Shown one piece after another: positions 1 through 64,000 of a stretch of DNA of 64,000 bases. The notes below the pieces were generated by a model, which had not been told where the DNA came from, searched no databases, and saw nothing but the letters and a program-made list of their open reading frames with translations. Where the stretch lies: assembly GCA_020721005.1 (NCBI GenBank), contig DYNP01000018.1, forward strand, positions 1-64,000. Reading direction: 5' to 3'. The number at the start of each line of letters is the position of its first letter. The first letter of the stretch is position 1. Both the position numbers and the translations under genes were made by a program. The stretch is from Thiomargarita sp. Lineage in GTDB: Bacteria > Pseudomonadota > Gammaproteobacteria > Beggiatoales > Beggiatoaceae.

Positions 1-256
1 TGGTTGGCAAATTCAATGGCAAATTCAATAGGGAATGAACTTGTACGATTCCCGGTGAAACTTGCTCAATTTTCGATTGAAATTGACTTTGAGACTGGGA
101 TTGACCTTGAGTTGAACCAGGTTTAGACATGGGCTCTGGAAAAGGTTCCAAAGGGGGCGGATCATTGAGTTTCCCACGCGAATGAAAAAGATGATAATAG
201 AGCCAAATTCCCAACAGGCTAAATAGGCCTCCAACAATGGCGGCAATAATTTCCAT
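1..256 (-). CDS. Membrane-anchored hypothetical protein (C-terminus beyond window)
   Basis: Open reading frame that starts at ATG 256 on the minus strand (MEIIAAIVGGLFSLLG...) and runs off the left edge without a stop, giving at least 85 residues. Residues about 3-21 form one hydrophobic membrane segment with a short N-terminal end, followed by a Pro/Gln/Ser-rich stretch (PPPLEPFPEP, then SQSQSQFQS). This resembles an inner-membrane anchor with a flexible linker in front of a domain outside the window. No family can be assigned. An overlapping minus-strand frame (25-246) has no such organisation and is taken as a shadow. Confidence 0.55.
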   Translation of the reverse strand, partial: MEIIAAIVGGLFSLLGIWLYYHLFHSRGKLNDPPPLEPFPEPMSKPGSTQGQSQSQSQFQSKIEQVSPGIVQVHSLLNLPLNLPT

Positions 257-462
257 AAATAACCTCACTATAGATCTGTTTAATAGACTCTCTTTCCCTT
301 CCTTTAGAGAGCAGAATGATACGTTATTGTCAGGTACTCACTTATTTTACTCTCTTTATTTTTCTCATTATATCTTTTTTTCACCCTTTTTGATGATACG
401 CCCTAGATAATCTTATCAAAAGACCGCGTAGCGTCACTCTCCGGTATGGATTTCAAACTGAT

Positions 463-570
463 CCTCATGTCCCTAATTTGCCGAATAAACACCTCGCGCC
501 ACAAAATTATGGAGACTCGATTATTGCCTTCCTCCATTGATGCGCTTCACAAAAAACGCTCAGCACATCC
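463..570 (+). repeat. Partial MITE-like repeat, family R2 (copy 1)
   Basis: The right part of this segment (GATGCGCTTCACAAAAAACG, ending in GCTCAGCACATCC) and its interior (AATAAACACCTCGCGCCACA) match the reverse complement of the element at 9608-9766 with scattered differences. The left inverted terminus is missing, so this is a truncated copy. A solo terminus of the same family is at 11921-11957. Confidence 0.7.
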
Positions 571-579
571 ACAAGCTAA

Positions 580-750
580 TCATTCATCATTCACAATAAG
601 ATCGATGCGCTGGCTCAAATGCAGCAGTTCCCGAAGCCCATGTTCCCGATGGGTAAAACATAGAAAATACAACTGATAACGCACACTCATGCTTTTATAC
701 TCCAAAATATAAATTTCCGGGGCAATGCTCAGCCCTCGATTGGCAATCAT
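580..750 (-). CDS. Possible small protein, 56 aa, unknown
   Basis: Minus-strand frame from ATG 750 to TGA at 580-582, with a G-rich Shine-Dalgarno-like TTGGGGAC just upstream of the start. The product begins MIANRGLSIAPE and ends LIVNDE; it has an ordinary mixed composition with no signal peptide or membrane segment. It may be a real small gene or the surviving end of a decayed one, since it abuts a repeat fragment. No family is recognised. Confidence 0.3.
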   Translation of the reverse strand: MIANRGLSIAPEIYILEYKSMSVRYQLYFLCFTHREHGLRELLHLSQRIDLIVNDE

Positions 751-795
751 AGTCCCCAATACTCAAATTGTCAATTGACTTGTGCCAAGGATGAG

Positions 796-824
796 TTGAC
801 AAGCATTGAACAATAGAGTATTTT
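796..824 (+). promoter_or_regulatory. Candidate sigma70 promoter of cysWA
   Basis: TTGACA at 796-801 and TATTTT at 819-824, 17 bases apart, about 70 bases before the cysW start. Only the core hexamers are evident; no CysB site could be recognised. Confidence 0.45.
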
Positions 825-892
825 AACCTTCTGGGCTTTGGCCAAGACACTCCTTCACTTCACCTCTGCACTCAGTCAAGCATTCAGCCTTT

Positions 893-1753
893 ATGAAACC
901 CCACTCTCTCACACCGAGAACTATTCAAGCGGCCATTTCTGAACCCACCTGGGTACGTTATTCCCTGATCGGAACGGCCTTGATATTCCTGACTTTATTT
1001 TTATTGATGCCCCTAATTGCAGTCTTTGTACAAGCCCTGCAAGAAGGTTGGCAAGTGTACCTGGATGCCCTACGGGAACCGGATGCCCGCTCTGCCATCT
1101 ATTTGACTTTGTTGACTGCTGCCATCGCTGTGCCCCTCAATTTAGTATTTGGAGTGGCTGCCGCCTGGGCTATTGCCAAATTTGAATTCCGCGGTAAAAG
1201 CATTCTCATCACCCTCATCGACTTACCATTTGCGGTCTCCCCGGTGATTTCGGGACTGATCTTTGTGTTATTATTCGGACTGCAAGGTTTGTTGGGACCC
1301 TGGCTGATACAACATGACATCCAAATTGTGTTTGCGGTGCCGGGCATTATCCTGGCCACTGTCTTTGTCACCTTTCCCTTTGTTGCTCGAGAACTGATTC
1401 CCCTGCTCCAAGCCCAAGGCAATGAGGAGGAAGAAGCGGCCTTGGTTTTGGGCGCCAATGGTTGGCAGACTTTTTGGCGAATCACCCTACCCAATATTCG
1501 TTGGGGATTGCTGTATGGAGTCATTTTGTGCAATGCCCGGGCAATGGGAGAATTTGGGGCAGTGTCAGTGGTCTCCGGGCACATTCGCGGGCTGACCAAC
1601 ACCATGCCCTTGCACGTGGAAATTTTATACAATGAATATAATTTTGTAGCTGCCTTCGCCGTGGCATCCTTACTCGCTGTCCTGGCATTGATCACCTTGC
1701 TGCTCAAAACTTGGGTAGAATGGCGACTTCATCAACAATTACAAGGTCAATAG
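893..1753 (+). CDS. cysW: Sulfate/thiosulfate ABC transporter permease CysW
   Basis: Inner-membrane permease half of the sulfate/thiosulfate import ABC transporter. The 286-residue product has about six hydrophobic segments, the first at about residues 25-48, and the EAA loop ([15 protein letters not shown], about residues 180-195) that docks on the ATPase. The stretch [16 protein letters not shown] is characteristic of CysW rather than CysT or ModB. The stop is followed after two bases by cysA, so the two are co-transcribed. The usual partner permease cysT and a binding-protein gene are absent on the upstream side inside the window, so a complete importer would need them from elsewhere or CysW would have to act as a homodimer. 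Confidence 0.92.
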
Positions 1754-1755
1754 CC

Positions 1756-2823
1756 ATGGGCATTGAAATTCAAAACATCATAAAAAAATTTGGGGAATTC
1801 ACTGCCCTAAAAGAAATCAGTCTGCACATTCCCCAAGGGCAATTGGTGGCGCTGTTGGGACCCTCTGGCTGTGGCAAAACCACCTTATTGCGGATTATCG
1901 CAGGCTTGGAGACTGCAGATCAAGGTCATATTTTATTTGAAGGCGAAGAGACCAGTAGTCAATCTGTTCAGGATCGACGAGTGGGCTTTGTGTTCCAACA
2001 CTACGCCTTATTTCGACACATGACAGTTTTTGAGAACATTGCCTTTGGTCTACAAGTGCGTCCCAAAAGTCAACGCCCCTCTAAAACTCAGATTCACCAA
2101 AAAGTGATGGAACTGTTGCGCCTGGTGCAATTGCAAGAATTGGCTGATCGTTACCCGCGCCAATTGTCAGGCGGCCAACGCCAACGCATCGCCTTGGCCC
2201 GAGCTTTGGCGGTGGAGCCAAAAGTATTGTTGTTGGATGAGCCGTTTGGCGCTTTGGACACCAAAGTGCGCAAAGAATTGCGTCGTTGGTTACGCCGTCT
2301 GCATGAGACCATGCACATTACCAGCGTATTTGTGACTCATGATCAAGAGGAAGCCATGGAAGTTGCAGATTTGGTGGTGGTCATGAATGAAGGGCACATT
2401 GAACAGGTGGCCAGTCCCGATGAAATTTATGAAAATCCCGCCAATCCCTTTGTCTATCAATTTATTGGGAATGTGAATCTGTTTCACGGGCGTGTGCAAA
2501 CCAATCAAGTGCGAATTGAAGGCATGGACATTCACCTGGGCAGTGACACGGAAGTTAAACAGGCGCCAGTGGTTGCCTATGTGCGGCCCCATGAATTGGA
2601 GATTTTTCGAGAGCCACAGGAATTGTCAATTCCCGTGACCATCACCAGCATTCATCCCTTAGGTCCCATGGTCCATTTGGAATTGTTGCCGCCTGAGAGT
2701 ACCAACGTAATAGAGGCAGAATTGACTAAGGAATATTATCGCCAATTGGGAATTAAAAAGGGAGATATTGTGTACGTGAAACCTCGACGGGTGCAACTGT
2801 TTATGCAACAGACTGCAAAATGA
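1756..2823 (+). CDS. cysA: Sulfate/thiosulfate ABC transporter ATPase CysA
   Basis: ATP-binding subunit that powers sulfate/thiosulfate import, on the cytoplasmic face. Walker [10 protein letters not shown] (about residues 35-43), signature LSGGQRQR (about 137-144), Walker B LLLDEP and the H-loop [11 protein letters not shown] are all intact. The C-terminal part (about 240-355) is the regulatory TOBE-type region typical of CysA ([13 protein letters not shown]). I chose ATG 1756 because it lies two bases after the cysW stop and gives the standard N-terminus MGIEIQNI; the longer frame from 1711 would overlap cysW. 355 residues, normal for the family. Confidence 0.93.
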
Positions 2824-2898
2824 AGGCTTGAAACTGTTGTGCGATAACTGTCTTGCCGTCAATCATCCTACAATACACCGTTCGAGTTTTCACTTTTC

Positions 2899-2912
2899 TT
2901 GATCCAGATCAA
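2899..2912 (+). promoter_or_regulatory. FNR/DNR-type operator upstream of hcp
   Basis: TTGATCCAGATCAA is a perfect TTGAT-N4-ATCAA dyad, the consensus of the FNR/ANR/DNR family of oxygen- and NO-responsive activators. Its centre (2905.5) is 41 bases before the start point predicted from the TATACT hexamer at 2934-2939, the classical class II activation position. It precedes hcp, a known FNR/DNR target in other gammaproteobacteria. Confidence 0.8.
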
Positions 2913-2933
2913 GGTAAAAACAGAGTGCCATGA

Positions 2934-2939
2934 TATACT
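2934..2939 (+). promoter_or_regulatory. Predicted -10 hexamer of hcp
   Basis: TATACT, placing transcription start near 2946-2947. There is no good -35 hexamer, which fits an activator-dependent promoter. Confidence 0.6.
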
Positions 2940-2994
2940 ATTACTCAAAGTGATGTTTTATCTGCGAAGATTTACTGACCAAGAGGATATTAAT

Positions 2995-4344
2995 ATGAGT
3001 AATGAAGTAACCCCCCTGATGTTTTGCTACCAATGCGAAATGAGTGCGCCCAAGGGTTGTGGGTCCAAACAACAAGACCAGGGAACTTGCGGCAAAACGG
3101 TTGATTTGGCTCGCTTGCAAGATATTATGATTTTTGGCCTCAAAGGATTGGCCGCCTACCGCAGCCATGCCAGAGAATTGGGCGCCAACACCCAAGAAGT
3201 GGATGATGTTATTTCCGAAACTTTGTATTTCACGATGACCAATGTCAATTTCAACTTCGATGAGCACATTGCACAACTGATGAAAGTGGGTCAGTCCGGA
3301 GTGAAAGTCATGGATCTCTTGAGCGAAGCTCATACTCAAATGCTGGGCATTCCCACACCCATAACGGTGACTCAAAATAAGGCTGAGGGCAAAGCTATTT
3401 TGGTCACCGGGCACAATTTGGATATGTTGCATAAATTGCTGGAAGTCACCAAGGGACTGGGAATTAATATTTACACCCATTCCGAAATGTTGCCCGCCCA
3501 TGCCTATCCGGAATTGAAAAAATATCCTCATCTCAAAGGGAATATCGGCGGTGCTTGGCATGATCAAACTCGGTTATTTGAACAATGGCCGGGCGCCATC
3601 TTGGTGGGAACTAACTGCATTGAACCCCTGAAAAAGAAAAATACCTACCTTGACCGTCTGTTTACCTATAAAATGGTGGGTGCAGAAGGGGCTAAAAAGG
3701 TGGAAAATGATGATTTTCGTCCATTGATTGACAAAACCCTCAGTTTGCCAGAAGTGTCTGGATTTGACAGCAGTCAAACGTTGGTCACCGGTCACCATTA
3801 CAAAACCATTCTGACTCTAGCCCCTCAAATTTTGGACGCGGTGCAACGCCAGCAAATCACGCAATTCTTTGTCATCGCAGGCTGCGATGCTCCTGGCAAA
3901 GAAGGGAATTATTATCGGGAAATGGCACTGGCCTTACCCAAAGAGACCGTAATTGTCACCTCCAGTTGCGGAAAATTCCGGTTCAACGATGTTGATTTTG
4001 GCACCGTGCCCGGCACTCAAATTCCCCGTTACCTGGATTTGGGACAATGCAATGACAGCAATGGCGCTGTCCACATCGCCCTGGCTTTAAGCCAATCTTT
4101 ACAAATTCCAGTCAATGACTTGCCTATCGCCATCGTGTTAAGCTGGATGGAACAAAAAGCGGTTATCATTCTCTTGGCGTTGTTCAGCTTGGGAATTAAA
4201 AATATCTATATTGGTCCCAAAGCTCCCCAATTTGTGAATGAAGGCATTCTGCAATTTTTGGTGGATAACTTCAACTTGCATTTGACCAGCACGGTTGCCG
4301 ACGATCTTAAAGTTTTGTTGAAACCGATTTCCAAGGCAGCTTAA
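2995..4344 (+). CDS. hcp: Hybrid-cluster protein (Hcp, hydroxylamine/NO reductase), short form
   Basis: Cytoplasmic iron-sulfur protein that reduces hydroxylamine in vitro and acts as NO reductase or S-nitrosylase under anaerobic nitrosative stress. N-terminal cysteines (C11, C14, C22, C32) bind the proximal cluster. The hybrid-cluster ligands can all be matched: His in TGHNLD, Glu in HSEMLPAH, Cys in GTNCIEPL, AGCDAPGK, SSCGKFRF and GQCNDSNG, and Glu/Lys in WMEQKAV. At 449 residues it is about 100 shorter than E. coli Hcp, the length of class III Hcps that lack part of the helical domain. ATG 2995 is preferred: it has AGAGGAT upstream and starts next to the Cys motif; the longer frame from 2899 would run over the operator. 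No hcr reductase gene follows. Confidence 0.93.
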   Translation: MSNEVTPLMFCYQCEMSAPKGCGSKQQDQGTCGKTVDLARLQDIMIFGLKGLAAYRSHARELGANTQEVDDVISETLYFTMTNVNFNFDEHIAQLMKVGQSGVKVMDLLSEAHTQMLGIPTPITVTQNKAEGKAILVTGHNLDMLHKLLEVTKGLGINIYTHSEMLPAHAYPELKKYPHLKGNIGGAWHDQTRLFEQWPGAILVGTNCIEPLKKKNTYLDRLFTYKMVGAEGAKKVENDDFRPLIDKTLSLPEVSGFDSSQTLVTGHHYKTILTLAPQILDAVQRQQITQFFVIAGCDAPGKEGNYYREMALALPKETVIVTSSCGKFRFNDVDFGTVPGTQIPRYLDLGQCNDSNGAVHIALALSQSLQIPVNDLPIAIVLSWMEQKAVIILLALFSLGIKNIYIGPKAPQFVNEGILQFLVDNFNLHLTSTVADDLKVLLKPISKAA

Positions 4345-4389
4345 CAAAGCAGTGATTGGGTTATGCCTCTTTTTTTGCAAACCCTCTTC

Positions 4390-4414
4390 CGTTCCCATGT
4401 TATGCGTGGGAACG
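4390..4414. terminator. Hairpin downstream of hcp (family R5-like)
   Basis: CGTTCCCA and TGGGAACG form a perfect 8-bp stem with a 9-base loop, 46 bases after the hcp stop. There is no T-run, so it is either a weak terminator or a dispersed palindrome related to the repeats at 11834 and 29494. Confidence 0.4.
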
Positions 4415-4490
4415 AGAAACATGACTTGCTACTCATTGGTCTAATCAAACATGACCTAACTTTTTCAAACTAAAAATTTTTTCCCACCTC

Positions 4491-5447
4491 ATGAGGTTTG
4501 CCATGTTCATAACCTCTCTCAAATCCCGTTTCTCATTTTTAGATCTGACCGGACATCCAGAAAAATTCATTTCTGCACTCGGCAGTTTCTTGGGCATTCT
4601 AACCGTTGCAGGCATCAGTTCCCTGTTCCTTAATCTCCAAGAAACCCCTTGGATTGTCGCTTCCATGGGCGCTTCAGCCGTTTTGTTATTCGTTATGCCC
4701 CACGGTCACCTGTCCCAGCCTTGGCCAGTATTCGGTGGTCATCTGCTGTCGGCCAGTGTGGGCATCACTTGTGCGATATTCATTCCCAATCCCTTGTTAG
4801 CTGCCGCCTGTTCCGTAGCAGGTGCCGTGTTAGTCATGTATTACCTGCACTGTATTCATCCCCCTGGAGGTGCTACTGCTCTGAGCATGGTTGTTGGGGG
4901 ACCTGACATACAGGCTTTGGGTTACCAATATTTACTGACTCCCTTATTACCTAATTTATTGTTATTGCTGTCTATGGCGTTTTTATTCAACTACCTGTTC
5001 CCATGGCGTCGCTATCCCATACAGTTAAAACTTTCCCCATCTCCCACCGTTTCTCCCTCCCTTGCCTCAACCGATATTCACTATGCATTGCAGAAAATAG
5101 GCGTGTTTATCGATGTGAGCGAAGAAGATTTGCTAAAAATTTATAGTTTAGCCCTTGATCATCATGCTCATCATCAATCCATGCCCCTTAGCATCAATGT
5201 CGGCCATTATTACAGCAATGGTCAATATGGGGAAATTTGGTCCGTTCGACAGGTGATTCAACTTTCCGCACAACAGGTCCATTATAAAACTGTGGTTGGC
5301 AAGGGTCGGCGGCAAGTAACTGTATGTTCTTTAGAAGAATTTACCCAATGGGCGCGTTATCAATTGGTCAGAGATGAAAATAGTTGGCGCATTATAACTG
5401 CCCATGACCCTTCTTTATGTTCTCCAACTTCCCTAACAGTTCCCTAA
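4491..5447 (+). CDS. HPP-family integral membrane protein
   Basis: 318 residues. Residues about 20-175 form an HPP-type membrane domain with about five hydrophobic segments and the family signature HPPGGATA after CIHPPGGAT, and MGASAVLLF in the first half. HPP proteins in algae and cyanobacteria have been linked to nitrite transport, which would fit its place right after hcp, but the role here is inference. The C-terminal third (about 190-318) is soluble, contains a His-rich patch (DHHAHHQS) and is not the CBS module often found in this family. ATG 4491 gives an extra four residues over ATG 4503; either is possible. The next gene starts 12 bases downstream, so they are probably co-transcribed. 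Confidence 0.8.
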   Translation: MRFAMFITSLKSRFSFLDLTGHPEKFISALGSFLGILTVAGISSLFLNLQETPWIVASMGASAVLLFVMPHGHLSQPWPVFGGHLLSASVGITCAIFIPNPLLAAACSVAGAVLVMYYLHCIHPPGGATALSMVVGGPDIQALGYQYLLTPLLPNLLLLLSMAFLFNYLFPWRRYPIQLKLSPSPTVSPSLASTDIHYALQKIGVFIDVSEEDLLKIYSLALDHHAHHQSMPLSINVGHYYSNGQYGEIWSVRQVIQLSAQQVHYKTVVGKGRRQVTVCSLEEFTQWARYQLVRDENSWRIITAHDPSLCSPTSLTVP

Positions 5448-5459
5448 TGGAAATTTTCA

Positions 5460-6749
5460 ATGCGAGAATATTATCATTTGTTGGAAGAAAATACTTCTTA
5501 TTTCAGTCACTTAATCCTTTGGAGCACTTTGTTGTTTGTGCTCAGCATTGGTTTATGGGCCCATCATGCCACTCTGGATGAAGTGACTCGTGGGTTGGGT
5601 AAAGTGATTCCTTCTCGCCATGTGCAAGTGGTGCAAAATTTAGAAGGAGGCATTGTTTCCGAAATTTTGGTCCGAGAGGGGGAAATTGTACAAGAAGGAC
5701 AGATTTTATTGCGCATTGATGATACCCGGTTTGCTTCTTCTTATCGGGAAAGCCAGGTGCAATCGGTGGCATTACGGGCTAAAATTGCTCGCTTATCGGC
5801 AGAGGCTGAGAGTCAATTATTCAAGTTGCCTAAGAAATTGTCTGCTGAGGAACAGCCCTTATTTGATAACGAGTTGGCCTTGGCCAGGTCTCGACAGGAT
5901 CAGGTGCAAGCCGGTGTCACTATTTTGGAGCAACAGAAACAGCAGAAACTGCAAGAAATTGAAGAGTTAAAGTCTCGTCAATTGCAGTTACAAGGGAGTT
6001 ATCAGTTGGCATTACGGGAGCTTAAGATCACTGAGCCCTTGGTAGAAAAGGGAGTGATTTCAGAGGTGGAATTGTTGAGACTGCAACGAGAAATTTCGAA
6101 ATTGCGCGGAGATTTGGAGGCGACTCAATTGGCCATGCCTCGGGTTGAGGCTGCAATTCAGGAGGTGGATCGTAAAATTGAGGAGCTTAAAGTTAATTTT
6201 CGTACCCAAGCTTTGGCAGAGTTGAATCAGATAAAAACGGAGTTGTCCCGTTTGTCTGAGTCTCATCTTGCTCTTAAAGACCGGGTAACACGGACGGCGG
6301 TGCGTTCTCCAGTTAAAGGCACGATTAAGCAATTGAAAATTACTACTATTGGTGGGGTGGTGCAACCTGGTATGGATTTAGTGGAAATTGTGCCTTTGGA
6401 AGACAGTTTGTTGGTGGAGGCGCAAATTCGGCCTTCCGATATTGCTTTTTTACATCCAGGGCAAACGGTGAGGGTTAAGTTAACTGCTTATGATTTTTCT
6501 ATTTTTGGGAGCTTAAAAGCGTCTCTGGTCCAGATCAGCGCTGATACCTTGGTCAATGAGCAAGGGGAACCGGTGTTTTTAATCAAAGTGAGAACGGAAC
6601 GAAATTATTTGGGCAGTGAGCAGGTGCCTTTGCCAATTATTCCGGGAATGACTGCCACTGTGGATATTTTGACTGGCAAGAAAACGGTGTTGGATTATTT
6701 GTTGAAACCAATCAAAAAGGTGCAGCAGCATGCTCTGCGAGAACGTTGA
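5460..6749 (+). CDS. HlyD-family periplasmic adaptor (membrane fusion protein)
   Basis: Membrane fusion protein of type I secretion systems, bridging an inner-membrane ABC exporter and an outer-membrane channel. 429 residues: a single N-terminal membrane anchor (about 17-35), a lipoyl/barrel-sandwich half with NLEGGIVSEILV, a long Glu/Gln/Leu-rich coiled coil (about 100-280), the second lipoyl half (VRSPVKGTIKQLKI) and a beta-barrel (VEAQIRPSDIAF) typical of HlyD/LapC-type adaptors. No ABC exporter or TolC homologue is adjacent. It follows the HPP gene by 12 bases, so its secretion partners must be elsewhere. Confidence 0.9.
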   Translation: MREYYHLLEENTSYFSHLILWSTLLFVLSIGLWAHHATLDEVTRGLGKVIPSRHVQVVQNLEGGIVSEILVREGEIVQEGQILLRIDDTRFASSYRESQVQSVALRAKIARLSAEAESQLFKLPKKLSAEEQPLFDNELALARSRQDQVQAGVTILEQQKQQKLQEIEELKSRQLQLQGSYQLALRELKITEPLVEKGVISEVELLRLQREISKLRGDLEATQLAMPRVEAAIQEVDRKIEELKVNFRTQALAELNQIKTELSRLSESHLALKDRVTRTAVRSPVKGTIKQLKITTIGGVVQPGMDLVEIVPLEDSLLVEAQIRPSDIAFLHPGQTVRVKLTAYDFSIFGSLKASLVQISADTLVNEQGEPVFLIKVRTERNYLGSEQVPLPIIPGMTATVDILTGKKTVLDYLLKPIKKVQQHALRER

Positions 6750-6766
6750 ACTGGGGATTGGGTGAA

Positions 6767-7081
6767 TAGATTTCTTGCAAAAGTAAATGATGCGATATTG
6801 TGCAGCATAAAAGATAAGATATAAAAAAATAAAATTGCTAAAAATCTAATGGTAGGGTGGGCAACCGCTTTATTGTTATATACCCCAATTAGGGAAATCC
6901 CTGTTGGAGTGGAGGCTTTAGCCGGCCGGCCCTTGCAATTTGTGTATGTGGGGTAATGCCGACCGCCGGCCGGCTAAAGCCTCCACTCCAATGTATCTTC
7001 TAGAGCCTCCACTCCAATGTATCTTCTAGAACCTCCACTCTAACAGGGACTTCTCTTTTATTTTTTCGTATCTCATCTTTA
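6767..7081. repeat. Composite palindromic repeat R1 (copy A)
   Basis: Fills most of the 413-base gap before 7163. It starts with a TA-flanked outer arm (TAGATTTCTTGCAAAAGTAA) and contains an inner palindrome with arms GGAGTGGAGGCTTTAGCCGG (6906-6925) and its exact complement (6970-6989) around a core containing CAATTTGTGTATGTGGGG. Two degenerate extra arms follow (7004-7016, 7031-7042), then the AT-rich TTTTATTTTTTCGTATCTCA of the outer element. The right outer terminus appears to be lost. Confidence 0.85.
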
Positions 7082-7162
7082 AGGTGAGAAGTTTGTCAGT
7101 GGTTGTAAGTTTTTAGCATGGACAGTGGCAGCAGTTAAAAAAAGTTGCAATTGATCAAGGAG

Positions 7163-7906
7163 TTATTTGGCTTTGTGAGTGTTGTATAAGGCCAATACTT
7201 GTTTAACATAGTTTTTGGTTTCCTTATAGGGGGGAATTTGGTAGCCGTAGCGAATGACTGCATTTTCCCCGGCATTGTAGCCGGCTAAGGCTAATTCCAT
7301 GTTGCCTGAGAATAGGTTTAATAGGTAGCGCAGATAGCGTGCACCTCCGTATAAATTGGAGAATACATCGGTTCGATCAGAGACTCCATAGCGTTTGGCT
7401 GTTCCCGGCATGAGTTGCATCAGTCCCACTGCTCCTGCAGGGGAAATTGCTTTGGGATTGTAAGCAGATTCGGTTTGAATGACTGCGTGAAGTAGTTCTG
7501 CTTCTAAATTGGTATTCGTAGCCACTTCTTGCACTAGGTTGTAATAGTCTCCATACTTTCTGTGGATTTTGGCAGATTTGGCATATCCCCCCTCATTGGA
7601 AAAGTAAAATGGGATATCGCCTTGATAAATGAGTTGGTAGCCATTCCCTTTAGGTCTGTCCGTTAAGTGAATGACACCGTTTGCGTCAACAAATTTGTAA
7701 ATACTGGGAGTTCCTTGTCCTTCCTCAATAGGAGGCGGAGGTGCATCGTAGTAAATAGGGCGTCCGTTTCCCAAGGGTTTATCAGTGAAATTTAATACTC
7801 CCTCGGCATCAACAAAACTGTAGATGACTTCATTGGATTGGACTGAAAAACCAAGGCTGCTACCGATGATGAGTCCAATTATTTTTAAAAACAGTGAGTT
7901 TTTCAT
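7163..7906 (-). CDS. Lytic murein transglycosylase (SLT) with two DUF4124-like modules
   Basis: Exported enzyme that cleaves the glycan strands of peptidoglycan to 1,6-anhydro ends. 247 residues: signal peptide (about 1-24), two tandem DUF4124-like modules (VIYSFVDAEGVLNFTDKP at about 28-45 and IYKFVDANGVIHLTDRP further on), then a C-terminal SLT domain with the catalytic Glu in IQTESAYNP, the GLMQLMP motif and ALAGYNAGENAV. The double DUF4124 arrangement may serve as a cell-wall or protein-docking module. It is transcribed away from mgtE's 3' end as a probable single gene. Confidence 0.92.
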   Translation of the reverse strand: MKNSLFLKIIGLIIGSSLGFSVQSNEVIYSFVDAEGVLNFTDKPLGNGRPIYYDAPPPPIEEGQGTPSIYKFVDANGVIHLTDRPKGNGYQLIYQGDIPFYFSNEGGYAKSAKIHRKYGDYYNLVQEVATNTNLEAELLHAVIQTESAYNPKAISPAGAVGLMQLMPGTAKRYGVSDRTDVFSNLYGGARYLRYLLNLFSGNMELALAGYNAGENAVIRYGYQIPPYKETKNYVKQVLALYNTHKAK

Positions 7907-8082
7907 GTAGTTAAGTCTAGTTGCTGAGAAGTTAAATTAAGTGAGTGAGCTATCTTTGATAAAGATAACAAATTTTTGGATCTAATACAATCTTAATTCA
8001 CAGCATTAAAACTTAAACGTGGGAGAATTAAAAGGGATGGGGGTCTTGGTTTTTCTATCTATCCTTCTTGGTTTGAGAATCC

Positions 8083-9525
8083 TTAAAGTAGTAACCAAGT
8101 GGCCAATCCTAAAAAGATAAAGAATCCCATGCTGTCGGTAATCGCAGTCAGGATTACGCTGCTGCCAATCACAGGATCGCGTCCAAGTCGGTGTAAGGTT
8201 AGGGGAATGAAGACCCCAGCCAGGGATGCTACAAATAGGTTTAAGATCATCGATACTACCATTACTAAGGCTAAGGAGGGTTGTTGGTAGAGTAGATAGG
8301 CAAATAAACCAACGACGCTGCCCCATAACAGTCCATTGATCAGGCCAATGCTGATTTCTTTAAATAACAGGTATCTAAAGTTGTTGGTGCCGATTTGATT
8401 GAGGGCTAAACCGCGGATAATGAGGGCAATGGTTTGATTGCCGGTATTGCCTCCAATATTGGCAATAATGGGCATCAGGGCGGCTAGGGCTACCAGTTGC
8501 TCAATTGTGTTCTCAAATAAGCCAATGGTCCGAGAAGCAATGAAGGCCATGATGATATTCACGCCCAACCAAGCCCAGCGATTTCTGGCACTTTTCCATA
8601 CCGGAGAAAAAATATCTTCCTCTTCTTGCAAACCCACTTGATTTAACAATTCCTTTTGAGTGGTTTCGTGCATAAAATCCATGACCATATCTACTCCCAA
8701 GCATCCGACCAATTCATGATGAGCATTGACCACCGGAGCTGATATTAAGCCATAGCGTTCAAAGGCTTGCGCAGCTTCTCGGGCAGTGTCATCTGTGTAA
8801 AAATAAATGGGTTGGTCAATCATGCTTTGTTTAACCAAAGTATCCTCAGAGCGTACAAGCAGTTCTTGAATGGGCAATAGACCTTTTAAGATATTGGTTC
8901 GGTCAACGACGAATAATTGCGTAACTTGTTCGGAAAGATGACCCCGTAGATGTAAGTAACGCAAAACCACTTCAAAAGTCACATCTTCCCGAACGGTAAT
9001 CATATCAAAATCCATCAGAGCCCCGACCGTTCCTTCTGGAAATCCCAATAAAGATTGCACTTGTTCCCGATTTCTTTTGTCCAATGAGGTCAATACATCC
9101 AGAGTACTTTCTTTGGGTAAATAGGGTAATAAATCAGCAATTTCATCGGATTCCAACCGTTGGGCGACATCGAGAATTTCTTGATGAGGCATTTCAGAAA
9201 TGAGATTTTTTCTGATGACTTCTGAAGATTCTAAGAGAATAGCCCCCCCCTTTTGATCTTTCACCAAATCCCATACCATTTTTCTTTGCTTTAAAGGTAA
9301 ATTCTCCAAAATGAAGGCGATATCCGCAGGATGGAGACTGCCTAATTTTTGGCGTAAATGAGCCAAATTTTCCCTTTCTGCCAATGATTGGATCAGAGTT
9401 TGACGAGGTGTGTTTTGTTCCTGTTTATGCACCAGTGTATTTAAAACTTCCTTTTTATTCATCAATTCAATAACTTGGTTGAGGAGCAATTGTAGATTTT
9501 TTTGGTGTTGTAATTCATCACGCAT
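8083..9525 (-). CDS. mgtE: Magnesium transporter MgtE
   Basis: Homodimeric Mg2+ channel/transporter of the inner membrane. 480 residues: N-terminal helical MgtE_N domain (about 30-165, with HPADIAFILENLP), two CBS domains (about 170-300; GALMDFDMITVREDVTF and GLISAPVVNAHHELVG) that sense cytosolic Mg2+, and a C-terminal membrane domain with about five segments containing the pore motif (PIIANIGGNTGNQT). The length matches the family. No Mg2+ riboswitch was seen upstream: only about 80 bases separate the start from repeat R2. Confidence 0.95.
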   Translation of the reverse strand: MRDELQHQKNLQLLLNQVIELMNKKEVLNTLVHKQEQNTPRQTLIQSLAERENLAHLRQKLGSLHPADIAFILENLPLKQRKMVWDLVKDQKGGAILLESSEVIRKNLISEMPHQEILDVAQRLESDEIADLLPYLPKESTLDVLTSLDKRNREQVQSLLGFPEGTVGALMDFDMITVREDVTFEVVLRYLHLRGHLSEQVTQLFVVDRTNILKGLLPIQELLVRSEDTLVKQSMIDQPIYFYTDDTAREAAQAFERYGLISAPVVNAHHELVGCLGVDMVMDFMHETTQKELLNQVGLQEEEDIFSPVWKSARNRWAWLGVNIIMAFIASRTIGLFENTIEQLVALAALMPIIANIGGNTGNQTIALIIRGLALNQIGTNNFRYLLFKEISIGLINGLLWGSVVGLFAYLLYQQPSLALVMVVSMILNLFVASLAGVFIPLTLHRLGRDPVIGSSVILTAITDSMGFFIFLGLATWLLL

Positions 9526-9607
9526 AGATGGTTGAACTCAGTGAAAAAATGTGTAAGAATGGGCCCTTTGACCAGCCTTTTATCCATATCTTAAAACGGT
9601 AGACTAT

Positions 9608-9766
9608 GTAGGATGTGCTGAGCGTTGTGTGCGAAGCGCATCAATCGAGAAAGGCAATATCTGAGTTTCCATGATTTTGTGGCGCGGGGCGTTTATTTGG
9701 TAGATTGGGGACCCATATGAGCAACGCGACAGATGCGCTTCGCAAACAACGCTCAACACATCCTAC
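9608..9766. repeat. MITE-like repeat R2 (full copy)
   Basis: About 159 bases with long imperfect inverted ends: GTAGGATGTGCTGAGCGTTG at 9608 and the complement ending ACATCCTAC at 9766. The interior matches 463-540 in reverse orientation. It sits between the divergent mgtE and pfk genes and will be near the 5' end of both transcripts. Confidence 0.75.
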
Positions 9767-9824
9767 GCAATCAGAAATTATACTAATTACCCATGGGTTA
9801 TAAAACTAAGAGGAGAATGTAACT

Positions 9825-10943
9825 GTGAAATCTATTGGTATCTTGACCGCCGGTGGTGACAGTCCAGGTTTAAATGCCGCTATTCGAGCCGTTGGTAAAT
9901 CTCTAATTAATTCGTATGGAGATCAAGTGATTGGTTTTCGGGATGGTTTTCGAGGGTTGATGGAAAATCGGACTGTGCGTTTGGATGAGACTGCCTTATC
10001 TGGTATTTTAACTTTAGGGGGTACCTTACTCGGTACCAGTCGAGATAAACCCCATAAAATGCCGATTGGGGGCAGAATTTTGGATATGAGTGATGCTATT
10101 TTGCAAACTTATCATAAGCATCATTTGGATGCCCTGGTTTGTTTAGGTGGAGGCGGAACGCAGAAAAATGCACTGCTTTTGGCTAGAAAAGGGTTAAATA
10201 TCATTACTTTACCAAAGACCATTGACAATGATGTGCCCATGACTGAAGTTACTTTTGGGTTTGACACTGCCTTGGGAATTGCCACTGAGGCCATCGATCG
10301 TTTGCACAGTACCGCCCACAGTCATCATCGCATTATCATTGCAGAAATCATGGGTCATAATGCCGGTTGGTTGGCCTTGGGGGCTGGTATTGCAGGGGGG
10401 GCAAATGTGGTGTTGATTCCCGAAATTCCATATGATGTTAAGGCAGTGGCGGAAGCCATTCGCCACAGAAGCCGAGCAGGTAAAAATTTTAGTATTCTCG
10501 CGGTGGCTGAAGGGGCAGTTTCCAAAGAGTTTGCTGAGGTGACTACGGCCACTCATAAGGCGAAATTTAAGGCTGCCAATAAGGGGCAAAAAGCGGAGAT
10601 CAAGTTGAGAATTCAAGATTTGGAACATGAGCGGACGGAACATGCCATTCAATTGGCTAAGACCTTGGAAGAGTTGACTGGTTTGGAGTCTCGAGTGACT
10701 ATTTTGGGTTACTTACAAAGAGGAGGAACACCTTCAGCTGCTGATCGGTTGTTGGCCACTCGTTTGGGAACTGCGTGTGCTAAAATGATTCAGGAGAATG
10801 TTTTTGGAGTCATGGCGGCGATTCGAGGAGACCAGGTGGTGCCTGTTCCCTTAGAGGAAGTGGTGGGTAAGCGCAAAACCATCCCTTTGGATCATGCTTG
10901 GATAGAAACTGCTCTTTCTGTGGGCATTAGTTTGGGCACATGA
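9825..10943 (+). CDS. pfkA: 6-Phosphofructokinase, mixed ATP/PPi active-site signature
   Basis: Phosphorylates fructose 6-phosphate to the 1,6-bisphosphate (or the reverse with PPi) in the cytoplasm. 372 residues, longer than E. coli PfkA (320), as in the group III/PPi-linked PFKs. N-terminal [11 protein letters not shown] binds the phosphoryl donor. At the position of E. coli GGDGS it has GGGGT (108-112), so the Mg-binding Asp is Gly and the next residue is Gly (ATP-like). The catalytic loop is PKTIDND (130-136), with the Lys typical of PPi/group III enzymes. An inserted charged helix (about 230-275) precedes [15 protein letters not shown]. Start is GTG 9825 with AGGAG nine bases upstream. 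Phosphoryl donor cannot be decided from sequence. Confidence 0.9.
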
Positions 10944-10997
10944 AAGTGGGGCATGAGTTTCGGAGGAATTTTGGCGTTGGCTGTGGTTGGGGATGGT

Positions 10998-11543
10998 TTA
11001 GAGGGAAACGCCAATCATGGTTTGTTTTTTGTTTTTTGTTTTTTGATCAACCAGATGTCTGGCAACTTCTTTGCCTTCGTTAATCATCTTGGAAAGGTGT
11101 TGACGAGATTTTTCAACATTCAAGTTTTCTAAAGTGCCACCAGATTCAAAATGGTTGATCATGATATGACCCACCGCATAAGTGAGTGCCCCACTTCCAA
11201 TGGCCAGGGTTACGGTATTGGAGATAAATCCGAGAGGATTGTATCTTGGGATGAGAAATTGAAGGGCATTGACAATGGTGGTGGCGGTCAGACCAGCTAT
11301 CAGTACCAACACGATGGTTTTGCCAAGATTTTCAGTGAATTTGACTTGGTATTCTACAGAGAGTTGGTGGATCATTTTGAGTTGGATGATTTTGATAATC
11401 ATTCCGGCGGTAAAGGCATAGGGAACAAGGCCTATCAGGACTGCCCATCTCATGTTGGCTTCCACAATGCGTTGGGCTCTGGCTTTTCTTGGGTTGGTCA
11501 GTAGGTATTGGTCAGTTAAGATGGTATTTGAGAGTGCGCTCAT
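10998..11543 (-). CDS. DUF697-family membrane protein
   Basis: 181 residues with hydrophobic segments at about 34-52, 76-94 and 104-124, and the DUF697 hallmarks QLKMIHQLSVEYQVKF and HFESGGTL. DUF697 domains occur alone or fused to small GTPases (YcjF-like) and their biochemical role is unknown. No GTPase gene is adjacent. The C-terminal 45 residues are charged and cytoplasmic in character. A monocistronic gene between repeat-rich regions. Confidence 0.8.
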   Translation of the reverse strand: MSALSNTILTDQYLLTNPRKARAQRIVEANMRWAVLIGLVPYAFTAGMIIKIIQLKMIHQLSVEYQVKFTENLGKTIVLVLIAGLTATTIVNALQFLIPRYNPLGFISNTVTLAIGSGALTYAVGHIMINHFESGGTLENLNVEKSRQHLSKMINEGKEVARHLVDQKTKNKKQTMIGVSL

Positions 11544-11678
11544 AAATAGGGCTCCTTGAGGAACATGAATTGGGGAACGCAGGGGCAGCCTTGGCGACTG
11601 CCTTTTTTTGCCTCTATGAATTGGTGATGGTAGGGGCAGAGCGGGTTATGACAGACGGTATTGTCGATCTACAATGAT

Positions 11679-11813
11679 ATAGGGCGCAATAGCCTCACCG
11701 TATTACGACGTATGAAAACACGATAGGCAAAGTAATTCCTCCAATCCTTAATTTTGTGATGGGTGAATAAGGGGCAACATGCGGCGCAATACGCTAACGC
11801 TATTGCGCCCTAT
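11679..11813. repeat. Palindromic element R4 (full copy)
   Basis: 135 bases with imperfect inverted ends of about 32 bases (ATAGGGCGCAATAGC at the left, complement ending GCTATTGCGCCCTAT at the right). The interior (TATGAAAACACGATAG) recurs at 29573-29685 in the same orientation. Confidence 0.8.
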
Positions 11814-11833
11814 GTTAACTATATTAACTTTTT

Positions 11834-11890
11834 CTCGTTCCCAAGTGACACTTGGGAATGTGGTCTTGACCGCGCTGCGGTCTGCTACTT
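11834..11890. repeat. Dispersed repeat R5 (copy 1)
   Basis: CTCGTTCCCAAGTGACACTT followed by GGGAATG and a GACCGCGCTGCGGTC palindrome. 54 of about 57 bases recur at 29494-29550. Contains two small dyads (CCCAAGTG/CACTTGGG and GACCGC/GCGGTC). Confidence 0.75.
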
Positions 11891-11920
11891 TTGTGGTGCG
11901 TTAGCTATGACAGATTTACA

Positions 11921-11957
11921 GATTGATGCGCTTCGCAAAAAACGCTCAGCACATCCT
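11921..11957. repeat. Solo terminus of repeat R2
   Basis: GATTGATGCGCTTCGCAAAA followed by AACGCTCAGCACATCCTA matches one inverted end of the R2 element at 9608-9766, without the rest of the element. Confidence 0.65.
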
Positions 11958-11991
11958 ATATGATCTATATTAACTTTTTATGGCGCGTTAG

Positions 11992-13923
11992 CTATGATGA
12001 CAGACGGTATCGTCGATCTAAAGTGGATAATAGACCGCCAATGGCCATGAGAAAGCCACCCAACCAAATCCAGCGAATAAATGGTTTGTAGTAAACTCGT
12101 ACACTCCAAGCGCCTCCCTCTAAAGATTCTCCCATTGCCACGTAGATATCGCGGGTAAATCCCCAGTCAATGGCTGCTTCAGTCATGGGCATGTTTTGGA
12201 CTTTGTACAGACGTTTTTGAGGATGCAGGGTGGCAATCAGATTGTTGTCTTTAGAGACGGTAATAGTGCCCAATTCTGCTTGATAGTTGGGACCTTGGAT
12301 GGCTTGCGTGCCTTGCAATTGAAAGTGGTAACCGGCCACTTCGATGGCTTGATGGGGGGCCATTCTCACATCTTTTTCGACACTGTAGTGGTTGGAGAAG
12401 CCAACACCAATGATGAACATTGCAGTACCTAGATGTGCTAAGATCATGCCATAAAAGGATCGGGAGGGGTGAAGTAAGGCTTGCCATTTGGGTAAATTGC
12501 CCGGCAGGCGTTGTCCGATCATATACAGGTGACTGAGAATAATCCAAGCCGCAGCCATTGTAAAGGGAGTCACTTCTAAAACGGAGGTACCGTAAGTTAT
12601 CCAGGGAATGAAGGTGCCAAGGAGTAAACTGGCTATCAAGAGGTATTTGGTGTCGGACCAGAGTCGAGAGAATTGGTCTTTTTTCCAGCGGGCGAGGGGA
12701 CCAATTCCCAGTAGGATCATGAGGGGGGCCATGATCCAGAAAAAGACGACGGAGAAATAGGGAGGACCGACGGAAATTTTACCCAGTCCCAAGGCATCTA
12801 AGAATAGAGGGTAAAGGGTGCCCAGCAGGACGCTGCCGGCTGCCACGACCAGTAACACGTTGTTAACTAATAGTAAAGTTTCCCGGGAACTGAGTTCAAA
12901 ATGTCCTCCGCGACTGACTGTTGGAGCTCGCCAGGCATAGATGATCAAGGAGAGACCGACCATGATGCCGAGGAATATGAGGATGAAGATGCCGCGAGTG
13001 GGATCGGTGGCAAAGGCATGGACTGAGGTTAATACACCTGATCGGACCAGGAAGGTGCCGAGCAAGCTGAGGGAGAAGGTGGTGATGGCTAATAACACGG
13101 TCCAATTTTTAAAGGCGCCTCGTTTGTCAGTGACAGCCAGGGAATGAATCAGGGCAGTGCCGACCAGCCAGGGCATAAAGGAGGCATTTTCAACCGGGTC
13201 CCAAAACCACCAACCTCCCCAGCCTAATTCGTAGTAGGCCCACCAGCTGCCCAAGACGATGCCTAAGGTAAGGGATAGCCAAGCGATCAGGGTCCACGGT
13301 CGAGACCAACGGGCCCAGGTGCTGTCCAAGTGTCCACCGAGGAGGGCGGCAATGGCAAAGCTGAAGACTACGGAAAAACCGACATAGCCCATGTAGAGCA
13401 TGGGGGGGTGTATAATGAGTCCGGGGTCTTGGAGTAGGGGGTTAAGGTCTTTACCATCCAAAGGTGGATGAATGAGGCGTTCAAATGGGTTGGAGGTGAG
13501 TAGCATGAAGAGGAGGAAGCCGATGCTGATGAAGCCCATGATGGCAAGGATTCTAGCCACGACCGTTTGTGGTAAGCTGCGACTGAAGAGCACGACTGCC
13601 AGGGTCCAAAATAGTAGGATGAAGTTCCACAGAAGTAGGGAGCCTTCATGTCCTCCCCAAACGCTGACAATGCGGTAGATCAGAGGCAGTTGGGTGTTGG
13701 AATGGTTGGCGACATAGGCGACTGAAAAGTCGTTGGTGATGAAGGCATAGGTTAAGCAGGCGTAAGCAATGGCCATGAAGGTCCATTGTCCTACCGCCGC
13801 TGGTTTGGCCACGGCCATCCAGTTGGGAATTCCCCACTGGGCACCTATGAGAGGGAAGAAGGTTTGGGCAATGGCCAGTCCCAAGGCTAGGATGAGGGCA
13901 AAGTGCCCAAGTTCTGGAATCAT
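11992..13923 (-). CDS. ccmF: Cytochrome c heme lyase subunit CcmF
   Basis: Integral membrane component of the System I cytochrome c maturation machinery; takes heme from holo-CcmE and ligates it to CXXCH motifs in the periplasm. 643 residues with about 15 hydrophobic segments, the WWD-type Trp-rich motif (GWGGWWFWDPVENASF, about residues 231-246) and conserved HPPMLYMGYVG. Its start overlaps the ccmE stop by four bases, showing translational coupling. The last codons lie inside a sequence duplicated at 11651-11672. The ccmG and ccmH genes that usually follow are not present. Confidence 0.95.
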   Translation of the reverse strand: MIPELGHFALILALGLAIAQTFFPLIGAQWGIPNWMAVAKPAAVGQWTFMAIAYACLTYAFITNDFSVAYVANHSNTQLPLIYRIVSVWGGHEGSLLLWNFILLFWTLAVVLFSRSLPQTVVARILAIMGFISIGFLLFMLLTSNPFERLIHPPLDGKDLNPLLQDPGLIIHPPMLYMGYVGFSVVFSFAIAALLGGHLDSTWARWSRPWTLIAWLSLTLGIVLGSWWAYYELGWGGWWFWDPVENASFMPWLVGTALIHSLAVTDKRGAFKNWTVLLAITTFSLSLLGTFLVRSGVLTSVHAFATDPTRGIFILIFLGIMVGLSLIIYAWRAPTVSRGGHFELSSRETLLLVNNVLLVVAAGSVLLGTLYPLFLDALGLGKISVGPPYFSVVFFWIMAPLMILLGIGPLARWKKDQFSRLWSDTKYLLIASLLLGTFIPWITYGTSVLEVTPFTMAAAWIILSHLYMIGQRLPGNLPKWQALLHPSRSFYGMILAHLGTAMFIIGVGFSNHYSVEKDVRMAPHQAIEVAGYHFQLQGTQAIQGPNYQAELGTITVSKDNNLIATLHPQKRLYKVQNMPMTEAAIDWGFTRDIYVAMGESLEGGAWSVRVYYKPFIRWIWLGGFLMAIGGLLSTLDRRYRLSS

Positions 13924-14387
13924 GGCAGAGTGTGCTCCGATTTCTGAGGGGAGGTGGGGGGATTTTTGAGGGTGGCCGCCACTTCTGGGGGCATGTAGTT
14001 TTCATCGTGTTTGGCCAGCACTTCGTTGGCCAGAAATCGTCCATCGGTTTGCATTTTGCCAATGGCGATGATGCCTTGACCTTCTCGGAATAAATCAGGT
14101 AAGATGCCCGTATAGTCAACGGGAATGGAATGTTCATAGTCGGTAACCACGAATTGGATTGCCAGATCGTGTTGATTTTTGTGGACACTGCCGGCTTGGA
14201 CCATGCCACCGATACGAATGCTGCGATCTATGGGAGCTTCTCCCGCTTTGATTTGAGAGGGACTGAAGAAGTAAAGTAGGTTTTTACTGAAGGCTGTGAG
14301 GCCCAAAGCAGCTGCAGTCCCAGTACCTAGGATGATCAACATGACGATGAGAAGGCGCTTTTTATGGGTTGGGGTCAACGTGATCAC
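13920..14387 (-). CDS. ccmE: Heme chaperone CcmE
   Basis: Periplasmic membrane-anchored chaperone that binds heme covalently and passes it to CcmF. 155 residues from GTG 14387: membrane anchor at about 8-30, then the OB-fold domain with SIRIGGMV and DYTGILPDLFREGQG, the heme-binding His127 in LAKHDENYMPPE and a short variable tail. GTG 14387 is preferred over the TTG at 14414 because GGAG lies eight bases upstream and the product MITLTPTHKKR matches family N-termini. The start lies within the 3' end of ccmD. Confidence 0.92.
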   Translation of the reverse strand: MITLTPTHKKRLLIVMLIILGTGTAAALGLTAFSKNLLYFFSPSQIKAGEAPIDRSIRIGGMVQAGSVHKNQHDLAIQFVVTDYEHSIPVDYTGILPDLFREGQGIIAIGKMQTDGRFLANEVLAKHDENYMPPEVAATLKNPPTSPQKSEHTLP

Positions 14388-14541
14388 GTTCTTTTCTCCG
14401 TAATTTGCGAGCAAGGGTGCGTAATAAGTTTTGGTGTTGTTTGAGGGGAATTATCCAGTTAGCAATGAGAATGAGGAGGGTCAGAGCATAACTGGTCCAC
14501 ACGTAGAAGGCATAACCGCCCATTTGGAAAAATTCATTCAT
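14362..14541 (-). CDS. ccmD: Heme exporter accessory protein CcmD
   Basis: Small single-pass membrane protein that helps release holo-CcmE from the CcmABC complex. 59 residues from ATG 14541: MNEFFQMGGYAFYVWTSYAL opens with the conserved FxMGGYAxYVWxSY motif, followed by one membrane segment and a basic Arg/Lys tail (LARKLRRKERD). The extended frame from 14601 would overlap ccmC and is rejected. Overlaps ccmE by 26 bases. Confidence 0.9.
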   Translation of the reverse strand: MNEFFQMGGYAFYVWTSYALTLLILIANWIIPLKQHQNLLRTLARKLRRKERDHVDPNP

Positions 14542-14561
14542 GTTGATAGAAGTTAGGATTT

Positions 14562-15308
14562 TTAAGAGTTTTGAGAAGGGGTGATTAGGGTGCCTACCCA
14601 ATGGCTATTGCGTTCTCGTTCCAAAATTTCACAACGGGCTCGCATGAGCACCACAGTGGCATAGTAGAATTTGAAGGCGACTGCCATGAGGAGCAGGGGA
14701 ATCAACATGGACAGGTGGATAGAGGGAGCACCAAATTTGGTAATGCTGGGGGGTTGGTGCAGGCTGTTCCACCAGATGACTGAGTAATGGATGATGGGAA
14801 TGTTAATTATGCCAACCAGTCCCAATACTGCACTGGCTCGAGATGCGGTGCGTTTGTCTTCAATGGCTGAGTTAAGGGCTATGATTCCCAAGTAGAGGAA
14901 AAGTAGAATCAATTCGGAGGTTAAACGGGCATCCCAGGCCCACCAGGTGCCCCACATGGGTTTGCCCCAGAGGGCACCAGTAGCCAGGGCTAAGAAGGTG
15001 AATGAGGCGCCAATTGGAGCAGAGCTGGCGGCTATCACTTCGGCCAGTTTCATGTGCCAGATTAAGGCAATGCCTCCGGATATGGCCATGACCATGTAGA
15101 TGAAGAGTGACATCCAGGCTGCAGGAACGTGGACAAACATGATGCGATAGCTGTGCCCTTGTTGATAATCAATAGGGGCGACCCAAAGTCCATAGTAGAG
15201 ACCAGAGATTAGGAAGGCTAAACAGGGCCAGGCTAACCAAGGGATGAGGCGTCCAGCCAGTTGGTAAAAGTAAGGGGGGGAAGAAAGTTGTTGTAGGAAT
15301 GTCCACAT
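14562..15308 (-). CDS. ccmC: Heme exporter permease CcmC
   Basis: Membrane protein that delivers heme to CcmE. 248 residues with six hydrophobic segments, the WWD domain (WGTWWAWDARLTSELILLF) and flanking conserved His residues (HVPAAWMS and NIPIIHYSVIWWNSLHQ). Length is normal. It begins 24 bases after ccmB ends and is followed by ccmD after 20 bases. Confidence 0.95.
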   Translation of the reverse strand: MWTFLQQLSSPPYFYQLAGRLIPWLAWPCLAFLISGLYYGLWVAPIDYQQGHSYRIMFVHVPAAWMSLFIYMVMAISGGIALIWHMKLAEVIAASSAPIGASFTFLALATGALWGKPMWGTWWAWDARLTSELILLFLYLGIIALNSAIEDKRTASRASAVLGLVGIINIPIIHYSVIWWNSLHQPPSITKFGAPSIHLSMLIPLLLMAVAFKFYYATVVLMRARCEILERERNSHWVGTLITPSQNS

Positions 15309-15332
15309 GTTCTAGGTTACCGGATTAACAAG

Positions 15333-16010
15333 TCAACTGAGGCTGATGCGCAAGGCCGCCGCGGTTGCAAAAGGAGATAAGGTTAAAGACAGGGTGAGCA
15401 GGGCGGCGAGGAAATAAAGTTGCCCGGCAATGGGTAGATCAGCAGTGGCTACATTAACGGCATTGGCTGCAAAAATCAAGATGGGGATGTAAAGTGGCAA
15501 AACCAATAGGGATAATAAAATACCCCCTTGTCGCAATCCTACTGTTAAGGCTACTCCGATGGCTCCGACCAAGCTGAGGATGGGCGTGCCCAGTACTAAG
15601 GTGAGGATCAGAGTGGGGACTGCATTGTCCGGTAGAAATAACAATCTACTTAGGAACGGGGCTAATAGGATTAGTGGTAAGCCACTGATTATCCAGTGAG
15701 CAATGATTTTGGCGAGGATTAAACCGGCTAAGGAATGCGGAGTCAGGGCCATTTGTTCCAGAGAACCATCCTCAAAGTCAGAACGGAATAAGGTTTCTAG
15801 GGAGAGCAAGGCAGCCAAGAGGGCGGCGACCCAAATTACGCCCGGTGCGATGACTTGCAGCAGTTGGGCTTCTGCAGAAATTCCCAATGGAAACAAGGTG
15901 ATAGTCATGATAAAGAACAGCAAGGGATTGGCAATTTCTCCTCTATGGCGGTAAGCTAAGGTCAGATCGCGTTTCAATAAGGTCAAAAAAGGGATGAGTG
16001 AATGGGGCAT
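15333..16010 (-). CDS. ccmB: Heme exporter permease CcmB
   Basis: Permease subunit of the CcmAB ABC transporter that uses ATP to release holo-CcmE. 225 residues, six hydrophobic segments, with the CcmB motif LFRSDFEDGSLEQM and PLYIPILIFAA. It is the first gene of the ccm operon here: no ccmA ATPase gene is found in the 470 bases upstream or anywhere in the window. Confidence 0.94.
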   Translation of the reverse strand: MPHSLIPFLTLLKRDLTLAYRHRGEIANPLLFFIMTITLFPLGISAEAQLLQVIAPGVIWVAALLAALLSLETLFRSDFEDGSLEQMALTPHSLAGLILAKIIAHWIISGLPLILLAPFLSRLLFLPDNAVPTLILTLVLGTPILSLVGAIGVALTVGLRQGGILLSLLVLPLYIPILIFAANAVNVATADLPIAGQLYFLAALLTLSLTLSPFATAAALRISLS

Positions 16011-16200
16011 AATTAGTTGTAGGGTAGTAAGGGAGTATGAAATCCACTGAGTCTACTTCTGGTGAGAGGAAAGGAGTGATTATCCTTCATTAAGGAATAG
16101 CCAGGGAAGTGATAAGCATATTGACCCCCTACCCTTGATGCCGATAAATTGGCAACGAGAGTTGGGGAAGGTGATTCTATTCTAACAATTTAGAGCACAT

Positions 16201-16348
16201 GTAGGATGGGCTGACTTCAGAAAGCCCATTAATTTGTAGGGATAAATCTTGTATTTGCCCTTGTATTTGTATTCACCCTAATATGCGCTGGATATTGGCA
16301 CTGGAGGGTAATGCGAGTAATGAGCGTTCTGAGGTCAGCCCATCCTAC
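16201..16348. repeat. MITE-like repeat R3 (copy 1)
   Basis: 148 bases with inverted ends GTAGGATGGGCTGAC / GTCAGCCCATCCTAC. The copy at 21203-21350 has the same length and orientation, and a truncated end occurs at 50602-50632. Confidence 0.85.
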
Positions 16349-16491
16349 ATGTCCTTTGTAACTCTTTTTGTGCCGTAATGCTCCTTATCCTGACTCAATA
16401 GCACTCAAAAAGGGAAGAATTGGGGGAGTTATTCCTCCGACCGACGTTTTCTATTTAAAAAAATCTCCAAATTAGTGTAAAATGAACGCGT

Positions 16492-16517
16492 ACACTATAC
16501 ACTATACACTATACACT
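16492..16517. repeat. 7-bp tandem repeat before glgC
   Basis: Three and a half units of ACACTAT immediately upstream of the glgC ribosome-binding site. Slippage here could change leader length or spacing. Confidence 0.8.
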
Positions 16518-16544
16518 CACCAAGAGAGAAGAGGAAATCCCCTG

Positions 16545-17822
16545 ATGATACATCATGATGAACACAGCGCCCGTTTTGTCAGCCGACTGACCCGCAATAC
16601 CCTCGCCCTGGTCCTTGCAGGCGGACGAGGTTCTCGACTTAAAAACCTCACAGATTGGCGAGCTAAACCTGCCGTCCCTTTTGGCGGTAAATTTCGCATC
16701 ATTGATTTTCCCCTATCCAACTGTATCAACTCTGGAATTCGACAAATAGGGGTATTAACCCAATACAAATCTCACTCCCTCATTCGACATTTGCAAAAAG
16801 GCTGGAGTTTCCTGCGCGGGGAATTTGGAGAATTTGTCGAAATTTTTCCAGCAGCTCAACAACGCGTTGATGAATCTTGGTATGAAGGCACAGCCGATGC
16901 AGTTTGTCAAAATCTCAACATTATTCGCAGTCATAAACCTGACTACGTTCTCATTTTGGCCGGCGATCATATCTACAAAATGGACTATGGACAAATGCTC
17001 GCCCATCATGTTGAGAAAGGAGCTGATATGACTGTAGGTTGTTTGGAAGTGCCGTTGGAAATGGCCAAAAGTTTTGGCGTCATGAGTATCAATGAGCAAG
17101 GTCAAGTCACCCGTTTTGCCGAAAAACCCAACCAACCGGAACCCACTCCCAACGATCCCAATTTGGCCCTGGCTTCTATGGGCATCTATGTTTTTGGAGC
17201 GGAGTTCCTGTATGACCAACTTGCCCAAGATGCTCAACTTAAGGAATCCAGTCATGATTTTGGTAAAGACATCATTCCTTCCATGATCCAAAAGCATAAG
17301 GTTTTTACTTATCGTTTTCAAGATGTGCAAAAAGGTGAGCAAGCTTATTGGCGTGATGTGGGAACCGTTGACGCCTTTTGGGAAGCCAACCTTGATTTGG
17401 TCTCAGTGAGCCCAGAATTGAACCTGTATGACCAAAATTGGCCCATCTGGACTTATCAAGAACAATTGCCTCCCGCCAAATTTGTCTTCAATGACGAGGA
17501 TAGACGGGGTATGGCTGTAGACGCCATGGTTTCTGGAGGCTGTCTGATCTCCGGAGCTAAAGTAATTAAATCCTTACTCTTCTCCAATGTGAAACTCAAC
17601 TCCTACAGTCTTGTTGAAGAAAGTGTGATCCTGCCGAATGTCGAAGTGGGTCGCCACTGTCAAATTCGCAAAGCAGTCATTGACAAAGGATGCATACTGC
17701 CACAAAATACCCAAGTTGGCTATGATTTGGAAGAAGACACTCGACGTTTTCATGTCTCCGATCAAGGCATAGTGTTGATCACTCCAGACATGTTGGGCCA
17801 ACCCTTTCACCAAGCTTTCTAA
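16545..17822 (+). CDS. glgC: Glucose-1-phosphate adenylyltransferase GlgC
   Basis: Makes ADP-glucose from glucose 1-phosphate and ATP, the committed step of bacterial glycogen synthesis. 425 residues: N-terminal nucleotidyltransferase with [20 protein letters not shown] and [18 protein letters not shown], the substrate-site region [12 protein letters not shown], and a C-terminal left-handed beta-helix ([18 protein letters not shown]). Start ATG 16545 follows GAGGAAAT; the longer frame from 16482 would translate the 7-bp tandem repeat and is unlikely. malQ starts 29 bases downstream, so the two form an operon. Confidence 0.95.
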
Positions 17823-17851
17823 TACCAATGAGAATAAGTAAATAGTTGCCT

Positions 17852-19336
17852 ATGAACCACCACCAAGAATTTTTTAAACGTCGTCGTGCCGGTATTTTAC
17901 TCCACCCCACTTCCCTTCCCAATACACCTGGAAATGGCGATCTTGGAGAACATGCCTATCGCTTCCTTGATTTTTTAGCCGATACTGGGATCACAGTTTG
18001 GCAAATGCTCCCTTTAGGTCCTCCTCATGGGGATCTTTCTCCCTACCAAACCCAATCCATTCACGCTGCCAATCCCCTGCTCATCAGTTTGGAACGACTC
18101 GTTGGCCAAAAATGGTTATCTATAGACTCTTCTCCCCCCACCCAATTTGAGGAAGCAACCGCCTATCGTTACCAACGCCTGAAAGAAGCTCGCTTGGGCT
18201 TTGCCCAACAAGCCACCAGTGCTGAACGCGATGCCTACACCGATTTTCTGGCTAAACAAGCTACGTGGATAGAAGACTATGCCCTGTATCGGGCTTTGAA
18301 ACAGGAAAGTCAAGGCGCCCCATGGTGGCAATGGGACCGGGGTCTTCGGGACCGAGACGCTCAAGCGCTGGCTAAAGCCAAATTACGCCTGGCTGCCACC
18401 ATTGAACAAAACCGGTTTGAGCAATTTATATTTTATCTACAATGGCAGGACCTGAAACACTATGCCCACGTTTTAGGTATTTACTTATTTGGAGATATTC
18501 CCATCTTCGTTGCTGAGGATAGTGTTGAAGTGTGGGCTGGTCGCGAAAACTTTCTCTTAGACCACCAGGGCCGGCCCACTGTAGTCGCTGGGGTGCCTCC
18601 CGATTATTTTTCTGCCACCGGACAACGCTGGGGCAATCCCCATTATAATTGGGAACATCTCCAAGCCACGGGTTTCCGTTGGTGGAAAGAACGATTGCAC
18701 AGTGCTCAACAATACTTTGATTTGATACGCATTGACCATTTTCGAGGATTTGAAGCGTGCTGGCAAATCCCCAATCACTGCCCAACGGCTATGGAAGGCA
18801 AATGGGTTAAAGTCCCTGGAGAAGCCCTGTTTCAGGAACTTCAAAAAACGGTCACCCTTCCTTTGGTCGCTGAAGACTTGGGAATTATCACTGATGAGGT
18901 GATCAGGTTGCGAGATAAATTCGGACTGCCGGGCATGAGAATATTACAATTTGCTTTTGACAGCAATGCCGAAAATCCTTATTTGCCCCACAATCATACT
19001 CAGAATAGTGTAATTTATACCGGCACTCACGATAATAATACCACTTTAGGCTGGTTTCAAGCCCTGCCTGTTCCCGTTCAACAATATGTTTGTGAATATT
19101 TACACTGTCCCCCTTATGAAATGCCCTGGCCCTTGATCGAGGCAGCCTTTGCCTCCTGCGGAATTTTAACCGTCATTCCCATGCAAGATATTTTGTCGGC
19201 AGACGCAAGTCAACGCATGAACACCCCCAGTACTTGTAATGACAGTAATTGGCGTTGGCGATTCAGATGGGAACAGTTGCCTGCAGGCGTGAATGACAAA
19301 TTGAGGCACTTGGCTAAATTCTACGGTCGAGCTTAG
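17852..19336 (+). CDS. malQ: 4-alpha-glucanotransferase (amylomaltase) MalQ
   Basis: GH77 enzyme that disproportionates alpha-1,4-glucans in glycogen/maltodextrin turnover. 494 residues. Early RAGILLHPTSLP motif, the catalytic nucleophile D295 in RIDHFRGF, acid/base E341 in LVAEDLGII, and the third Asp in YTGTHDNNTT. It is close to the ~500-residue plant/cyanobacterial and Thermus type rather than the longer E. coli enzyme. ATG 17852 is chosen over a TTG two codons earlier. Downstream of glgC in an apparent operon. Confidence 0.94.
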   Translation: MNHHQEFFKRRRAGILLHPTSLPNTPGNGDLGEHAYRFLDFLADTGITVWQMLPLGPPHGDLSPYQTQSIHAANPLLISLERLVGQKWLSIDSSPPTQFEEATAYRYQRLKEARLGFAQQATSAERDAYTDFLAKQATWIEDYALYRALKQESQGAPWWQWDRGLRDRDAQALAKAKLRLAATIEQNRFEQFIFYLQWQDLKHYAHVLGIYLFGDIPIFVAEDSVEVWAGRENFLLDHQGRPTVVAGVPPDYFSATGQRWGNPHYNWEHLQATGFRWWKERLHSAQQYFDLIRIDHFRGFEACWQIPNHCPTAMEGKWVKVPGEALFQELQKTVTLPLVAEDLGIITDEVIRLRDKFGLPGMRILQFAFDSNAENPYLPHNHTQNSVIYTGTHDNNTTLGWFQALPVPVQQYVCEYLHCPPYEMPWPLIEAAFASCGILTVIPMQDILSADASQRMNTPSTCNDSNWRWRFRWEQLPAGVNDKLRHLAKFYGRA

Positions 19337-19389
19337 GAACTTACTTTATAGTAAACCCAACTTATAAATGGGTTAATAAGTCCGCGTAG

Positions 19390-19476
19390 GGTGGATAACT
19401 GCCTCTTTTCGCGCCGTCATCCACCGATTTAATAGGGGATGACGGCGCGAAAAGAGGCGCTTTATCGAAATCCACC
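19390..19476. repeat. Long perfect hairpin between malQ and pgi
   Basis: A perfect 22-bp stem (19401-19422 with 19437-19458; arm starts GCCTCTTTTCGCGCCGTCAT) with a 14-base loop, enclosed by outer arms GGTGGAT (19390-19396) and ATCCACC (19470-19476). It may act as a terminator-like barrier between malQ and pgi, or be a mobile palindromic element. Confidence 0.75.
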
Positions 19477-19537
19477 AAATTGACTTTTTATCTTAAATTG
19501 GAAATGCATTTTAAACTGAAACGGTAACGACACTCCC

Positions 19538-21181
19538 ATGAATACCCTTATTAGCCAATCCACAGCATGGGCTGCCTTAACACAACATCAACAACAGCTT
19601 GCCCATACCAAAATACGTGATTTATTTTCTCAAGACAAACAACGTTTTGAACGATTTTCAGTCACCGCCGCTGGACTGTTTTTAGATTATTCTAAAAACC
19701 GCTTAACCACCGAAACTTTGAATTTATTACAACAATTGGCCGAAGAAGCTAAATTGAAAGAATGGATAATTCACTTATTTCGGGGTGACAAAGTCAACAA
19801 TACTGAACAAAGGGCCGCTTTACATACTGCATTACGCAATCGAGCCAATACTCCAATTCTGGTTGATGGTCAAGATGTGATGCCCCAAATCAATCAGGTA
19901 TTTCAACGTTTACAGGTATTTACAGAGGCGGTGCGCAATCAACAATGGCGAGGTCACACGGGCAAATCTATCAACACGATTGTCAATATTGGGATTGGCG
20001 GCTCTGATCTGGGACCTGCCATGGTCATTCGTGCTTTAAAACGTTATCAATCTCCCAATTTAACCAATTACTTTGTTTCCAATGTTGACAGCACTCATTT
20101 AAGCCAAATATTGGCTCAGATCAATCCGGAAACCACGCTATTCATTGTGGCTTCTAAAACTTTCACGACTCAAGAAACTTTGTTAAATGCCCGCAGTGCT
20201 CGACGTTGGTTGATCGAGCAGTTGGGCAGTGAGCAAGCCGTTGCTCAACATTTTGTCGCAGTTAGCACTGCCACTCAAAAAGTTGTTGATTTTGGGATTG
20301 ATCCTGCCAATATGTTTGAGTTTTGGGACTGGGTAGGCGGTCGATATTCGCTATGGTCAGCTATCGGCTTGCCCATCATGTTGGCCATTGGTAAGGAGCA
20401 TTTTGAGGAATTGTTGTCCGGAGCTTATGAACTCGATCAACACTTTCAAACTGCTTCTTTCAGTCACAATTTACCGGTGTTGTTGGGACTCATCGAAATT
20501 TGGTATGTGAATTTCTTCAATGCCAGCACTCAAGCCATCTTACCTTATGATTTTAGCCTGGAATTATTTCCAGCCTATTTGCAACAACTCTGTATGGAAA
20601 GTTTGGGCAAACGAGTCACTCGAGAAGGTCAACCGGTCGATTATGCCACCGGACCTATTGTTTGGGGCGCCCCTGGGAACAATGGTCAACATGCATTTTA
20701 TCAATTGTTACACCAAGGCAGCCATTTAGTTCCTGCCGACATTCTCATTGCTTTGCACAGCCAGTATCCTCTTTCAGGTCACCAAGAAGCGGTCTTATCC
20801 AACGCTTTGGCCCAAGCTCACACTCTGATGCAAGGAAGAAATGCGGTGGAAACTGAATCGGTACTGCGAGACCTGGGCGGCCAGGGAGAAAGTCTCAAAC
20901 AATCCGTGGCGCATCGAACTTTTCCCGGCAATCAACCCTCCAATATTATTTTATATTCCACATTGTCTCCCAAAACTCTTGGCGCCCTGATTGCCCTATA
21001 CGAACACAAAGTATTTGTAGAAAGTGTATGCTGGGGGCTCAATCCCTTTGATCAATGGGGGGTAGAATTGGGCAAGCAGGTCGCCAATTCCCTATTGCCG
21101 GTATTGAGCGGGGAAAATAGAGACATTGCCCATGACCCTTCCACCGATGGTCTCATTCGTTACATTCAACAACATCGTTAA
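19538..21181 (+). CDS. pgi: Glucose-6-phosphate isomerase
   Basis: Interconverts glucose 6-phosphate and fructose 6-phosphate in the cytoplasm. 547 residues, the standard length of the bacterial/eukaryotic PGI family. Diagnostic segments: NIGIGGSDLGPAMV, the signature DWVGGRYSLWSAIGLP, and GVELGKQVA near the C-terminus, with the catalytic Glu/His region in GAPGNNGQHAFYQLLHQG. It extends the glgC-malQ carbohydrate group but is separated from malQ by a long hairpin and so is likely transcribed on its own. Confidence 0.96.
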   Translation: MNTLISQSTAWAALTQHQQQLAHTKIRDLFSQDKQRFERFSVTAAGLFLDYSKNRLTTETLNLLQQLAEEAKLKEWIIHLFRGDKVNNTEQRAALHTALRNRANTPILVDGQDVMPQINQVFQRLQVFTEAVRNQQWRGHTGKSINTIVNIGIGGSDLGPAMVIRALKRYQSPNLTNYFVSNVDSTHLSQILAQINPETTLFIVASKTFTTQETLLNARSARRWLIEQLGSEQAVAQHFVAVSTATQKVVDFGIDPANMFEFWDWVGGRYSLWSAIGLPIMLAIGKEHFEELLSGAYELDQHFQTASFSHNLPVLLGLIEIWYVNFFNASTQAILPYDFSLELFPAYLQQLCMESLGKRVTREGQPVDYATGPIVWGAPGNNGQHAFYQLLHQGSHLVPADILIALHSQYPLSGHQEAVLSNALAQAHTLMQGRNAVETESVLRDLGGQGESLKQSVAHRTFPGNQPSNIILYSTLSPKTLGALIALYEHKVFVESVCWGLNPFDQWGVELGKQVANSLLPVLSGENRDIAHDPSTDGLIRYIQQHR

Positions 21182-21202
21182 CCCCAAACATTAAGAGCAC
21201 AG

Positions 21203-21350
21203 GTAGGATGGGCTGACTTCAGAAATCCCATTAATTTCTAGGGGCGAATCTTGTGTTCGCCCTTGTGTTTGTGTTCACTCTACATGCGCTGAATATTGGC
21301 ACTGGAGGATAATGCGAATGATAGGCTTCCCGTGGGTCAGTGCATCCTAC
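21203..21350. repeat. MITE-like repeat R3 (copy 2)
   Basis: Same 148-base length as 16201-16348, with inverted ends GTAGGATGGGCTGAC and a diverged right end GGGTCAGTGCATCCTAC. Lies just downstream of pgi. Confidence 0.8.
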
Positions 21351-21397
21351 AAAGACTTGTTCATTAATTTACTAATTCTGATATTGGAATTTATTTT

Positions 21398-21868
21398 ATG
21401 TCTACCATTACTGATGAAGCCAGTTTTAAAACTGCCTTACATACTTTATCTCTACAACAACAGCGCCTACTGGCCTCCCTTTTTATACAGGAAGCTGTTT
21501 CCAGATTGTGTCAAGATCATCGAGTCCTAAATAGCCTACATACTTTGCAAACCCCTGCAGTTAATGATGAGATGATCAGCAGTGCCTATAAAGCCGTTAA
21601 AAGTGCCGGTGTAGATTCATTTACCCGATGTGGCAATGAAACAGATTGGTTGGGCCAAGCTGCCCATTTTATTGCCTTGGCTTGTGCAGCGGGACTGACC
21701 CCGAATGATCAGGTTAAATCTTCAGACAATCTTGCTTGGAATGCTGCCATGTATGCCAGAATGGCGAAAACTTTTGAGACTATTGCCGCTGAAGGAAATT
21801 CAGATTCGAATGAACCTCAACGTCAATACAAAATTTTGGAAGACTTTATCAATTCTCCTAAATTGTAA
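21398..21868 (+). CDS. Conserved-looking hypothetical protein, 156 aa
   Basis: A soluble, mostly helical protein (MSTITDEASFKTALHTLSLQ...), with no signal peptide or membrane segment. The middle contains FTRCGNETDWLGQAAHFIAL and the later part LAWNAAMYARMAKTFETIAA, an Ala/Met-rich helix. Two Cys and several His are scattered without a metal motif. I do not recognise the family. It has normal codon use, a plausible ATG start, and sits alone between a repeat R3 and a repeat R1 cluster. Confidence 0.6.
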   Translation: MSTITDEASFKTALHTLSLQQQRLLASLFIQEAVSRLCQDHRVLNSLHTLQTPAVNDEMISSAYKAVKSAGVDSFTRCGNETDWLGQAAHFIALACAAGLTPNDQVKSSDNLAWNAAMYARMAKTFETIAAEGNSDSNEPQRQYKILEDFINSPKL

Positions 21869-21876
21869 TTAACAGT

Positions 21877-22307
21877 GTCTAGTCGGAGTGGAGACTTTAG
21901 CTGGACTGTCTAGTCGGAGTGGAGGCTTTAGCCGGAATGTCTAGTTGGAGTGGAGGCTTTAGCCGGTCAGCCGTAGGCCTCACCCCACACTGACAAATTG
22001 CAAGGCGCCTACCGCCGGCCGGCTGAAGCCTCCACTCCAAAAGCCTCTAGTCCAAAAGCTTCCACTCCTAAAATCTCCACTCCAACGTACTTTAACTGAT
22101 TGGAGTGGAGGCTTTAGCCGGTCAGCCGTAGGCCTCACCCCACACTGACAAATTGCAAAGCACCTACCGCCGGCCGGCTGAAGCCTCCACTCCAAAAGCC
22201 TCCAGTCCAAAAGCTTCCACTCCACCATACTTTAACCTATTAGCAGATAATGGTAGGGTGGGCAACTCTCATCTTTTCTTTATCCCATTCTTTTGCAAGA
22301 GGTCTAA
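21877..22307. repeat. Composite palindromic repeat R1 (copy B, internally duplicated)
   Basis: Two solo arms (from 21883 and 21909), then a full inner palindrome whose arms lie at 21944-21965 and 22018-22039, then a second nearly identical palindrome 157 bases on (22101-22122 and 22175-22196). The right end is the outer terminus TTTTGCAAGAGGTCTA (22292-22307). It occupies almost all of the gap between 21868 and the DamX-like gene. Confidence 0.85.
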
Positions 22308-22352
22308 TTCTGTTTTTGTCACTTTCCATTGCTCCCCTTTACTCCCTTATCT

Positions 22353-23780
22353 ATGGCTATACTTAAACGACAATCCCAACATTCTGATCCCTTCAGTGTC
22401 TCCTTACGTCGGTACTTCTACACTCCAGAACTCAAACAACGTCTTAATTTGATTATTCACCTCCTGCAAAACAGTGAACAGTTACTGCTCGTACTGGCAG
22501 AAGCTGGGTTGGGCAAATCTGCTTTCCTTTCCCAACTCAAAAAATCCATCTTAGCTCAATATTCCAATTGGTGGGTTTATACTTTACATGCCCATCCTGC
22601 TTTGTCCCCGGAAGTGCTGTATTCTACTTTATTGACTGCCTTTCATGGGCAACCGGCCAATAAACCGCTGTCCATTCTGCAACAAGCCGTGCGCAATCAC
22701 ATCGCCTCCACTCGTTACAGTGGACAATTGCCCATTTTATTGGTCGATGATGCCCATCGTTTGCCTTTAGCGACCTTAGGAGTTATCGCTGACCTTTGTA
22801 TGCAAGGGGGTGCTCAATCCAAACTGCGAGTTATCCTCTTTGCTCAGCCCCAGATCACCAGTTTATTGGCCACTCCTGACTTTCAGTCCCTACAGAATTC
22901 TCTCATTCACACCCTAGACATTCCTGCCCTTACTCAACTGCAAACTCGAGATTATCTCCAATTTCGTCTGGAAAATACTCATTACCATTCCCTACAATAT
23001 TTATTCAAGAGTGATCAACTCAAAAAGATCTACGCGGAATCTGGAGGAGTGCCGGCTGATATCCATGCCCAAGCTCAAGTTATATTACAATACTACTCAA
23101 AACAAACTCAGTTCTCAACTTTAGACTCTCCTACTCTTAGAGGTTGGCTCCTCTGGATTATTCCTCTCTTGATCCTGCTTTGTGCCCTAATCCTTATTCT
23201 CTATCAAAATCATTCCCCCTTCCTTTTTGGTCAACAATACTCCGAAGCCAGTCCTCCCCCTCTCACATTGAAGCAAGGAGGGGGTGAGCGTTCCCCTCCT
23301 CTGTCTTTACAAGGAAACGCAGAAACTGCCTCTTCTCCCGCTGATTCCTCACAAAAAATAAAAGGAGACAAAACGTCCCCCCTTCTTTCCCCACAAGTAG
23401 AAGCTGGAGCACGTCCTGTCCCCTCTTCGCAAATAGGACTGGAAACTCAACCTCCCACTCAGTTATTGTCTGCGGACTTGGAATTCAAAGACGCCAATTG
23501 GTTACGACAACAGCCTCCTCACCACTATACTCTCCAACTCTTGGGTGCTTACCAGTTGTCGACACTTCGCCAATTTGTCCAACGCCATACCCTTCCTCTC
23601 CAAGACTTGGTTGTCTTCAAAACTTCTTTTCAACATAAAGACTGGTATATTTTAATTTTGGGTATTTATCCAAGTTACGCAGCTGCCCAAAATGCTCAAC
23701 AACAACTCTCCCCCTCGGTCCGCCAACATACCCAGCCTTGGATACGTAAATTGGAGAATATACACATCACTCAACAATAA
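22353..23780 (+). CDS. DamX-like AAA ATPase with transmembrane segment and SPOR domain
   Basis: 475 residues. N-terminal ExeA/AAA-type ATPase (Walker A AEAGLGKS about 49-56; Walker B PILLVDDAHRL), a single transmembrane helix (about 264-287, WLLWIIPLLILLCALILILY), a low-complexity Pro/Ser/Gly linker (about 295-375), and a C-terminal SPOR domain (about 388-470) that binds denuded septal peptidoglycan. This is the architecture of gammaproteobacterial DamX-type cell-division proteins; in Pseudomonas the equivalent gene lies between aroB and gltB, and here it is also directly upstream of gltB. The linker DNA carries an R6-like motif. ATG 22353 is chosen over a TTG eight codons earlier. Confidence 0.88.
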   Translation: MAILKRQSQHSDPFSVSLRRYFYTPELKQRLNLIIHLLQNSEQLLLVLAEAGLGKSAFLSQLKKSILAQYSNWWVYTLHAHPALSPEVLYSTLLTAFHGQPANKPLSILQQAVRNHIASTRYSGQLPILLVDDAHRLPLATLGVIADLCMQGGAQSKLRVILFAQPQITSLLATPDFQSLQNSLIHTLDIPALTQLQTRDYLQFRLENTHYHSLQYLFKSDQLKKIYAESGGVPADIHAQAQVILQYYSKQTQFSTLDSPTLRGWLLWIIPLLILLCALILILYQNHSPFLFGQQYSEASPPPLTLKQGGGERSPPLSLQGNAETASSPADSSQKIKGDKTSPLLSPQVEAGARPVPSSQIGLETQPPTQLLSADLEFKDANWLRQQPPHHYTLQLLGAYQLSTLRQFVQRHTLPLQDLVVFKTSFQHKDWYILILGIYPSYAAAQNAQQQLSPSVRQHTQPWIRKLENIHITQQ

Positions 23781-23869
23781 TACTATAATAATGAATCAAT
23801 CGATCCCCCTCCCCCTGAATATCCCACGGGGGATTCTTAACCCTGTTACCTCTAAAAGGAGGAAATACA

Positions 23870-26800
23870 ATGATCCACGGTGCACCCCCTCAACAAGGTC
23901 TTTATGACCCTCATCATGAAAAAGATTCTTGTGGAGTCGGATTTATCGTCCATATCAAAGGTCAAAAAAACCATTCTCTGATTGTAGATGCGCTGGAAAT
24001 CCTTAAGAATCTATCCCATCGGGGTGCTGTGGGAGCTGATCCACTCGCTGGAGACGGTGCTGGCATCCTCATTCAAATTCCTGATTTATTCTTACGGGAA
24101 CAATGCCCACATTTCACCCTCCCCTCTTTAGGTTATTACGGGGTTGGCATGGCCTTTTTGCCTACTCACGACTCAGATCGCAATTACTGTCAGCAAGCCA
24201 TTGTTAACCTCACTCAACAAGAAGGACAAACCTTTCTCGGTTGGCGAGACGTGCCCACTGACAATCAAGGGCTAGGCGCTGGAGTTAAACAAGTTCAACC
24301 CGTTATTAAACAATTTTTTATTCAACGTTCCCCAGACTGTCTTGATCAAGACCATTTTGAACGTAAACTGTTTGTCATTCGCAAGCGTTTGGAACACCAA
24401 CTCAACGACGCCAATCCCCAATTTTATATTCCCTCACTTTCAAGTCGTACTCTGGTATATAAAGGGATGTTACTTGCCGATCAAGTGGATCGGTTTTTTC
24501 CAGATCTCCAGCATCCCCAAATGACGACAGCGCTCGCCTTGGTGCATCAGCGTTTTTCGACCAATACATTTCCCACCTGGCAGCTCGCCCATCCTTTCCG
24601 CATGATTGCTCACAATGGAGAAATCAACACCTTACGCGGTAATGTCAACTGGATGGCAGCTCGTCGTCATTCTATGTTTTCCGAAAAGTTGGGGGCGGAT
24701 CTGGAAAAACTCTGGCCCCTGATTCGAGAAGGTCAATCTGACTCAGCCTGTTTTGATAACGCCTTGGAACTTTTGGTTGCTGGGGGTTATTCTCTCAGCC
24801 ATGCGATGATGTTGCTCATTCCCGAAGCCTGGGCCGGCAACAATTTAATGAGTGAGGAACAACGCGCTTTTTACGAATACCATGCTGCCCTACTAGAACC
24901 TTGGGACGGTCCCGCAGCCATTGCTTTCACCGACGGTCGCCAAATTGGCGCTACCCTCGATCGCAATGGTCTACGTCCTGCAAGATACCTCATCACCAGT
25001 GACGACACCCTCATCATGGCCTCAGAGATGGGAGTATTGGATATTCCCCAAGAAAAAATAATTAAAAAGTGGCGCCTCCAACCCGGTAAGATGCTCCTGA
25101 TTGACACAGAGCAAGGCTGCATTATTGAGGACCACGAACTCAAATCCCAACTCGCCCAAGTTGCTCCCTATGCAGAATGGCTGCAACAATCTCAAATTCG
25201 ACTCCACGATCTGCCCCCAGAAGTGGCCGCCATGTCTCCGAATGCGAATACGTTGCTTAACTACCAGCACGCCTTTGGCTACACTCAAGAAGACCTCAAA
25301 TTTTTCCTCATTCCCATGGCTACCACGGGCATGGATCCGGTTGGCTCGATGGGAGTGGATGCTGCTCTGGCAGTCCTCTCTCATCGCCCTCGTTTGCTGT
25401 ATGATTATTTTAAACAAAGTTTTGCCCAAGTCACCAATCCGGCGATTGATCCCATTCGTGAAGAACTGGTCATGTCCTTGGTCTCGCTGATTGGACCCCG
25501 ACCCAATCTATTCAGCACTCACAAGGAACCGTTACAGAAACGGCTGGAAGTGGAACAACCCATTCTCACCAACAGCGATTTGGAAAAGATTCGGCGCATT
25601 GAGACCCGGACCGATGGGGCTTTTCGGACGAAAACCCTGAATATAGGTTATCCTGCTCATCAGGGCGTTACTGGCTTCGCAACCGCTTTAGAATCGCTGT
25701 GTGACCAAGCGAAACAAGCCGTATTAGCCAAAAACAATATTTTGGTGTTGTCTGACAGATGTATGAATGCCGATGTCATTGCCCTGCCTGCTCTGCTTGC
25801 AACGTCGGCAGTTCACCACCACTTGATTAAAGAAGGATTGCGCACCGAAGTCGGATTGGTCATAGAAACCGGTGAAGCTCGTGAAGTACAACATTTCTGC
25901 TTGCTGGCTGCTTACGGGGCAGAAGCCATCAATCCCTACTTGGCGCTGGACACTCTGTCAGCAATTCGAGACCAAATACCAGAGGCCAAATCCCACACCG
26001 AAGAAAAATTGCACACCAATTACATCAAAGCGGTGAGCAAAGGCATTCTCAAAGTCATGTCCAAAATGGGAATTTCTACTTACCAATCCTATTGCGGCGC
26101 CCAAATTTTTGACAGCATCGGCTTGGCCACCGAACTCCTCAATCGCTATTTCAAAGGTACTAAATCGAGTATAGAAGGCATCAGTTTAGGAGAAATTGCG
26201 CGGGAAACTGTGGAACGACATCAACAAGCCTTCAAAGAAACCTTAGTGGTCCCGTTGCTCCCTGCTGGAGGAGAATTTGCCTATCGGATCCATGGAGAAA
26301 ATCACGTCTGGACTCCACACACCATCAGCCGACTCCAACGGGCTTGTTACACCAATAACCGTTCCACTTACAAAGAGTTTGCACAAGTCATTAACCAACA
26401 ACAACAAGACTTATTGACCTTGCGCGGACTGTTTGAGTTCCAATATGCAGGGCATCCCATTCCCTTGGAAGAAGTGGAACCCGTAGAAGCCATTGTCAAA
26501 CGATTTGCCACCGGTGCCATGTCTTTTGGATCCATTTCCAGAGAAGCCCATACCACTTTGGCGATTACCATGAATCGCTTGGGAGGAAAATCCAACACTG
26601 GAGAAGGTGGCGAAGAATCCGCACGTTATCAACCTTTGCCCAATGGAGATTCTTTACGGTCTGCAATCAAACAAGTGGCCTCAGGTCGTTTTGGAGTGAC
26701 TACGGAATATCTGGTCAATGCGGACGACATTCAAATCAAAATCGCCCAAGGTGCCAAACCTGGAGAAGGGGGGCAATTGCCCGGGCACAAGGTGGATCAG

Positions 26801-28495
26801 ACCATCGCCAAAACTCGTCATTCGACGCCTGGAGTCGGTCTCATTTCTCCTCCTCCACACCATGACATTTATTCTATTGAAGACTTGGCGCAGTTGATTC
26901 ATGACCTGAAAAATGTAAATCCCCGCGCGAGAATCAGCGTGAAGTTGGTTTCAGAGGTTGGAGTGGGTACCGTGGCTGCAGGGGTTTCCAAAGCCCATGC
27001 CGATCATGTGACGATTTCTGGGTATGATGGGGGCACGGGTGCGAGTCCACTGACGTCGATTAAACATGCGGGCCTGCCTTGGGAGATTGGTCTTTCTGAA
27101 ACCCATCAAACTTTGGTGCTCAATCGGTTGCGAGGGCGCATTGCTGTGCAAGTCGATGGCGGCCTGCGCACAGGTCGAGACGTGGTCATTGGTGCGCTGC
27201 TGGGAGCTGATGAATTTGGGTTTGCCACGGTAGCCCTCATCGTGTTGGGATGCTTGATGATGCGCAAATGTCATCTAAATACGTGTCCCGTGGGAGTTGC
27301 CACCCAAGATCCGGTGTTACGAGGACGTTTCTCAGGGAAGCCGGAACATCTCTACAATTATTTCCTATTCGTGGCAGAAGAAGTGCGGGAAATCATGGCA
27401 CAATTGGGCTTTAGAACTTTCAATGAGATGATTGGACGGGCCGATAAGTTAGACAGTCGCCATGCAGTTGCCCATTGGAAAACGCAAGGCTTGGATTTCT
27501 CGAAGTTATTTTATCGTCCTCAAGTTAGCAGTGAAGTAGCTACGTACAATTGTGAAGCCCAATGTCATAGCTTGGAGAATGCGCTTGATCATCAACTGAT
27601 CAATTTGGCAAAACCGGCTTTGGAGCATCAAACCCAGGTCCAAATTAAACTGCCCATTTACAACTGCAATCGCACGTTTGGCGCAATGTTGTCGGGAGAG
27701 GTGGCCAAACGGTATGGGCATGCTGGGCTGCCTGATAATTCGATTGTTATTCGTACGACAGGGACCGCCGGCCAAAGTTTTGGCGCGTTCTTAGCCCACG
27801 GCATTAATCTACAACTGATTGGGGAAGCCAACGATTATGTGGGTAAAGGTTTAAGTGGCGGTCGATTGGTCATCATTCCTCCTGCGGAATGTCCGATTGT
27901 TGCAGAAGAGAATATTATTGTCGGCAACACGGTGTTATACGGTGCGATTAGTGGAGAATGTTATTTCCGAGGCATTGCGGGAGAACGGTTTGCAGTACGT
28001 AATTCCGGAGCAACTGCCGTGGTCGAAGGGGTTGGGGATCATGGATGTGAATATATGACCGGCGGAATTGTAGTGGTACTCGGCAATACGGGACGCAATT
28101 TTGCGGCGGGTATGAGCGGTGGAATTGCTTATGTACTGGATGAAACGGGTGATTTTAGACAGCGCTGTAACTTGTCGATGGTTGAGTTGTTGCCGATTGT
28201 TGAGGAGCCTCACCAGTATTATCCTGAAGATGAGGGTGAGTTGTTGTTGGTATTGCAGGATATGTTGCATCATGATGCCATGCGTTTAAAAACGCTGATC
28301 AGCCAACATGCCCGTTATACTCACAGTCAGCGAGCCCAGCAGATTTTGGAACACTGGAGCACCTATTTACCCCGTTTCCTAAAAGTAATGCCGACCGATT
28401 ACCGGCAGGCCTTAGAAAACATGCGCCCACAACTTGAACTACCGATATTAACCAAACCCCCGGTGGCTGCTGGATTACACTGGCCTATGGTATAA
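23870..28495 (+). CDS. gltB: Glutamate synthase (NADPH) large subunit GltB
   Basis: Large subunit of GOGAT: hydrolyses glutamine and transfers the ammonia to 2-oxoglutarate to make glutamate. 1541 residues. C21 (in KDSCGVGF) becomes the N-terminal nucleophile after removal of a 20-residue propeptide. Then the central domain, the FMN-binding synthase domain ([27 protein letters not shown]) with the 3Fe-4S cysteines C1128, C1134 and C1139 ([15 protein letters not shown]), and the C-terminal GXGXG beta-helix ([20 protein letters not shown]). A strong Shine-Dalgarno AGGAGG precedes ATG 23870. Its partner gltD lies 1.2 kb downstream, separated by a toxin-antitoxin pair. Confidence 0.96.
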
Positions 28496-28519
28496 ATAAA
28501 CACTTAAATGTAGGGTGTG

Positions 28520-28556
28520 TTAGGTGCGTCTTTTGCGCCGTAACGCACCTTCCTGT
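28520..28556. terminator. Hairpin downstream of gltB
   Basis: AGGTGCGT and ACGCACCT form a perfect 8-bp stem about 30 bases after the gltB stop, without a T-run. It may end gltB transcription or be a fragment of a dispersed GTAGGGTG-type palindrome. Confidence 0.4.
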
Positions 28557-28591
28557 GCTACGTGGGCTCTAATAAGCTAAAAACATTGGAA

Positions 28592-28620
28592 TTGACAAAA
28601 ATCTCAAAATGAGATAAAGT
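28592..28620 (+). promoter_or_regulatory. higBA promoter with operator in the spacer
   Basis: TTGACA (28592-28597) and TAAAGT (28615-28620) with a 17-base spacer. The spacer holds a perfect dyad ATCTC-AAAAT-GAGAT (28601-28615), ideally placed for autorepression by HigA/HigBA, as known for this type of toxin-antitoxin operon. Binding itself is inferred. Confidence 0.65.
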
Positions 28621-28647
28621 GCCTTTATTTAAAAGGGAAAATATATT

Positions 28648-28956
28648 ATGCGTATCATCAGTCATAAGAAATTAATTGAGTTTTGGGAAAAACATCCTGA
28701 CACAGAAAATGCCCTAGAAAATTTCCACAAAATTATAAATAAAACCAATTTTGAGCATTTTGCTCAATTAAGAAAAACTTTTCCCAGTGCCGATCAAGTA
28801 GGAAAGTGTACAATTTTTAATATTGGTGGCAACAAACTTAGAGTCATTACAGCCATTCATTATAATTCACACATAATTTACATTAGACATGTATTGACAC
28901 ATGCTGATTATGACAAAGATAAATGGAAAATTGAATGTGACTCACGCCCACATTAA
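28648..28956 (+). CDS. higB: HigB-type mRNA interferase toxin
   Basis: Toxin of a type II toxin-antitoxin pair, a RelE/HigB-fold ribosome-dependent mRNA endonuclease. 102 residues, basic, with the HigB-family landmarks MRIISHKKLIEFWEKHPD, FNIGGNKLRVI and YIRHVLTHADYDKDKWK. It precedes its antitoxin, the usual reversed order of hig loci. Codon use is more AT-rich than the flanking glt genes, which fits horizontal acquisition. The Shine-Dalgarno is AAGGG about ten bases before the ATG. Confidence 0.9.
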   Translation: MRIISHKKLIEFWEKHPDTENALENFHKIINKTNFEHFAQLRKTFPSADQVGKCTIFNIGGNKLRVITAIHYNSHIIYIRHVLTHADYDKDKWKIECDSRPH

Positions 28957-28984
28957 TTTCAAATTATTTTCACTGTTTTAATAT

Positions 28985-28996
28985 CTCTATATAGAG
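28985..28996. promoter_or_regulatory. Palindrome overlapping the leader Shine-Dalgarno before higA
   Basis: CTCTATATAGAG is a perfect 12-base palindrome. With one base on either side it reads ATCTC-N6-GAGGA, resembling the operator ATCTC-N5-GAGAT in the higB promoter, so it may be a second HigA site or a small hairpin that hides the GAGGAG at 28994-28999. Confidence 0.4.
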
Positions 28997-29003
28997 GAGT
29001 AAA

Positions 29004-29039
29004 ATGGCATTTTACTTACAAAGTAAATGTCGTTTTTAA
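29004..29039 (+). CDS. Possible 11-residue leader peptide before higA
   Basis: GAGGAG (28994-28999) precedes ATG 29004, which encodes MAFYLQSKCRF and stops at 29039, six bases before the higA ATG. higA itself has no Shine-Dalgarno, so translation of this minigene could deliver ribosomes to higA. Expression is not shown by sequence alone. Confidence 0.35.
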   Translation: MAFYLQSKCRF

Positions 29040-29045
29040 TTTACA

Positions 29046-29456
29046 ATGAATAATATTTCATCCCAATTCAAACAGATCGAACACTATTGGCAACATTTAG
29101 CTGGTCTGCTCAGTCCTGCACATTCTGAAGTTGATTATCAACGTCAGGTCGTAATGTTAGACTTCTTGATTGACGAAATCGGCGAAAATGAACAGCATCC
29201 ATTAGTGGGATTACTGGAAAATTTGGGACTGTTAGTTCACAATTATGAAACTCAACATTACCCTATTCCAACGACATCAGCGGTTGAGGTATTAAGTTTT
29301 CTTATGGAGCAGCACCATTTGACCCAAGGCGATCTACGAGAAATTGGTACACAAGGCGTAGTTTCTGAAATTTTGAATGGCAAACGCAAACTCAATCTGC
29401 GACAAATTCGTTTGCTAAGCCAGCGTTTTCACGTATCACCAGAAGTGTTTATGTAA
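29046..29456 (+). CDS. higA: HigA-type antitoxin, HTH domain
   Basis: Antitoxin that neutralises HigB and represses the operon. 136 residues: an N-terminal helical part (about 1-75) and a C-terminal XRE-type helix-turn-helix (about 80-135; LMEQHHLTQGDLREIGTQGV then VSEILNGKRKLNLRQIRLLS), the form typical of HigA proteins paired with this HigB family. It starts 89 bases after higB, a wider gap than usual, filled by a palindrome and a possible leader peptide. Repeat R5 starts 38 bases after its stop. Confidence 0.9.
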   Translation: MNNISSQFKQIEHYWQHLAGLLSPAHSEVDYQRQVVMLDFLIDEIGENEQHPLVGLLENLGLLVHNYETQHYPIPTTSAVEVLSFLMEQHHLTQGDLREIGTQGVVSEILNGKRKLNLRQIRLLSQRFHVSPEVFM

Positions 29457-29493
29457 TCAGTTTGATTTGTTCCCACGTATCAGCATAATTTCC

Positions 29494-29550
29494 CTCGTTC
29501 CCAAGTGACACTTGGGAATGCTGTCTTGACCGTGCTGCGGTCTGCTACTT
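29494..29550. repeat. Dispersed repeat R5 (copy 2)
   Basis: Near-identical to 11834-11890 (CTCGTTCCCAAGTGACACTT...), with GACCGTGCTGCGGTC in place of GACCGCGCTGCGGTC. Directly followed by an R4 copy. Confidence 0.75.
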
Positions 29551-29572
29551 GGAAACGAAAAAACGTAGCAAT

Positions 29573-29685
29573 ATAGGGCGCAATAGCGTCAGCGTATTGC
29601 GCCGTATGAAAACACGATAGACAAGGCAAGCCCTCCAATCCTTGATTTTGTTATGGGTGAACGAGGGGGAACCTGCGACGCAATA
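29573..29685. repeat. Palindromic element R4 (truncated copy)
   Basis: Same orientation as 11679-11813 (ATAGGGCGCAATAGCGTCAG...), but the right end stops at GCGACGCAATATT just 36 bases before the gltD start. Confidence 0.75.
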
Positions 29686-29720
29686 TTACTTATTTTTAAA
29701 TTCATCATTTTGGAGGCTTT

Positions 29721-31163
29721 GTGGGCAAACCAACCGGATTTATGGATATCCCTCGTCAAGACCGTTGTTATAAACCGGTCTCTGAACGAGTTCAGCATTT
29801 TCGAGAATTTCTTATTCCCTTGGCTGATCAAGCGGTGGGCGAACAAGGGGCCCGCTGTATGGACTGTGGCATTCCTTTTTGCCATGAGGGTTGTCCCATT
29901 CATAACTCGATTCCAGATTGGAATGATCGGGTTTTTCAAGGTAAATGGGCAGAAGCTTTAACTCTCCTTCATGCCACTAATAATTTTCCAGAATTCACAG
30001 GACGCGTCTGTCCAGCCCCTTGTGAAGCGGCTTGTACCTTAAACTTATCTGATGAACCGGTGACTATCAAAACTATTGAATGTAGTATTATCGATAAGGC
30101 TTGGGAACAAGGTTGGATCTCTCCTCAAATTCCCAAACATCGTACCGGTAAACGAGTTGCGATAGTGGGCTCTGGTCCTTGTGGCCTTGCCTGTGCTCAA
30201 CAGTTGGCGAGGGTGGGGCACGCTGTGATGGTGTTTGAGAAAGAAGACCGCATTGGGGGTTTATTGCGTTATGGAATTCCTGATTTCAAGTTGGGTAAGG
30301 ACTTGATTGACCGACGCATGGCACAGATGCAAGCTGAGGGAGTGATTTTTCGTCCTAACAGTAAAGTTGGGGGCAATATTCCTGTACAAAAACTATTGAA
30401 TGAGTTTGATGCGATTGTTTTAAGTGGAGGTGCAGAGTATCCGCGGAATTTAACAGTGCCGGGTCGAGATTTACAAGGGGTTCATTTTGCAATGGAATTC
30501 CTTTCTCAACAAAATCGGCGGGTGGCTGGCGATAAGATTCCGGAGGCAACGGCTATCCATGCCTACAATAAACGTGTGGTAGTCATTGGCGGAGGAGATA
30601 CGGGATCAGATTGCATTGGGACTTCGATTCGACAAGCCGCATTGTCTGTGGTACAACTGGAAATTTTGCCCAAACCACCTGAAAAAGAGGATAAAGCTTT
30701 GAACTGGCCACACTGGCCGAATAAATTACGTACTTCTTCATCTCACCTGGAAGGATGTCAACGGGAATGGAGTGTATCTACCCGGGCTTTAGAAGGTGAA
30801 AATGGATGGGTGAAGCAGATACATTTGGTACGAGTTGAATGGCAACAAGATGCTCAAGGACGTTGGAGTTTCAATGAAATTGCCGGCAGCGAGTTTTCTT
30901 TGCCCGCTGATTTAGTGTTATTGGCAATGGGTTTCGCGAGTTCCGTACATGCCGGTCTAATCTTCGATCTGGGTGTACAATTGGATGGGCGTGGCAATGT
31001 GCAAACTGGAGCTCACAATTATCAAACGTCGATAAATAAGGTATTTGCAGCCGGAGACATGCGGCGAGGTCAATCACTGGTCGTATGGGCTATTCATGAA
31101 GGAAGACAGGCGGCTCGTGAAGTAGATATTTTTTTAATGGGGCACTCGGATCTGCCTGGTTAA
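29721..31163 (+). CDS. gltD: Glutamate synthase (NADPH) small subunit GltD
   Basis: FAD- and NADPH-binding subunit that feeds electrons to GltB. 480 residues: N-terminal 4Fe-4S cysteines ([14 protein letters not shown] and [11 protein letters not shown]), the FAD Rossmann motif [14 protein letters not shown] (about 142-155) and the NADPH motif [15 protein letters not shown]-terminal [15 protein letters not shown] is typical. Start is GTG 29721 with GGAGG a few bases upstream. Separated from gltB by higBA and repeats R5 and R4, so it probably has its own promoter. Confidence 0.96.
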
Positions 31164-31185
31164 AAAAAGAGAGGCTAGGGACAAT

Positions 31186-31766
31186 TAGACCTCTTGCAAA
31201 TGAGTAAAAGGGAAGTCTCCGCTAGAGTGGAGACTTTAACTGGAGTGGAGGCTTTAGCCGGAAAAGTACGCTGAAGTAAAAATTTTAGCTGGAGTGGAGG
31301 CTTTAGCCGGAAAAGTACGCTGAAGTAAAAACTTTAGCTGGAGTGGAGGCTTTAGCCGGAAAAGTACGCTGAAATGAAAACTTTAGCCGGAGTGGAGGCT
31401 TTAGCCGGAAAAGTACGCTGAAATGAAAACTTTAGCCGGAGTGGAGGCTTTAGCCGGTCAGCCGTAGGCATCCCCCCACATACACAAATTGCAAGGGCCA
31501 ACCGCTGGCCGGCTAAAGCCTCCACTCCAACTGCTGGGCGGCTAAAGCCTCCACTCCAACCGCTGGGCGGCTAAAGCCTCCACTCCAACCGCTGGGCGGC
31601 TAAAGCCTCCACTCCAACCGCTGGCCGGCTAAAGCCTCCACTCCAACCGCTAACCGGCTAAAGCCTCCACTTCAACCGCTGACCGGCTGAAGCCTCCACT
31701 CCAACGTATCTTAACCAATGGGTAACACTCATTTTTTCATGATCGCATACATTTGCAAGAGGTCTA
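31186..31766. repeat. Composite palindromic repeat R1 (copy C, longest, with tandem arrays)
   Basis: 581 bases bounded by a perfect 17-bp outer inverted repeat (TAGACCTCTTGCAAATG at 31186-31202; its complement at 31750-31766). Inside: five direct units of 49 bp (starts 31242, 31291, 31340, 31389, 31438), a single core with CACATACACAAATTGCAAGG, then seven units of 29 bp on the right (starts 31511, 31540, 31569, 31598, 31627, 31656, 31685). Left units carry GGAGTGGAGGCTTTAGCCGG and right units its complement. Confidence 0.92.
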
Positions 31767-31897
31767 TTGGAAAAGATTACGGCAAGAACTTCCGGTCCAC
31801 GGTCCAGCGTGGGAAAAGAATAATCAGGTAGGGTGCAGTAGATTAAGATCTAATGCACCTTTTTTTTACCTGCCACACAGAAAATAATAATTCCCAA

Positions 31898-33004
31898 TTA
31901 ACCTGTGATCAACTTTTGGGCTTCGGCAAAGGCAGTTTGAGTATCTGGTCCGGCGGCAATTGCCAAGCCTTTTTGCAACTTTGGGGAACAGTGGGAATTT
32001 TGAAAAACTTTAATCAGATGTTGTTCCGAACCAGTCAATTCCCCAACATTGCTCTTGGACTCAGTCCCGAAATTGAGACTGGCAGCGGGAGATTTCAAAT
32101 TCACAGAAATTGGCATCCCAAGGGCCAAACGGGCATAAATTTCAAAAATACTTTGTTGCTGACTGAGCAGGGTCAAAAAACCAACCTCAAAAGCATGCGG
32201 CAAAGCCTGAGTAAACCAAAGTCGATCTCCTTTAGCCAACAAATCGATCGCAAAAATTCCCGGCCCCCCCAAATGAATCACAATTTTTCTGGCAATATGT
32301 TGGGCAGCTTGCAATGCATTGGGGGACATTCTCTGCGGTTGCCAACTGCCTTTATACTGCCCATCTCGATAAACATGCCCAATGGGCTCACAAAAGCGCA
32401 AATCAGGTTGGCCATGAGCATCAACTGAGAGAATGGTCAGGAGGGTAAATTCCAAATTGGCGTCGATGATAGACTCCACAATCACCCCCAGATCCACAAC
32501 TTGATCTTGAGTGATCAACTGCCATGCTTTTTTCAGTTCAACCGCATTTTTCACCGTGATCTGAGGCTTATTTTCAGTACAATTGAGCGTTTTGATCACA
32601 CAAGGATAACCAATGCCCATGGCAATTTTCATTTGTAACTCATTCAAATTATGAGCAAATGCATAACGAGAGGTGGGTAAATCCAAAACTTCCACAGCCA
32701 ACTTACGCATTTGTTCCTGGCTGCGCGTCACTTGTAAAGCCGCTAAGCTGGGAATTAATCGGATAGAAGTTTGGGCCAAAACTTCTAAAAATTCCGCAGC
32801 TATAGGAATGAGCCCGACGATAATAGCAGTTGGTGGACTGGTTTCCAATAACTGGCGGAGAGCCTGCGCTTGCTCTTGGGGGGATAAATTGGAAGCCGGT
32901 TCAAATTGGAAGGTTTCAGCACCCAATGTCTTGCAGGATTCCACAAGGTTCACAGTGAATTCGCCAGTACCTATCAATAGTATTTTAGGGGGAGGAATGA
33001 TCAA
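31898..33004 (-). CDS. PurT-like ATP-grasp protein with degenerate active site
   Basis: Homologous along its length to formate-dependent GAR transformylase PurT (368 residues against about 390). Matching stretches include PTSRYAFAHNLNEL, RFCEPIGHVYRDGQYKGSWQ, QRMSPNAL and a C-terminal PurT-type domain. Key motifs are changed: the Mg/ATP motif usually SEVSPRPHDTG is TQALPHAFEVG, so the metal-binding Glu is Gln; the flexible ATP loop usually SSSGKGQ is NCTENKP; the N-terminal GSGELGKE is GTGEFTVN. It is likely not a normal PurT and perhaps a binding or regulatory pseudoenzyme. I chose TTG 33004 with GGAG nine bases upstream; the frame continues to 33088 but through a repeat. Confidence 0.75.
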   Translation of the reverse strand: MIIPPPKILLIGTGEFTVNLVESCKTLGAETFQFEPASNLSPQEQAQALRQLLETSPPTAIIVGLIPIAAEFLEVLAQTSIRLIPSLAALQVTRSQEQMRKLAVEVLDLPTSRYAFAHNLNELQMKIAMGIGYPCVIKTLNCTENKPQITVKNAVELKKAWQLITQDQVVDLGVIVESIIDANLEFTLLTILSVDAHGQPDLRFCEPIGHVYRDGQYKGSWQPQRMSPNALQAAQHIARKIVIHLGGPGIFAIDLLAKGDRLWFTQALPHAFEVGFLTLLSQQQSIFEIYARLALGMPISVNLKSPAASLNFGTESKSNVGELTGSEQHLIKVFQNSHCSPKLQKGLAIAAGPDTQTAFAEAQKLITG

Positions 33005-33031
33005 AATGGGTAGCTCCGCAGATAAGAGATA

Positions 33032-33205
33032 ACAGTGAATAATGAATAGTGAAGGCAAGATATTAGCAAAAAATGGGCTATTATCCAAAAAATACGGAAA
33101 GATGGGGAAAAAAAACCATGTTACTGACCGTGACCTATTGACTGTTGAACACCTATTTTTCCTTCACTATTCACCGTTTACTATTCACTATTCACTGTTT
33201 ATACA
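33032..33205. repeat. Inverted GTGAATAGTGAA-type repeats in the divergent gap
   Basis: ACAGTGAATAATGAATAGTG (33033-33052) is repeated in inverted orientation at about 33169-33200 (CCTTCACTATTCACC, then ACTATTCACTATTCACTG). A related stretch occurs at 55802-55832 (AATAGTGAATAGTGAACAGT). They lie between the divergent PurT-like and histidine kinase genes. Confidence 0.6.
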
Positions 33206-33241
33206 GCACTTTTTACTGCTCATCATGCCCTATTCATCATT

Positions 33242-35314
33242 ATGAAATTATCTCAATTGGTTACCTCATTACGCACTCTATTGGTCATCCCATTCACCTT
33301 ACTCATTTTTATAGCCGTAGGATCGACTGGCTATTTTGCATTGCATCATGGGCAGCAGGCAGTAAATGAAGTAACCTTGTTATTGCGTCAAGAGATCACC
33401 GCTCGCATTCAACAACATCTGCACAGTTACTTCCAAATTCCCCATTTGGTCAACCAACTCAATGCAGACGCCATTCAACTGGGACTGTTAGACACTGGGA
33501 ATTCCAACCTCTTAGAACGCTATTTTTGGCGACAATTACAACGTTTTCAATTGATCAGTGGCATTTACTGGGGCAATGAAGCGGGGGGCATTGTAGCAGT
33601 AGCACGTTATGACCAACAGCAAATCACCGTGCAAGTCACTGCAGCCATGCGCAAAGGCGACTATTACACCTATGCCACAGATGCTCAAGGACAACGAACT
33701 CGCTTGCTTGAAGTGGCAAATCATTATGATGCCACACAACGCCCTTGGTATCTTTCGGCAGCCACCGCTCATCAACCCGTATGGAGTCAAGTATACTCCT
33801 TCACTTATCCTGCGGGGAGCTTAGGAATTACTGCCAATCAACCGGTTTATGACGAACAAGGTCAACTCAAAGGCGTGTTAGCAGCCGACTTTATGTTAAC
33901 TCAAATCAGTGAATTCTTAAAAATGTTGAAAATTGGTCACACTGGACAAGTGTATATTATGGAACGCAATGGTCGCCTGATCGCCAGCTCCACCGAAGAA
34001 TCCCCTTTCATAGAAAGAACCTCAAACAATGCCGATGAACGCTTAATGGCCACGCACAGTCAAATGCCAATCATCCAATTAAGTAGCCGCTACCTGATCG
34101 AACATTTCAAAACCCTCAACCAAGTACAACATTCTCACCCTCTCAACTTCCAAGCCTGTGTTCCTCCTTCATTCCAGTCAATCAACAAATTGGACTGTGA
34201 AAACTCCACTTACTACCTTCAAGTAACCCCCATCCAAGATCATTACGGATTAGACTGGCTGATTGTGGTGGTCGTTCCGGAAGCTGACTTCTTGGCAAAT
34301 GTCACCACTAATACTCGTTTTACGGTACTATTCTCCATTGCTATCGCCATGTTGATCACCTTAATTATGGGGGTAATACTCTCTCATTGGGTATTAAATC
34401 CCATTTTTCAACTCAATGACGCAGCAAAAGCACTGGCCAAAGGCGATTGGCAAACCAGAATTCACGTAGACCGCCAAGATGAAATCGGACAACTCGGGCA
34501 AGCTTTTGATAAAATGTCACAACAACTTCAAAACTCCTTTATCGTTCTCGAACAAGCCTACTTATTGGCGGAATCTGCGCGTCAGATCGCAGAAACTGCC
34601 AACCGCGCCAAAACCAGTTTCCTGGCCAACATGAGCCATGAACTGCGCACTCCTTTGAACGCGGTATTGGGATACAGTCATCTTTTACAAGAAGAAGCCT
34701 TGGAATTGGGAAAAAAAGAATGCCTGATCTACCTTGAGAACATTCAACAATCTGGTCAAGCCCTGCTCGCCCTAATCAGCGACATTTTGGAATTTTCAAA
34801 AATCGAAGCCGAAAAAATGCCGCTTCACCTCACCACAGTCCCTATCCAAACCCTTTTGGAAGAAGTGATCCAAAGTTTACCAACCACCCTGATCAACCGC
34901 AACTGTAACCAACTCACCTACCATTGTCCCCACGATCTACCCCCTCTGATCACCGATGCTGACAAACTCAAACGCATCCTACAAAACCTCTTGCACAATG
35001 CCTATAAATTCACCCATCAGGGACAAATTCACCTCCAACTCATTCCCGCTGACAATGGGCTCTACTTCCAAATCACTGACACGGGAATTGGTATACCGAC
35101 GGAACGAATACCCAGTCTCTTCGAACCCTTTCAACAAGCTGACAACTCCAGTACTCGCCTTCATGGAGGAGCTGGCTTAGGACTGGCAATTTGCCAACAA
35201 TACTGCCACCTATTGGGGGGAAAAATCACCGTGGATAGCCAACTTGGGATAGGCAGTCTTTTCACCCTTTATTGCCCCTCACACCCTCAGGAATCCTTAG
35301 AAAACCATGTTTAG
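33242..35314 (+). CDS. Cache/HAMP hybrid-type sensor histidine kinase
   Basis: Membrane sensor kinase, 690 residues. An N-terminal membrane helix (about 14-35), a periplasmic Cache-type ligand-binding domain (about 40-345; RPWYLSAA and LGITANQPVYDEQGQLKGV are typical dCache segments), a second helix (about 358-382), HAMP (about 383-435), then HisKA with the phospho-acceptor H466 ([16 protein letters not shown]) and a HATPase domain with DTGIGIP and GLGLAICQQY. No receiver domain. The stop overlaps the start of the next kinase gene by eight bases, so signal transfer between the two is plausible. The ligand is unknown. Confidence 0.92.
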   Translation: MKLSQLVTSLRTLLVIPFTLLIFIAVGSTGYFALHHGQQAVNEVTLLLRQEITARIQQHLHSYFQIPHLVNQLNADAIQLGLLDTGNSNLLERYFWRQLQRFQLISGIYWGNEAGGIVAVARYDQQQITVQVTAAMRKGDYYTYATDAQGQRTRLLEVANHYDATQRPWYLSAATAHQPVWSQVYSFTYPAGSLGITANQPVYDEQGQLKGVLAADFMLTQISEFLKMLKIGHTGQVYIMERNGRLIASSTEESPFIERTSNNADERLMATHSQMPIIQLSSRYLIEHFKTLNQVQHSHPLNFQACVPPSFQSINKLDCENSTYYLQVTPIQDHYGLDWLIVVVVPEADFLANVTTNTRFTVLFSIAIAMLITLIMGVILSHWVLNPIFQLNDAAKALAKGDWQTRIHVDRQDEIGQLGQAFDKMSQQLQNSFIVLEQAYLLAESARQIAETANRAKTSFLANMSHELRTPLNAVLGYSHLLQEEALELGKKECLIYLENIQQSGQALLALISDILEFSKIEAEKMPLHLTTVPIQTLLEEVIQSLPTTLINRNCNQLTYHCPHDLPPLITDADKLKRILQNLLHNAYKFTHQGQIHLQLIPADNGLYFQITDTGIGIPTERIPSLFEPFQQADNSSTRLHGGAGLGLAICQQYCHLLGGKITVDSQLGIGSLFTLYCPSHPQESLENHV

Positions 35315-38300
35315 TTTACCCCACTACCAACTCCTAGAGCCCATCTACCAAAGTGGAAAAGTGACGGTCTATCGAGGACTTCGGAAAACCGATTCCCTAC
35401 CCGTTATCATCAAAGTCCTCAGTTCCCAAATGGCTGATGCAATGCACATTGCCCAACTACAAAGGGAATACAGTCTATTACAAGGTCTGACTTTAAATGG
35501 CGTCATCCAAGTCTATGATTTACAACAATATCAAGGGCTATGGATTCTCATTATGGAGGACATTCAAGGCAAATCGCTCAAAGAAATTCTAGCCCACCGC
35601 AGTCTCAATCTGGCAGAAACTCTTGACATTGGCATCCAATTGGCCACCGCTTTGGAAGAATTACATGCCCTATCCATCATCCATAAAGATCTTAAACCGG
35701 CCAATATCATCGTCAATGAATACACCGGCCAAACTAAATTAACCGACTTTAGCATTGCCAGTGCCGGTCTGAACTTATCCACTCAAGACCGGTTGGCAGG
35801 CACTTTGGCTTACATGTCCCCGGAACAAACTGGGCGCATGAATCGCAGCATTGATTACCGCACCGATTTCTATTCCCTAGGAATAGTTTTCTACGAAATT
35901 CTTACCGGTGCTCCCCCCTTTCAGGAACAATTAAATTCCAACAAAGAAGGCCCAGTTGACACCATCCAACTCATGCACCAACACATTGCCAAAACTCCAA
36001 TTTCCCCAGTAAAAAAGAATCCCCAAGTCCCAAAAATGATCTCACATATTATCATGAAATTATTGGAAAAAATGGCTGATAACCGTTACCAAAGCGCCAC
36101 GGGACTGCGCAAGGACTTAGAACGTTGTCGACACCAATTGCCCGGAGAAATTGAAGAATTCACTTGTGGACAATATGATCTCAAACAACAATTCCAACTT
36201 TCCCAAAAACTGTATGGCCGAGATAAAGAATTAACTCAACTTTTGGAAAAAATCCATTCCCTTTGTCCTGGTCCCTCTCCTCTGATCTGGGTAACTGGAG
36301 AAATGGGCATTGGTAAAACCACTCTAATCAAAGAGTTAAAGAAACCACTGCTCCAAAAAAGGGGTTATTTCATGACCGGTCGCTGTGAACTGTTGGAACA
36401 AACTCACCCTTATGTGCCCTTGCTGCAAGCAATTCAGGACTTGTTGCAACAAATGCTCACTGCCAACCCAAGGCAAATTCAACTCTGGCAATCGACATTG
36501 CAAACAGACTTGGCGGATTATCTGCCCCAATTGATTCCTAACTTTCCGGAACTGGCTCTTTTACTCGAACAAAATGATAACAGCGATCTTAAGGTCGAAA
36601 CGGAAATTACACTGGATGTTCCCTCCATTTTGGCAAGCTCTGGCGTCTTGCCTCATTTGTTGCAAACACTCTTTGGCTTACTCAAAGATCACCAATTGTT
36701 ACTGTTCCTAGACGATCTACATTGGGCAGATCCTTCCACCCTAAAAATTCTCAATAATCTCGTTAACTTGCCCAATCCAAGTTATTCATTACTGATGATT
36801 GTCACCTATCATGACGAAGGGACTGAACCTCATCTTTTACTTAAAGAATTGCAACAATCTGTGGCTGAAATCTATGCTTTGCCTCCCCTCAGTCTCGTCA
36901 ATTTGCACCAATTATTGATCGACAGTTTCCATTGCCAAAGTTCCCGAGCGCTTGGACTGGCTAACCTCATTTTACAAAAAACGGATGGTAACTGCCTATT
37001 TGTTCATGAATTCCTGAAAAAACTCTATCATGACCAACATTTACGTTTTGACCCTCAACAAAACAATTGGATCTGGGATGAACAAGCTATTCAACACTGT
37101 GGTATTACTGACAATGTTGCTCAACTATTGCTCAAACACTTTGAAGAATTACCCTTAGACACCCAACATACTTTGAAACTGGCTGTTTGTTTGGGCAGTC
37201 ATTTTAACCTGCAGACCTTAGTTCAAATCACCCATGTCAGCCTGGAACATTTATTGGCCACTTTGCAGCCGGCCTTGATTTTACAACTGTGTCTGCGAAT
37301 TGCAGAAGATTATCAACATTTGAATCAGCAAACCATTGGAATGGACAATGCCTATTATCAGTTTTCCCACCCTCAATTGCAACAAACTATTTATGCAAAT
37401 CTGTCTTCATTGGAAAGGGAAACGTTTCATTCTCAAATTGCTCAGCACTTTTTACAACAAGATCTCAATTTGGAAGGAAATTTATTTGAAGCAGTCAATC
37501 ATGCCAATCAAGCCCTGGCTCTGTTCAATGCTCAGGAACAACAACATTTAAGCATTCTCAATCTACAAGCTGGACAACTGGCTAAAAAAACGGGGGCCCA
37601 TGAAGTGGCCGCTCATCATTTTAGCCAAGCGTTACTGTTGTTGCCGGCAAACAGTTGGGAACAAAATTATGAATTAACCTTAACTGTGTATAAGGAAAAC
37701 TTAGAATTGGCTTATTTGACTCAACAATTTGCGACTCAATCCCCCAAACTTATCTCAGAAATACAAGATCACAGTCGAGAAGTTATTGATCGGGCTATTA
37801 TTCCAGAATTGCAAATTCTTTATCACATTTCTCAAAACCAATATTCTCGAGCTATTGACGTTGCTTGGACTGGGTTACAAGAATTGGGAATTTCATTGAT
37901 ACCTAAAGGAACTGAATTTGATTTTATGCAAATGGCTCAGTTGCCATTGTTAACTGAACCTCGGATTGCCGCAGGACTCAAATTATTGCTGTCAGTCGGA
38001 GCTGCGATTTATATCAGCGATCCCCAACGATTCCCGATAATTGTTACCACAATGCTAGAACTTTCCAAGCAATATGGCAACAGTCCCATGGCAATTTATG
38101 GCTATATGGGCTATGGATCATTATTGGGCTTGCAAGGAGATATAGACGGCGCTTATCAAGCTGGGGAATTGGGACTGCAATTGATGAGGGAATTAAAGGC
38201 TGACCACTTCAAACCCATGGCCTATTTTGTGTTTAACACTCATATTAGCATTTGGAGACAGCCTTTAAAGAACACCTTGGTCCCCTTAAAACAAGCCATT

Positions 38301-40550
38301 GATTATGGCATAGAATATGGTCAATTTAACTTTGCTGCTTATGCCATCATGTTATACAATGACCATTTACTGGCCACTGGGGAAACCATTGGGCAAACTT
38401 TACTGCATTGTCAACAAGCTCTTAAATTAGCGGAAAAATTGCAACAGCCCTTAGTCAGTCACTATTTAAGCATTGGTCAGCAGGCATTGTTAAATTTACA
38501 GGGAGGGGGGCGAAAAACCGATGTGTTATTTGGAGATTTGGAACAGGAGGAAAATTGGAGGACTCAGTTATTGGCCGCCCGGGATTCCTTGTCAATATTC
38601 AAATTTCATCGTTGTAAATCTTGGTTAAGTTATTTATTTCGAAATTTTAAAGAGGCTTTGCGACAAGGAGAATTGGCTCGATATTATGGGTCTAATGTGG
38701 GGTCCCTACAGATGGTGGAAATGGAGTTTTATTGGGCGTTAAGCCAGTTGGCACAGGATAATCCTCAATTGTCACAATTGAAGGTAACGCTCGGTAAATT
38801 ACAGAAATGGGCTCAGCATGTTCCGGAAAATTATCAAGTCAAATATGATTTGGTATGTGCAGAATTCGCCAGAGTGAAGGGAGAGGTCACCGTGGCTATG
38901 CGATTGTATGAGCAGGCAATTGAACAAGCTTGGCAGCAGGGTTTTTTACAAGAGGCTGCTTTGGCGAACGAGTTGGCTGGAGAATTCTATTTACAATTGG
39001 GACACCCTAAAATTGCCAAAATTTATTTGACTGAAGCTTATATTGCCTATAATAATTGGGGAGCGTTGGCTAAAGGACATGCCTTGCGCCTTCGACATCC
39101 TACTTTGCTGATGTCCCTGGCTGTGGTCAGTCCCACTTCTTTTCAGACTTTAACAGCAACGACGTTGACTATTGATAATAATCCTGATATCAACAGTTTA
39201 ATGAAAGCCACGCAGGCTATTTCCAGCGAAATTGTGTTGGAGCAATTGGTGAATAAATTCATGCACATCGTCCTGGAAAATGTTGGTGCGGAACAGGGTT
39301 GGTTGATCCTAAAAAAGAAAACTTTGACCACTGAGACCACTGCCAATTCAACTGTTGCATCAGAAAGTGTTCAAGATCAACAATTGTTTGCCAAAGCCTT
39401 TGCTACTTTGGAAAAAGTTCAGCTTTTTGAGTCCACTCCTTTGGAACAACTCGCCGACCAATTGTCGAAAAGCATCATTCATTATGTTGCTCGCACCAAT
39501 GCCCCTTTAGTGCTCCATGATGCTCAAAAAAATCATTTGTTCAGCCATGATCCTTATATTATCCAACAACAACCGAAATCTATATTGGGTTTTCCAATTG
39601 GCAAGAAAAATCAATTGATTGGTGTGTTGTATTTGGAAAATAATTTGTTGAGCCATGCTTTTTCCAACGATCGGTTAACTTTATTGAAATTGTTGTCTAC
39701 TCAAATTGCAGTCTCTTTGGAAAATTCATTATTGTACACAGAGAAAGAGCAGGCTCATTTTCAGGCGGAACAGGCTCGACGCACTGCAGAGTTGGCGAGT
39801 CGCACGGCTGAAGCGGCCAATCGAGCCAAAAGTTTATTTTTGGCGAACATGAGCCATGAGTTGCGCACTCCACTCAATGCTATTCTTGGTTATTGTGATA
39901 TGTTACAAGAGGTGGCAATTGAGGAAGAATATCATTCCCTATTGCCTGATTTGGAGAAAATTCAAGTTGCTGGCAAACAGTTGTTGGCTATTATCAGCGA
40001 TATTTTGGATATTTCTAAAATCGAAGCCGATCGTCTTCAGTTAATCCTCAGTGAATTCAGCATTGCGGAATTGGTTGATGAGGTCACTAGCATCATTGGA
40101 CCTTTGATCAAATTGGCAGATAATCATTTGGTTTTGGATATATCGCCTTTCTTGGAATCTCTGTATGCAGATCGACCTAAGGTGACGCAAATTTTGCTTA
40201 ACTTATTGAATAACGCGACTAAATTTACCCAACATGGTAGCATCACTTTGAGAATTTTTCAGAAAATTGGGCGAGCAGATAAGGGAATGACTGATACTGT
40301 GATATTTCAGGTGATTGATACCGGTATTGGAATTCCGCCTGAGAAGATGAATGATATTTTCAAACCTTTTGTGCAAGTGGATAATTCGAGCACCCGGCGT
40401 TATGGTGGGACTGGATTGGGGTTAACCATCAGTGAGCAATTTTGCAAAATTATGGGGGGCAATTTGACTTTAACTTCGGAATTGGGCAGGGGTTCGATTT
40501 TCTCAGTACAACTACCTAGAGTAGTGAATTCTGTTAATAAGGTGTTGTGA
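35307..40550 (+). CDS. Ser/Thr kinase - AAA ATPase - GAF - histidine kinase hybrid
   Basis: 1747 residues in one chain. Residues about 1-275: eukaryote-like Ser/Thr kinase with the Lys in VIIKVLSS, catalytic loop [10 protein letters not shown] and a DFS instead of DFG. About 300-590: ATPase related to MalT/guanylate-cyclase-type regulators, Walker [10 protein letters not shown] (about 329-337) and Walker [12 protein letters not shown]. About 600-1270: TPR-like helical repeats. About 1290-1460: GAF domain ([18 protein letters not shown]). C-terminal HisKA with H1517 ([15 protein letters not shown]) and HATPase ([27 protein letters not shown]). This 'trifunctional' layout is known from cyanobacteria and Beggiatoa-like bacteria. 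Co-transcribed with the preceding Cache kinase and the following OmpA protein. Confidence 0.93.
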
Positions 40551-40556
40551 GAATTT

Positions 40557-43500
40557 ATGTCTGTCCTGATTGTTCCGGATAAAAGTCAATTAAATCAATT
40601 GGAAGAACGTCTTTCCTTGTTGGAGGAAAAGGTAGGGGATGTACGTTCCCATTGCTTAATTTTAGAGGAGAATTTGCTCGAATTGGCGGAATGTGCGGGC
40701 AGTTCAAGTACTCTAATTGAGACCATTGAGCATAAGATACATCATATTCTTGAGCAAACTCCCCAGTCTCTTACTAAGTCGATTTTACCCGGTATTGCTC
40801 CATTTTTGCGCAAGGTGTTGGCGAAAACTGAGCAAAATTTCGCAGCTGATTTACAGAGTTATCAGGCTCGTCTTGTCTATCTTGAACAGTATTTGGATAA
40901 CCTTGATCAAGGTTTAGTGCAGCAGCATCAACAGCTTGAGCAGTTTAATGCGGGGTTGGTGAATTTGGAACAACAGTTGAGCGCCATTCAGGTTTCAGTT
41001 CCCAATCGGCAGGTGCCTCATGCTGTTGAGAGTTATTTGGAGAATTTAGAGAGTGCGGTGGTTCAGCAGCAGGTCCATCTTCAAGAAGTTGGGGAACAGG
41101 TGGTGCAGTTGAGAAAGGGAATGTTAGTTCTGCAACAGAATTGGCAGGTTCAGGAGGAGCAATGGGAATCCTTGCAACAGCAGTGTCATGGTTGGGTTGT
41201 GACTTTGAACAGTCAAAGTAATGAGCTTGAGAGTTTGGGTCATCGTTACAGTCAATTGGAGCAGCAGTTCCAACATGGGCAGGGGGATTTTCGAAGTGCA
41301 TTGTCAAAGTTGGAGAGGATTCAGGTTCAACAGCAAGATCGATTGACTCAGTTAATCAATGAGGGGGTGAAACGGCAGTTAAAGACGGTCCAAGATGGTT
41401 TAGAGGTTCAGCAGTTTTCATTGCAACATCTTGAAAAGTTTGTAGAAAATTTGGATCGGGCGATGGTTGAGCAGGTTCAGGAACTTGAGCAGTTGAAACA
41501 GTTGCCCACTTATCTTAAAGTGTTGGAGACCAGTGTGCAGTCGGGTCGGCAGCATCAGGTAGAGTTGGAGAGTTATCTTGATAATTTGGAGAAGGCGCAT
41601 TTGGCTCAGCATGTGCGTTTAAATGAGGTGGATGAGCGGTTATTGGTGCATCAAACGGGTTTAAAGTCTATTGTTGAGCAGTTACAGGGGCAACGGGTTG
41701 AGTTGGAGAATACAGGGACCGCGGTGCATCAGTTGGAAAAGGTGAGTTTTGAACAGCATCTGCGTTTGGAAGAGGTGGTTGATCAGGTGCATTTGTTCCC
41801 AGAGCAGTTGCTGCCATTGCAGAATGCTTTGCAGGCTCAAAATCGTCAGTTTCAGGAAATCGATCAGTATTTGGATAATTTGGAGAAGGCACATGTCAGT
41901 CAGCATTTGCAATTGAATGGTTTGAATCAGCAGGTGGAGACTGTGGGGAATGTGCAGGCTCAACAACGTAAACAGTTGCAGGATGCTCACAGTATTTTGG
42001 AGGAGCAACAGAGTCATTTACAACAGATGGTTGAGCATGTGACCCAAGTGGAGACAACTACGCTTCGAGAAGTGGTTGAGCAGAGTCGACGTTTGGAGTT
42101 TCGTTTGAATGATCCTCAACAACGGGCTTTGGATATTGCGGATATTTTGCCGGATGCCATTCGTCGTTCTACTCAACAAATGACTGCTGAAATCGCTTCT
42201 CAAGTGAATTTGTCTCAGGGAGATGGGGCTTCTGGGGATGAAGTGTTAGCGGAATCGATGCAGCGGCCGGTGGAGATCTGTATTCAACAGGCGATTAGAA
42301 AGGATGTGAGACCGTTTGCCGATGCTTTGTTTCCTTTGATTGGACCGACGATTCGTCGTTCTGTGGCGGAGTTATTCAAAGATTTGTTGCAGAGAATCAA
42401 TGGCATTTTGGGGCAGAGTTTATTATCTCAACAGGGTATTTCTTGGCGTTTACAGGCTTGGCGCACGGGACAGTCGTTTGGGGAGATTGTGTTGAGCAAT
42501 ACGTTGCAGTATCGGGTGGAGCAGGCGTTTTTGATCCACAGGGAGACGGGATTGTTGATTTTGCATGCGCATTTGGAAGAGATAGAATTGGGGGACAGTG
42601 ATGCGATTTCTGCAATGTTTACGGCAATTCAAGATTTTATTCGGGATTCTTTTTCTGCGGATAAGGGAGAGGAGTTGGAGAGTGTGGAAGTGGGGCAGTA
42701 TACGGTGTGGGTGGAACGGGGACCGTATGCAGTTTTGGCCTGTGTGATTCGGGGAGAGTCACCGCGGAGCTTGCGGACTTTGATGCGAGAGCAGTTGGAG
42801 ACTTTGCATTCCCAGTACGGTTTGTTGTTGGAGCAATTTAATGGGGATAACAGTAAGTTGAAATATTGTCAGTCGTTGATAGAGGAGACTTTGCGCAGTG
42901 AGTTGAAAGAGGAGGCTAAACCGCAGTGGATGACGCCTCAGTTGGCGGTTATTTTAATTTTGTTTTCAGTAGGAATATTGGGGTGGGGGTATTTGTACTA
43001 TGATGAGCACCGTCGGTTGAATGGGTATTTGGATACGTTGAGGGAGAGTGCAGGAATTATCATTACTGAAATTAAGGAAGAGCAAGGGCGATGGGTGGTT
43101 TATGGGTTGCGCGACCCTTTGGCGGAAGACCCCTTGCAGTTGGCATTGCATTTTGAGTTAAGTCCGGAGGATTTGGTGTTTAAGGGTAAGCCTTATCAGG
43201 ATTTGGCGCCGCAGTTTGTGGAGCATCGATTGCGGAGTTGGTTGAAACCGCCTTCCAGTGTGGAATTGACTTTACAGGATCAGGTGTTGTACTTGAAGGG
43301 CCATGCCGATCAAGGTTGGATTGATCGTTTGAACAGCAGCTTGGGCTTGATTGCAGGATTTACGGGCATTGATACTCATCAATTGGTGAATACGGAGGCA
43401 CAGTTTCAGGAGTATATTAAGGCGTTGAGTGAGACGCCGGGTATTTTGGTAGTCTCCAGTGGAGTCAATGAGCAGGGCTTGTTTGTGACTGGGATGCGCG

Positions 43501-44360
43501 ATCCATTGGCTGCTGACCCGGAAGTATTGGCGCTGGAAATGCGTATTGAGAATGTGATCAGCAATTGGCGACCTTATCAGGATTTGGCACCGCAGTTTGT
43601 GTTGCGCAGGGCGGCACAATTTTTAGCACCTCCAAGTACAGTGAGTTTGGAATTGAAGGAAGAAGTTTTGCAGGTGAGAGGTTATGCTTCCCGAACTTGG
43701 ATAGACAGTACGTTGAATAATGCGCGGACGTTGGCGGGAGTTCATGAAGTAGATGTTCAGAATTTAGTGGAAACGGATGAGTTTTTATTGGCCAGTGGGC
43801 AGGGTTATTTGTTGCCTGCTCATAATTTGAGTATTACTGTGCAGGAGGGGGAGATGATTTTGTCAGGTCATTTGGACAGTGCGACTTATAAGAGGGTGCA
43901 GGAGCAAATTCCGTTGTTAAAGAAGAATTTTCAGGAGTTGAAGAGGATCAGGCGGGTGGGATTGGTTGATGTGGAGCAGGAACTTATTCAGTTGGCTGCG
44001 CAAATTGAGGGAGTGAAAATCTACTTTTTTGAGGATATTGGCTTGGTTGCCAATCAGGAGATTCGGTTGAAAGGGGTAGGGCAGGCGTTTAAACAAGTAT
44101 TGGAATTTGGCGCAGAGATTAAGAAAAAGGTTTATTTGCGGATTGTTGGGAATACGGATGGGATAGGTACAGAATTTTTTAATGAGCAGTTAAGTCAACG
44201 GCGGGCTACGCTTATTTTTGATTGGTTGTTGGCAGAAGGAATTCCAAAGGAGCACCTGGGAGTTGGTACGCCAGATAAGATATTGTTTGGTGAAAGCCAG
44301 CCGAATCCTGAGTATAGGAATGTGAATTTTCAAGTGCTACTTTTGGGGGAGAAAGAATAG
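40557..44360 (+). CDS. Giant coiled-coil protein with TM segment, duplicated domain and OmpA-like C-terminus
   Basis: 1267 residues. About 1-510: coiled coil with at least five repeats of a YLDNLEKAHLAQH-type unit (for example LEQYLDNLDQGLVQQH, ESYLENLESAVVQQQ, ESYLDNLEKAHLAQH). About 560-780: a globular cytoplasmic domain (ISWRLQAWRTGQSFGEIVL). TM helix about 793-815 (LAVILILFSVGILGWGYLYY). Then two copies of a ~150-residue module, each with RDPLA...DP, YQDLAPQFV, PPS.V.L and a WID motif, followed by an OmpA-like peptidoglycan-binding domain (about 1150-1267; VGNTDGIGTEFFNEQLSQRR). It could link cytoplasmic kinases to the cell wall. Starts seven bases after the kinase hybrid; same operon. 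Confidence 0.85.
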   Translation: MSVLIVPDKSQLNQLEERLSLLEEKVGDVRSHCLILEENLLELAECAGSSSTLIETIEHKIHHILEQTPQSLTKSILPGIAPFLRKVLAKTEQNFAADLQSYQARLVYLEQYLDNLDQGLVQQHQQLEQFNAGLVNLEQQLSAIQVSVPNRQVPHAVESYLENLESAVVQQQVHLQEVGEQVVQLRKGMLVLQQNWQVQEEQWESLQQQCHGWVVTLNSQSNELESLGHRYSQLEQQFQHGQGDFRSALSKLERIQVQQQDRLTQLINEGVKRQLKTVQDGLEVQQFSLQHLEKFVENLDRAMVEQVQELEQLKQLPTYLKVLETSVQSGRQHQVELESYLDNLEKAHLAQHVRLNEVDERLLVHQTGLKSIVEQLQGQRVELENTGTAVHQLEKVSFEQHLRLEEVVDQVHLFPEQLLPLQNALQAQNRQFQEIDQYLDNLEKAHVSQHLQLNGLNQQVETVGNVQAQQRKQLQDAHSILEEQQSHLQQMVEHVTQVETTTLREVVEQSRRLEFRLNDPQQRALDIADILPDAIRRSTQQMTAEIASQVNLSQGDGASGDEVLAESMQRPVEICIQQAIRKDVRPFADALFPLIGPTIRRSVAELFKDLLQRINGILGQSLLSQQGISWRLQAWRTGQSFGEIVLSNTLQYRVEQAFLIHRETGLLILHAHLEEIELGDSDAISAMFTAIQDFIRDSFSADKGEELESVEVGQYTVWVERGPYAVLACVIRGESPRSLRTLMREQLETLHSQYGLLLEQFNGDNSKLKYCQSLIEETLRSELKEEAKPQWMTPQLAVILILFSVGILGWGYLYYDEHRRLNGYLDTLRESAGIIITEIKEEQGRWVVYGLRDPLAEDPLQLALHFELSPEDLVFKGKPYQDLAPQFVEHRLRSWLKPPSSVELTLQDQVLYLKGHADQGWIDRLNSSLGLIAGFTGIDTHQLVNTEAQFQEYIKALSETPGILVVSSGVNEQGLFVTGMRDPLAADPEVLALEMRIENVISNWRPYQDLAPQFVLRRAAQFLAPPSTVSLELKEEVLQVRGYASRTWIDSTLNNARTLAGVHEVDVQNLVETDEFLLASGQGYLLPAHNLSITVQEGEMILSGHLDSATYKRVQEQIPLLKKNFQELKRIRRVGLVDVEQELIQLAAQIEGVKIYFFEDIGLVANQEIRLKGVGQAFKQVLEFGAEIKKKVYLRIVGNTDGIGTEFFNEQLSQRRATLIFDWLLAEGIPKEHLGVGTPDKILFGESQPNPEYRNVNFQVLLLGEKE

Positions 44361-44369
44361 TGTGCAAAG

Positions 44370-44500
44370 GGAATCAAACAAATTCTTCTCTTTGGTAAGG
44401 AAGCCAAACAAATTCCCCCTCTTTTTCAAGGAGGGGTTAGGGGTGGTTAACTTCCAAGTTGTGAACCACTCCTTCCTCTTCCTTGCCAAGGAAGGGTGTA
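44370..44500. repeat. Dispersed repeat R6 (copy 1)
   Basis: GGAAGCCAAACAAATTCCCC, CAAGGAGGGGTTAGGGGTGG and TTAACTTCCAAGTTG match the reverse complement of 50510-50572. Palindromic CCTTCCT/AGGAAGG segments follow. No gene is credible between 44361 and 44676. Confidence 0.7.
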
Positions 44501-44520
44501 ATTCAATAGCCGATCAGTGT

Positions 44521-44667
44521 TTGGAGTGGAGGCTTCAACCGGTCAGTGTTTGGAGTGGAGGCTTTAGCCGGTCTGCGGTTGGCCCTTGTAATTTGTGTAT
44601 GTGGGGTGATGCCTACGGCTGACCGGCTAAAGCCTCCACTCCAGCGTACATTCTAGAGCCTCCACTG
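44521..44667. repeat. Composite palindromic repeat R1 (copy D)
   Basis: Two left arms (44521 and 44550), core GTAATTTGTGTATGTGGGGT and right arm GACCGGCTAAAGCCTCCACT (44621-44640), then a degenerate arm. The outer TA-flanked arms are not evident, so this is an inner part only. Confidence 0.85.
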
Positions 44668-44676
44668 GGGTGAGGT

Positions 44677-45207
44677 TTAGTCATCCCAACGCCCATATCC
44701 GGCAATTTCTATACTGTCTTCCTCATAATTCCCAAAACTTGCTTTGGTGTGGCATTTGTCACAGTGGCTGAAAGATTTGACTTGTGGATTGTCAGTGACC
44801 AGTCTTGCAGGTATTTCATCATGTTCCTTTTTAAAGTAAGGAAGCTCAGTGATGCGGATAATCAGTTGGTTTTCAGTGGATTTTAGAAGCTTTGTGGCGA
44901 GTTTTTGGGAACTGTGTTCAGCTGAGTGTACCAATAGGTAGGCAGTGAGGTTGCGAACGGTTTCTTCTTCCAATTCAGCATTATCCCCAAAATGATTATC
45001 TAGGGTGGTCATGATTCTCTGCCAGGCGGCTTGGGGTAGAAATAGGGGTTGGTAAGCCAGGTGGCAGTCACCACATTCATTGAGGTATAATGGATAGTTA
45101 ACTGAGGGGATAAGTGAGTTATCATCTGCAAACAAGGGGGTAAAAAACAGCAAGGTGAATAAGGCGATTGGAATTCGTAAATAGAGTTTGTTGGTGAGTG
45201 TATCCAT
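44677..45207 (-). CDS. Diheme cytochrome c (DHC)
   Basis: Periplasmic diheme cytochrome of the DHC family, thought to pass electrons to the SHP oxygen/NO-binding cytochrome. 176 residues: a signal peptide (about 1-27), the first heme site CGDCH (45-49) with LAYQPLFLPQAAWQRIM after it, a helical middle (LDNHFGDNAELEEETVRNL), and the second heme site CDKCH (149-153). Last gene of a three-gene operon, 16 bases after the SHP gene. The C-terminal domain of the first gene in the operon is a second DHC. Confidence 0.9.
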   Translation of the reverse strand: MDTLTNKLYLRIPIALFTLLFFTPLFADDNSLIPSVNYPLYLNECGDCHLAYQPLFLPQAAWQRIMTTLDNHFGDNAELEEETVRNLTAYLLVHSAEHSSQKLATKLLKSTENQLIIRITELPYFKKEHDEIPARLVTDNPQVKSFSHCDKCHTKASFGNYEEDSIEIAGYGRWDD

Positions 45208-45223
45208 AATACGTTTTTTGAGG

Positions 45224-45625
45224 TTATTGGGTTTGGATGAATGTTAAAAGATTCCCTTTTTCTTGGGCAGTGCATTCACGTCCCAGGGTCCATTTGCAAT
45301 TTCGTTTCAGCCATTTGTTAATTTCTTTGATGTCCAATAGGCGTTGCCGGTTAATTGAGGGAGCCAGAGGTTCGATAATCTTGCCAGTTTCAGCATGTTG
45401 GCCTTGGGCTCGTAAATCAGGGGTGTGACAATCCGCACATTGGCGAATTTCTCCGGTGCCGGCAAGTTTAAATTCTTGAAAGTATAGATTTTTTCCAAGG
45501 TCAGCGGAGAATTCTTGAATACCTTTTTGGCGGTATTGGGTAAACAGTTCCTCAACTGCAGGAGTAGCTTGAATGAAAGGGGAGAGGGTTAAAGTGAGTA
45601 GGAAGGTTATTGGCGCCAATTTCAT
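45224..45625 (-). CDS. SHP-type monoheme cytochrome c (DUF1924)
   Basis: Homologue of the Rhodobacter sphaeroides heme protein SHP, a high-spin c-type cytochrome that binds O2 and NO and whose sixth ligand is an Asn displaced by gas. 133 residues: signal peptide (about 1-20), heme site CADCH (63-67), proline-rich loop, and a C-terminal LKRNCKWTLGREC segment where N109 is the candidate Asn ligand and C110/C118 could form a disulfide. Neighbouring DHC and cytochrome b genes are the known genomic company of SHP. Confidence 0.88.
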   Translation of the reverse strand: MKLAPITFLLTLTLSPFIQATPAVEELFTQYRQKGIQEFSADLGKNLYFQEFKLAGTGEIRQCADCHTPDLRAQGQHAETGKIIEPLAPSINRQRLLDIKEINKWLKRNCKWTLGRECTAQEKGNLLTFIQTQ

Positions 45626-45634
45626 GGGGTCCTC

Positions 45635-46750
45635 CTAGCGGGATGGGGGAAAGTCAGTTGCTGTGGGTAAGCGCATGGCAGCTGCAGTAAAACGACCTGA
45701 TTCGGCATCTTGATGACAGGCCACACAATCTAGTTTAGCAGGAAAATTAGAATCTTGCTTCCAAGCAATTGTTTGATGCTGCTCTCTCCAATAGGGGGTT
45801 TGTGTGATTCTTAAGGGAATTTGAGAGCTGGACAGAGTGGAATGGGTTTTCCAGGCAGTTTTAGTCAAATTGCTTTCTGCAGGGTACTGAAAAGCAAATT
45901 GCTTCAGTTGTTGAAGAGTATCTTCATCCAAGGATAAATCTTCCTCAAAATGGTTATGTTGTTCAGCAAATATCTGTTGCCAAGAGCGTTGAGGTAGTAA
46001 TGTGGGATGGTAGGCTAAATGACAATCTTCACATTCTGACTGCCAAAGGGAAAGTTGAGGTAGAGGTGGGGAAGGAAAGGGTTGGTAATTGGGATTTTGG
46101 AAGAGACGACCTTGAAAATAGCCGCCTGCGCTGATGAGTATGAACAGCAGTAAGGAATAGGCAATAAGGGGGTGTTGGGGAACTGATTGTTCATTAAGGC
46201 AAGTTGTATTTTTGAAGCCAGTGATCATTGCCCAAATCAGTGATTCTCGATGTATCCTACTTGCAAGGATAACTCCTGAAAGGTGAAGAATGACCAGGCC
46301 AAGTAAACTCCAGGCTGTTGAAGTGTGCACCCAGTGGAATAAATCACCTTGTGCAAAGTTAAAATAGCCTTCCAATGGTCCAAGTTGGTTCAGTGCCCCC
46401 AGGGTTAATAGGCCGCTGCCACTGACCAGGAAGCCTAAAAATAACAGTGCCCAGATGGCCCAACTTCCAGCCGGGGTGTGGCCAAGATTGGAGAAGGATG
46501 AGGGAGTGGTAAGGAATTTGATGACAGCGGAGTAAGAATAGCAGAAGGAGGAGAATCGAGCGTAGTGGCTGCCGATAACTCCCCATAGGAGTCGGAATAG
46601 GAGTAAGCCGAGAAACCCATATCCGAAAAATACATGGAAGTCAAGGTAACGGCTGTCTCCTGCAGTTAGCCAGGCAAGGGTAAAGTGGGTTACCAGTAGC
46701 CAATGGAAAAATCGAGTAGGCAAATCCCAAATTCGAACCGGAGAAATCAT
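45635..46750 (-). CDS. Cytochrome b561 fused to a diheme DHC domain
   Basis: 371 residues. N-terminal membrane cytochrome b561 domain (about 1-175) with four helices and candidate heme His in RFFHWLLVTHF, LDFHVFFGY and DLFHWVHTSTAW. A further helix at about 195-217 anchors a C-terminal periplasmic DHC-type domain (about 230-371) with two heme sites, CEDCH and CVACH. The fusion would couple quinol oxidation in the membrane straight to a diheme relay and on to SHP. First gene of the operon, nine bases before the SHP gene. Confidence 0.88.
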   Translation of the reverse strand: MISPVRIWDLPTRFFHWLLVTHFTLAWLTAGDSRYLDFHVFFGYGFLGLLLFRLLWGVIGSHYARFSSFCYSYSAVIKFLTTPSSFSNLGHTPAGSWAIWALLFLGFLVSGSGLLTLGALNQLGPLEGYFNFAQGDLFHWVHTSTAWSLLGLVILHLSGVILASRIHRESLIWAMITGFKNTTCLNEQSVPQHPLIAYSLLLFILISAGGYFQGRLFQNPNYQPFPSPPLPQLSLWQSECEDCHLAYHPTLLPQRSWQQIFAEQHNHFEEDLSLDEDTLQQLKQFAFQYPAESNLTKTAWKTHSTLSSSQIPLRITQTPYWREQHQTIAWKQDSNFPAKLDCVACHQDAESGRFTAAAMRLPTATDFPPSR

Positions 46751-46790
46751 TCAAACCTTTGTTGTTGGGAATGGGTTTTTTAGAATGGAG

Positions 46791-46813
46791 CCCAAAAGGT
46801 TTTACCCTTTGGG
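46791..46813. promoter_or_regulatory. Dyad upstream of the cytochrome b-SHP-DHC operon
   Basis: CCCAAAAGG-TTTTA-CCCTTTGGG, a 23-base dyad with one mismatched pair, 41-63 bases before the start codon of the first gene. It could be an operator or a leader hairpin; no known regulator is matched. Confidence 0.4.
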
Positions 46814-46844
46814 ATCTATTTTAAACCTTTTTATAATATAAAGA

Positions 46845-47046
46845 TACGATAAAGATGAGATGCGAAAAAATAAAAGGGAAATCTCCGTTGGAGTGGAGGC
46901 TTTAGCCGGACAGCCATAGGTATCATCCTACATACACAAATTGCAAGGACCGACCGCTGTCCGGCTAAAGCCTCCACTCCAACGTATCTTAACTGAGGGA
47001 CAACTCTCATTCTTTTTCATGATCATATACTGTTGCAAGAGGTTTA
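46845..47046. repeat. Composite palindromic repeat R1 (copy E)
   Basis: Left AT-rich arm (ATACGATAAAGATGAGATGC), a single inner palindrome with CTACATACACAAATTGCAAG in the core, and right outer end GTTGCAAGAGGTTTA (47032-47046). The simplest, one-palindrome form of the element. Confidence 0.85.
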
Positions 47047-47107
47047 TTGGATACCTGTTGTCAAATGGTACTAGGATTGTTGGTATAGGAGGGTATTATA
47101 AATAACA

Positions 47108-47172
47108 TGGTTAGGGGTGGTTAATTGCTAAGCGGTAAACCACCCCCCTGCCCCTCCTTGCTAAGTAGGGAA
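47108..47172. repeat. Dispersed repeat R6-like segment
   Basis: GGTTAGGGGTGGTTAATTGC, then GCGGTAAACCACCCCCCTGC and CCCTCCTTGCTAAGTAGGG. Related to 44400-44500 by the GGTTAGGGGTGGTTAA block; otherwise diverged. No gene between 46751 and 47273. Confidence 0.5.
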
Positions 47173-47273
47173 GATTGACGGGCTATGCCGACGAGAGATT
47201 GACCGCCTATCTTACGTATGCTAACGAACAAATTTACCCTAAATGGAGATTAAGACTGGGTAGAGTGCTGAGG

Positions 47274-48458
47274 CTATTCACAAGCGGAAACTTTAAATTC
47301 CACGCGCCGATCAATGGTATTTTCTGGACCGTCTGGAGTGGTGCCAACCAAAGTTTCAGTAGCACCTTTGCCTAGGGTTTTGGAGCGTTGTAGAATGCCG
47401 GAAAAAGTATCAGCCATGAGAGTTTGGATGCGTTGAGCTCGTTTTTCAGAGAGGGTCAGATTCAAGTGGGCTAAGCCGTATCGACTGGTGTGGCCAATGA
47501 TGGCTAGGCAAAGGTGGGGATTTTCTTTTAGGTAGAGGCTGATTTGCCGTAACCAAACTGGGTATTGGATTTGTAGGTCGGGATGGGGAAGAAATTGAAT
47601 TTGTTGGGGTTGGAAGAGGATTTTTAGGGGCAGATTACCCAATTTGAAGCCCAAAGCGACCATTTTGGCAAAGTATTGTTCAGCAATGGAGAGTTGACCC
47701 AGTTTGTAGTAAGCAGTGTAGAGTCCGCCATACACCTCTAGAGTTTGACCATCTGGGCGCTTCTCAGCCTCTTGAAAGAGCTTTTCTGCCCGCACATAGT
47801 CTTGCTGGTCATAAGCGGTTTGGGCTTGCACAACAATCGCCTTGGTGCCTAGAAAGGCTCGAAATTGTGCGCTGACATCACTGCCTACCGGGCTTTCGAC
47901 CAGTTCAATAAATTGTTTAAGGTGCTCGTCCTTGATATAGATGGGATTGTCTTCGTAGCTGGGGGTAGGACGATAATTCCAATCTTCACCATCAGGGAGC
48001 TCGATTTGTTCTCCAGCTATCAAAGTATACGCTTTTAAGTCAAGAATAGAAATCCGGATCTGACGCTGCAGACGTTTGGGATTGGTGGGATCTGTTTGAT
48101 ACCTGATCACTCCATTGATCAAATAGTCAGCACTGACAAGATTGTCACCGGTGATCCGGCTAATTTTCAGATTTTGGAAACGACTGCGCGCAGTTCGGAA
48201 AAACAGTTCTTCAATACGATTGCTGATCTCCAATACTTGACCAGTATTGGCATCCAAGATGGGATTAAAAATCAAGGTAGTTTTATCAAAGCGTTGTAAG
48301 AGATTTTGTTGATTCTGCAATTTTGTCAGTAAGTGGGTAGAGACATAATAAACAGCGTTTTCTAAATTATTGAATTGAGAAGGTAAACGTGGCAAAGTCA
48401 TTGAGCAGGCAGTCAGGAATATCAGCAATATAAGGAGTATTAATTTGCGTAAGGTCAT
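47274..48458 (-). CDS. OmpA-family outer-membrane lipoprotein
   Basis: 394 residues. The signal peptide ends in a perfect lipobox (LTAC, C18) followed by Ser, predicting outer-membrane sorting. The middle resembles CsgG/curli-type assembly lipoproteins only loosely (FNPILDANTGQVLEISNRIE, GVIRYQTDP), then a tetratricopeptide-like stretch (AQTAYDQQDYVRAEKLFQEA) and a C-terminal OmpA-like peptidoglycan-binding domain (LAIIGHTSRYGLAHLNLTLS and DRRVEF). Follows the VWA gene after 20 bases, so the two form an operon and probably a periplasmic complex. Confidence 0.85.
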   Translation of the reverse strand: MTLRKLILLILLIFLTACSMTLPRLPSQFNNLENAVYYVSTHLLTKLQNQQNLLQRFDKTTLIFNPILDANTGQVLEISNRIEELFFRTARSRFQNLKISRITGDNLVSADYLINGVIRYQTDPTNPKRLQRQIRISILDLKAYTLIAGEQIELPDGEDWNYRPTPSYEDNPIYIKDEHLKQFIELVESPVGSDVSAQFRAFLGTKAIVVQAQTAYDQQDYVRAEKLFQEAEKRPDGQTLEVYGGLYTAYYKLGQLSIAEQYFAKMVALGFKLGNLPLKILFQPQQIQFLPHPDLQIQYPVWLRQISLYLKENPHLCLAIIGHTSRYGLAHLNLTLSEKRAQRIQTLMADTFSGILQRSKTLGKGATETLVGTTPDGPENTIDRRVEFKVSACE

Positions 48459-48478
48459 AAATAATATCCGGTAAAGGG

Positions 48479-49672
48479 TTAGTGGTCAAAACTCAGTTGG
48501 GCCTCAATTATTCGCTCTTGGTAGAGTTGCCAATTGGGATCGTTTAAATGTTGAGCAATTTCCAAATTCAGATCCTTCAATTGCTTAAGGGCCTCAACTT
48601 TTTCCAGTGGCAGTCCCTCTGCTCCTATCCCAACCTTTAATTGCGCAGCTTGATGCAGCAACAGTTCCCGAGCAGCATTCAATTGACCTTGGGACTGGAG
48701 TTGCAACACTTGAGTATATCCCGTTACTGTTTGTGCGATCAGCAATTCCGCCATGACTTTCTGATCGGATCGACACTGATTGGGAGAATCACGGGCAGTC
48801 ACGGTGACTGGAAAAGTCATTGAGACCGAATTAGAGAATCGCGGATCCCAGTAACTTAAATACACTTCAGCAATTTTATGTATACCTTCAGTTGCAAAGG
48901 CTGGTAAGTTGATTGGGAATAAGCGAATTCTCCGTTCCTGCTTTTGAAAGTATGCAAAATTCAGCGGCGGTATTGGCAGGGAAAAACTGATTTGTATTGC
49001 ATAAGCAATTTGGGCAGTTAAGGAGTGGAGTTCTTGATCCAAAATAGCCAGCATACTTGATTTATTCAATTCCGAATGCCCAATTCCCCCACCGGTTTTT
49101 GCCATTTGCGAGAAGAATTCCCAATCGCCTGTGCTGGGAACAGGTATTAGCGTGGACAAAGTGATGCCCTGGGATCGGTGAGTACGGATTAAGGTCAAAA
49201 GTTCCGATTTTGTTTCTGGGGGAAGATTTATTGATCCATCTGAAATCAGGAGAATGCGATTGAGTGTATTATCGGTTCTCCTCCTCATTTCTTGATAGGC
49301 AATTTCTAAACCGTGGGCTAATGCAGAACTTCCGCCTGCAGCCAAGTTCTCAACGATTCTTGGAAAGAGGTAAATATCGGTCATTTGCGCAGTGGGTAAA
49401 ACCATTTCTCCCTGATGAGAAAAAGTTACTAAAGAGAGGAGATCAGTGCTGGTCAAGCAAGTTGGCAAGGTTTGGGCCAACTGTTTGGCATATCCCAATT
49501 TCGGTCCCTGCATCGAGTTTGACGTGTCTATCAAGAGAAGAAATTTACGGGGAGGATGAGGATATGGATTCCCACCAGTTAATTCCAACTGTAGATAGCT
49601 GGTTTGGGGGTGGTGAGTGGAAATGACCGGATCTAGGAGTTGAAGGGTCAGGAAGAGGGCCGGAGTTGACAT
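48479..49672 (-). CDS. von Willebrand factor A (VWA) domain protein
   Basis: 397 residues. VWA fold with MIDAS motif D49-T-S51-N-S53, then Thr in LSLVTFSH and Asp in LISDGSINLPP, so metal-dependent adhesion is intact. A C-terminal ~150-residue region (NQCRSDQKVMAELLIAQTVT) resembles that of YfbK/inter-alpha-trypsin-type VWA proteins. There is no signal peptide, so it is probably cytoplasmic, which is odd beside its lipoprotein partner. The ATG at 49672 has no Shine-Dalgarno: the upstream 28 bases are pyrimidine-rich on the coding strand. Confidence 0.85.
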   Translation of the reverse strand: MSTPALFLTLQLLDPVISTHHPQTSYLQLELTGGNPYPHPPRKFLLLIDTSNSMQGPKLGYAKQLAQTLPTCLTSTDLLSLVTFSHQGEMVLPTAQMTDIYLFPRIVENLAAGGSSALAHGLEIAYQEMRRRTDNTLNRILLISDGSINLPPETKSELLTLIRTHRSQGITLSTLIPVPSTGDWEFFSQMAKTGGGIGHSELNKSSMLAILDQELHSLTAQIAYAIQISFSLPIPPLNFAYFQKQERRIRLFPINLPAFATEGIHKIAEVYLSYWDPRFSNSVSMTFPVTVTARDSPNQCRSDQKVMAELLIAQTVTGYTQVLQLQSQGQLNAARELLLHQAAQLKVGIGAEGLPLEKVEALKQLKDLNLEIAQHLNDPNWQLYQERIIEAQLSFDH

Positions 49673-50095
49673 GGGGGAAAGGGGATGGAAAGAGGGGGTT
49701 ATAATAAGGGTTTGTCAGTTGGTATGGTAGGGGGGGTCAGTAGTTGCGTCATTTTCAAGTTAAATTCAACGCAATTGACAGATTGATCAGGGGGATGATG
49801 AAAAAAAAGAAGGGTGAGTATTGCAGATGGGAGCAAAATAGTTTATGTTATATGCCGTTCGATTTTAGGGATTAACTTTAGATTCCAAGTTGAACTTTTC
49901 AAGGGAAGCTTTAGGGCCAAACTTGGAAAATACCGAGGGCTTGCCGGAAATCGACGCTCGTGGACAAGAGAAACTTGGATGAAGCGAGAACTTGTTGGGC
50001 TAGAGGACAATTTCAATGGCGTGACAAGAAAGCTGGTTTAGGTTTATTACGATGTGTCATCTGCTGTTCACTTATTTTAAGGAGATATTGTAATT
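49673..50095. other. Gap between VWA gene and Ala/Pro-repeat gene
   Basis: No supportable gene. 49790-49815 is purine-rich; 49940-50040 has scraps of open frame in all plus frames (for example GLPEIDARGQEKLG) but none with a start, a recognisable domain or a consistent frame. It may be gene debris. AAGGAG at 50080-50085 is the ribosome-binding site of the next gene. Confidence 0.45.
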
Positions 50096-50398
50096 ATGAA
50101 AAAATTGTTATTGGCTTTCATCATGATGTTGGGTTTGGGTACTGTCACTGTTGGTTATGCAGAAGAAGCCGCTCCTGCTGACGAAGCTGCTGCCCCAGCT
50201 GCTGACGCCGCTGCTCCAGCCGCTGATGCCGCTGCTCCAGCCGCTGACGCTCCTGCTGCCGACGCCGCTGCTCCAGCTGCCGATGCTCCAGCTGCCGACG
50301 CTGCTGCTCCAGCCGCTGACGCTCCTGCTGCTACTGAAGATGGCGAGAAGAAAGAAGAAGCCAAAGAAGAAGCTAAGGAAGAAGAAAAAGCAGAATAA
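50096..50398 (+). CDS. Small secreted Ala/Pro/Asp-repeat protein
   Basis: 100 residues: signal peptide cleaved after VGYA (residue about 22), a low-complexity region of AAPAAD repeats (about nine; residues 25-80), and a Lys/Glu-rich tail (KKEEAKEEAKEEEKAE). It would be an extended, acidic periplasmic or envelope-spanning protein. Similar repeats are found in spacer proteins of several families, so no function can be named. Strong Shine-Dalgarno AAGGAG, followed by a good terminator: an independently transcribed gene. Repeat number could vary by slippage. Confidence 0.75.
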   Translation: MKKLLLAFIMMLGLGTVTVGYAEEAAPADEAAAPAADAAAPAADAAAPAADAPAADAAAPAADAPAADAAAPAADAPAATEDGEKKEEAKEEAKEEEKAE

Positions 50399-50445
50399 CC
50401 CACTATTGGTGTTAAGTTCTTAACACAGTTGGTTTTTTTCTAAAA

Positions 50446-50481
50446 GGCCTCCTACATTGTAAAGTGTGGGGGGCTTTTTTT
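50446..50481 (+). terminator. Rho-independent terminator
   Basis: GGCCTCCTACA pairs with TGTGGGGGGCT (including G-U pairs), loop TTGTAAAG, followed by seven T. About 48 bases after the stop of the Ala/Pro-repeat gene. Confidence 0.75.
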
Positions 50482-50509
50482 GGGTTAAAATTTGAAATCA
50501 GAACGGGGA

Positions 50510-50572
50510 CGGCTTGGAAATTAACCATTCCTAACCTCCCTCTTTTAAAGGGAGGAATTTGTCTGGCTTCCT
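50510..50572. repeat. Dispersed repeat R6 (copy 2, inverted)
   Basis: CGGCTTGGAAATTAACCATT, CCTAACCTCCCTCTTTTAAA and GGGAGGAATTTGTCTGGCTT are the complement of the 44399-44458 sequence. An R3 end fragment follows at 50602-50632. Confidence 0.65.
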
Positions 50573-50601
50573 TTGTACAATTTTGTTTTAAGTACCTGAT
50601 T

Positions 50602-50632
50602 GATGGGCTTCCCGTTGGCCGGCCCATCCCAC
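50602..50632. repeat. R3 end fragment
   Basis: ATGGGCTTCCCGTTGGCCGG followed by CCCATCCCACAAAG resembles the right end of the R3 element at 21203-21350 (AGGCTTCCCGTGGGTCAGTG followed by CATCCTACAAAG). Confidence 0.5.
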
Positions 50633-50657
50633 AAAGACCAACCCACAATTCAGTTAA

Positions 50658-50968
50658 TAGATCTCTTGCGAGACTATGCGATCATGAAAAAATGAAAATT
50701 GCCCCTCAGTTAAGATACCTTGGAGTGGAGGCTTTAGCCGGTCAGCCGTAGGCATTCCTTCGTATACACAAATTGCAAAAGACTACCGCTGGCCGGCTAA
50801 AGCCTCCACTCCAGGGTATATTTTAGAGCTTCCACTTCGGCTAAAGCCTCCACTCCAGAGTATCTTCTAGGTCCTCCACTCCGGCTAAAGCCTCCACTCT
50901 AACGGAGACTTTCCTTTTATTTTTTCATATCTCATCCTTATCGCATCATTTACTTTTGCAAGAAGTTA
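50658..50968. repeat. Composite palindromic repeat R1 (copy F)
   Basis: Left outer arm TAGATCTCTTGCGAGACTAT at 50658, inner palindrome from 50720, core CGTATACACAAATTGCAAAA, right arm CCGGCTAAAGCCTCCACTCC and two extra degenerate right arms (50841, 50884), then the AT-rich segment and outer end TTTTGCAAGAAGTTA at 50968. The final TA supplies the stop codon of mobB. Confidence 0.88.
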
Positions 50969-51514
50969 ATCATGTACTTTTTGGAATTCGGTGGATGAGA
51001 GTGCGAAAGTTTGTTGGATAAAGGTAACGATTTCCGGAGGATTGTTGAGATCGAGTTGGGGCAATTCTACGTTGTCCATGGGCTGATCAGTGGCAACCGC
51101 AATAATAGTAGGATCTTGTGGATAGAGTAAGGGATGATGTAAATTAGGACGATGAATCTCTATTTTGGGGTAGTTTTCTCGTTTGAATCCTTCCACTAAT
51201 ATTAAGTCAGGTTGAGTGTATAATAGGGAGGGGAGTATTTGTTGGAGGGAAACTTCCTGTTTTTCCGAGATTTCTACAGTACAGGCCCAACGACGTGGAG
51301 AGACAATAAAAGTTGAATCAGCTCCTGATTGACGTAATAAATACGAATCTTTGCCAGGTTGGTCCAGGTCAATGGGATGATGAGTATGCTTGATGACGGC
51401 TAGTCGCAATCCTTGTTGTTTGAAAAGGGGAATGAGTTTGGTCAACAAAGTAGTTTTGCCTGTGCCGCTGTAGGCAATAAAACCCAGAATAGGGGGAGCA
51501 TTTTGGGGAATCAT
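50966..51514 (-). CDS. mobB: Molybdopterin-guanine dinucleotide biosynthesis protein MobB
   Basis: GTP-binding accessory protein of molybdenum cofactor guanylylation. 182 residues with the P-loop AYSGTGKTTLLTKL (about 13-26), HTHHPIDLDQPGKDSYLLR and the LILVEGFK motif. Its start overlaps the mobA stop by four bases, so translation is coupled. Its stop codon (50966-50968) lies in the terminal TA of repeat R1 copy F, so the last residues (VHD) may have been altered by that insertion. Confidence 0.92.
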   Translation of the reverse strand: MIPQNAPPILGFIAYSGTGKTTLLTKLIPLFKQQGLRLAVIKHTHHPIDLDQPGKDSYLLRQSGADSTFIVSPRRWACTVEISEKQEVSLQQILPSLLYTQPDLILVEGFKRENYPKIEIHRPNLHHPLLYPQDPTIIAVATDQPMDNVELPQLDLNNPPEIVTFIQQTFALSSTEFQKVHD

Positions 51515-52095
51515 GGGGTACCTTTAGGTAGGGTATTTAGGTTAGTGAATCCTTCTGGAAAGTCCGAATAATCGCAGAAGGTTAAAGAATGTTGCTCTTG
51601 CCAAGTGCGGATTTTGCGTCCGCCAGTAGCTAAATATTCCTGTAGACTGGACAGGACCTCAACCTTCAGTATGGCAAGGGTAGGATGAACACGTTGCCCA
51701 TCTTGTACTACACAAATATCAGCTTCAGCTTTTACTAATTGAGCGTATAAACGAGGCACTAAATCCTGTGGTAAATAGGGAGTATCACAAGGAATGTGCA
51801 GTAAATAGGGAGTAGTTGCCAGTTCCAGTCCTTTGGCAATCCCTGACAATGGTCCTCCCGCAAAATCAGGAATATCATCCATGTAAACTGGACAACCTGT
51901 CAGATGGGCGTAGCTCTCAACAGTGCGATTCGCACTGATGAGGATGGTCGTTAAATGGGGGCGTAAGACCGCCAAACTCCGCTCAACAAGAGTCAGGCCA
52001 TTGAACACTAACAAGCCTTTATCAATACCTTGCATACGGCTGGCTTTACCCCCTGCAAGGATAAGTCCGGTAATCACATTGGAAAGGGAAGTCAA
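51511..52095 (-). CDS. mobA: Molybdenum cofactor guanylyltransferase MobA
   Basis: Transfers GMP from GTP to Mo-molybdopterin to make the MGD cofactor used by DMSO-reductase-family enzymes such as nitrate reductases. 194 residues: nucleotidyltransferase motif LILAGGKASRMQGIDKGLL (about 11-29), DFAGGPLSGIAKGLE, and the metal-binding PCDTPYLP. Divergent from leuS, with 47 bases between the starts. The operon mobA-mobB implies molybdoenzymes elsewhere in the genome. Confidence 0.94.
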   Translation of the reverse strand: MTSLSNVITGLILAGGKASRMQGIDKGLLVFNGLTLVERSLAVLRPHLTTILISANRTVESYAHLTGCPVYMDDIPDFAGGPLSGIAKGLELATTPYLLHIPCDTPYLPQDLVPRLYAQLVKAEADICVVQDGQRVHPTLAILKVEVLSSLQEYLATGGRKIRTWQEQHSLTFCDYSDFPEGFTNLNTLPKGTP

Positions 52096-52142
52096 GATGA
52101 ATTTCCTTATCTTTCAACTATTAGAGGAAAAAAATATTTTTT

Positions 52143-54626
52143 ATGCAAGAATACTATGTACCCGGTGAAATTGAACCTGCAGTGCAGGAAATGTGGGAAA
52201 CCCAAAACGTGTTTCGGGCCCTCGAAAATGAAAATCCCCAGCAACCCAAGTACTATTGTCTCTCTATGTTTCCATACCCCAGTGGACGACTCCACATGGG
52301 ACATGTTCGGAATTATACCATAGGCGATGTCCTCAGTCGGTATCAACGCATGCAGGGTAAAAATGTCCTGCAACCCATGGGTTGGGACGCCTTTGGACTT
52401 CCCGCGGAAAATGCTGCTTTACAACATGGACTCCCCCCTGCCCGTTGGACACGCGATAATATTGCCTATATGCGTCGACAACTCAGACAACTTGGATTCG
52501 CTTATGACTGGGACAGAGAAATTACCACCTGCGATTCAGAGTATTATCGTTGGGAACAATGGCTATTTATCCAACTCTACAAAAAGGGACTTGTTTATAA
52601 AAAAACTGCTCCCGTCAACTGGGATCCTGTTGATCAAACTGTACTTGCCAATGAACAAGTCATTGAAGGACGAGGATGGCGTTCAGGTGCTCTGGTTGAA
52701 CGACGTGAAATTGCCCAATGGTTTTTGAAAATCACTGATTATGCGGAGGAATTGTTAGGTGGCTTGGCAGTCTTAGAAGGATATTGGCCAGATGCCGTTC
52801 GCCTCATGCAACGCAATTGGATAGGGCGCTCAGAAGGTACTGAAATCTATTTTCGACTTCCAGCTCCCCCTCAAAATCAGTCTGATCTAAGTATTCTGAC
52901 TGTATTCACTACTCGTCCAGATACATTGATGGGGGTGACCTATTTGGCGATCGCGTTAGAACATCCTCTCGCACAATATGCCGCTCACCATCGACCCGAG
53001 TTGGCCGCTTTTATTAAGGATTGTCACCAAACTTCTGTCAATGAAGCACAATTTGATACGCTGGAAAAGAGGGGCATGGATACTGGTTTAACCGCCCTTC
53101 ACCCAATCACCCAAGAACTTATCCCAATTTGGGTGGCTAACTTTGTCCTCATGAGTTATGGTTCTGGGGCAGTGATGTCAGTACCCGCCCATGATCCACG
53201 CGATTATGTTTTTGCGCAACACTACAATTTACCGATCCGGCCAGTTATAGAGCCTATAGCGGGTCCGCTACCTTCTCCCTTGCCAGCCGCCTACACGGCT
53301 CCCGGCATTCTGATAAATTCGGGTAAATTCAGCGGTTTACCCTCAGATGCTGCAAAACTCGCTATCACTCAATTCCTCACCGATATCCAACAAGGAGCTT
53401 CCCGTGTCGTGTATAGACTCCGTGATTGGGGGTTATCTAGACAACGCTATTGGGGCTGCCCTATTCCGATCATCAATTGCCCAGAGTGTGGAACCGTCCC
53501 CGTTCCAGATAGCCAGCTTCCCGTCAAACTTCCAGAAGAGGTGATATTGGCAGGTCCTCACAGTCCCTTATCCCAGTTGCCTGAGTTTTACATTGTTCCT
53601 TGTCCAGTGTGTCAGTCCCCCGCCCACCGAGAGACAGATACGTTTGATACGTTTTTCGAGTCGTCTTGGTACTACGCACGTTATGCTTGTCCAGACTCTT
53701 CCACGGCAATGTTGGATGAACGAGTGGATTATTGGTTGCCAGTGGATCAGTATATTGGCGGCATTGAACATGCAATTTTACATTTGTTATATGCCCGACT
53801 TTTTCATCGGTTGATGAGGGATGAAGGACTCGTCCACGGCAATGAACCTTTTGCTCGACTTTTAACTCAAGGGATGGTCTTGAAGGATGGAGCGAAGATG
53901 TCAAAATCTAAGGGTAATACGGTTGATCCGCAGCCCTTGATAGAGAAATATGGGGCGGATACGGTGCGACTTTTTATCCTCTTTGCTTCTCCTCCGGATC
54001 AGAGCTTGGAGTGGTCAGATCAGGGTGTTGAGGGTGCGCATCGGTTTTTGAAACGGCTTTGGACTCAAGTTTATGGTCATTTACAACGTTCTCCGCATCT
54101 TCCATCTTCTTCCGAGTTGAGAGTCAGTTCCTTCACAGAGGAGGAACGGGAGGTCTGGCGTCAGTTGCATGAAACTATTCAAAAGGTGACTTTCGATTTG
54201 GGGGAACGCAGTACTTTTAATACTGCAATTGCTGCTTGTATGGAGTTGTTGAATCGGTTAAGTCGGTTGGAACAGTCGCCTTTGTTGTTACAAATTGGGT
54301 TAGAGACTTTAGTTTTATTACTCTCACCGATGGTACCCCATATAACTCAACGGCTATGGGAGGCTTTGGGTCATAGCAGTTTGGTGGTGCAACATCCTTG
54401 GCCCCAGGTGGATGCTGAGGCTTTGGTAAGAGATAAGGTGGATTGGGTGGTCCAGGTGAATGGGAAGTTACGGGGGAATATTTCCGTGGTAGCTGAGGCA
54501 GAGGGAGAAGAGGTGCAACAAAAGGCGTTGGCATTGCCCACTGTGCAACGACTTTTGGAAGGAAAGAGTATAAAGAAGGTGATTGTAGTGCCGGGTCGGT
54601 TGATCAACATAGTGGCAAACGGTTAG
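52143..54626 (+). CDS. leuS: Leucyl-tRNA synthetase
   Basis: Charges tRNA-Leu. 827 residues. Class I signatures: HIGH-like [13 protein letters not shown] (about 41-53) and KMSKSKGN. The CP1 editing domain ([20 protein letters not shown] and the catalytic Asp region [11 protein letters not shown]) is present, along with the zinc-type [10 protein letters not shown] / [15 protein letters not shown] cysteines and the C-terminal tRNA-binding domain ([13 protein letters not shown]). It is somewhat shorter than the 860-residue E. coli enzyme. lptE follows after eight bases, the classical gammaproteobacterial order. Confidence 0.96.
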
Positions 54627-54634
54627 GATAGGAC

Positions 54635-55189
54635 ATGAAAAGAAGAGTAGCCATGGGTATCTTGGTATTGTGGACATTACTGAATGCCAGTTGTGGATAT
54701 GAATTGCGGGGTGATTGGGAAGGTCAGTCCCTTTCCATGTATCTACAGTCTGAGGGTGCCGATCAGATTGCTGAACAGGTGAAACGAATATTGAGTGAGG
54801 AAGGGGTGGTTTTTGTATCGCCCCAGGAGGCTCGTTTGATTTTACATTTACGTGACGAGAACATGGACAGACAATTGTTATCAGTGTCAGCAGTTTCTGG
54901 AAAATTGGAAGAGTTGGAATTAACGTACAGAGTGGAAATCGAAATTGAGGGGGTTGATGAAAAAACGCTGTTGCCTAAGAGAGTTATCAGATTGTCTCGG
55001 GATTACAGTTTTGATGAAACTGCAGTATTGGCGATGGGACATGAAGAAGAAGTGTTGCGGCAAGATTTGTTGCAGGAAATGGTGAGTCAAGTGCGTCGAT
55101 TCGTGGTGAGAGCTGCCACTCACCAGATGCCAGTTAATGGGGCGGGAATTGAACACGCTCCTACAGATACGGGAAAATCTGCCCGATAA
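54635..55189 (+). CDS. lptE: LPS assembly lipoprotein LptE
   Basis: Outer-membrane lipoprotein that plugs the LptD barrel and helps place lipopolysaccharide on the cell surface. 184 residues: signal peptide with an imperfect lipobox (NASC, C20) followed by GYELRGDW, the typical LptE start (CGFxLRG). The rest (LSMYLQSEGADQIAEQVKRI, ARLILHL, VRRFVVRA) fits the alpha/beta LptE fold. Assigned mainly from position directly after leuS plus the N-terminal motif. holA, which normally follows, is not here. Confidence 0.85.
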   Translation: MKRRVAMGILVLWTLLNASCGYELRGDWEGQSLSMYLQSEGADQIAEQVKRILSEEGVVFVSPQEARLILHLRDENMDRQLLSVSAVSGKLEELELTYRVEIEIEGVDEKTLLPKRVIRLSRDYSFDETAVLAMGHEEEVLRQDLLQEMVSQVRRFVVRAATHQMPVNGAGIEHAPTDTGKSAR

Positions 55190-56059
55190 TAAGGTCGTTT
55201 AAGGGAATGATGCGGTGGAATGGAGAGATGGGAAGGTGAGTTTGAATTTGAAAATGAAATGGGAATGTGGAAATAGGGAACCTGATGAGAGTTGCCCACT
55301 CTACCATTCAGTTAAGGTACGTTGGAGTAGAAGCTTTAGCCGGTCAGCCGTAGGCATCACCCCACACACACAAATTGCAAGGGTCTACTGCTGGCCGGCT
55401 AAAGCCTCCACTCCAGTTGCTGGCCAGCTAAAGCCTCCACTCCAATTGCTGGCCGGCTAAAGCCTCTACTCCAATTGCTGACCGGCTAAAGCCTCTACTC
55501 CTACGGGGTGGTTCCTTTCTGAATAGCATGGCTGGAATTGGGGGGCAACGATAAGGCGATTGCCCACCATTAGATTTTTAGCAATTTTATTTTTTCGTAT
55601 CTCATCTTTAGTTTTGCAAGTGGTCTAATTATAAAAAACTGGGGGTTAACCGGGGGAACTGATTCCAGTTTGTTCTTAGCAGATTTAGCAGGGAATTTAC
55701 TCTTAGCATGTTATCTTGGTTTTGACAATTAGTTTTTTAGGAGAGAAAAGCAAGAAGGAAATCTGTGTTTTTTGTTTGAGATTGTTGGATGGGGAGCGAA
55801 TGGTAAATAGTGAATAGTGAACAGTAGAGAGTGAAAATAATTGGGATCAATTCGTTGACTTTGTTGTTCATGGGTTGATGGCTGGCTTTCTTCCCTCGTG
55901 AATACAATGCATTTTGAATGAAGGCAGTTTAGTTTTTTTATGAGATTGCCCATTGACAAAAGCCTTACCATATAGTTTAAAATAATCATGAAAGGAATTT
56001 GAATAGTTTTTATTGTGAACATGTCAATTGATGTCAATATGCTTAAATGAGGAGTGCTT
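55190..56059. other. Repeat-containing gap downstream of lptE
   Basis: Composite repeat R1 copy G occupies most of 55205-55627. A GTGAATAGTGAA-type repeat is at 55802-55832. The AT-rich stretch 55925-56059 must hold the promoter of the histone-like gene. A long minus-strand frame (55729-56796) is a by-product of Lys/Ala-rich coding on the other strand. Confidence 0.6.
55308..55627. repeat. Composite palindromic repeat R1 (copy G)
   Basis: Left arm TTGGAGTAGAAGCTTTAGCC at 55322, core CCACACACACAAATTGCAAG and four successive right arms (about 29-31 bp spacing, each like CTGGCCGGCTAAAGCCTCCA). Then the AT-rich segment TTTTATTTTTTCGTATCTCA and outer end TTTTGCAAGTGGTCTA (55612-55627). The segment 55553-55600 (CCCACCATTAGATTTTTAGC) is the complement of 6826-6862 in copy A. 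Confidence 0.85.
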
Positions 56060-57628
56060 ATGCCACCTAAATCAGGCGCCACTGGACCCAAGCCTAAGAA
56101 GTCCACCCCAAAATCAACTAAGACCACTGAGTTAAATAATGCCAGTGAGGCGAGTCCAAGTGAGGAGAAACCCAGCAGTTCTAAGAAGACCAGCGCAACT
56201 AAGAAGGTAAGTGCCACTAAGAAGGCTGCCGCCACCCCAGCCAAATCGAGTGGCTCTAAAAAGACCAGTGAGGTTAAAACGAGCTCACCTAAGGTTTCCG
56301 CAGAGGTAAAGCCAGAGGGGGCTAAGGCAGCAGCTTCTGAGACTAAGCGCAGTGGGGCTAAAAAAACCACGGCTAAGGCTGCCAGTACAACTAAAAAAGC
56401 CAGTGGCACTAAAACCACAAGCACAAAAGCTACAGTGGCCAAAAGTGCCAGCGTAGCCAAAACAGCACCAGCGGCCAGTCCGGTTAAGAAGACTCGGACT
56501 GTTAAGGCTACAGCGGCTAAGAAAACGGTGACTTCTAAGGTGAGTAAAACGGCTAAGGCTAAGGAGAACGATGCCGTAGAAGCGATGGTGCCTACTGACA
56601 ATTTGGTTGTACCTAACCCAGAGGTTGTACCAGAGATTGTGGAGGTAACTCCAGCGGTTGCCCCAGTTGAGAAAGTCAAGAAGACGAGAGCCGTTTCTAA
56701 AAAGACTCCCAAAAAAGCCCCTAAAGCTGCTTCTACTACTACTACTAAAAAAACAACAGTTCGCAGAACTCGAAAACCCCCTACGATTGGTGACACCCCT
56801 TTAACACCTGAGCAAGTTGAAGAATTTAAAAATTCCTTAACGGGCTCTTATAAATTTAGCGTGCCTTCTATGTTGACTCTACTTGAAGTTTTCTCAACTC
56901 GAGGCAGTTTGAAAGATGAGGAGGGAATGAAGGTCGTTGGTGTGGAAACCACCAAACGTTATAACGAGTATCGGAACTTCTTATTCACGGGCAGTTTGAT
57001 CAGTTATGAACAACCTGTGTTTGTGAAGACCGCTGACTTGGATGCGCTATGGACAGCTTTACGGAATCAGGATGCCAAGGCCCTTTGTAATTCCTTGATG
57101 AAAGTCCCCTCTTTCAAACACTTTTTGAAGGGCTTGAAAATGAGTGCTGCAGTTCGTCCAGGAGATATCCCAGAGATCAGCAAATCCGCTTTTCCCACCT
57201 ATTGCACCCTGGTTGAAATCACAGCCCAAGGACTTACTCTCAGTTCCGAGGGTGTTTATGCCACCCCAGTTGAGCCCAGCGTAGAAGATTTTGCCAAAAT
57301 GGCTCGGGATGTGTACAAGAATCTATCCGCAAAGAAGGATAAAGCCGTGTCGGCAGGCCTGTGGTTAGAAACCATGGCGAAATCTCATGGAGTGCATCCC
57401 TTCGTGTCCAGACGATTGTTGGAAGAGGCTCAAGAGCAAAGCCTATTAAAGTATGCTCTGGAAGAAAATGTCGGTGGACCCAGTGCTTTACCCAAAAAAG
57501 TCACTGTTTATCGTATTGGTCGTAAAGAAAATATCCCCGTTTTAGAACAAGCCAACCTCTATTCCGGGGACTTTTTCTCTGCCAACAAAATCGCAGTCAA
57601 TCTGCGCCTTGAAACTAAGAGTAAATAA
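56060..57628 (+). CDS. Histone-H1-like Lys/Ala-rich protein with unknown C-terminal domain
   Basis: 522 residues from ATG 56060 (GGAG seven bases upstream). The first ~235 residues are a disordered Lys/Ala/Ser/Thr tail with AKKTTAKAA-type repeats, like histone H1, Hc1 or AlgP tails, expected to bind DNA. An acidic insert (about 175-205, NPEVVPEIVEVTPAV) separates it from RTRKPPTIGDTPLTPEQVEE and a folded C-terminal domain (about 240-522; SYKFSVPSMLTLLEVFSTRG ... NIPVLEQANLYSGDFFSANK) that I do not recognise. The 3' 298 bases are repeated at 58510-58807 by the tandem duplication. Confidence 0.82.
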   Translation: MPPKSGATGPKPKKSTPKSTKTTELNNASEASPSEEKPSSSKKTSATKKVSATKKAAATPAKSSGSKKTSEVKTSSPKVSAEVKPEGAKAAASETKRSGAKKTTAKAASTTKKASGTKTTSTKATVAKSASVAKTAPAASPVKKTRTVKATAAKKTVTSKVSKTAKAKENDAVEAMVPTDNLVVPNPEVVPEIVEVTPAVAPVEKVKKTRAVSKKTPKKAPKAASTTTTKKTTVRRTRKPPTIGDTPLTPEQVEEFKNSLTGSYKFSVPSMLTLLEVFSTRGSLKDEEGMKVVGVETTKRYNEYRNFLFTGSLISYEQPVFVKTADLDALWTALRNQDAKALCNSLMKVPSFKHFLKGLKMSAAVRPGDIPEISKSAFPTYCTLVEITAQGLTLSSEGVYATPVEPSVEDFAKMARDVYKNLSAKKDKAVSAGLWLETMAKSHGVHPFVSRRLLEEAQEQSLLKYALEENVGGPSALPKKVTVYRIGRKENIPVLEQANLYSGDFFSANKIAVNLRLETKSK

Positions 57629-57680
57629 TTTTACCCCCCTCCTTATTAAGTAACAAAAAAACCAGATCCTGACTCCTAAT

Positions 57681-57701
57681 TCCCCTTAATGGAGGATTAG
57701 G
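57681..57701. terminator. Hairpin after the histone-like gene
   Basis: CTCCTAAT and ATTAGGAG form an 8-bp stem about 45 bases after the stop, with a small inner CC/GG stem and no T-run. Repeated in the second copy of the duplication. Confidence 0.4.
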
Positions 57702-57783
57702 AGACTGGAAAGCAAGCCAATTTGAGGAGGGTGGTCTGTTGAATTGAAATAACTTCTATTTGCCAAAAGGGATTCAACTCCCA

Positions 57784-58410
57784 ATGACACTTCTACAACA
57801 AGGTCTCGTTCAATTACGAATCGAACTGTCCGAACCAGTTCAGTCTCAAATGTTGCAATATTCAGAAATATTACAATGTTGGAATCAAACCTACAACCTT
57901 ACCGCTTTACACGATCCCCTAGAAATACAGATAAAACATCTGCTTGATTGCGTGGCTGTATTGCCCTATTTACAGGGTCAACGTATTCTTGATGTAGGTA
58001 CAGGAGCGGGTTTACCCGGAATAGTGTTGGCGATTTCGAAACCTGAATGGGAGTTCGTACTTTTAGACAGTCAAGCGAAAAAACTGCGGTTTGTAACTCA
58101 AGTCATCACCAATCTCCACTTAAAAAACGTCAAAGTCGTGCGGCAGCGCCTTGAGCTCTATTCACCCAACGATAAATTCAACACGATCATTTGTCGAGCC
58201 TACTCCTCTCTATCCCACTTTTACGAAAACTGTCGCGTCCATTGCAATCCCGGCGGCCGCCTGTTGGCCATGAAAGGCACCTACCCCCAAGCAGAGTTGG
58301 AACAATTGCCCGTTCAAACCTCAATAGAAGTGGTGCCATTACAAATCCCATTCCTAGACGCACAACGACACCTAATAATCATTTTCCCCAATACTCAACA
58401 ATACCCTTAA
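57784..58410 (+). CDS. rsmG: 16S rRNA (guanine527-N7) methyltransferase RsmG, copy 1
   Basis: SAM-dependent methylation of G527 in 16S rRNA. 208 residues, equal to E. coli RsmG (207). SAM-binding motif ILDVGTGAGLPGIVLAI, then LLDSQAKKLRFV and the catalytic-region ICRAYSSLSHFYENC, GGRLLAMKGTYP. ATG 57784 gives the usual N-terminus MTLLQQGLVQLRIEL; an upstream TTG would add eight residues without a ribosome site. Not in its common mnmG-rsmG-parA setting. An identical second copy lies at 58963. Confidence 0.95.
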   Translation: MTLLQQGLVQLRIELSEPVQSQMLQYSEILQCWNQTYNLTALHDPLEIQIKHLLDCVAVLPYLQGQRILDVGTGAGLPGIVLAISKPEWEFVLLDSQAKKLRFVTQVITNLHLKNVKVVRQRLELYSPNDKFNTIICRAYSSLSHFYENCRVHCNPGGRLLAMKGTYPQAELEQLPVQTSIEVVPLQIPFLDAQRHLIIIFPNTQQYP

Positions 58411-58430
58411 ATCCGTCACCGTAACCTTAA

Positions 58431-58547
58431 ATGATAGAACACCCTATATTTTTAGTGGGCGCAGAACGCTCAGGAACCACTTTATTACGGCTTATGCTTG
58501 ACCATCATCAAAGAAGGATAAAGCCGTGTCGGCAGGCCTGTGGTTAG
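58431..58547 (+). pseudogene. 5' fragment of the sulfotransferase gene, fused at the duplication junction
   Basis: First 26 codons of the sulfotransferase (MIEHPIFLVGAERSGTTLLR...) followed at 58510 by out-of-frame histone-like sequence (QRRIKPCRQACG) and TAG at 58545. The P-loop-like PAPS motif is kept but nothing else, so it is not functional as an enzyme. The intact gene is at 59610. Confidence 0.9.
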
Positions 58548-58807
58548 AAACCATGGCGAAATCTCATGGAGTGCATCCCTTCGTGTCCAGACGATTGTTG
58601 GAAGAGGCTCAAGAGCAAAGCCTATTAAAGTATGCTCTGGAAGAAAATGTCGGTGGACCCAGTGCTTTACCCAAAAAAGTCACTGTTTATCGTATTGGTC
58701 GTAAAGAAAATATCCCCGTTTTAGAACAAGCCAACCTCTATTCCGGGGACTTTTTCTCTGCCAACAAAATCGCAGTCAATCTGCGCCTTGAAACTAAGAG
58801 TAAATAA
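58510..58807 (+). pseudogene. 3' fragment of the histone-like gene (second copy)
   Basis: The last ~98 codons of the histone-like gene, without promoter or its own start. An internal GTG at 58526 would allow a 93-residue product (VSAGLWLETMAKSHGVHPFV...), but there is no Shine-Dalgarno. Confidence 0.85.
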
Positions 58808-58962
58808 TTTTACCCCCCTCCTTATTAAGTAACAAAAAAACCAGATCCTGACTCCTAATTCCCCTTAATGGAGGATTAGGAGACTGGAAAGCAAGCCAAT
58901 TTGAGGAGGGTGGTCTGTTGAATTGAAATAACTTCTATTTGCCAAAAGGGATTCAACTCCCA

Positions 58963-59589
58963 ATGACACTTCTACAACAAGGTCTCGTTCAATTACGAAT
59001 CGAACTGTCCGAACCAGTTCAGTCTCAAATGTTGCAATATTCAGAAATATTACAATGTTGGAATCAAACCTACAACCTTACCGCTTTACACGATCCCCTA
59101 GAAATACAGATAAAACATCTGCTTGATTGCGTGGCTGTATTGCCCTATTTACAGGGTCAACGTATTCTTGATGTAGGTACAGGAGCGGGTTTACCCGGAA
59201 TAGTGTTGGCGATTTCGAAACCTGAATGGGAGTTCGTACTTTTAGACAGTCAAGCGAAAAAACTGCGGTTTGTAACTCAAGTCATCACCAATCTCCACTT
59301 AAAAAACGTCAAAGTCGTGCGGCAGCGCCTTGAGCTCTATTCACCCAACGATAAATTCAACACGATCATTTGTCGAGCCTACTCCTCTCTATCCCACTTT
59401 TACGAAAACTGTCGCGTCCATTGCAATCCCGGCGGCCGCCTGTTGGCCATGAAAGGCACCTACCCCCAAGCAGAGTTGGAACAATTGCCCGTTCAAACCT
59501 CAATAGAAGTGGTGCCATTACAAATCCCATTCCTAGACGCACAACGACACCTAATAATCATTTTCCCCAATACTCAACAATACCCTTAA
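58963..59589 (+). CDS. rsmG: 16S rRNA methyltransferase RsmG, copy 2
   Basis: Identical 208-residue protein to the one at 57784-58410, produced by the tandem duplication, with the same upstream 330 bases. Two intact rsmG copies in tandem are unusual; loss of one by recombination would cost nothing, so this is either very recent or an assembly artefact. Confidence 0.92.
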   Translation: MTLLQQGLVQLRIELSEPVQSQMLQYSEILQCWNQTYNLTALHDPLEIQIKHLLDCVAVLPYLQGQRILDVGTGAGLPGIVLAISKPEWEFVLLDSQAKKLRFVTQVITNLHLKNVKVVRQRLELYSPNDKFNTIICRAYSSLSHFYENCRVHCNPGGRLLAMKGTYPQAELEQLPVQTSIEVVPLQIPFLDAQRHLIIIFPNTQQYP

Positions 59590-59609
59590 ATCCGTCACCG
59601 TAACCTTAA

Positions 59610-60548
59610 ATGATAGAACACCCTATATTTTTAGTGGGCGCAGAACGCTCAGGAACCACTTTATTACGGCTTATGCTTGACCATCATCCACAACTTGCAT
59701 TCCAGTATGAATTTGAATTTGCGGTGGATCCAATAGATGCCCAAGGCAATTATCCCAAACTTGCTGATTACCATGAATACCTCGCTTACGATCGAATTTT
59801 TCTCAGCACAAACTTCACCATCGATCCAAATCTCGACTATCCCCAATTAGTAAACAGTTTTCTAGAACAAAAACAGCAGCGCAGCCAAAAACTCCGAGTA
59901 GGCGCAACCGTACATCGTCGATTTGACCAACTCTTGCGACTCTGGCCAAGCGCCTATTTCATCCATTTGGTACGAGATGGTCGGGATGTCGCTCAGTCAA
60001 ATATTGTCATGGGCTGGGCGGGCAATCTCTATACCGGAGTGGACGCTTGGATAGAAGCTGAACAACTTTGGCAGCAATTGAGTGCAAAGGTGGCACCGGA
60101 GAGGCAAATCACTATTTATTATGAGCAATTGATTGAAAATTCGGATAAGGTCTTGAATGACTTATGTCAATTTATAGGGCTGCCATTTAACCCTGCCATG
60201 TATAACTATGCACAACGCACCACCTATCAACTGCCCAATTCCAGTATTGGTCAACAGTGGCGTAACAAAATACCCTCTTACCAAATACAATTGGCAGAAA
60301 CAAAAATAGCCTCATTACTCGAGGAAAGAGGATATGAACTCAGTGGATTGCCTCCCCTGACAATAACTCTTTGGTTACACTGGAAATGTCGGTTGCAAAA
60401 TCGTTGGTTTAAACTGCAGTTTAGAATACGACGTTATACCTTCCGCCTCTGTTTGGCGGATTTTTTATCACGGCGTTTACACTTGGTTAGATGGCAGAAG
60501 CAAGTGCGATTGCGTCTTAACCAAATTGACCAAAAATATCTAAGGTAG
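59610..60548 (+). CDS. Sulfotransferase family protein
   Basis: Transfers sulfuryl groups from PAPS to an unidentified acceptor. 312 residues: 5'-phosphosulfate loop GAERSGTTLLRLMLDHHP (about 10-27), 3'-phosphate motif HLVRDGRDVAQSNIVMGW (about 117-134), and a C-terminal basic stretch rich in Arg (FRIRRYTFRLCLADFLSRR) that could bind membranes or acidic acceptors. The stop TAG (60546-60548) is provided by palindrome R7. A 51-base near-copy of its 3' end lies at 60734-60784. Confidence 0.9.
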   Translation: MIEHPIFLVGAERSGTTLLRLMLDHHPQLAFQYEFEFAVDPIDAQGNYPKLADYHEYLAYDRIFLSTNFTIDPNLDYPQLVNSFLEQKQQRSQKLRVGATVHRRFDQLLRLWPSAYFIHLVRDGRDVAQSNIVMGWAGNLYTGVDAWIEAEQLWQQLSAKVAPERQITIYYEQLIENSDKVLNDLCQFIGLPFNPAMYNYAQRTTYQLPNSSIGQQWRNKIPSYQIQLAETKIASLLEERGYELSGLPPLTITLWLHWKCRLQNRWFKLQFRIRRYTFRLCLADFLSRRLHLVRWQKQVRLRLNQIDQKYLR

Positions 60549-60609
60549 AGACGCGATTAATCGCGTCTCTACCTTGGGTTAATCGCGTCTCTATGTTAGA
60601 TTAATCGCA
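60545..60609. repeat. Palindromic repeat R7 (copy 1)
   Basis: A perfect 28-base palindrome (60545-60572; half GTAGAGACGCGATT) followed by GGGTTAATCGCGTCTCTATG. Recurs at 60785-60837. Confidence 0.85.
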
Positions 60610-60612
60610 TCT

Positions 60613-60712
60613 CCTGGAGTGGAGGCTTTAGCCGGCCAGCAGTAGGCTCTTGCAATTTGTGTGTGTGGGGTGATGCTTACGGCTGACCGGCTAAAGCCTC
60701 TACTCCAACGTA
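60613..60712. repeat. Composite palindromic repeat R1 (copy H, inner part)
   Basis: Single inner palindrome with left arm TGGAGTGGAGGCTTTAGCCG, core CAATTTGTGTGTGTGGGGTG and right arm GACCGGCTAAAGCCTCTACT. Nested between two R7 palindromes. Confidence 0.85.
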
Positions 60713-60733
60713 TATGTTAGATTAATCGCGTCT

Positions 60734-60784
60734 GGCAGAAACAAGTGCGAAAGCGTCTTAATCAGATTGACCAAAAATACCTAA
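60734..60784. repeat. Copy of the sulfotransferase 3' end
   Basis: GGCAGAAACAAGTGCGAAAG... matches 60493-60544 with about six differences, and both are followed by an R7 palindrome. The sequence between the two was inserted or the segment was duplicated with R7. Confidence 0.85.
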
Positions 60785-60837
60785 GTAGAGACGCGATTAA
60801 TCGCGTCTCTACATTGGGTTAATCGCGTCTCTCCATT
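60785..60837. repeat. Palindromic repeat R7 (copy 2)
   Basis: The same perfect 28-base palindrome (60785-60812), then GGGTTAATCGCGTCTCTCCA, 20 bases before the ABM gene. Confidence 0.8.
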
Positions 60838-60856
60838 AGATTAAAGGAAAACCTTA

Positions 60857-61159
60857 ATGATTATAGTCCTCAGCCGATTTGCCATTGCGGATCAAGCTAT
60901 AACTGAGCACGTTAAACAAGCATTTCAACATCGTCCGCACCTCGTTGACCAAGTGTCTGGATTTATCCGAATGGAAGTATTGATTCCTCAGCAACACCCC
61001 AATGAAATTTGGCTTTTCACTTATTGGCAAACTCAGGAAGATTATCAAACTTGGCATTCCAGTCCAGCTTATAAACAAGCGCATGCTCGGATCCCAGCCG
61101 GATTGAAACTGATACCTCGTTCTGCCGAAATTCAAATTTTTGATTACCTTTGTTCTTAG
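60857..61159 (+). CDS. ABM-domain (antibiotic biosynthesis monooxygenase-like) protein
   Basis: 100 residues with the ferredoxin-like dimeric barrel of the ABM superfamily, which includes IsdG/HmoA-type heme-degrading enzymes and small quinol oxygenases. Landmarks: MIIVLSRFAI at the N-terminus, VSGFIRMEVLIP, the conserved Trp in LFTYWQTQEDYQTWHSS and a following His. Substrate cannot be told. RBS AAAGGAAA seven bases upstream. The following B12 sensor starts 11 bases after its stop, so it may be part of the same operon. Confidence 0.8.
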   Translation: MIIVLSRFAIADQAITEHVKQAFQHRPHLVDQVSGFIRMEVLIPQQHPNEIWLFTYWQTQEDYQTWHSSPAYKQAHARIPAGLKLIPRSAEIQIFDYLCS

Positions 61160-61170
61160 GGAATTTGATT

Positions 61171-62220
61171 ATGTTATCCTCAAAACAATTGCAGCAGATG
61201 ATTTTACAAAATCAAGAAGAGTTGGCCCAAAAAATAGTTGCTGAACATTATGTTAGAAATCCCAGCTTACAAGAGCGTTATGGAAAAAAGGGACAGGAAC
61301 GATGCTTAAAAGATGCAAACTATCATCTCACCTACTTGGCTGAATCATTAGGAGTAGGGCGCCCTGGCTTATTTGCACATTATATTGCTTGGGCGAAGGT
61401 GTTATTAACTGGATTGGGTATCCCCATCAGTGATTTGGCTGATAATTTACATCTACTTCATGAGGTACTGACCCAAGAAATTCCTGAATCATCAGATTTG
61501 GAGGAATATGTTAAGGCAGGTTTAAAAGAATTGTCGGAACTATCTTCCCAACTCCCCACTTTTATTAAACCTGAACATCCTCATTCCCAGTTGGCCAATC
61601 GTTATCTACATCATTTGTTACAAGGTCAGCGACAGATGGCAAGTCAGTTGATTTTAAAATCCGTGCGAGAAGGAATCGCAGTTAAGGATATTTATTTGGA
61701 TGTGTTTCAACGCTCTCAGTATGAGATTGGACGTTTATGGCAAATGAATCAAATTAGCGTGGCTCAGGAACATTACTGTACGGCAGCAACACAACTGATC
61801 ATGTCTCAATTGTACAGTTATATTTTCACCACTGAAAAATGTGGACGAGTATTGGTAGCCACTTGTGTAGGAGAAGAATTACATGAGATCGGAATGCGCA
61901 TGGTCTCCGATTTTTTTGAAATGGCCGGTTGGGATACCTTTTATTTGGGAGCCAATATGCCAACATCCAGTATATTAACAGAATTAAGGGAACGTGAGGC
62001 ATCTGTACTTGCAGTTTCAGCCACTATGACTTTCCATTTACAAGCAACCGCAGACTTAATAAAATTTGTACGTCATGTTCCAGAATTGAATCACCTCAAA
62101 ATAATCGTGGGAGGATATTGTTTTAATCTGGACCCCAGTTTATGGCAACAGGTGGGAGCAGACGGTTATGCTCCTAACGCTCAACAAGCAATTGAGATAG
62201 CCAACCAATTGATAAATTAA
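61171..62220 (+). CDS. Cobalamin (B12)-binding domain sensor protein
   Basis: 349 residues. N-terminal ~120 residues are a helical domain (YHLTYLAESLGVGRPGLFA) found in such sensors. About 130-215 is the helical cap of methionine-synthase type (EGIAVKDIYLDVFQRSQYEIG), with LWQMNQISVAQEHYCTAATQ, and about 225-349 the Rossmann B12 domain with E236-x-H238-x-x-G241 in place of DxHxxG, then YLGANMP and IIVGGYCF. This is the CarH/photoreceptor-like B12 sensor design. ATG 61171 is preferred over an upstream TTG within the ABM gene. The histidine kinase follows after 20 bases, so it probably feeds a signal to it. Confidence 0.9.
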   Translation: MLSSKQLQQMILQNQEELAQKIVAEHYVRNPSLQERYGKKGQERCLKDANYHLTYLAESLGVGRPGLFAHYIAWAKVLLTGLGIPISDLADNLHLLHEVLTQEIPESSDLEEYVKAGLKELSELSSQLPTFIKPEHPHSQLANRYLHHLLQGQRQMASQLILKSVREGIAVKDIYLDVFQRSQYEIGRLWQMNQISVAQEHYCTAATQLIMSQLYSYIFTTEKCGRVLVATCVGEELHEIGMRMVSDFFEMAGWDTFYLGANMPTSSILTELREREASVLAVSATMTFHLQATADLIKFVRHVPELNHLKIIVGGYCFNLDPSLWQQVGADGYAPNAQQAIEIANQLIN

Positions 62221-62240
62221 CAATTGTGGAGAGTGAAATT

Positions 62241-63632
62241 GTGAATAAAAATACTTTATCAATGTCTTTTTGGTGTGACTTTCAGGGACGCATTTTGGAC
62301 ATAATTCAAGATGACTTGGGGATTGGTCACCGCGTCAACACCATGGGCAATACCTTATCAGTGCTGATTGATTCAGAAAGTTTAGAGAAAGCCTTTAATT
62401 TTCTATTGGAGTTGAGGGAACAAAAAGTTGCTTTTGACTGGCCTTTGGGGATGAAATTGGGAGAAAATGTAGAATTATTTTACTTCAGTGGAGGAATCAG
62501 TGAAGATAAAGCATTTATCATTGCCACCAAAACCCATGGCAATCTCCAAAATTTTTACGAAGAGTTGATGAAAATCAACAATGAGCAGGCTAACTTGTTG
62601 CGAAAAACCATCAAAGAACAGATTATGCTTTCTAAGGAAGTTGGATCGGGGAACAAGGTTGAGACTGATGACACACAATTATATGAAGAATTGACTTTGT
62701 TAAACAACGAATTGTCAAACACTCAGCGAGAATTAGCCAAGAAAAATAGTCAGTTAGAGCAACAGCGTCGCAAATTGGAAACACTAAATCAACAGTTGCA
62801 AACCACTGTAGATGAGTTACAACGCACTCGAAATGAACTCATTCAAAGTGAAAAAATGGCTTCTTTGGGACGTTTGGTCTCCGGATTTGCGCACGAGATC
62901 AATACCCCCATTGGCATAGCTTTGACTGCCACATCAGCTATTGAAGGAGGATTAGAGCGGATAAATCTGTTGTTGAGGACAGAGGAAGTCAGTGAGACTG
63001 AGTTAATGGAAGTTTTGGATAAAATTGGTCAGGCCGGTCAGTTGACTATTTCCAATTTACGTCGAGCAGCCGAGTTGGTGAGCAGTTTCAAGAGAACCTC
63101 TATCGATCAATCTTTGGAGACCAAACGTTTGTTTGACCTGGGAGATGTGCTCCAAGACAGTGTAATCAGCTTAGCCGGTAAATTTAAACACACTGCCATT
63201 GAGATTCAAATTAACTGTCCGACAGGAATTAATATTTACAGTTATCCGGGGGCTATCAGTCAGGTCTTTACCAATTTATTGCTCAATAGCTGGCTGCATG
63301 GTTTTGAAAGTGGTCAGCATTCCGGAAACATCGAAATTAAAGTGTTGTCTGCAAAAAACCAAATCGATCTTATTTACCAAGACAGTGGTAAGGGAATGAA
63401 TGCTGAAGTGCTTAAAAATTTATTTGAGCCGTTTTATACCACCAAACGGGCCAAAGGTGGTACTGGATTGGGTCTTTATCTGTGTTATAATATTGTTGTC
63501 AATCAGTTGAAAGGCACGATTGGTTGTGAAAGTGAACTTGATCAGGGGAGTTCTTTTCATATCTCATTCCCTATTGAAACCATTAGCGATGATAATTCCT
63601 ATGAAATTGATCCGAGACAAGAAAAAAACTGA
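62241..63632 (+). CDS. Sensor histidine kinase next to the B12 sensor
   Basis: 463 residues, no membrane segment. N-terminal PAS-like domain (about 1-125, FWCDFQGRILDIIQDDLGIG), coiled coil (about 125-200), HisKA-like region with H218 (GFAHEINTPIGIAL) and HATPase (about 320-455; DSGKGMNAEVLKNLFEPFYT and GGTGLGLYLCYNI). GTG 62241 is chosen since GGAG lies nine bases upstream; GTG 62226 would be possible. A soluble kinase beside a soluble B12 sensor points to intracellular light, B12 or redox sensing. Overlaps the response-regulator gene by 32 bases. Confidence 0.92.
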   Translation: MNKNTLSMSFWCDFQGRILDIIQDDLGIGHRVNTMGNTLSVLIDSESLEKAFNFLLELREQKVAFDWPLGMKLGENVELFYFSGGISEDKAFIIATKTHGNLQNFYEELMKINNEQANLLRKTIKEQIMLSKEVGSGNKVETDDTQLYEELTLLNNELSNTQRELAKKNSQLEQQRRKLETLNQQLQTTVDELQRTRNELIQSEKMASLGRLVSGFAHEINTPIGIALTATSAIEGGLERINLLLRTEEVSETELMEVLDKIGQAGQLTISNLRRAAELVSSFKRTSIDQSLETKRLFDLGDVLQDSVISLAGKFKHTAIEIQINCPTGINIYSYPGAISQVFTNLLLNSWLHGFESGQHSGNIEIKVLSAKNQIDLIYQDSGKGMNAEVLKNLFEPFYTTKRAKGGTGLGLYLCYNIVVNQLKGTIGCESELDQGSSFHISFPIETISDDNSYEIDPRQEKN

Positions 63633-64000
63633 TTCTCCAACAATTGATTCAGTACTCAACTCTGTTGAGGAACCCGGATCGAGTTTTGGATTAACTCATT
63701 ATAAACCCGCTTCCATAGCTGCAATTCGCAGCAAATCTTGGAAGATTTTGATTGTGGACGATGAACCTGAAGTTCATGCTGTCACTAAATTAAGTGTCAG
63801 TGATTTGGTGTTTGAAGGTAAAAAGGTGGAATTTTTAAGTGCTTTATCAGCGGAACAAGCCCGTTCAATTTTCAATGAGCATCCAGATATTGCGGTAGCT
63901 TTGGTGGATGTGGTTATGGAAACTGAGGATGCTGGCTTACGATTGGTCGAATATATCCGAAAAGAATTGGGTAATCAACAAGTTCGTTTAATCATTCGCA
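63601..64000 (+). CDS. DUF3369-type response regulator (truncated by window end)
   Basis: Starts at ATG 63601 inside the kinase gene and continues open to the window end (at least 133 residues). About 47-133 is a receiver domain with ILIVDDEPEV and phospho-acceptor D103 in ALVDVVMETEDAG. The spacing and the GKKVEFLSALSAEQARSIF and LRLVEYIRKELGNQQVRLII stretches are typical of DUF3369 response regulators, which often end in an HD-GYP or other output domain. Almost certainly the partner of the overlapping histidine kinase. Confidence 0.87.
   Translation, partial: MKLIRDKKKTDSPTIDSVLNSVEEPGSSFGLTHYKPASIAAIRSKSWKILIVDDEPEVHAVTKLSVSDLVFEGKKVEFLSALSAEQARSIFNEHPDIAVALVDVVMETEDAGLRLVEYIRKELGNQQVRLIIR

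Follow-up and report, generated by a model that had tools for sequence, protein, structure and literature searches.

The repeat at positions 31186-31766 of the window, the 64,000-nucleotide stretch of Thiomargarita sp. (host) DNA analyzed here, is probably a non-autonomous composite mobile element built of three nested layers, a REPIN within an IS4-type MITE within an IS5-type MITE, which spread in trans and later acquired arm arrays and inversions of its core. This copy is complete, with both outer ends exact (31186 and 31752) and a 3-bp ATT target duplication. Its arms form tandem arrays, of 49-bp units on the left versus 29-bp units on the right, about which the earlier note on this DNA was silent. 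Its features are the following:

31184-31186, no strand: left copy of the target duplication, ATT, read from the sequence
31187-31203, + strand: left terminal inverted repeat of the outer IS5-type MITE, AGACCTCTTGCAAA...
31242-31457, + strand: REP-like arms in an array with a 49-bp unit; five of the 20-bp arms are exact
31458-31508, + strand: 51-bp core between the innermost arms
31509-31702, - strand: seven REP-like arms in a second, inverted array with a 29-bp unit
31703-31751, - strand: B-type shell half including a degenerate IS4-type end, TATCTTAAC...
31752-31765, - strand: right terminal inverted repeat of the outer MITE
31766-31768, no strand: right copy of the target duplication, ATT, read from the sequence

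The arm, GGAGTGGAGGCTTTAGCCGG (20 bp), is present at all eight loci for which a shared inner palindrome had been claimed, and has 36 matches in the window at ≤3 mismatches where shuffled sequences yield 0. Degenerate or one-sided outer ends occur at 6767, 22292, 47032, 50658, 50955, and 55613, and none was found when looked for at loci 44521 and 60613. The other copies in the window, none of which is assigned a strand, are:

6767-7086: decayed copy that has a left end, two arms (6906 and 6970) plus degenerate ones, and an A-type shell remnant on the right
21885-22306: copy with two tandem palindromes, its sole outer end being the right (B-type) one
44523-44642: inner palindrome with no recognizable shell
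46845-47046: copy with A-type and B-type halves and a minimal 91-bp palindrome at 46890-46980
50658-50969: copy degenerate at both ends, palindrome at 50722-50812
55299-55627: intermediate copy, its palindrome having IS4-type end remnants on either side, enclosed by the A-type outer end at 55613-55627 and an incomplete B-type half
60616-60706: 91-bp palindrome with no shell, within a GATTAATCGCGTC-type repeat

Repeats of another palindromic family, GATTAATCGCGTCTC, surround the shell-less 60616 palindrome (window 60550-60830). In the older shells (window 55299-55627; G000 C104:49321 and C96:182403 elsewhere in the host), a second REP-like palindrome of GTAGGGTGGGCAAC type adjoins the IS4-type end and is similar to the GTAG-headed REPs of other bacteria.

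Across the whole 4.05-Mb host assembly the arm occurs 1029 times at ≤1 mismatch, with 0 matches for a reversed-pattern control, and the same tolerance gives 200 matches for the outer end TAGACCTCTTGCAAA and again none for its control, so that further copies do carry the defined outer ends expected of the MITE described in the earlier note. Detailed statistics were obtained from 1.255 Mb of the host genome, window included, and thus cover ∼31% of it; motif thresholds were chosen by the analyst, and each lineage is represented by one MAG. Of the 75 arm clusters in this sample, 36 have two outer ends, 17 have a single one, and 22 lack them; extrapolation to the genome gives an estimate of ∼240 copies. 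The elements make up 1.6% of the sample. As expected of MITEs, full elements are numerous, mostly 203-786 bp long, and contain no transposase gene; solitary arms are also present in the host. A 224-bp consensus was unmatched in plasmid and phage collections.

The outer ends of the element are AGACCTCTTGCAAAAGT. TA is found at 82 of 91 outer ends versus 5% expected, confirming the presence of TA at both tips noted earlier, although its reading as a TA duplication does not hold. When the end is taken as AGACC, 17 of the 30 pairs have exact 3-bp repeats, against a mean of 7.25 and at most 14 in 2000 shuffles, and the same 30 pairs show no excess of 2-bp or 4-bp flanking repeats. Moreover, the base preceding the left TA is identical to the base following the right TA in 24 of the 30 pairs, which disfavors duplication of TA alone because that model does not predict identity outside the TA. 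The best reading is a 3-bp ANT target duplication, in which the TA of each tip combines one base of the element with one of the target. The IS5-family group having a 3-bp ANT duplication is presumably ISL2. An insertion sequence on a public contig (L199:6564-7479) shares the outer ends of the element, is flanked by a 3-bp duplication (ATA), and has HTH_Tnp_4 and DDE_Tnp_4 domains split over two ORFs, for which the NCBIfam assignment is IS5. By its shared ends and short duplication, the outer layer is an IS5-family MITE. In genomes of the host's family (L190, L191), the same outer end precedes what reads as an IS5-type C-terminal coding sequence. The IS427 group has 2-bp duplications and two ORFs (PMC3281130).

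The earlier note had instead derived the shell from a Tc1/mariner-IS630 MITE with TA duplication. The frequency of TA at the tips and two weak DDE_3 (IS630-type) fragments in the host would agree with such an origin, but the 3-bp ANT repeat fits best, the insertion sequence with the same ends belongs to the IS5 family, and the search for an IS630-type transposase with matching ends returned two DDE_3 loci that lack such ends. This origin is accordingly rejected as highly improbable.

Profile searches of the host assembly found no DDE_Tnp_4 (IS5-type) transposase and, in seeking an autonomous parent, no PF13359 match and only fragments matching PF13358. The sole PF01609 match in the host, on C95, was discarded as a candidate parent, its ends being unrelated. 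That the matching insertion sequence is seen only on other contigs, with its ORF split, and that the IS5-type gene is missing from the host are points against the explanation preferred here, as are the failure to find an empty site of the outer element and, described below, the distance of the host RAYT from the arms, the sister genome's lack of a high-scoring RAYT of this subfamily, the weak hairpin of a lone arm, and the small, loosely defined orientation count in the sister. Joined flanks of the outer element, blasted against the 1.255-Mb sample, identified no clean empty site, and a second species of the host genus was not found among the 58 relatives searched. Short, arm-free MITE-like elements with AGACCTCTTGCAAAAG-type ends were observed at G000 C117:154449 (73 bp) and C104:25314 and on a viral contig (L198:5522-5886), suggesting that one transposase family may serve several MITE families. 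At G000 C96:137813, two outer ends are nearly fused (TAGACCTCTTGCAACAAGAGGTCTA), possibly an internal deletion derivative.

The inner unit of 91 bp consists of two inverted REP-like arms, spaced 71 bp apart, around the 51-bp core. As single-stranded DNA this unit folds as a near-perfect hairpin (folding z −8 to −11), whereas a lone arm gives only a weak hairpin. An inverted REP doublet, a hairpin, and many intergenic copies are the characters of a REPIN, and the unit works like one. The RAYT search proposed in the earlier note, which overlooked the link of the arms to RAYTs, recovered one intact host gene of a fitting subfamily (C67:44625-45161; 275 bits to the subfamily profile, and 108 bits to NCBIfam REP_Tyr_transpos versus a cut-off of 80). 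No arms were found near this gene, and for want of a linked cognate RAYT the unit falls outside formal REPIN membership in the host. RAYT genes of Chloroflexi, in contrast, are flanked by arm-like repeats, namely GGAGTCGAGGCTTTAGCCGG (L210), GGAGTGGAGGCTTCAGCCGG in arrays that contain one exact arm (L213), and GGAGGGGAGGCTTTAGCCGA (L221); in the host's family, most RAYTs of this subfamily have other GGAGT-headed palindromes at their flanks. Among Chloroflexi MAGs, a different phylum, the same or a nearly identical 20-bp arm was observed in L036, L049, L051, L067, L089, L095, and L101; in that phylum it is associated with RAYT genes. The sister-genus genome S06.Bin195 contains 728 arms, yet a profile search detected no high-scoring member of this RAYT subfamily there, which fits spread of the arms as MITE cargo.

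The arrangement of the shell bears on which part of the element is mobile. Two-ended copies combine an A-type half (AGACCTCTTGCAAAAGTAAATGATGCGATAAAGATGAGATACGAAAAAATAAAAGGGAAATCCCCGTTGG) with a B-type half (AGACCTCTTGCAAAAGTATGCGATCATGAAAAAATGAGAGTTGCCCCTCAGTTAAGATACGTTGG): A is paired with B in 32 of the 33 copies in which both halves are readable, indicating that the package moves as one asymmetric unit; the same pairing rules out two independent repeats merely lying side by side. Were the inner REPIN alone mobile by means of the host RAYT, with the outer ends as relics or as frequently hit neighbors, then the 22 of 75 clusters lacking outer ends, the solitary arms, the intact host RAYT of the right subfamily, and the 60616 copy, a possible shell-less insertion located within another repeat and having neither shell nor obvious duplication, would find a ready explanation. 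The regular pairing of the halves, however, is not what that model leads one to expect, nor are 3-bp duplications that border the outer ends, the lack of any shell half without arms nearby in a search of the host sample, or a host RAYT unlinked to arms, and we regard the model as unlikely. The outer shell probably spread the whole package.

Between shell and palindrome lies a further layer. The nesting and the REPIN-like inner part described in the earlier note are borne out, but its two levels are too few, since an IS4-family middle layer was missed. Remnants of IS4-family ends (CATTAAGTTAAGG) are kept in some host copies. In S06.Bin195 the same inner palindrome occurs within ∼146-bp elements with ends CAATGCCATTAAGTTAAGG, of which 15 of 18 distinct insertions have 11-12-bp duplications (≤3 mismatches). 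In 13 of these 18 insertions, a sample biased by choosing loci for their containing the arm, a REP hairpin (AGGCTTTAGCCG or its complement) is present at both flanks, versus a background of 0.17%. Most of the REPs hit are of a related GGACTAGAGG type, and an insertion found through its end alone (L270) has the same REP target; uninterrupted REPs elsewhere in S06.Bin195 are effectively the empty site. A full insertion sequence with the same IS4-type ends and a 10-bp duplication (L259:383-1952) contains two ORF pieces that match the IS4-family NCBIfam model. The sister elements thus share their ends with an IS4-family insertion sequence and have duplications in the 10-12-bp range, and the IS4-type MITE is the functional shell in the sister genus, generating ∼12-bp duplications mostly inside REPs. 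The IS4-type end has exact matches in 29 of 58 relatives of the host. In two relatives, L269 and L270, 125-bp IS4-type MITEs were observed that have a GTAGGGTGGATT palindrome in place of the GGAG arms; the one in L270 has a 12-bp duplication and lies within a GGAG-type REP hairpin.

In the host, remnants of the IS4-type end lie within IS5-type shells, for example at C104:49321, C96:182403, and window 55299-55627, and the host and sister consensus sequences align through CTCCA(A/C)CGTA(T/C)CTTAACT. These intermediates suggest that an IS4-type MITE already carrying the REPIN became the inside of an IS5-type MITE, so that the IS4 layer would have come first and the IS5 layer outside it.

The arm arrays differ from locus to locus. 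Their dominant units in the host sample are 26, 36, 43, 29, 18, and 44 bp, and the left and right sides expand independently, as slippage would produce; the cause of the tandem arms was not recognized in the earlier note. The occurrence of inner cores in both orientations, which it did record, is borne out and, relative to the shell, is an inversion. With respect to the A-to-B direction, the 51-bp core is oriented 18:15 in the host and 13:0 in the sister (Fisher p=0.004), the latter count comprising 13 elements classifiable under loose motif rules. The simplest mechanism would be recombination or template switching between the inverted arms.

The palindromes might instead be kept because they serve the host between genes, for example by terminating transcription or stabilizing mRNA, with copy number reflecting selection and not transposition. 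The location of 74 of 76 elements in the host sample outside ORFs of ≥150 aa, the strong hairpin in single-stranded DNA, and a modest excess between convergent genes (19 of 73, versus 71 of 405 gaps >100 bp) are in keeping with this possibility. Nevertheless, an Rfam search of the window matched no family, transposon ends and target duplications account for the distribution, and array sizes vary among loci, leaving such a role of low probability as the explanation of copy number.

The composite-element explanation would proceed as follows. An innermost REPIN-like unit, belonging to the class found beside RAYT tyrosine transposase genes, would have sat within an IS4-type MITE, which was then enclosed in an IS5-type MITE with AGACCTCTTGCAAAAGT ends and 3-bp ANT duplications. 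Mobility in the lineage of the window would thereby have been taken over by the outer IS5-type ends, and an IS5-family transposase acting in trans, now missing from the assembly, would have spread the complete package over an estimated ∼240 sites, most of them intergenic. Once the copies were in place, arms may have grown into tandem arrays through slippage or unequal exchange, and the core may have inverted repeatedly via recombination or template switching between inverted arms; the RAYT may still act as well. Of this account, the layers with their ends and duplications, the A/B pairing, the inverted cores, the association of RAYTs with REPs in other genomes, and a RAYT gene in the host are observed. 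A further and more tentative idea is that the palindrome is self-targeting. The sister IS4-type MITE carries REPs of its own preferred target kind and so comes to lie among copies of what it carries; a single lineage would then have swapped its mobilizer from IS4 to IS5 with the cargo kept and the core freely inverting at many loci. We consider this possible, though doubtful as a whole.

Each layer of the composite element is of a known kind (MITE, REPIN, minisatellite-bearing MITE), and the element is best regarded as a variant of these; its shell replacement and core inversion are what is unusual. Like the REPIN/REP-RAYT system (PMC3116915, PMC2817692), the inner unit has inverted REP-like arms in a long hairpin, a GGAG-type head, an intergenic location, hundreds of copies, the 71-bp spacing reported for the GI REPINs of P. 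fluorescens (PMC3116915), and cognate-type RAYTs flanked by the same arms, here in Chloroflexi; unlike that system, the doublet is cargo of DDE-type MITEs, its arms have multiplied in tandem, and the RAYT of the host is not linked to them. BrickBuilt of Porphyromonas gingivalis, an IS5-ended MITE with a minisatellite of 23-bp units in 19 copies (PMC4596501), resembles the element in being an intergenic IS5-type MITE with GAGACCTTTGCA-like ends and an internal minisatellite of variable copy number, but it has no inverted REPIN; the present element has an inverting core flanked by arrays of opposite orientation, plus a second layer of IS4 type. The IS4-family element ISRm22 was located in REPs in 10 of 10 cases (PMC1525189); the sister-genus element is likewise IS4-type and inserts into REPs, but it is a MITE that itself carries REPs of its target kind. 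Candidatus Thiomargarita nelsonii, for which MITEs are reported in hupL and in a dsrA intron, also combines a high MITE load with palindromic repeats in a large sulfur bacterium, although those MITEs have other ends and the arm core is absent from the main text of that report (PMC4853749). In the literature searched, neither the arm nor the IS4-type end was described as belonging to this repeat, and no account was found of such stacking, of sister genera differing in shell through a change, or of an inverting core.

REPs and REPINs are usually viewed as clients of RAYTs. Here they are the cargo of two unrelated DDE transposon families in turn, the same cargo having different shells in sister genera, and if this is general, some REP families would spread without a RAYT. 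In the near 1:1 core inversion over dozens of loci, nature has kept a record of how ∼30-bp palindromes undergo recombination or template switching.
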